The position numbers and the translations under genes were made by a program. A stretch of DNA of 21,127 nt from Bodo saltans. Taxonomy: Eukaryota; Euglenozoa; Kinetoplastea; Eubodonida; Bodonidae. Of this stretch, positions 1 to 21,127 are shown piece after piece. Where the stretch lies: positions 4,312 through 25,438 of the forward strand of contig CYKH01001926.1 in NCBI GenBank assembly GCA_001460835.1, given 5' to 3'. Each line of letters begins with the position of its first letter. The stretch's first letter is position 1. The notes under the pieces were generated by a model. The model searched no databases and was not told the DNA's origin. It was given only the letters and a program-made list of their open reading frames with translations.

Positions 1-2
1 GC

Positions 3-212
3 TCGAGTTGCTGCCACAGTACGGGTTGTGTGGATATCACGAAGGCCCCTCCCCCAGATTGCTCTGAGGTTCTATGTAGCGCGGAGTGTCAGCACAATAC
101 ACTGGACTGCGGTGGTGAATGCCGCTGCAACACAAAGCTTGGTGTGTGCAAGCCCTACATTCGTGCTGGGATGCCTCCAGACAGCGCGCACACATGGAAA
201 AGTTCCAACTAA
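3..212 (+). CDS. Small 12-cysteine secreted protein, copy 1 (5' end missing)
   Basis: This is the 3' part of a gene that enters from the left edge; the reading frame is open from base 3 to the TAA at 210-212. The visible 69 residues begin at the SSCCH motif and match the complete paralogues at 1415-1783 and 9773-10138. Ten of the family's twelve cysteines are present; the first two and the signal peptide would lie outside the window. Shared motifs are CCH, CVD-TK, the LDCGGEC core and the GMPPD box after the last cysteine. Two things differ from the paralogues: the last cysteine spacing is six residues, not five, and the protein stops nine residues after GMPPD. It therefore lacks the roughly 30-residue tail ending in a basic stretch seen in the other two. 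The function is unknown. A secreted or lumenal disulfide-rich protein is inferred from the paralogues. Confidence 0.85.
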   Translation, partial: SSCCHSTGCVDITKAPPPDCSEVLCSAECQHNTLDCGGECRCNTKLGVCKPYIRAGMPPDSAHTWKSSN

Positions 213-1414
213 CAACTTTTGCTTAGTAGAAGTTGAGAGGGACACTGCACCTCTCATCCGGAAAGCGGAACCATGAACTCGTTGTTGTTGTGTGTGTTAG
301 AAACTTTTGCTTTCAGCGCAAAGTATACTTGTGTTTATGCCCCCTCTCATTTTTTGTTTGTTTTTTTATTCGTTCTTACCCACTTACCACTCGTGTCGCG
401 AGGTCTCTTTCTGCTGCGAGCAATCTGCTGAGACCTTACTTGAAAGGATCAAATTTGGGTGGACACTTATTTGGTGCTACTTAGCATGTTTCTTATCTGC
501 TCCTTTCAAAAACACTTTTTATTTTCGCTCTTTTTATCTCTGTTTTTTGTTCTTTACTCCATTTCATGCTTTTTTTTCAGAATTGCTGTTGTCCTCCGCG
601 AGAACTTGTATTTATACAGAGCCAAAAAAGTGTGTTTGACCCCAAGGGCGCTACGGATTATTATACCTGACAGAAATTGAGAATGAGACAGTTCGATGAA
701 GTGTTGTGGATGTTGTGGTTTGTGTTCCCAAAAACAAGAACAGCGAGATGAAAAATGCCCTGATGAGTCTGTTTTCATCATCCCACACCGCTGAAACGTA
801 TTCAAAACGTTCCTTTGGTAAGACGAAAAGGATTTCTTGTGTCCGGCGCCGGCGTTTTAGTTTTGTGAAAGTGTATGTGACCAACAGTTAGTGCAACCAA
901 ATATGTACAACAAACGACAAGCACAAAAAGATGAGAAGCACCTGTTTGACAGATAGCAATATTTCATGAGTTGTTATTTTACTGTGAGTCTTTGCTCGCC
1001 CCCCCTTAGCTCCGTGTGATCTTATTTTTACTTTTGAAACCACTTTTTATGCCGCTTGTGTGTGTGTGTTGGTTGAACCAAACCTGTTTGGTGTACTTTC
1101 TTTCCTTCTTGGCGGCTCCCACACCTTTTTTCACTCCGCTTGCTGCGCTTTGTTTCTCCCATTCTTTTTTTTTTTTTTTGTCCGTTGGAGCCGAATCGCA
1201 TTCATTCTCCCCCGAGGAATGTGAGCTTGTCCCTCGTCGTTGTTGTATTTGTAAATTTATCCCTCTTTTTCTTATTTTGGCAGCGCAAGAACAAAACTTG
1301 GAGTGCAAGAGCACTTGCTTGAATTTCATTACTGTTTGTAAGATCATGTATTTATTTGCGTTGAAATCTATCTTGTAAACGAAACAAAGTGAGGTCAATT
1401 GTTTTTCGATAGCC
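213..1414. other. Intergenic spacer, T-rich, no credible gene
   Basis: This 1.2-kb spacer lies between two 12-cysteine genes. It is rich in T and pyrimidine runs, including 15 consecutive T at 1165-1179. The short open frames inside it encode mostly Phe/Leu/Ser/Cys-rich peptides that follow the T-rich composition and have no recognisable motif. It probably holds the 3' UTR and polyadenylation region of the upstream gene and the trans-splicing signals of the next. I see no tRNA- or snRNA-like structure. Confidence 0.6.
1261..1283 (+). promoter_or_regulatory. Predicted trans-splice acceptor for the 1415 gene
   Basis: A pyrimidine-rich run (CCCTCTTTTTCTTATTTT) is followed by GGCAG, with AG at 1282-1283. 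If used, it gives a 5' UTR of about 131 bases. This is the best acceptor-like site upstream of the start codon. The assignment rests on the kinetoplastid interpretation and has no transcript support. Confidence 0.45.
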
Positions 1415-1783
1415 ATGCGAATTAGCCTAGCAGCGTTTTTCACAATACTTCTCGCCTTCATTGCACCGCTTGCGCTTGTAGACGCGTGCACCCGCGATGA
1501 ACACTGTGTGCCCTCCAGCTGCTGCCACGCCACTGCCTGCGTAGATACGACGAAAGTCCCAGCGCCCAACTGCACGGAGGTCATGTGCACCGGTGGGTGC
1601 CACATGGAGTCCCTAGATTGTGGTGGTGAATGCCGCTGTAGCAAAAGTCAAGTCTGCAGCCCGTACATTCGTACCGGCATGCCTCCTGACTCATCCCCGC
1701 AGCATCAATGGGTGGACCTGAGCAACCAGCCACCTGCTGCGCCACAAAAAATCATACGGTACGTGAAGCGACTTCGCAAATAA
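1415..1783 (+). CDS. Small secreted 12-cysteine protein, copy 2
   Basis: This is a complete 122-residue protein. Residues 1-24 form a classical signal peptide: Arg2, a long hydrophobic core and a VDA cleavage site, so the mature chain would start exactly at Cys25. The cysteines follow C-x5-C-x4-CC-x4-C-x10-C-x4-C-x3-C-x6-C-x3-C-x-C-x5-C (residues 25-81), identical to the copy at 9773-10138. Conserved non-cysteine motifs are PSSCCH, CVDTTK, LDCGGEC and GMPPD (residues 88-92). A polar tail ends in a basic stretch (Lys/Arg at the last residues). Twelve cysteines in about 57 residues imply a compact disulfide-bonded fold in the secretory pathway or outside the cell. From memory, similar CCH/DCG cysteine clusters occur in small secreted proteins of bacteria and archaea; I could not check this. 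Function unknown. The neighbours are a partial paralogue upstream and the SelM-like pair downstream. Confidence 0.92.
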   Translation: MRISLAAFFTILLAFIAPLALVDACTRDEHCVPSSCCHATACVDTTKVPAPNCTEVMCTGGCHMESLDCGGECRCSKSQVCSPYIRTGMPPDSSPQHQWVDLSNQPPAAPQKIIRYVKRLRK

Positions 1784-2325
1784 TAAGGAAAAAAGAAACA
1801 AAGAGTCGCCCCTCCCCCTCAGCGTCAAGAATATACCTCCAATTTGTGTCGACGATAACCAAATGCTCTAGTGACCAGTCATGCCTTTCTCGCATGTTGT
1901 TGTTCTGTTTTCCCCGTTGTGCGCTTGTGTTTTTTTTTTTTTTTTTCTACTGTTGGCAGTTTATACCACAAAAAGTGACTACATGTTTATCTCTGTGTTG
2001 TGCGTTCACGCGTGTGTGCTACGTTTCGTTCGCTTCTTCCAGCCACCACCTTTTATCCCTCTGCCTTTTTCTCGGCTGACAACGACATGCGACACGCATC
2101 GTCTCAATTGATCGCCTTGTTTTTTGTACGCTACTCCTCCCACAACTCTTTTTTTTTTTTGGTTGCCGATGAGCATATTGCAATAACAATCAACGATGCA
2201 AACAGAAGAAATCGCGCTAGAGAATTGTTGTTGGGTTTTTTTTTTTTTTTTTGTCTTCTTGATTGAGTCATGTTCACTGATGTTTGGAGCGTCTAAGATA
2301 GATTCTTATCCAGTTTCAGCAGCAC
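1784..2325. other. Intergenic spacer with repeated poly-T tracts
   Basis: This 542-base spacer contains three long T runs: 17 T at 1930-1946, a shorter one near 2150-2160, and 17 T at 2236-2252. The first is followed by a good acceptor-like TTGGCAG (AG at 1958-1959). I find no convincing gene between the tracts, so they may be alternative trans-splicing sites for the gene at 2326. Peptides in open frames here are runs of Phe and Leu that reflect composition. Confidence 0.55.
2236..2267 (+). promoter_or_regulatory. Predicted trans-splice acceptor for the 2326 gene
   Basis: Seventeen T residues (2236-2252) run into GTCTTCTT. The first downstream AG is at 2266-2267, which would leave a 5' UTR of about 58 bases. 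A CAG at 2311-2313 and one further downstream are alternatives. Predicted from sequence only. Confidence 0.45.
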
Positions 2326-2886
2326 ATGTCTCTCAATACTCGCATGTGTCAATATGCAGTGCTTACGCTGATGTCCATGGTCATAGTGACAACTCATGCT
2401 CAGGATATTATCGGCGCAACTCTTGAGGTGTGCCTTAGCTGCCGCGTTAAGGACCTTCCTGAGATTTCTCACTTTACAAGCGAAGTCCTTCCGCTGTACC
2501 CCGCGGTAACGCTTGAAGACGTTATTGGCTCAGAGCCAGTCCTCCGTTACCTTGACGCCTATGGAGTCCCAGTAAAATCTGTTTTGGTTGCAGGTTTGTC
2601 GTCCGACGCAATTATCGAACATCTTGCGGAGAATGGCATTTTTATGTGGACGCCACAAGCAGAGTATCTTCCTCTTCCCATCGAAGCCATCGACAACTGC
2701 ATCGCATGGCGACAAACCAACGGATGCAGTGGGGAGTCCGGATTGCGGGAGCCTCGGTTGGATGAGAAGTGTGATGTCCGCATTACATTTGATCGATCTG
2801 GGTATTGTGAATGCGCTCACGGAAAGCGCGTCGTGTTGGATTGTGATCATGATGAGGGCAATTGTTTGCAATACTGCTCCGCATAA
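2326..2886 (+). CDS. Secreted SelM/Sep15-like CxxC protein with C-terminal 8-cysteine domain, copy A
   Basis: This 186-residue protein has a signal peptide at about residues 1-25 (hydrophobic core, cleavage near THA/Q); Met7 is an alternative start. Residues about 33-110 resemble the SelM/Sep15 thioredoxin-like domain: CLSC at 36-39 sits where the animal proteins carry a Cys/Sec redox motif, followed by a helix resembling LPEV-F, the strand region around the G-EPVL segment, and a terminal helix. The linker leads to a second cysteine domain at 125-184 with spacing C-x8-C-x14-C-x11-C-x-C-x9-C-x6-C-x3-C, including AWRQTNGC and SGYCEC. Both domains align with the neighbour at 3203-3916, so the two genes are a diverged tandem pair. 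The SelM/Sep15 family acts in the ER in thiol-redox chemistry and glycoprotein quality control; that role here is inferred. No ER-retention ending is seen (C-terminus CSA), so this copy may be secreted. Confidence 0.85.
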   Translation: MSLNTRMCQYAVLTLMSMVIVTTHAQDIIGATLEVCLSCRVKDLPEISHFTSEVLPLYPAVTLEDVIGSEPVLRYLDAYGVPVKSVLVAGLSSDAIIEHLAENGIFMWTPQAEYLPLPIEAIDNCIAWRQTNGCSGESGLREPRLDEKCDVRITFDRSGYCECAHGKRVVLDCDHDEGNCLQYCSA

Positions 2887-3202
2887 GAGAGCAGCAAAAG
2901 TAACGACTACCACCTTCACACGTTGTTATTGTCGTTCGTTGCACTCTGTGTTCTCCATCAACACCACTCACAAGCATTGTGCGCCGCACACACGTTGCAT
3001 TCATATTTATTGTGAGTGTCATTATCACCCAGAGGCAGCACTTTACCCTATGGTACAGGCCCTCGTGTTTTTTCAGGGGCGTGCAATATTGTTGTATGTT
3101 CTTCTCATTGATGTCGTACACTAAAACCACAAAAGCGCATGCCGCTTCGAAAGATCTCCCAATTGCTTCAGTTACCAAAGTAGTGAAGAAGAAAAAAGCA
3201 TT
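2887..3202. other. Intergenic spacer between the SelM-like paralogues
   Basis: This 316-base spacer holds one good acceptor-like site (see 3066-3076) and CA/TG-rich sequence. I see no gene or repeat. Its sequence does not visibly resemble the spacer upstream of the first paralogue. Confidence 0.6.
3066..3076 (+). promoter_or_regulatory. Predicted trans-splice acceptor for the 3203 gene
   Basis: The site reads TGTTTTTTCAG with AG at 3075-3076 and would leave a 5' UTR of about 126 bases. The tract is short but uninterrupted. Later AGs closer to the start are possible alternatives. Confidence 0.4.
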
Positions 3203-3916
3203 ATGTTTCTGCTTCGAGTGATTACCCTCGCCGTTATTGCAGTTGCCCTTGTTGCTGGAGCGCAGCCAACCTCGTCAGATCCCAGAGACGCTGGGCCGAT
3301 CGTGGGAGCACGTGTCAAGACATGCAGTGGCTGCCGCCTCAACTCTCTAACGGAAGTGCGGCGCTTCATCAAAGACGAGATGCGCCGCTACCCCGCCATC
3401 GACTTGCAGTACATTGGGGGCCACGATCCTATTATCGAATTTGTCAATCGCTACAATCGTGTCGTGCTGCGTGAAGAGATGTCTCCCTACAGCATCCGAG
3501 AGCTTCATACCCTCGTACAGAATCATGGGATTCACACCTACACGCCAAAGCCGAGCTTTGACCCCTTCCCATTCAGCCCTGTCGGTGTTTGCAACGCTTG
3601 GAGGCAGACAGGTGGCTGCGATCCGAATGGTCCGAGGGAGACGACGGCGGATGAGAGCTGCCTTGACGATATTGATGTTGGACGCAGTGGATACTGCGAT
3701 TGTGCGGAAGGAGTGCGCCACGGGTTTGCATGCGATCACGTCCCCTTCACGTGCAAAGCAGTCTGCGAGGACCCTTCCATCGTGACGGTGAAGCCCATGG
3801 TGCAAGAACCCTCCCCTGTCACTGCAGAGGACCTTGAAGTTCTGCCAACTGATGACGATCAGCAAGAACGCAAACAACAAGAACAACAGCAACAGCAGCA
3901 CTCGGAGGAGCTGTAG
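3203..3916 (+). CDS. SelM/Sep15-like CxxC protein with 8-cysteine domain and SEEL C-terminus, copy B
   Basis: This 237-residue protein has a signal peptide at about residues 1-20 (cleavage near AGA/Q). The SelM/Sep15-like domain spans about 38-113: CSGC (41-44) is followed by RLNSLTEVRRFI, a close fit to the conserved start of that family's first helix, with Cys in the position where animal SelM has selenocysteine. The second domain (130-188) has cysteine spacing C-x8-C-x13-C-x11-C-x-C-x9-C-x6-C-x3-C, with AWRQTGGC, a SGYCDC motif and HVPFTC. A roughly 49-residue tail rich in Pro, Glu and Asp runs into a Gln-rich stretch and ends in SEEL. SEEL satisfies the PROSITE ER-retention pattern [KRHQSA]-[DENQ]-E-L. 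I infer a soluble ER-resident thiol protein. The tail and retention signal are absent from the upstream paralogue. I recall WRQTGGC-type domains in secretory proteins of algae and oomycetes, but have not checked this. Confidence 0.88.
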   Translation: MFLLRVITLAVIAVALVAGAQPTSSDPRDAGPIVGARVKTCSGCRLNSLTEVRRFIKDEMRRYPAIDLQYIGGHDPIIEFVNRYNRVVLREEMSPYSIRELHTLVQNHGIHTYTPKPSFDPFPFSPVGVCNAWRQTGGCDPNGPRETTADESCLDDIDVGRSGYCDCAEGVRHGFACDHVPFTCKAVCEDPSIVTVKPMVQEPSPVTAEDLEVLPTDDDQQERKQQEQQQQQHSEEL

Positions 3917-4027
3917 AAGGCACATTCACGCATATGTGTTGATTGTCTTATCATGACGAGCATCTTCTGAGTTTCGTTTCCATTTCCATCACGGCATTTT
4001 CACGGCTCCGTGGTGTCTACGTGCATT

Positions 4028-4080
4028 GTTTATTTTCATTTTATTTATTCGCTCTTAATTTTTCACCCCTGACAAATAAG
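4028..4080 (+). promoter_or_regulatory. Predicted trans-splice acceptor for the 4156 gene
   Basis: A T-rich tract (about 4028-4069) is followed by GACAAATAAG with AG at 4079-4080, leaving a 5' UTR of about 75 bases. It lies inside an upstream open extension of the same frame and supports starting translation at 4156, not at the ATG at 3943. Confidence 0.4.
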
Positions 4081-4155
4081 TACAAAGTTTCGGAAGAACA
4101 CCACGAAAGTTTGTGTTGCACACACCAACTATTCGTCAATTACAGAATAGGTACT

Positions 4156-7100
4156 ATGCCAGCAGTCACCGGCATCGACAAGTCCTGCTCCATCCGTCCA
4201 CCTAGGTGTGCGACAGGCCCTCGGGTCGTCACGACGTCGCGCCGAGCTGTAGCGTTTGACCGATCTCAGGTGGAAACGGGTGCCTTCCAAATCAACTTCA
4301 ACATGGTTCACTGCATGGAGGGCAGCGAGACCGTCAGAGTGCATCCACTGATGCGAGATGAGTCCGGGACGTCAGAAGGAGCAGAAGGTCAAACCTCCTC
4401 GTCCACTTTCTCGCCTGAGAAGAAGGCTGCGCCGCCGAAAGGGCCGTATGCACAGCAACCCTCTCCTGGAGGGAGACGAACCTCCACAAGAAGTAAGGAC
4501 AACAAGTCCCCAAAGAAGAAGCCAGCCAAGCAATCATCTCTAGGAGCAGGAGGAGCGGAAGGGCAGGGCAATTCCTTCTCATCCATTACGCCCTCATCGT
4601 CCACCAACGTGACAGACCACGAGCAAATTCCATTTGCCGTGAAAACACAGCTGGAGGTGTGGCTCGCTGCGTTTAAAGAAGAAGCCTCGCACCACCGAAG
4701 TAAAACGATTTGCTACGAAACGCTACTCACACGCGTCCGGGAAATTTCTGTGGACGAAGAGCAACCGACGCTCTTTTCCCTCGTGACGGCGTTGATTCTC
4801 TTGACGCAGTTTGTCCCACTTCTGGGGCCGTACGGCGACTTGATGCAAGGCACCATTGCTGAAATCGCATCGGCAGTGTACCTCTTGCCTTCCAAAGGAG
4901 TTGGCTTTACAGTGGCGCTCGACGCCTACGCGAAGAAAGCCTTCTTTGATGCCTACCGTGAAGTCAAGCAGCTCTTCGACATGCACCAAGCCCGTGCGAA
5001 GAGGTACAAGAGTCTGCAGCGACTTGAGGCGAATGTGCTTCAAGGATCGGTGGACCGCTGGAGCTGGCAGTGCTTGAACATGGCGTTTCGTGGGTGGAGA
5101 ACCGTGATTCGGTTCAAACGCAAGCAGACAGAACGCTCTGCAGGATATTTTAATCGCTGGCAGCTGCGTACGTTCGTTCCCCGTTCCATTCGTGGGTGGG
5201 CGAGAATCGCGAAGGTTCGCCTTCTGTTGGCCGTGGAGCTTGATGACGGCGAAGACGGGCAGAACAGCCAGCTCAAACAATTGTACTCTCTGCAGCAACG
5301 CTACAAAGCCCAACGCATCGTTGCCGAAGGGGAACTCGAGCGACTTACATTGACGGAGAAGAAGAACGCTCTGCATCTGACGTCGCTGCGAACACGCGAC
5401 ATCGAAGTCTCCGACTTTGTTCGCGAATCTTATGAAGGGCGTGCTGTGGTCGCCCATCACTGGGCCCAGGTGATGCATTTACTCTTCGGAGATGTGCATG
5501 ATCTTGCTGCGGCCCACGCTGCCGCCTCTGCCACAACGCCCCAACACCAAAGTTTCAAAGCAGCACTGGAGGATATGTTTCTTTCCATCTCCTCAGTCAA
5601 TCCCAACGAACGACGGAGGTCGACAGCCGTAGCACTACTTGGCAATTCTGCACAAGGAGGGGAGGGCGGTGGCGCATCACCAGCAGCGCCTCCGTCAAGA
5701 CACGCGTCGATGGTTGGTGGAACTGCCGCTCGTCGTATGTCAGTGAATTTATCCGATAATGCCGCTTCGCTCAAGAAGCGTGCCAACACCAGAAGTCATC
5801 GGCTCAACATGCAGCAGCTGATATCTGTCATTCTTAAATTTGCACCGCATCTTCGGGACTGCGTCCCTCGCGTCTCGGTACCGATTGCAACTTCGTCAGC
5901 AAGTAACCGTGTTGGGCAACAACGTGATTCAATCAGCTCCCCAGGGTTCACTAGCTCGGGACTTACTGCTTCTTCCTCGACGGCAGGAGCCACCAGAGAA
6001 GATAACGCGGAATTGGTCGTGTTGCTGCTGAGCAGAATGTTCGGCCTTCTTGGCGCCGCGTCACCGCAGTTCCCCATCCGCATTACGGACCTCATCCAAC
6101 ATGATCAAGGCACACTTAAGTCTACCATTCAGGAAGTCTGGTGGGCCTTGTGCGGAGGCCACTGCTCCCTGTTCCTCACGGAGACTTGTCTTGGACCCCC
6201 AAAGGCCCTTTCACTGCCGCATTATCATCATCAGCAGCATCAGCACGGGCATCACCATCATCGACGCTTGTCCTCGTCGACGACACCTCCGCATCAGTCA
6301 CCCGCGGCTCGATCCATCGCGTCGCCAGTTCCAGGGGCGAATCATTCCATAGGAAGCAGCGGAACGGCAACCTCTGTTGAGTCCTCATTTACTGCAGTGC
6401 CTGCACATTACGGCCATCATCACTACAACACTCAAACACCGCCGCTGCAACACTTGCTTGACAAATCCACAACCGCACCGATGTTGGTGTACGAACAGCG
6501 GCATCCTTTCGAATCTGCTGTATTGTTTCCCGCCCATCGGCCTCAAGGGGAGGACGGGGTGGAGGCGGCGTGGATGGTGCTGGACACTCAGCGTGGCATG
6601 GATCTGTTAGAGCCTCTTCAGGAGCTGCGGAAGGTCTCCGATGAAAACTGGGTGCGGATTTCACAGCAAGGAGATGCTCGAGGCGTTCATCAGCTAGCAC
6701 AAGAACTGATGGCAGCCTTTTCTCTGTTCTTCGAGCAGAGGCCCCCTCCAGGGATGGTGCAAACGACCATCTCGTCCTTTGTGAGGCCTCGAGATAAGAA
6801 GCGCATTGCAGCCGCCTTCCCTGCGCCGCACATCATCCATAACACCATGGACTTGGTCGAGTACGTCCAAGAGGTGGCCGGGATTACCGGGTTTGCCATG
6901 AAGTCCGTGCTCACATGGACGCTCTCCAGTTTAGACCTCAGCCCAATGGAGCGATTGTTCGTGGCGGCGTCGAACGAAGAAGTCATCTCAGCGGTGCATA
7001 TGAATCGTGATGCCATGAAGTCGCTCATGCGGCAGTGCAGCAGCATGGTGACGATCCCAAGCGCCAGCGCGAACGGCGCATCGTCATCGTCTTCTGTGTT

Positions 7101-7566
7101 GCCTTTTTCTGAGTCCAGCCGGACGCGACTGCAGCAACGAGGAGGAGGAGCTCCAGTGGCAGTAAAGAAGTTGCTCGTGCAGCGCGAGAAGTTTATCGCC
7201 GCAATGATGTCTAAGATGTCTGCCGCCACGCTGATCAGCAAAGAGCAGCTCGACGAAGCGTTTACGTTGACGCTCCAAATTCGTCATGGGACGTATGAAC
7301 AGACAGGAAATACTGCTGCTGCTGGTGGTGGCCTGCGACTGCCACCCATAGCCAATCCCGCTCACTCTGCCGCGACTGGCGCTCCGCTAGTCGCCTTCGA
7401 CAATAGCAGCGCCACAACAACAGTGTCCGAGGAAGAACTCATTCACACGGACGAACAGGGCTTCACCGTTCTTTTGTTGTTCTGCGCGCACTTCCTCGAC
7501 CCTGATCCGTTTCTTCCGAGCGCAGCAAAGATTGGAAAGTTTTTGGAGTGGGTTTCGAAACAATAA
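4156..7566 (+). CDS. Large unrecognised protein with Trp-rich (Sfi1-like) segment and His-rich tracts
   Basis: This gene encodes 1136 residues from the ATG at 4156. The frame is open upstream to an ATG at 3943, but that stretch is composition-like and contains the probable splice-acceptor tract. I do not recognise a family. Residues about 60-155 are low-complexity Ser/Lys/Pro-rich. Residues about 160-225 look helical and hydrophobic. Residues about 299-355 contain regularly placed Trp within basic helices (MAFRGW, FNRW, IRGW), reminiscent of Sfi1-type or similar repeats in centrosomal and axonemal proteins, followed by a probable coiled coil to about 420. Ser/Gly/Ala-rich linkers follow. Histidine clusters occur at 689-702 and 751-756. 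The C-terminal third is better ordered and helical. No signal peptide or membrane segment is seen. A cytoskeletal or flagellar role is a weak inference from the Trp repeats only. Confidence 0.85.
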   Translation: MPAVTGIDKSCSIRPPRCATGPRVVTTSRRAVAFDRSQVETGAFQINFNMVHCMEGSETVRVHPLMRDESGTSEGAEGQTSSSTFSPEKKAAPPKGPYAQQPSPGGRRTSTRSKDNKSPKKKPAKQSSLGAGGAEGQGNSFSSITPSSSTNVTDHEQIPFAVKTQLEVWLAAFKEEASHHRSKTICYETLLTRVREISVDEEQPTLFSLVTALILLTQFVPLLGPYGDLMQGTIAEIASAVYLLPSKGVGFTVALDAYAKKAFFDAYREVKQLFDMHQARAKRYKSLQRLEANVLQGSVDRWSWQCLNMAFRGWRTVIRFKRKQTERSAGYFNRWQLRTFVPRSIRGWARIAKVRLLLAVELDDGEDGQNSQLKQLYSLQQRYKAQRIVAEGELERLTLTEKKNALHLTSLRTRDIEVSDFVRESYEGRAVVAHHWAQVMHLLFGDVHDLAAAHAAASATTPQHQSFKAALEDMFLSISSVNPNERRRSTAVALLGNSAQGGEGGGASPAAPPSRHASMVGGTAARRMSVNLSDNAASLKKRANTRSHRLNMQQLISVILKFAPHLRDCVPRVSVPIATSSASNRVGQQRDSISSPGFTSSGLTASSSTAGATREDNAELVVLLLSRMFGLLGAASPQFPIRITDLIQHDQGTLKSTIQEVWWALCGGHCSLFLTETCLGPPKALSLPHYHHQQHQHGHHHHRRLSSSTTPPHQSPAARSIASPVPGANHSIGSSGTATSVESSFTAVPAHYGHHHYNTQTPPLQHLLDKSTTAPMLVYEQRHPFESAVLFPAHRPQGEDGVEAAWMVLDTQRGMDLLEPLQELRKVSDENWVRISQQGDARGVHQLAQELMAAFSLFFEQRPPPGMVQTTISSFVRPRDKKRIAAAFPAPHIIHNTMDLVEYVQEVAGITGFAMKSVLTWTLSSLDLSPMERLFVAASNEEVISAVHMNRDAMKSLMRQCSSMVTIPSASANGASSSSSVLPFSESSRTRLQQRGGGAPVAVKKLLVQREKFIAAMMSKMSAATLISKEQLDEAFTLTLQIRHGTYEQTGNTAAAGGGLRLPPIANPAHSAATGAPLVAFDNSSATTTVSEEELIHTDEQGFTVLLLFCAHFLDPDPFLPSAAKIGKFLEWVSKQ

Positions 7567-7707
7567 ACGATGAACGTCCAACGTGCGTAGTGTGTATGTA
7601 GTGTTGAAAATAAAAGTGTACAACCATCATTTCATTTTAGTTTTTTACTTCGATGTCGTTGCGGAGCGTGTAGAATTTGTTACGTTGTTGCGATCTCTAT
7701 GCACGTG

Positions 7708-7755
7708 CTTCTTGTTTTTTTTCGCTTTGCTACCGCTGCCCTGTCCACACATCAG
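7708..7755 (+). promoter_or_regulatory. Predicted trans-splice acceptor for the 7766 gene
   Basis: A long pyrimidine-rich tract (7708-7743, with eight consecutive T) is followed by CACACATCAG with AG at 7754-7755. This leaves only about 10 bases before the ATG at 7766. If that leader is too short, the in-frame ATGs at 7775 or 7793 become the likely start. Confidence 0.5.
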
Positions 7756-7765
7756 TTTGTTTGAG

Positions 7766-9490
7766 ATGATACCGATGAGAAGAGAAGCCACAATGTGTCC
7801 CCCGCCTCCAAGGGACGCCGCCGTTGGTGGTTCGTCCTCAGTCCCCTTCCTCGTGTCGACGCCGCAACTGTGGCCCGTTCCTTCGTCTGTTTCCTCATGT
7901 GCACCTCCGCTCCCCTCGCAGCACTTATCACATGTCCACGCAGTGGCGGTGGACGCAACGGGAAAGTATCTTGCCACCTGTTCAAGTGATCGACGAGTCA
8001 ACATTTACACTCGTAGTCTCCTTAAGAAGGCACCAAAACGCATCGCAACTGCACGACAACAACAACACCTACCACCACCATCCAACAACGAAGAACACTT
8101 TGACAACAGCAGCAGTAATAGCAGCGATGATGACGATAATGTGCTCTTTGCGGACAATAACATACGCAGCTCCTCCTCCACATCCTCCACCGCAGCTCAT
8201 CATGCGCAGTGGCAACATCAAATTACCCTCTCCGATGTGGATGCGCCAATTTGTAAAGTCGCATGGGCAAAGCACGATCGCAATGTATACCTTGCAGCCA
8301 GCGGAGGCCGACGAACGAAAGTGTACGCGGTTGGGTGGCAACGCTCTGGCGGTGGTGGTAGTGCACCCGGGGTTCAACCTCAGTATCGCCTCGTTGCGAA
8401 TATGACCACAGAACTAGATGGGCACGGGGACATCACAGACATTGCGTTCTGTCCGTGGTCCCACATGGACAAGGAACTAATCTTATCTTGCGCCTCCCTG
8501 GATGGCTACGTAAGGTTTTACCTCACCACCGAGGGCACCAAGATTGCCCCGCGCTACGCGAAGTTGTGCCCCGCAGAAGATAGGATGCTCGCCTCAGCGG
8601 TGCTGATAAAAGTGGGCACGGCGGTGGCGACAAGCTACACCGTTGGGCGCATTCACGTGAGATCGCAAGTGCCCCATGATGACGACGATGCTGATGGTGC
8701 TTCATCAACGGGGTATGTGGTGACGGGACGCATTGAAACCGTAACCCTTCCCGAGATCAGCTCCACTGCGCCGCCGTCCACTGCCACAGGCGGCAAGCCA
8801 CCGTCCATCGCCGTAATCTTGCTGCGCTCCATGAAATCCCCATCTGCGGTCACAGCGCTGGGTTGGCTACAAACCCCCACGGATCAATACTCTTTTTTCA
8901 TGACTGGAACAGAGTTGGGGACGGTCGAGGGGTACATGCTGAGCCGGCGAGATCACAAGACCATGTTTGTGCCAATGCTACTCACCGCACCGAGCCTTAT
9001 CCGCGGTGACGACACACGGGCTGCTGCTGGGGTGCCTAGTTTCTCCCAGCTGCGCCTTCCTGGTGCGGTCACATGTGTAGCGTGGGCACCGGGAGTAGGG
9101 CGCGTGTTTGATTTGGTTGCGGTTGGCACGAAAAAAGGAACTGCGATCCTACGGCTCTACACAAAGAAGCTCACAACCCCGTCGCCCCCTACTGCAAGTA
9201 GCAGCGGTACTTCGACCACTCCAAATGGCATTGCCGAGGCGAACGGTGCATCATCTGCTCTGCCCACAGCGTCATACTTAGTCGCCGAGCTCCCGCTGCG
9301 TGCCCCATCTGCAGCTGCGTGGGTGGGCGAAGTGTTCTTCACGCCCCACGCACCGTGCGTGCAGGCGATGTGGGACGCCTCAGGGACTCTTCTCTCCCTC
9401 ATGGATGATAAAGAGGGGCGACAAGGACTTCTGGTGCTGCACCCAACCGATTGGGCGGATCACCAATCATGGGCGTTGATGTCTGCCTAG
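7766..9490 (+). CDS. SEH1: Seh1-like WD40 protein (nuclear pore / SEA-GATOR2 type)
   Basis: This gene encodes 574 residues from 7766; the frame is open further upstream, but that part contains the acceptor tract. At least six WD-type blades can be seen: residues about 53-83 (HVHAVAVDATGKYLATCSSD), 162-188, 220-252 (ITDIAFCPW, then LDGYVRFY), 355-390, 434-465 (VTCVAWAPGVGR, then VAVGTKKG) and 530-565 (QAMWDASGTLLSLMDD). The order and wording of these motifs follow Seh1, including the insertion pattern before the GR-F-L segment of blade five. Seh1 is a scaffold subunit of the nuclear pore Y-complex and of the SEA/GATOR2 complex. The protein is much longer than typical Seh1 (about 350-360 residues) because of a Pro-rich N-terminus and inserts rich in Ser, Asn and Asp (about 86-150) and Ala/Ser/Gly. 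Sec13 or another small beta-propeller nucleoporin is the alternative. Confidence 0.7.
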   Translation: MIPMRREATMCPPPPRDAAVGGSSSVPFLVSTPQLWPVPSSVSSCAPPLPSQHLSHVHAVAVDATGKYLATCSSDRRVNIYTRSLLKKAPKRIATARQQQHLPPPSNNEEHFDNSSSNSSDDDDNVLFADNNIRSSSSTSSTAAHHAQWQHQITLSDVDAPICKVAWAKHDRNVYLAASGGRRTKVYAVGWQRSGGGGSAPGVQPQYRLVANMTTELDGHGDITDIAFCPWSHMDKELILSCASLDGYVRFYLTTEGTKIAPRYAKLCPAEDRMLASAVLIKVGTAVATSYTVGRIHVRSQVPHDDDDADGASSTGYVVTGRIETVTLPEISSTAPPSTATGGKPPSIAVILLRSMKSPSAVTALGWLQTPTDQYSFFMTGTELGTVEGYMLSRRDHKTMFVPMLLTAPSLIRGDDTRAAAGVPSFSQLRLPGAVTCVAWAPGVGRVFDLVAVGTKKGTAILRLYTKKLTTPSPPTASSSGTSTTPNGIAEANGASSALPTASYLVAELPLRAPSAAAWVGEVFFTPHAPCVQAMWDASGTLLSLMDDKEGRQGLLVLHPTDWADHQSWALMSA

Positions 9491-9637
9491 AGAGATGTAC
9501 TGTGTGCTGGCTGGTGCGCTTCACGATCGAAAAAAATCTTCGCGAGAGAATTTGTTCTGTGTTTGAATTATTGCGAACCTTTAGCTCCTGCAAAAAGAAA
9601 GATGTAGCGCATCTTCTTGATTTTCAAATTTGGCTCG

Positions 9638-9662
9638 TCTGTTTCTTTTTGCGATTGCAAAG
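9638..9662 (+). promoter_or_regulatory. Predicted trans-splice acceptor for the 9773 gene
   Basis: CTGTTTCTTTTTGCGATTGCAAAG provides a short pyrimidine tract with AG at 9661-9662, for a 5' UTR of about 110 bases. The UTR is unusually rich in CA and AAC and contains a direct repeat (see the repeat at 9725-9764). Confidence 0.4.
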
Positions 9663-9724
9663 CGACGAAAGGAATCCATTCTCAATCAAAAGGACACGAT
9701 TCACACACAACAAACTTCATATCA

Positions 9725-9764
9725 CACAACAATATCACAACACATTTCAACACAACAATATCAC
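9725..9764 (+). repeat. 14-bp direct repeat in the 5' UTR of the third 12-cysteine gene
   Basis: CACAACAATATCAC occurs at 9725-9738 and again at 9751-9764, a period of 26 bases, in a CA-rich leader just upstream of the ATG at 9773. It could be a remnant of a local duplication or an RNA-binding site in the leader. Nothing in the sequence decides between these. Confidence 0.6.
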
Positions 9765-9772
9765 TTCCACAC

Positions 9773-10138
9773 ATGGCAACTTCCCATCATCACGTTCTGG
9801 TTGCAGTAGTAGCAATCCTTGCCACTGTCGCCTGGACATCATTTGCATGCGAAACCGACGACCACTGCCGTCCCTCTTCGTGCTGCCACAGCAACCAATG
9901 CGTTGATACCACCAAAGCTCCTCCTCCGAATTGCACCGACGTGCTCTGCACCGCGGGCTGCGAGCATGACACCCTGGACTGCGGTGGTGAGTGCATGTGC
10001 ACCGCGAGCAAGGTGTGTGCTCCGCATGTACGCGCGGGGATGCCACCGGACGGCGCTGGTGATTGGGGAGTCCCCAAGCCCCAGACCGGACATGCGCGTA
10101 CCATCAAGAGGGTCGTCATTCGCAAGCAGAAGGGCTGA
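9773..10138 (+). CDS. Small secreted 12-cysteine protein, copy 3
   Basis: This 121-residue protein starts at 9773. An upstream in-frame ATG (9617) would bury the signal peptide, so 9773 is chosen. Residues 1-25 are a signal peptide with a histidine triplet before the hydrophobic core and a SFA cleavage site. The mature chain begins at Cys26, as in copy 2. All twelve cysteines keep exactly the spacing of copy 2, with PSSCCH, CVDTTKAPPPNC, LDCGGEC and GMPPD. The tail after GMPPD is Gly/Pro-containing and ends in a strongly basic stretch (TIKRVVIRKQKG). It is separated from the other two copies by the SelM-like pair, the 1136-residue protein and the Seh1-like gene, so the family is dispersed and not one simple tandem array. 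Function unknown; a secreted or lumenal disulfide-rich protein is inferred. Confidence 0.92.
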   Translation: MATSHHHVLVAVVAILATVAWTSFACETDDHCRPSSCCHSNQCVDTTKAPPPNCTDVLCTAGCEHDTLDCGGECMCTASKVCAPHVRAGMPPDGAGDWGVPKPQTGHARTIKRVVIRKQKG

Positions 10139-10898
10139 GCACGCGGAAGAAACGTGCAACACACAGCAATGCGTGGCGCAGGAACAATTTGATACGCTAA
10201 CGCTGCTGTGATGTGATTCTACGCGTTTTCTCATATGGAGTCGTCCACTGCATTCTTTTCGCTCCCTTTCAATATGACCCCCTCCTCCACACCCCTCACT
10301 ATTTTTGTGTCTTCTTTCTTTTTTTTACATCCGGGAAGTGGAGCCGTGATCGGACGCCGCCGTTGCATCAGACTTTTTTTGTTGTCAGCATGAAACCCTT
10401 CGCGGGGAAATGGCTCTTTCGCACGCGCGTGTTGGTCCCAACGCCAGCTCTCTTGTTTTCTTTTTCCTTTCCAAAAAAGCGCTTGTTGCTGAATTTCGTT
10501 TGTGTTCCTGAGTTGACAAGCAGCTTCGCGGAAAAGAATGAGAGGACCTCTCCTGTCGATACTAATTCCCTAACCACGACGTTCCGCTTTTTTTTGTTGT
10601 TGTTGTTGTGATCATTTCTCAAAAAAAAAAGGTGTGTCTTCCCTCCGCTGTTCTTCCAAGGTCTTCGAGAGGTTGGGCAATGTCCATCCTGTTCTTCCCT
10701 ACACCAATTTTCAAAAAAAAAAAACCTTTGCGTGTTCTATTTCTATTTGCTAGTCAAATGCGTACACAACGGAGTGACAAGCTGAAACGTCACGTGTGCT
10801 GCGCGTTTTTTTTCTGTTTTGTTTTTTTGATATTTCCTCCATACGTCTTCTTAATCGTTGCTATCGTTGTGATTGTGTGTATTTCGTTTCCTTCGTGT

Positions 10899-10920
10899 TT
10901 TTGTTTTTTTTTTGCCAAAG
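10899..10920 (+). promoter_or_regulatory. Possible trans-splice acceptor for the 11319 gene
   Basis: A T-rich tract (about 10897-10913) is followed by GCCAAAG with AG at 10919-10920. A second candidate is the T-rich stretch at 11103-11128 with the first AG after it near 11145. Which one is used cannot be decided from sequence; the second gives the more usual 5' UTR length. Confidence 0.3.
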
Positions 10921-10966
10921 GTAAGCAACAACCACCATCGACTCCATATTCCCTCCCCTTTTTCTC

Positions 10967-11020
10967 CGCGTTTGTGAACTGCTGCTGTGTGTGCGCGTTT
11001 GTGAACTGCTGCTGTGTGTG
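10967..11020 (+). repeat. Perfect 27-bp tandem duplication
   Basis: Two identical 27-base units (10967-10993 and 10994-11020) start CGCGTTTGTGAACTGC and end in a TG run, directly abutting. Both lie in the spacer before the V-ATPase H gene. The lack of any mismatch suggests a recent slippage or unequal-exchange event. Confidence 0.95.
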
Positions 11021-11318
11021 TTAGCAAAACGGAGCCTCTACTCCCCATTCTATTCGTCACCATGTTTGTTTGTTGTTTTGTGTGTTAGTTTGTGACTCCC
11101 CCACTTTTCATATTTTTTCTTTATTTTTTAAAAAAAAATTCCGGAGAGAAAAATGCCTCGTTGTGAAATTGTTTGACAAGTGAATGTTACGCAAATAACT
11201 CAACAAAGAACATTAATATTCTGAACAGATGTGCTCAACAAAACTGTTGTTATGATTATTATTATCGTGTCTTGTCATTAACAACACAAAAATAAGCAAC
11301 TAGGGAAAGGACCAAAAA

Positions 11319-12722
11319 ATGGACTCCGCCAGTACTATTCGCCTTGTGCGTGAGTTACGTATCGTGGATGAGGCTACCATCAAGACGCTCGACCAATTAT
11401 TCGCCGGGAATCTTAACGACGACCTTGTCGACAGCCTCGTCACGGGCCGAGAGGCTCCCATCGCGTTAGCGTTGTACAAGGTAGTCCAGGCGTCTTCGGC
11501 AGGTGTACGAAGCTTCGTGTTGCGCTTCTTGGCGAATTTATGTCAAGCGTGCCGCACGTTTGCGAAAGAATTCACCGTGGAAGATGCTGTGGAGAAGTTC
11601 GGCTCCGAGCCCGCTGCAGTGTTTCTTGATATCGCTGTCCAAAACGCCGAGAATGTTGCCGTCACGAGCGCCGCCCTTCACCTTAGCGCCAACGTGATCC
11701 GTAGTGCATCGGGTTCAATTGCTCGCTACGAGAGCACCATTCAGCGCTTCTTTGGGCACGTTCAGACCGTTCTGAATGTCGCGGAGCTGAATGCCAACAC
11801 CATCGAGTACCCCATTCACGCTTGCTCTCAACTTGTTCGCCGTAAGGCCATCCGCCCTTACTTCCTGAACTCTGGCATCGTTGAGCACATTCCTCGCATC
11901 CTCACCGAGGCGTGTGCCACCGATAATTCTGCCGTCATTCAGCTCTCCTACGAGACTCTCTTAATTTGCTGGTTGCTCAGCTTTGAGTTCCCTTGCATCG
12001 TTGCCCTGCACAAGGTGAAGATTATTCCCACCATCCACCGAGTCCTTCAGCGCCTTCAGAAGGAGAAGTGCATTCGCGTGGCCCTTCTTACCCTTCGCAA
12101 CTTTGCTGAGGCCCAGCTCAAGTATTACAACTTGCGCCACGGCACCATTGACTTGGGGTTTGCAGAGTCTGTGCAACTTCACGTACTCGGTGAGATCAAC
12201 GGCGGAAAGGGGCCAAACTTCTTCGCTGACATGATCGGTGTCGGCCTCGTAAAAACTCTTTGGCAACTTGCTCGCCGCAAGTTCGGTGATGATGACATCG
12301 CCAAGGAGATCGAAGAAATGACCACTCTGCTTGACCAGAACTTGGAGCAGATGAGCAGCTTCACTGAGTACAAAGGTGAAGTGCAGTCCGGTGTCCTCGA
12401 GTGGTCCCCCGTGCATACGTCCACAAAATTCTGGAGGGAGAACGCGAACAAGTTCGAGGAGAACAACTACGAAGTGCTGTCCAGCCTCCGCGACCTCGTG
12501 GTGACCTCGCACAACGATCTTACCCTTGCGGTTGCGTGCTACGATATCGGTGAGCTCGTTCGCCACCACCCCTCTGGTCGCGCTCTTCTGCAGTTGCCTC
12601 AGCTGGCCAACGCCAAAGAAAAGATTATGCACTTGATGAGCCACAAGAACTCTGAGGTGGCCAAGAACGCATTGTTGGCGGTCCAAAAGATTATGGTGCA
12701 GCGATGGGAGTTCATCAAATAA
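11319..12722 (+). CDS. VMA13: V-type proton ATPase subunit H
   Basis: This gene encodes 467 residues, a usual length for subunit H (roughly 450-500). The protein is the regulatory subunit of the peripheral V1 sector. It couples V1 to Vo and silences free V1, so it governs proton pumping into acidic organelles. The N-terminal 350 residues are all-helical, HEAT/ARM-like repeats. The C-terminal domain begins at about residue 361 with the diagnostic motif EWSPVHTSTKFWRENANKF, continues EENNYEVL, and then has the AVACYDIGELVRHHPSGRALL region and a final EVAKNALLAVQKIMVQRW segment, all typical of the family. No signal peptide or membrane span is seen, as expected. The ATG at 11319 is the first in frame and fits an N-terminus without extension. 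It is flanked by long spacers and shows no functional link with its neighbours. Confidence 0.96.
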   Translation: MDSASTIRLVRELRIVDEATIKTLDQLFAGNLNDDLVDSLVTGREAPIALALYKVVQASSAGVRSFVLRFLANLCQACRTFAKEFTVEDAVEKFGSEPAAVFLDIAVQNAENVAVTSAALHLSANVIRSASGSIARYESTIQRFFGHVQTVLNVAELNANTIEYPIHACSQLVRRKAIRPYFLNSGIVEHIPRILTEACATDNSAVIQLSYETLLICWLLSFEFPCIVALHKVKIIPTIHRVLQRLQKEKCIRVALLTLRNFAEAQLKYYNLRHGTIDLGFAESVQLHVLGEINGGKGPNFFADMIGVGLVKTLWQLARRKFGDDDIAKEIEEMTTLLDQNLEQMSSFTEYKGEVQSGVLEWSPVHTSTKFWRENANKFEENNYEVLSSLRDLVVTSHNDLTLAVACYDIGELVRHHPSGRALLQLPQLANAKEKIMHLMSHKNSEVAKNALLAVQKIMVQRWEFIK

Positions 12723-12803
12723 TAAAAAAGGCACGAAGAAGAATTGCGCAGCACACAGGGGTCGCGCGACTGGAGAACACGAAAAAGACGGCGTAGGCCA
12801 AAG

Positions 12804-12830
12804 AAAACAAAACAAAACAAAACAAAAAAC
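12804..12830 (+). repeat. (AAAAC)n short tandem repeat
   Basis: Four AAAAC units followed by AAAAAAC form a simple repeat about 80 bases downstream of the V-ATPase H stop codon, probably in the 3' UTR. It would be expected to vary in length. Confidence 0.9.
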
Positions 12831-13398
12831 AGCATGGCGAGGCGGACTGACTTTTGTACCGGAGTGAGTGAGAGAGGCAAAAGAGTGGGTTGATGGACTG
12901 TGTCAAAGAAATAAAAGGCAAATGTTTTCCTTTTGAGAACAAGAAGAAGAAACGACAAGAAACTCCCTCAAGTGGGGAAAAAACGTTCACTCAACGTTGC
13001 GCAAGATTGTTAGTGGACACAAATTCAGTGAAGAACGTTTCTCTCAACAAACAATTGCAAAACTCACAGCTTACCCTTCTTCTTTCAATATTCCAACAAC
13101 ACAAAAAAACTCTTTTCGGAGAGTTAGGAAGAAGAAGGCGTGCAGTTGTGGTTGATTTATTTCTTTTGTTTGTCATCATCCAACGTGAGCGCGAATTTGT
13201 GTGGAAGCTTTTTTTTTTCTTGACGCGCCGTTTCGTTCGACATCTTCCCACATTCATGTTAGCCCCCCTTTTGTGCACTTGATCCCTCTCTATCCACTCG
13301 GTCAAAAGCAGCACCAAACAAATCGGTGGGATCTTTTGAGTTGTTGTTAGGACGCGCAATACAAAAAAGAAAGAAAAAAAGAACTCGTCCTTTGAGCG

Positions 13399-13415
13399 CC
13401 TTTCTCTTGTTGCAG
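13399..13415 (+). promoter_or_regulatory. Predicted trans-splice acceptor for the 13555 gene
   Basis: GCCTTTCTCTTGTTGCAG is a near-ideal pyrimidine tract plus CAG, with AG at 13414-13415, giving a 5' UTR of about 139 bases. A T run at 13434-13441 downstream offers a weaker alternative. Confidence 0.5.
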
Positions 13416-13554
13416 GTTCGATCGTTTCTAACAATTTTTTTGTCACTAAAAAAGGTCAAGAAGTTATCATTTTAGGTAGGGATAGAAAACATTCTTCTGA
13501 GAATATCGTCACATACATTCGTAGCGTAGTGTAGCGCCAGCAACGAAGAAGAGT

Positions 13555-16152
13555 ATGATCGAATATCCTGCATCATCAAATGCAGTCGAGCTTGTGAAGT
13601 TCTTTAATGACGTGGTCATTTACTCCCCTCTCCCTTGTACGCAGAAGGAGACGACAAAGCCACCGGCAGCAGAGCCAGCGAAATCCACAAACAATCAATC
13701 GACGAAGGCGTCCGTCGTGACACGGCCGCTGTCATCGGCCAATCCGTTCCGCCGGAGATATTGCGTCGACAAGCAATCCGGCGAGATCACGTCAATTGTG
13801 TCATCCTCCAAGTCATCATCGGTTGCCTCATCCGACTCTCCGCGCAACAACAATCGTGCTGACACGACGGTGAAGTCGTCTCGGCCTCATGCGAAGCAGC
13901 CAGTGACACCTGCAGACAAGACGGCGAAGGTTGACGCACCACAAGCGTCGTGGTTCTCCGCCACTGCAACCAGTCGTCTCGTTCCTAACTTCGATGCGTT
14001 GATCAAGCAACACGCGACGAGTGGTTGCGCTGCTACTGCAACTTCAACAATTTCTTCATCCTCATCTGCGTCACATGGCAATCTGTCCCCTGTGGACTGG
14101 GTAGCGCACATGTTCACCACCAACGTGTACCCTGCCATGGTGGCGGCGTTGGCTGCCGTGTGTAGGCAACGTGACCGGCTGGAGGTGATGGGCACAACAT
14201 TCATCTCCACAAGCTGCACAACGGATGCTGATGCCAACATTGCACCTCCCTCTGTGTCGGTTTCGTTCTCCATGAACAATTCTGGAGACATTTGCTCAGC
14301 TGGTGGTGGTGGTGTTGACGAAACATCAAGCCGCACAATCGATCCCCAACAAACATCATCATTACGTCGAACCGCGAGTGCCTCTGGTAGTGCAACAAGA
14401 TCAACATTGCCCCTTCGTCGGCATCAATCTGCCCTCACAACAGCCAGTGGCTCGCAGGCGCGCAATTGGCTCGGGCAATTAGCGTCGTTGGTTGATACAT
14501 CTGATCCACTCTCCATGTTATCCCCCTCTACCATGCGCCGACTCTTACTAGAGGCACCTGCACGCCGCGCCGCAACAGCAGCCCTCATCTCCGATGGGCT
14601 CGGCTCCGTCGTCTCTGCCACCGTCATGCTCGTCGGCGATGTTCTCCTCTCTGCTTCGTTATCTCTGCTAGAAGAAGCTGTTACCACTGAGTTGATCCTT
14701 CACTCTAGTCCCATCGCGCGAGATTGTGTGACTTCTTTTGTGAAAGCGGTTGCGGCAATCGAAGAACTACGACGCAGACTGTGGGAGAGCGCGTCAAACC
14801 AGCCTGCGGTGCTGAAAGGGAGCAGTACCTTCTCCCCTCGCACATTTGTAGCGATCAAGCAGTGGTCGTTGAGTAGCTCACAACTAACAGACATTGTCAT
14901 GAGAAGTCATGTTGTCGTGACCTACCAACAGCAGCAGAAGACGCAACCCATCCCCCCAACGCCACCAGCCCCCGCGTCTACATCAAATACTCAGGCACTC
15001 GATATTGGTAAGGAACACATCGATGGGGTAGCGAAGCAACAGCTTCAAGATCACCTTCAACATGCAACGATCGTGTTGAGTCGCTTGTGCAGTGGAACCA
15101 ACCTCGAATCTGGCGATGCTGATCACTCTGCTGCGCATGGACGCCTCGTAGATCAACAGTACGTGCTCCTCCGTGCAACAATGTCTCACCACCACGACGA
15201 TGGAGTTGTTGGGCTTCATCAGGCTATGGTCGATGCCCTTCGTGTTCGTCGAACCCCTCCTCGCGTTGGTCCCACTACTTCATCTTCGTCGTGTCACTCT
15301 CCGCGTGTCCCAGAAACATCAACAGCTGAAGATGGTCAGCAAAGTAAACAACAGGAGCAGCAGCAACAACAATCGCCGCTCAAGACAGCATCGTTCCGAG
15401 TTGCACCGACAGCAATGCGACGCCGCCCCTCCGCAGCATCCCAACACCACCCAGCTGCCGTTCATAGCAGCCCTCCTCCTAGTTCAGCCTCCTCGGCACA
15501 TTGGATGCGAACATTCGCACAGTCGCTGCAGACGTATCGTGGCGACCTGGCTGTGTTTCTCGCTACCAATCATTGTAGCAGTCAAAGCAACGATAATGTA
15601 GTTCGCAACGCCGCACCAGCTCCTCCTGCAGTCCTCAGTTGTGCATTGATTCGCGCCGCAGTGCGCCACTACATGGTGTCCTCGTTGCGTAGCCACAAAG
15701 AGCATCACAGGTGCTCCGGTGGGGCGATGACCGCACACCGTGGTGCTGGAGGCGATGCCGAGGAAGAAGACGAAGATCTCATCAGGGTCGTCTCTCAGGG
15801 TATCCCGTGGCCGTATCCTCTCGCCTTGCTGCAGGAGCTCGTCAACGTTCACGGAGGTGATGCCGTCGTTCGGCGTAACATCTTTGTTGGTGCCGCTGGA
15901 CTATTGGCAACAATCATCGGGAAAAAGAACCCACAATCATCCACGAACAGCAGCAGGGACGATGCACATGAGTCGATCGACGGAGCGTTAGGCGTGCTTC
16001 GCCTGTGGCAACAGTGTTTCCATCCAGATGTGATTGCACCTGCTGTGGAGGGCTCAGGGGCGCCAAAATGTGTAGGCGACGCCGCCCGTCGAAGTGCCAC
16101 GGCTCATGTGCAACGCGTTGTGTGGTTAAGAGACGCACTCTACAGTTTGTAG
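13555..16152 (+). CDS. Unrecognised 865-residue low-complexity protein
   Basis: The ATG at 13555 opens a frame of 865 residues. I do not recognise a family. Residues about 30-170 are Ser/Thr/Lys/Ala-rich and probably disordered. Residues about 176-215 form a hydrophobic helical segment (containing DWVAHMFTTNVYPAMVAALA). A second helical block at about 301-420 contains RRLLLEAPARRAATAALISD and a long stretch of small hydrophobic residues; it could be mistaken for a membrane segment, but its spacing with acidic residues suggests a soluble helical bundle. Gln-rich stretches occur near 595-607, then Pro/Ser/His-rich sequence. The C-terminus (about 745-865) is again ordered. There is no signal peptide. 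The sustained open frame and ordered blocks amid biased sequence argue for a real gene. The 95-bp duplication starts six bases after its stop codon. Confidence 0.8.
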   Translation: MIEYPASSNAVELVKFFNDVVIYSPLPCTQKETTKPPAAEPAKSTNNQSTKASVVTRPLSSANPFRRRYCVDKQSGEITSIVSSSKSSSVASSDSPRNNNRADTTVKSSRPHAKQPVTPADKTAKVDAPQASWFSATATSRLVPNFDALIKQHATSGCAATATSTISSSSSASHGNLSPVDWVAHMFTTNVYPAMVAALAAVCRQRDRLEVMGTTFISTSCTTDADANIAPPSVSVSFSMNNSGDICSAGGGGVDETSSRTIDPQQTSSLRRTASASGSATRSTLPLRRHQSALTTASGSQARNWLGQLASLVDTSDPLSMLSPSTMRRLLLEAPARRAATAALISDGLGSVVSATVMLVGDVLLSASLSLLEEAVTTELILHSSPIARDCVTSFVKAVAAIEELRRRLWESASNQPAVLKGSSTFSPRTFVAIKQWSLSSSQLTDIVMRSHVVVTYQQQQKTQPIPPTPPAPASTSNTQALDIGKEHIDGVAKQQLQDHLQHATIVLSRLCSGTNLESGDADHSAAHGRLVDQQYVLLRATMSHHHDDGVVGLHQAMVDALRVRRTPPRVGPTTSSSSCHSPRVPETSTAEDGQQSKQQEQQQQQSPLKTASFRVAPTAMRRRPSAASQHHPAAVHSSPPPSSASSAHWMRTFAQSLQTYRGDLAVFLATNHCSSQSNDNVVRNAAPAPPAVLSCALIRAAVRHYMVSSLRSHKEHHRCSGGAMTAHRGAGGDAEEEDEDLIRVVSQGIPWPYPLALLQELVNVHGGDAVVRRNIFVGAAGLLATIIGKKNPQSSTNSSRDDAHESIDGALGVLRLWQQCFHPDVIAPAVEGSGAPKCVGDAARRSATAHVQRVVWLRDALYSL

Positions 16153-16157
16153 AAGCG

Positions 16158-16347
16158 CGGGTTAGTAGTAGAAGAATGTCCATACAAGCAGTTACCAGCG
16201 AAAGACAGCACTGTGTGAAGAGTAGTTTTTCACTTTGATTTCAAGACAACAACGGGTTAGTAGTAGAAGAATGTCCATACAAGCAGTTACCAGCGAAAGA
16301 CAGCACTGTGTGAAGAGTAGTTTTTCACTTTGATTTCAAGACAACAA
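16158..16347 (+). repeat. Perfect 95-bp tandem duplication
   Basis: Bases 16158-16252 and 16253-16347 are identical with no mismatch and directly abut. They lie just after the stop codon of the 865-residue gene, so they are probably in its 3' UTR. Each unit contains a 20-codon open frame (16176-16238 and 16271-16333) that is most likely chance. Perfect identity indicates a very recent duplication, or an assembly artefact. Confidence 0.97.
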
Positions 16348-16666
16348 CAGCGAAGCAAGTACACCAACAACGAGAGAGCAAAAGTCTCTGAAGCAAAACA
16401 TCCTCCCCCCACACACAAGTGAAACCGTCGGTGTGGCGACCTGTATCCCTCGATCCTTTTCCCCCTTTCTCTCTCTTGATGATCTCATCCCAGCTGTGGC
16501 TCACACAGTTCTTTGATCGTTTTGTTTATTCTCGCATCCTGTTGAGTACCCGACGGTGGTGTTGTTCCCTCACCTCTTTGTGTATTTTGCTCTTCTTTTT
16601 TTTCAAATGCGCACACTTTCATTTTGGTGTGAATACCTCGTTACCTCCCTTCGCCTTTTTTGGTTG

Positions 16667-16696
16667 AGCTTCACTTTTTTTCTTTTCTATGCTTAG
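16667..16696 (+). promoter_or_regulatory. Predicted trans-splice acceptor for SMC4
   Basis: A T-rich tract from about 16667 (TTCACTTTTTTTCTTTTC) runs to CTATGCTTAG, with AG at 16695-16696, giving a 5' UTR of about 32 bases. A T run at 16711-16721 with AAG immediately before the start would leave almost no leader and is less likely. Confidence 0.45.
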
Positions 16697-16728
16697 AGTG
16701 TCGACAGAATATTTTTTTTTTCAAGGCA

Positions 16729-19700
16729 ATGAGCAACGTGAGCAGGGCAATTTCATCATCGATTGGAGAACATCACTCTCATTCTGCCACCCAGAACAAC
16801 CCACCGACTCGGTTCGTCATCCGCGACATCGATGTCGAAAATTTTAAGTCATACGCAGGAACCCACCGCATTGGGCCCTTCCACAAGACCTTCACGTGTG
16901 TCATTGGCCCAAACGGGTCAGGCAAATCTAACGTCATCGACGCGATGCTTTTTGTGTTCGGCAAAGCCGCAAAGAAGATCCGCTTGGAAAAATTATCCGA
17001 GCTGATTCATTCCTCCGCGGCGTTCCCGCAGCTGTCCTACGCTGCGGTGACGGTGAACTTTATTGAAGTGCGAGAGACCAAAGAAGACGCTGATGATCCT
17101 ACGCAGCGCCTTGAAATCCCAGGGACAGAGCTGTCCATCAAGCGCGAAGTGCATCGCAACAATCAGTCGCAGTACTTCATCAACAACATTCGATCCACGC
17201 AGAAAGAAGTTGTTGCAACACTGACGGAGAAGGGCGTCGATCTCGACCACAACCGATTTCTGATTCTACAAGGTGAAGTGGAACAGATTTCACTGATGAA
17301 GCCAAAGGCAGAGAAGGAAGGGGAGGAGGGCCTACTTGAGTACCTCGATGATCTGATTGGGACGAACCAATACGTCGACAGCATCACCCAAGCTGCTGCT
17401 GCGTTTGATCACGTGCAGGAAGAGCGCCTCGGCATCCTCGATGACCTCCGACGCGCGCTGGCCGATAGAAATGCGCTAGAGGCGGCAAAGCTTTCGACCC
17501 TCAACTACGTGACGAAGGACAATCACTTGCAACGAACGCTCATTGTCCTTTGCCAACTGAAGACGGAAGACATGGAGAAGCAGCTTGTGGGGCCGCGCAA
17601 GCGTCTCGAAGCGCTCGTTCAGGAGCTGCAGGCCATAGATGCAAAGTCAAAAGAAACGCGTGATGCCGTCGGTGAATTGTCTAAGGAAGAAGACGCCAAG
17701 AAGAAAATTGTTAAGGCTGCTACAGTAGAGCTGGAGGCCATCCGCAGCCGCAAGCTTGCGCTCGAGGAAGACTACGAGAAGGAGAAGGCGAGTGCCGAGG
17801 AACAAGAGAAACAGAGGAAAAAGGAAATGGACAAAATTAAGAAAGCCAGCGAGGAGATCAAAGCACATCAACTGCAAGCCCAGAATGCAGAGCTTGATGT
17901 CAGCCTCAAAGAGCAGCGCTTCCAAGAAGTGAAGGACGACCTTGCCGCCGAGGAGCCGCGGTACGCTGCTGCGAAGGATGCACTTGTCACCAAAGAAAAG
18001 CCCATCCGCGTAGAACTCGAGAAGGCGCGGAAGTCGCTATTACCGTACACAAGGAAGTTACAAGAAGCAGAAGAAGTGCGGTCCACCGCAGTGGAGCGAC
18101 TTCGCCGCGAGGAAGACAAGATCCATCGCGCTGAGAAGGACTTGGACGCTGCACGCCAAGACGTCTTCAAACAACAACAGATCGCTCGAGATGTGACGGA
18201 GATGCTCACAAAAGCGGAAAATGACACGACAGCACAGTCCATTCAGGCCATCCAGAGCAACTTGAAACAATGCGTCGCTCAGAAGCTGCAAATCAATCAG
18301 TCGATCGAAGACACCAAGAGAAACTTCAAGGAAGGGAGCGCGAACGATCGTATCGCCAACTACTTACTCTCTCAGCGGGACATTAAGAAATATTTTGGAA
18401 CGCTTCGACAACTTGGCCGGATTGACCCAGCGTTTGATGTTGCCGCCGGTGTTGCCAGCAACCAGTGGGGATTCCACGTGGTCGAAGACGAGGAAACCGC
18501 GACTCTTGTCCTTGAGCGTCTCAAGAGCAGCAACATGGGCCGCGCGACGCTTATCGTGCTCGACAAGGTTGGCAAGCGGCTCGCAGATAAAATCGACAGG
18601 AAATTTCAAGCACCCTCGCAGTCTGATCGCCTGTTCGACATGATCCAGCCGATTAACGAAAAGTTTCGACCAGCATTCTACAGTGCGGTGCAAGATACCC
18701 TCGTCTGTGAAGATTTGCAAACCGCCCGTCGCATCGGTTTCGGAGCTGGTGGTGGGGCCAGGCATCGCGTAGTGACGCGGTCCGGTGAGCTCGTCGAACC
18801 GAACGGAACAATTTTAGCAGGTGGTCAGCCCCGTCCTGCAGAACTCAATGCTGCCCGAGCACCTCAAGACCAACAAGCAGTGAAAGATGTCCTCATGAAG
18901 CTGCAACACGAGCTTCAAGACGCCGTTGCCAGAGAGAACGGAGTGAGAGAGCAGTTGGTGCAGCTCGAGCAGCAAAACAGCTCCATTAGCCCAGATCAAA
19001 TTCGCCGCATGAAGTCGCAGCTCACTGCTGCCAACGCCGCAGTCACCGCAGCAGAGCGTCGCATCGCAGAAATGGAGCGGCAGCTGGCACAGCTTCGTGA
19101 CAATGCCGCTCAGCAGGAGTTCCGGGCCAATCTCAAGCAACGCATCAACGAAGCATCGGATGCGGTGAGGACGTGCGAGGAGGAGCAGTCGGAGTTCCAG
19201 AACACAGTAAAGGAATTAGAGCGACAGCTTGCTAACATTGGTGGTGCAGAGTTCCTTGAGCTCGAGAAGTCCGTCTTGTCAATGCGAACTCGTCTTGATG
19301 TTGATGAGAAGGCGCTGCGAGAGGCGAAGAAGGTTCTTCAAAAATCAGCAGCAACGAAGGAACGAAAAGAAAAAGATCTTCTCGAGGCCCAAGCGCGCCT
19401 CGAGGCCTTGCGCGATGAAAACGCGGAGCAGCTCAAGGAGCAGCTGTCGAGGCTGCAGCAGCTTGTCGACACCGCTGAGAAGGAACGACTCCGTCAGCAA
19501 AAAGTCGTCGCCGATGCCGAAACTGCGGTGGAAAACGTCAAAAGTCAAATCACTGTCTTGGAAGAGCAACTACGGGAGCACAACAAAGAGAGAGACCGCA
19601 CCGAAGAAACGCGCCAGCAAGAAGAGGCGACCATTTCGAAGGAACTCGCAACCCTTGGTAAGCTCACTGAGAAGCTTCAGCGTGCCGAGGAGCACATTCG

Positions 19701-20751
19701 CGACAACATTCGTTCCTACGGCGCGGACACGTACGAGCCACAGAATGGGGTCAAGGGTGAGGAGTACCCGGACCTCAGCGACGACGATAGCGACGAAAAT
19801 TCGAAAAACGAAACGCGTGCGCGAAAGCGTGCTCTCAGCACGGACGGATCCGATGACGACGACGCTGATGCGGCTCCACGCCCCAGCCATCTCTCCACGA
19901 CCGAAGGAGACGAACCGAAGCAGACCCCACAGCTCACAGAGGCTCAAATATCAGCGATTGTGTTTACCGTTCCCGTCGAGAAGCTTGTGAACTACGACTA
20001 TCAACACAGCTCGCACTTGGCTCGTGAACTCAGTGAAGAGATCAAACGGCTCGAGGCGACCATCGACTTCACTGCGGTTGGTCGCTGGAGGGAGAAGGAT
20101 GTCATCTACCGGCGGATCAAGGACAGCTACGATACTGTTCGGACTCGTCTGGACAATGCTGAGCTTCAGCTGAACACGCTGAAGGATCGCCGCAAGAAGG
20201 AATTCTTGGAGTGTTTCCACATCATCCAACGGAACGTCAAGGAGATGTACCAGATGCTCACGCACGGTGGTGACGCTGAGGTGGAGCTGGTGGACACGCA
20301 AGATCCATTTGAGGGCGTCAACTTTTTAGTTCGGCCTCCGAAGAAATCGTGGAAGCAAGTCTCGAACCTTTCCGGTGGCGAGAAGACGCTGTCCAGCCTA
20401 GCCCTTGTGTTTGCGTTGCACCATGTGCGACCCACCCCAGTCTACGTCATGGACGAGATTGATGCCGCGCTAGACTTCAAGAACGTATCCATTGTAGCGA
20501 ACTATGTTCTGCGACAGGCAACCGGTGCTCAGTTTATTATCATCTCACTCCGCAACAACATGTTTGAACTGGCGCACCAGCTAGTTGGCATTTGCAAAAT
20601 CCGTGACGTGACTCGGAGCCTCACGCTCAACCCACACGCAATGCAGCACATGATACACGAAACGCTGATCCGGCAACAGCAGGCACGCCGCCAAAAGCGA
20701 GCACGCGACGAGGGGGCCGCGCTGATTTCAGATCACGCACGTGTCGATTGA
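16729..20751 (+). CDS. SMC4: Structural maintenance of chromosomes protein 4 (condensin subunit)
   Basis: The protein is 1340 residues from the ATG at 16729. An in-frame ATG at 16660 is rejected because the extension is spacer-like and contains the acceptor tract. SMC4 pairs with SMC2 as the ATPase core of condensin, which compacts and segregates chromosomes. Seen in order: Walker A GPNGSGKS (60-67) followed by NVIDAMLFVFG and KKIRLEKLSELIH, an SMC4-type head sequence; the Q-loop in RFLILQGEVEQ (Gln181); an MKPKAEKEGEEGLLEYLDD segment typical of SMC4; a long coiled coil; a hinge at about 545-720; the returning coiled coil; an acidic Asp/Ser-rich insert at about 1005-1070; ABC signature LSGGE (1214-1218); Walker B VYVMDE (1238-1243) and the D-loop. 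All key ATPase residues are intact. The length is in the usual range. Confidence 0.98.
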   Translation: MSNVSRAISSSIGEHHSHSATQNNPPTRFVIRDIDVENFKSYAGTHRIGPFHKTFTCVIGPNGSGKSNVIDAMLFVFGKAAKKIRLEKLSELIHSSAAFPQLSYAAVTVNFIEVRETKEDADDPTQRLEIPGTELSIKREVHRNNQSQYFINNIRSTQKEVVATLTEKGVDLDHNRFLILQGEVEQISLMKPKAEKEGEEGLLEYLDDLIGTNQYVDSITQAAAAFDHVQEERLGILDDLRRALADRNALEAAKLSTLNYVTKDNHLQRTLIVLCQLKTEDMEKQLVGPRKRLEALVQELQAIDAKSKETRDAVGELSKEEDAKKKIVKAATVELEAIRSRKLALEEDYEKEKASAEEQEKQRKKEMDKIKKASEEIKAHQLQAQNAELDVSLKEQRFQEVKDDLAAEEPRYAAAKDALVTKEKPIRVELEKARKSLLPYTRKLQEAEEVRSTAVERLRREEDKIHRAEKDLDAARQDVFKQQQIARDVTEMLTKAENDTTAQSIQAIQSNLKQCVAQKLQINQSIEDTKRNFKEGSANDRIANYLLSQRDIKKYFGTLRQLGRIDPAFDVAAGVASNQWGFHVVEDEETATLVLERLKSSNMGRATLIVLDKVGKRLADKIDRKFQAPSQSDRLFDMIQPINEKFRPAFYSAVQDTLVCEDLQTARRIGFGAGGGARHRVVTRSGELVEPNGTILAGGQPRPAELNAARAPQDQQAVKDVLMKLQHELQDAVARENGVREQLVQLEQQNSSISPDQIRRMKSQLTAANAAVTAAERRIAEMERQLAQLRDNAAQQEFRANLKQRINEASDAVRTCEEEQSEFQNTVKELERQLANIGGAEFLELEKSVLSMRTRLDVDEKALREAKKVLQKSAATKERKEKDLLEAQARLEALRDENAEQLKEQLSRLQQLVDTAEKERLRQQKVVADAETAVENVKSQITVLEEQLREHNKERDRTEETRQQEEATISKELATLGKLTEKLQRAEEHIRDNIRSYGADTYEPQNGVKGEEYPDLSDDDSDENSKNETRARKRALSTDGSDDDDADAAPRPSHLSTTEGDEPKQTPQLTEAQISAIVFTVPVEKLVNYDYQHSSHLARELSEEIKRLEATIDFTAVGRWREKDVIYRRIKDSYDTVRTRLDNAELQLNTLKDRRKKEFLECFHIIQRNVKEMYQMLTHGGDAEVELVDTQDPFEGVNFLVRPPKKSWKQVSNLSGGEKTLSSLALVFALHHVRPTPVYVMDEIDAALDFKNVSIVANYVLRQATGAQFIIISLRNNMFELAHQLVGICKIRDVTRSLTLNPHAMQHMIHETLIRQQQARRQKRARDEGAALISDHARVD

Positions 20752-21078
20752 GGTTCGTGACTGGCCGACTGCACAAAAAGGCAGCATAAAGATATAGATA
20801 TTTCACCTCAGTCAGCTAGAAAACAGATCACATCAATCATACAGATTTACGCTTTGTTGCGTAGATGCTATTTTGCTCAAACACAGAGATTCGGGAGATT
20901 CGGGATTTTGTGGGATACTTTTTACAGGTGAGGCAACTTCTTCCACTGTTTCTTGTTTGTTTGTTTGCTTGCCTTTCACAGGCGCGAGGCTCGTGTAACA
21001 AAAGGAATTCCTGAATCCTTGAGAACTAAGATTCTACTATACGTTTCACACACATACACAAACAACTCGACCTCAACG
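20752..21078. other. Intergenic spacer after SMC4
   Basis: This 327-base spacer contains a 9-bp unit, AGATTCGGG, repeated directly twice (20887-20904) and a TTTG-rich tract leading to a strong acceptor-like CTTTCACAG. No gene is seen. Confidence 0.6.
20949..20981 (+). promoter_or_regulatory. Predicted trans-splice acceptor for the 21079 gene
   Basis: The tract is TTGTTTGTTTGTTTGCTTG followed by CCTTTCACAG, with AG at 20980-20981, giving a 5' UTR of about 97 bases. It is one of the clearest acceptor-like sites in the window and supports the existence of a gene downstream. Confidence 0.5.
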
Positions 21079-21127
21079 ATGCTGAGATCGACCAGCCGCT
21101 GCTCATTTTCGAGATTCTGCTCCAGAC
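21079..21127 (+). CDS. 5' end of a further gene, possible mitochondrial protein (partial)
   Basis: An ATG at 21079 opens a frame that runs off the right edge; 16 residues are visible (MLRSTSRCSFSRFCSR). The sequence is rich in Arg and Ser with spaced hydrophobic residues and no acidic residue, like a mitochondrial targeting peptide. The clear acceptor about 97 bases upstream supports a real start. The identity cannot be told from so short a piece. Confidence 0.45.
   Translation, partial: MLRSTSRCSFSRFCSR

Follow-up and report, generated by a model that had tools for sequence, protein, structure and literature searches.

Background

The closest described relatives of the proteins reported here are Sep15 (SELENOF; solved structure 2a4h) and SelM (2a2p), which share the redox domain PF08806. 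Sep15 combines this domain with a cysteine-rich domain which, according to PMC7687155, is N-terminal, about 50 residues long, has six invariant cysteines and binds UGGT; the redox motif is given there as CxU, and the animal protein is described as tethered to UGGT via the cysteine-rich domain. In fruit fly Sep15 the motif is CxC, according to PMC8360269. SelM has a signal peptide and a redox motif of CxxC/U spacing. PMC10668967 describes it as having no cysteine-rich domain, residues 121-145 forming a flexible end, and it does not bind UGGT (PMC7687155, PMC10668967). The role of Sep15 for UGGT, and the recruitment of glucosidase II, are presented as open questions in PMC7687155.

The window analysed here is a stretch of 21,127 nucleotides of Bodo saltans DNA. 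The original prediction, made from the letters of the window, was that a tandem pair of genes at 2326..3916 encodes two proteins, each with a signal peptide, a CxxC SelM/Sep15-like domain and a C-terminal cysteine domain, an architecture unlike that of typical animal SelM or Sep15. From it a distinct ER thiol protein was suggested, possibly with a client-binding module of its own. The analysis below supports the architecture, leaves ER residence and client binding as inferences, and finds the C-terminal domain again in the glucosidase II beta subunit of the same organism.

Results

The gene pair

Both open reading frames are present at the place predicted. They encode P0002 and, downstream of it, P0001, with the following features.

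2326..2886, + strand: P0002, 186 aa; signal-peptide-like start, SelM/Sep15 redox domain, eight-cysteine domain
2326..2400, + strand: signal-peptide-like N-terminus of P0002 (residues 1-25, THA then QD; from a hydropathy peak of 1.89 at residues 7-21 and inspection)
2416..2637, + strand: Sep15_SelM domain of P0002 (residues 31-104; PF08806, E 8.4e-8, 32.6 bits, cut-off 26)
2431..2442, + strand: CLSC, the redox motif of P0002, with TGC coding for each cysteine
2686..2880, + strand: eight-cysteine WRQT domain of P0002 (residues 121-185; held-out profile 56.2 bits)
3203..3916, + strand: P0001, 237 aa; signal-peptide-like start, SelM/Sep15 redox domain, eight-cysteine domain, tail
3203..3262, + strand: signal-peptide-like N-terminus of P0001 (residues 1-20, AGA then QP; from a hydropathy peak of 2.75 within residues 3-20 and inspection)
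3311..3529, + strand: Sep15_SelM domain of P0001 (residues 37-109; PF08806, E 1.2e-12, 48.1 bits, cut-off 26)
3323..3334, + strand: CSGC, the redox motif of P0001, with TGC coding for each cysteine
3569..3766, + strand: eight-cysteine WRQT domain of P0001 (residues 123-188; held-out profile 68.4 bits)
3902..3913, + strand: SEEL, C-terminus of P0001, from the sequence

The genes are divergent tandem paralogues. P0001 contains 10 cysteines, two in CSGC and eight in the C-terminal domain, and P0002 contains 11, with one in the signal region, two in CLSC and again eight in the C-terminal domain. The Pfam domain is separated from the putative signal peptide by 16 residues in P0001 and by five in P0002, with no cysteine among them, and a Sep15-type N-terminal six-cysteine domain was not found ahead of the redox domain of either protein. 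After the eight-cysteine domain P0001 continues into an acidic, glutamine-rich tail whose last residues, SEEL, fit the PROSITE ER-target pattern, [KRHQSA][DENQ]EL. The C-terminus of P0002 is CSA, without an ER-retrieval-like end.

The rest of the window contains three copies of a small, cysteine-rich and apparently secreted protein, two upstream of the redox pair (3-211 and 1415-1783) and one downstream (within the ORF 9617-10138, + strand). They follow the pattern SSCCH...CVD.TK...LDCGGEC.C..VC.P..R.GMPPD, with no Pfam match; compared with the copy at 1415, the other two show 50 and 62% identity, and the first is cut, the contig before the window reading N. On the same strand as the redox pair there are also genes for V-ATPase subunit H (11319-12722, +; PF03224, 2.6e-45) and an SMC protein (16660-20751, +; PF02463, 3.5e-68).

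The redox domain

The expected SelM/Sep15 relationship was borne out in the N-terminal halves of both proteins, which score over the cut-off of PF08806 and in each case cover profile positions 2-74 (73 of 75). Compared with PDB sequences, P0001 is closest to SelM (2a2p, E 3.4e-9, 39.8 bits), with Sep15 far behind (2a4h, E 0.13, 15 bits). P0002 is approximately equally close to the two, and weakly so both ways (SelM, E 0.019, 18 bits; Sep15, E 0.0023, 21 bits). A profile of the pair found SelM at E 6.2e-10 and Sep15 at E 8.5e-6. Both CSGC and CLSC have the CxxC spacing of SelM, with cysteine where SelM has selenocysteine. No in-frame TGA of the selenocysteine type was found at the redox motifs, each of the four CxxC cysteines being encoded by TGC. 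By homology, the redox part of P0001 and P0002 is a further member of the known Sep15/SelM family. A match to R3H in P0001 (residues 77-113, E 0.024) was below the cut-off and was taken as chance.

Structure prediction was also tried. With an input of the two sequences only, the model of P0001 and P0002 had a mean pLDDT of 47.5 and a pTM of 0.33. The isolated C-terminal domain, likewise with two input sequences, gave a best model with a mean pLDDT of 63.0, the other four lying at 39.3-40.6. The low confidence is probably due to the want of relatives in the alignment. Foldseek searches of the PDB with the two low-confidence models returned 157 and 47 matches at E <= 10, none of them at E <= 0.001. 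No thioredoxin-like fold was predicted, a result which at a mean pLDDT of 47.5 says nothing either way; homology to the solved SelM and Sep15 stands in for it, and suggests such a fold for the redox half of both proteins.

The two proteins resemble Sep15 in having a redox domain together with a cysteine-rich domain, and SelM in the redox domain, the spacing of its motif and the signal-peptide-like start. They differ from Sep15, whose cysteine-rich domain is N-terminal and whose motif is CxU, in having a C-terminal eight-cysteine domain and CxxC, and from SelM in having a cysteine-rich domain after the redox domain at all. The contrast with the animal proteins that had been drawn beforehand agrees, in this respect, with PMC7687155 and PMC10668967.

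The eight-cysteine domain

The C-terminal domain has eight cysteines in each protein, with the motifs WRQT-x-G-C and SGYC(D/E)C as originally described. The four full copies found in the genome (see below) share the pattern C-x8-C-x13/14-C-x10/11-C-x-C-x9/10/14-C-x6-C-x3-C, ie steps from cysteine to cysteine of 9, 14/15, 11/12, 2, 10/11/15, 7 and 4 residues. Their alignment has 16 invariant columns, which include all eight cysteines and WRQT; the invariant residues other than cysteine are W, R, Q, T, G, S, G and R. SG[YF]C is present in all four. The even count and nearly fixed spacing of the cysteines would suit stable disulfides.

The coherence of the family was measured by a held-out test, in which a profile built from three copies scored the fourth and 1000 shuffles of each copy served as the control, the best domain score being used throughout. 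The held-out copy scored 68.4 bits for P0001 (best shuffle 7.4), 56.2 for P0002 (7.6), 49.1 for P0003 (10.1) and 45.3 for P0004 (7.9). Between the paralogues P0001 and P0002, 29 of 64 positions are identical in the eight-cysteine part and 21 of 82 in the redox part, so the eight-cysteine domain is constrained at least as much as the catalytic domain.

No described family was recognised in this half of the proteins. There was no Pfam-A match in the C-terminal half of P0001 or P0002 at E <= 1, and the best NCBIfam match (E 0.24; 11.1 bits, the cut-off being 60) was at chance level, as were the best PDB sequences for the eight-cysteine part, a feruloyl esterase for P0001 (E 0.24) and ATPTG16 for P0002 (E 0.36). 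With the domain profile the PDB search gave a single match, scytovirin, at E 2.7, and no glucosidase chain at E <= 10. Motif strings such as WRQTGGC were unmatched in the literature search, and titles and abstract openings on glucosidase II, Sep15, SelM, UGGT and kinetoplastids mentioned no such domain, most subscription papers lying outside both searches. From these comparisons the domain is apparently undescribed so far.

Collections of viral and other genome contigs were searched as well. P0001 gave 94 pattern stretches in the viral contigs, the alignment of the eight-cysteine domain gave 30 stretches there, and the genome contigs yielded 41 stretches; none was confirmed. These collections hold viruses and prokaryotes, and misses in them say little on eukaryotes. 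Fifteen viral contigs with a degenerate DNA pattern for WRQTGGC were considered and all were dropped, the best reaching 10.4 bits (E 0.073) with the domain profile, below the inclusion threshold. Stramenopile and haptophyte algae may have similar WRQT/SGYCEC blocks in some of their predicted proteins; in that case the domain would be older and wider than one lineage.

Other carriers in the same genome

The domain was searched for in the one genome from which the window comes (29.3 Mb in 934 contigs), with the best candidates scored, so that the counts are lower bounds. With the C-terminal half as the query, at least five places in four proteins matched at E <= 1. These were P0001, P0002, one place on contig C41 (7.3e-11) and two on contig C574 (5.9e-7 and 0.098, the latter weak). 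When two other copies were used as queries (E <= 10), the same five places were found and nothing further.

The protein on contig C41, P0003, is 485 aa long counted from a TTG, with an ATG at residue 7. Its Pfam matches, PRKCSH-like (PF12999, 1.3e-35), PRKCSH_1 (PF13015, 1.3e-26) and PRKCSH (PF07915, 4.6e-11), identify it clearly as the beta subunit of glucosidase II. Ten distinct PDB sequences matched it, and the alignments of two were examined. The solved glucosidase 2 subunit beta 8d43 aligns to residues 15-231 and 325-484 (E 1e-61), and 7jty to residues 23-229 and 317-484. The eight-cysteine domain occupies residues 240-306, inside the gap (linker) of both alignments, and nothing in either solved chain aligns to it. 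The same organism's glucosidase II beta subunit thus holds the domain of P0001 and P0002, which are not themselves glucosidase subunits.

The protein on contig C574, P0004 (C574:19611-20385), is at least 372 aa long and incomplete at the contig end. It has a membrane-anchor-like stretch at residues 30-46, a full copy of the domain at 125-185 and, separated from this by a long stretch, a second copy which starts at 342, is cut by the contig end and reads WRSS in place of WRQT. No Pfam match was found anywhere in the incomplete protein. It looks like a type II membrane protein, and may be a Golgi protein.

Pfam detected no thioredoxin-like domain in P0003, nor in P0004 as far as it extends. The view that the second domain is separate from the redox fold is upheld by its recurrence in glucosidase II beta and in this third protein, which makes it a true, mobile module.

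Glycoprotein quality-control genes

One gene for calreticulin is present in the genome, together with six matches to GH31 glucosidases, of which three reach E 1.1e-105 or lower. One GH31 match (C200:5586-6587, E 1.4e-112) lies within an open frame that, at 2528 aa, is unusually long. In this single genome there were no matches to the UGGT profile PF18404, for which the control was positive in 3 of 14 bacterial-type genomes (two over the cut-off), and none to a second UGGT profile, PF06427, or to the ALG6/8 profile PF03155, for both of which the control was silent. The absence of UGGT was rejected as a finding, ALG6/8 also being unmatched though glucosidase II and calreticulin are present. With neither UGGT nor ALG6/8 there would be no glucosylated glycan for glucosidase II and calreticulin, and a missed or unassembled UGGT is therefore likelier. 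In Trypanosoma brucei, according to PMC9472816, UGGT is present and the lipid-linked donor is without glucose.

Paraflagellar-rod profiles gave nine matches on eight contigs of the same genome, of which three reach E 2.5e-50 or lower and cover nearly the whole profile. The assignment of the genome to the Euglenozoa is based on these matches; none of the 14 control genomes matched, but they are a standard set that does not discriminate among eukaryotes. Kinetoplastid spliced-leader strings were not found in the genome, either as an exact 16-mer or as a 20-mer with at most one mismatch.

Discussion

The link to glucosidase II, which lies outside the window, is the strongest hint of what the eight-cysteine domain does. 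Our preferred reading, which we hold tentatively and at slightly short of an even chance, is that the domain may be a binding module, stabilised by disulfides, that serves glycoprotein quality control in the ER. Its ligand could be a shared partner, the client itself or a glycan that the client bears. By binding it the domain would recruit both the SelM/Sep15 redox site and glucosidase II to shared clients, and client disulfides would be reduced or isomerised during glucose trimming. The domain would be a functional counterpart of the UGGT-binding domain at the N-terminus of Sep15, though of a different kind and placed at the opposite end of the protein. The SEEL end of P0001 would retain that protein in the ER; P0002 has no SEEL-like end and might be retained there through binding to a partner, as proposed for Sep15. 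The calreticulin gene and the GH31 glucosidase genes of the genome are in keeping with this reading. That the paralogues are better conserved in the eight-cysteine domain than in the redox domain is as would be expected of a functional surface. Confinement to ER quality control, or to one ligand, is argued against by P0004, which may be a Golgi protein and whose cut copy has WRSS. That UGGT, the usual partner of Sep15, was not detected in the assembly is weak evidence against the preferred reading.

The same carriers would fit a narrower and rather less probable role, that of a small lectin-like domain whose sole ligands are N-glycans, bound directly. Redox domains, glucosidase II and a membrane enzyme would then be recruited to glycoproteins with no protein partner in common. 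This role amounts to the preferred reading with a glycan as the ligand. All the carriers could belong to the glycoprotein pathway, and W, R, Q and T, invariant in the four full copies, are residues of the kind that often serve sugar binding. Lectin repeats follow the membrane anchor in some Golgi enzymes, and P0004 has a full and a cut copy after its membrane-anchor-like stretch. The cut copy, however, has WRSS, glucosidase II beta is already equipped with a lectin domain of the MRH type (PF07915), and no significant match in sequence or fold to a lectin was obtained, scytovirin lying at E 2.7.

The linker position in glucosidase II beta is also what a passive, disulfide-stabilised spacer would give, and the spread of such a spacer among secretory proteins by domain shuffling would need no common ligand and no binding role. 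Conservation between the paralogues above that of the catalytic domain, and the invariant residues other than cysteine, argue against a spacer, which we regard as improbable. The least probable role is that of a partner, redox or structural, for the CxxC site, with disulfides that are shuffled by the adjacent redox domain of the same protein or regulate it. Eight cysteines do follow the CxxC domain in both P0001 and P0002. Yet the domain occurs as well in P0003 and in the incomplete P0004, in neither of which a thioredoxin-like domain is recognised by Pfam, and it therefore cannot need an adjacent CxxC for its role; the even number and near-fixed spacing of its cysteines suit stable disulfides.

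Conclusions

The redox family to which P0001 and P0002 belong was already known; what appears to be new here is the combination of domains and the shared eight-cysteine module. A cysteine-rich partner of the Sep15/SelM redox domain can evidently be attached on either side of it, here on the C-terminal one. A module common to a Sep15/SelM-type reductase and to glucosidase II beta also offers a direct test, namely the identification of its ligand. It is possible, if on the whole unlikely, that the domain marks a quality-control set of the euglenozoan lineage in which disulfide repair and glucose trimming would be physically coupled via a common receptor or glycan, unlike the UGGT-Sep15 complex of animals.
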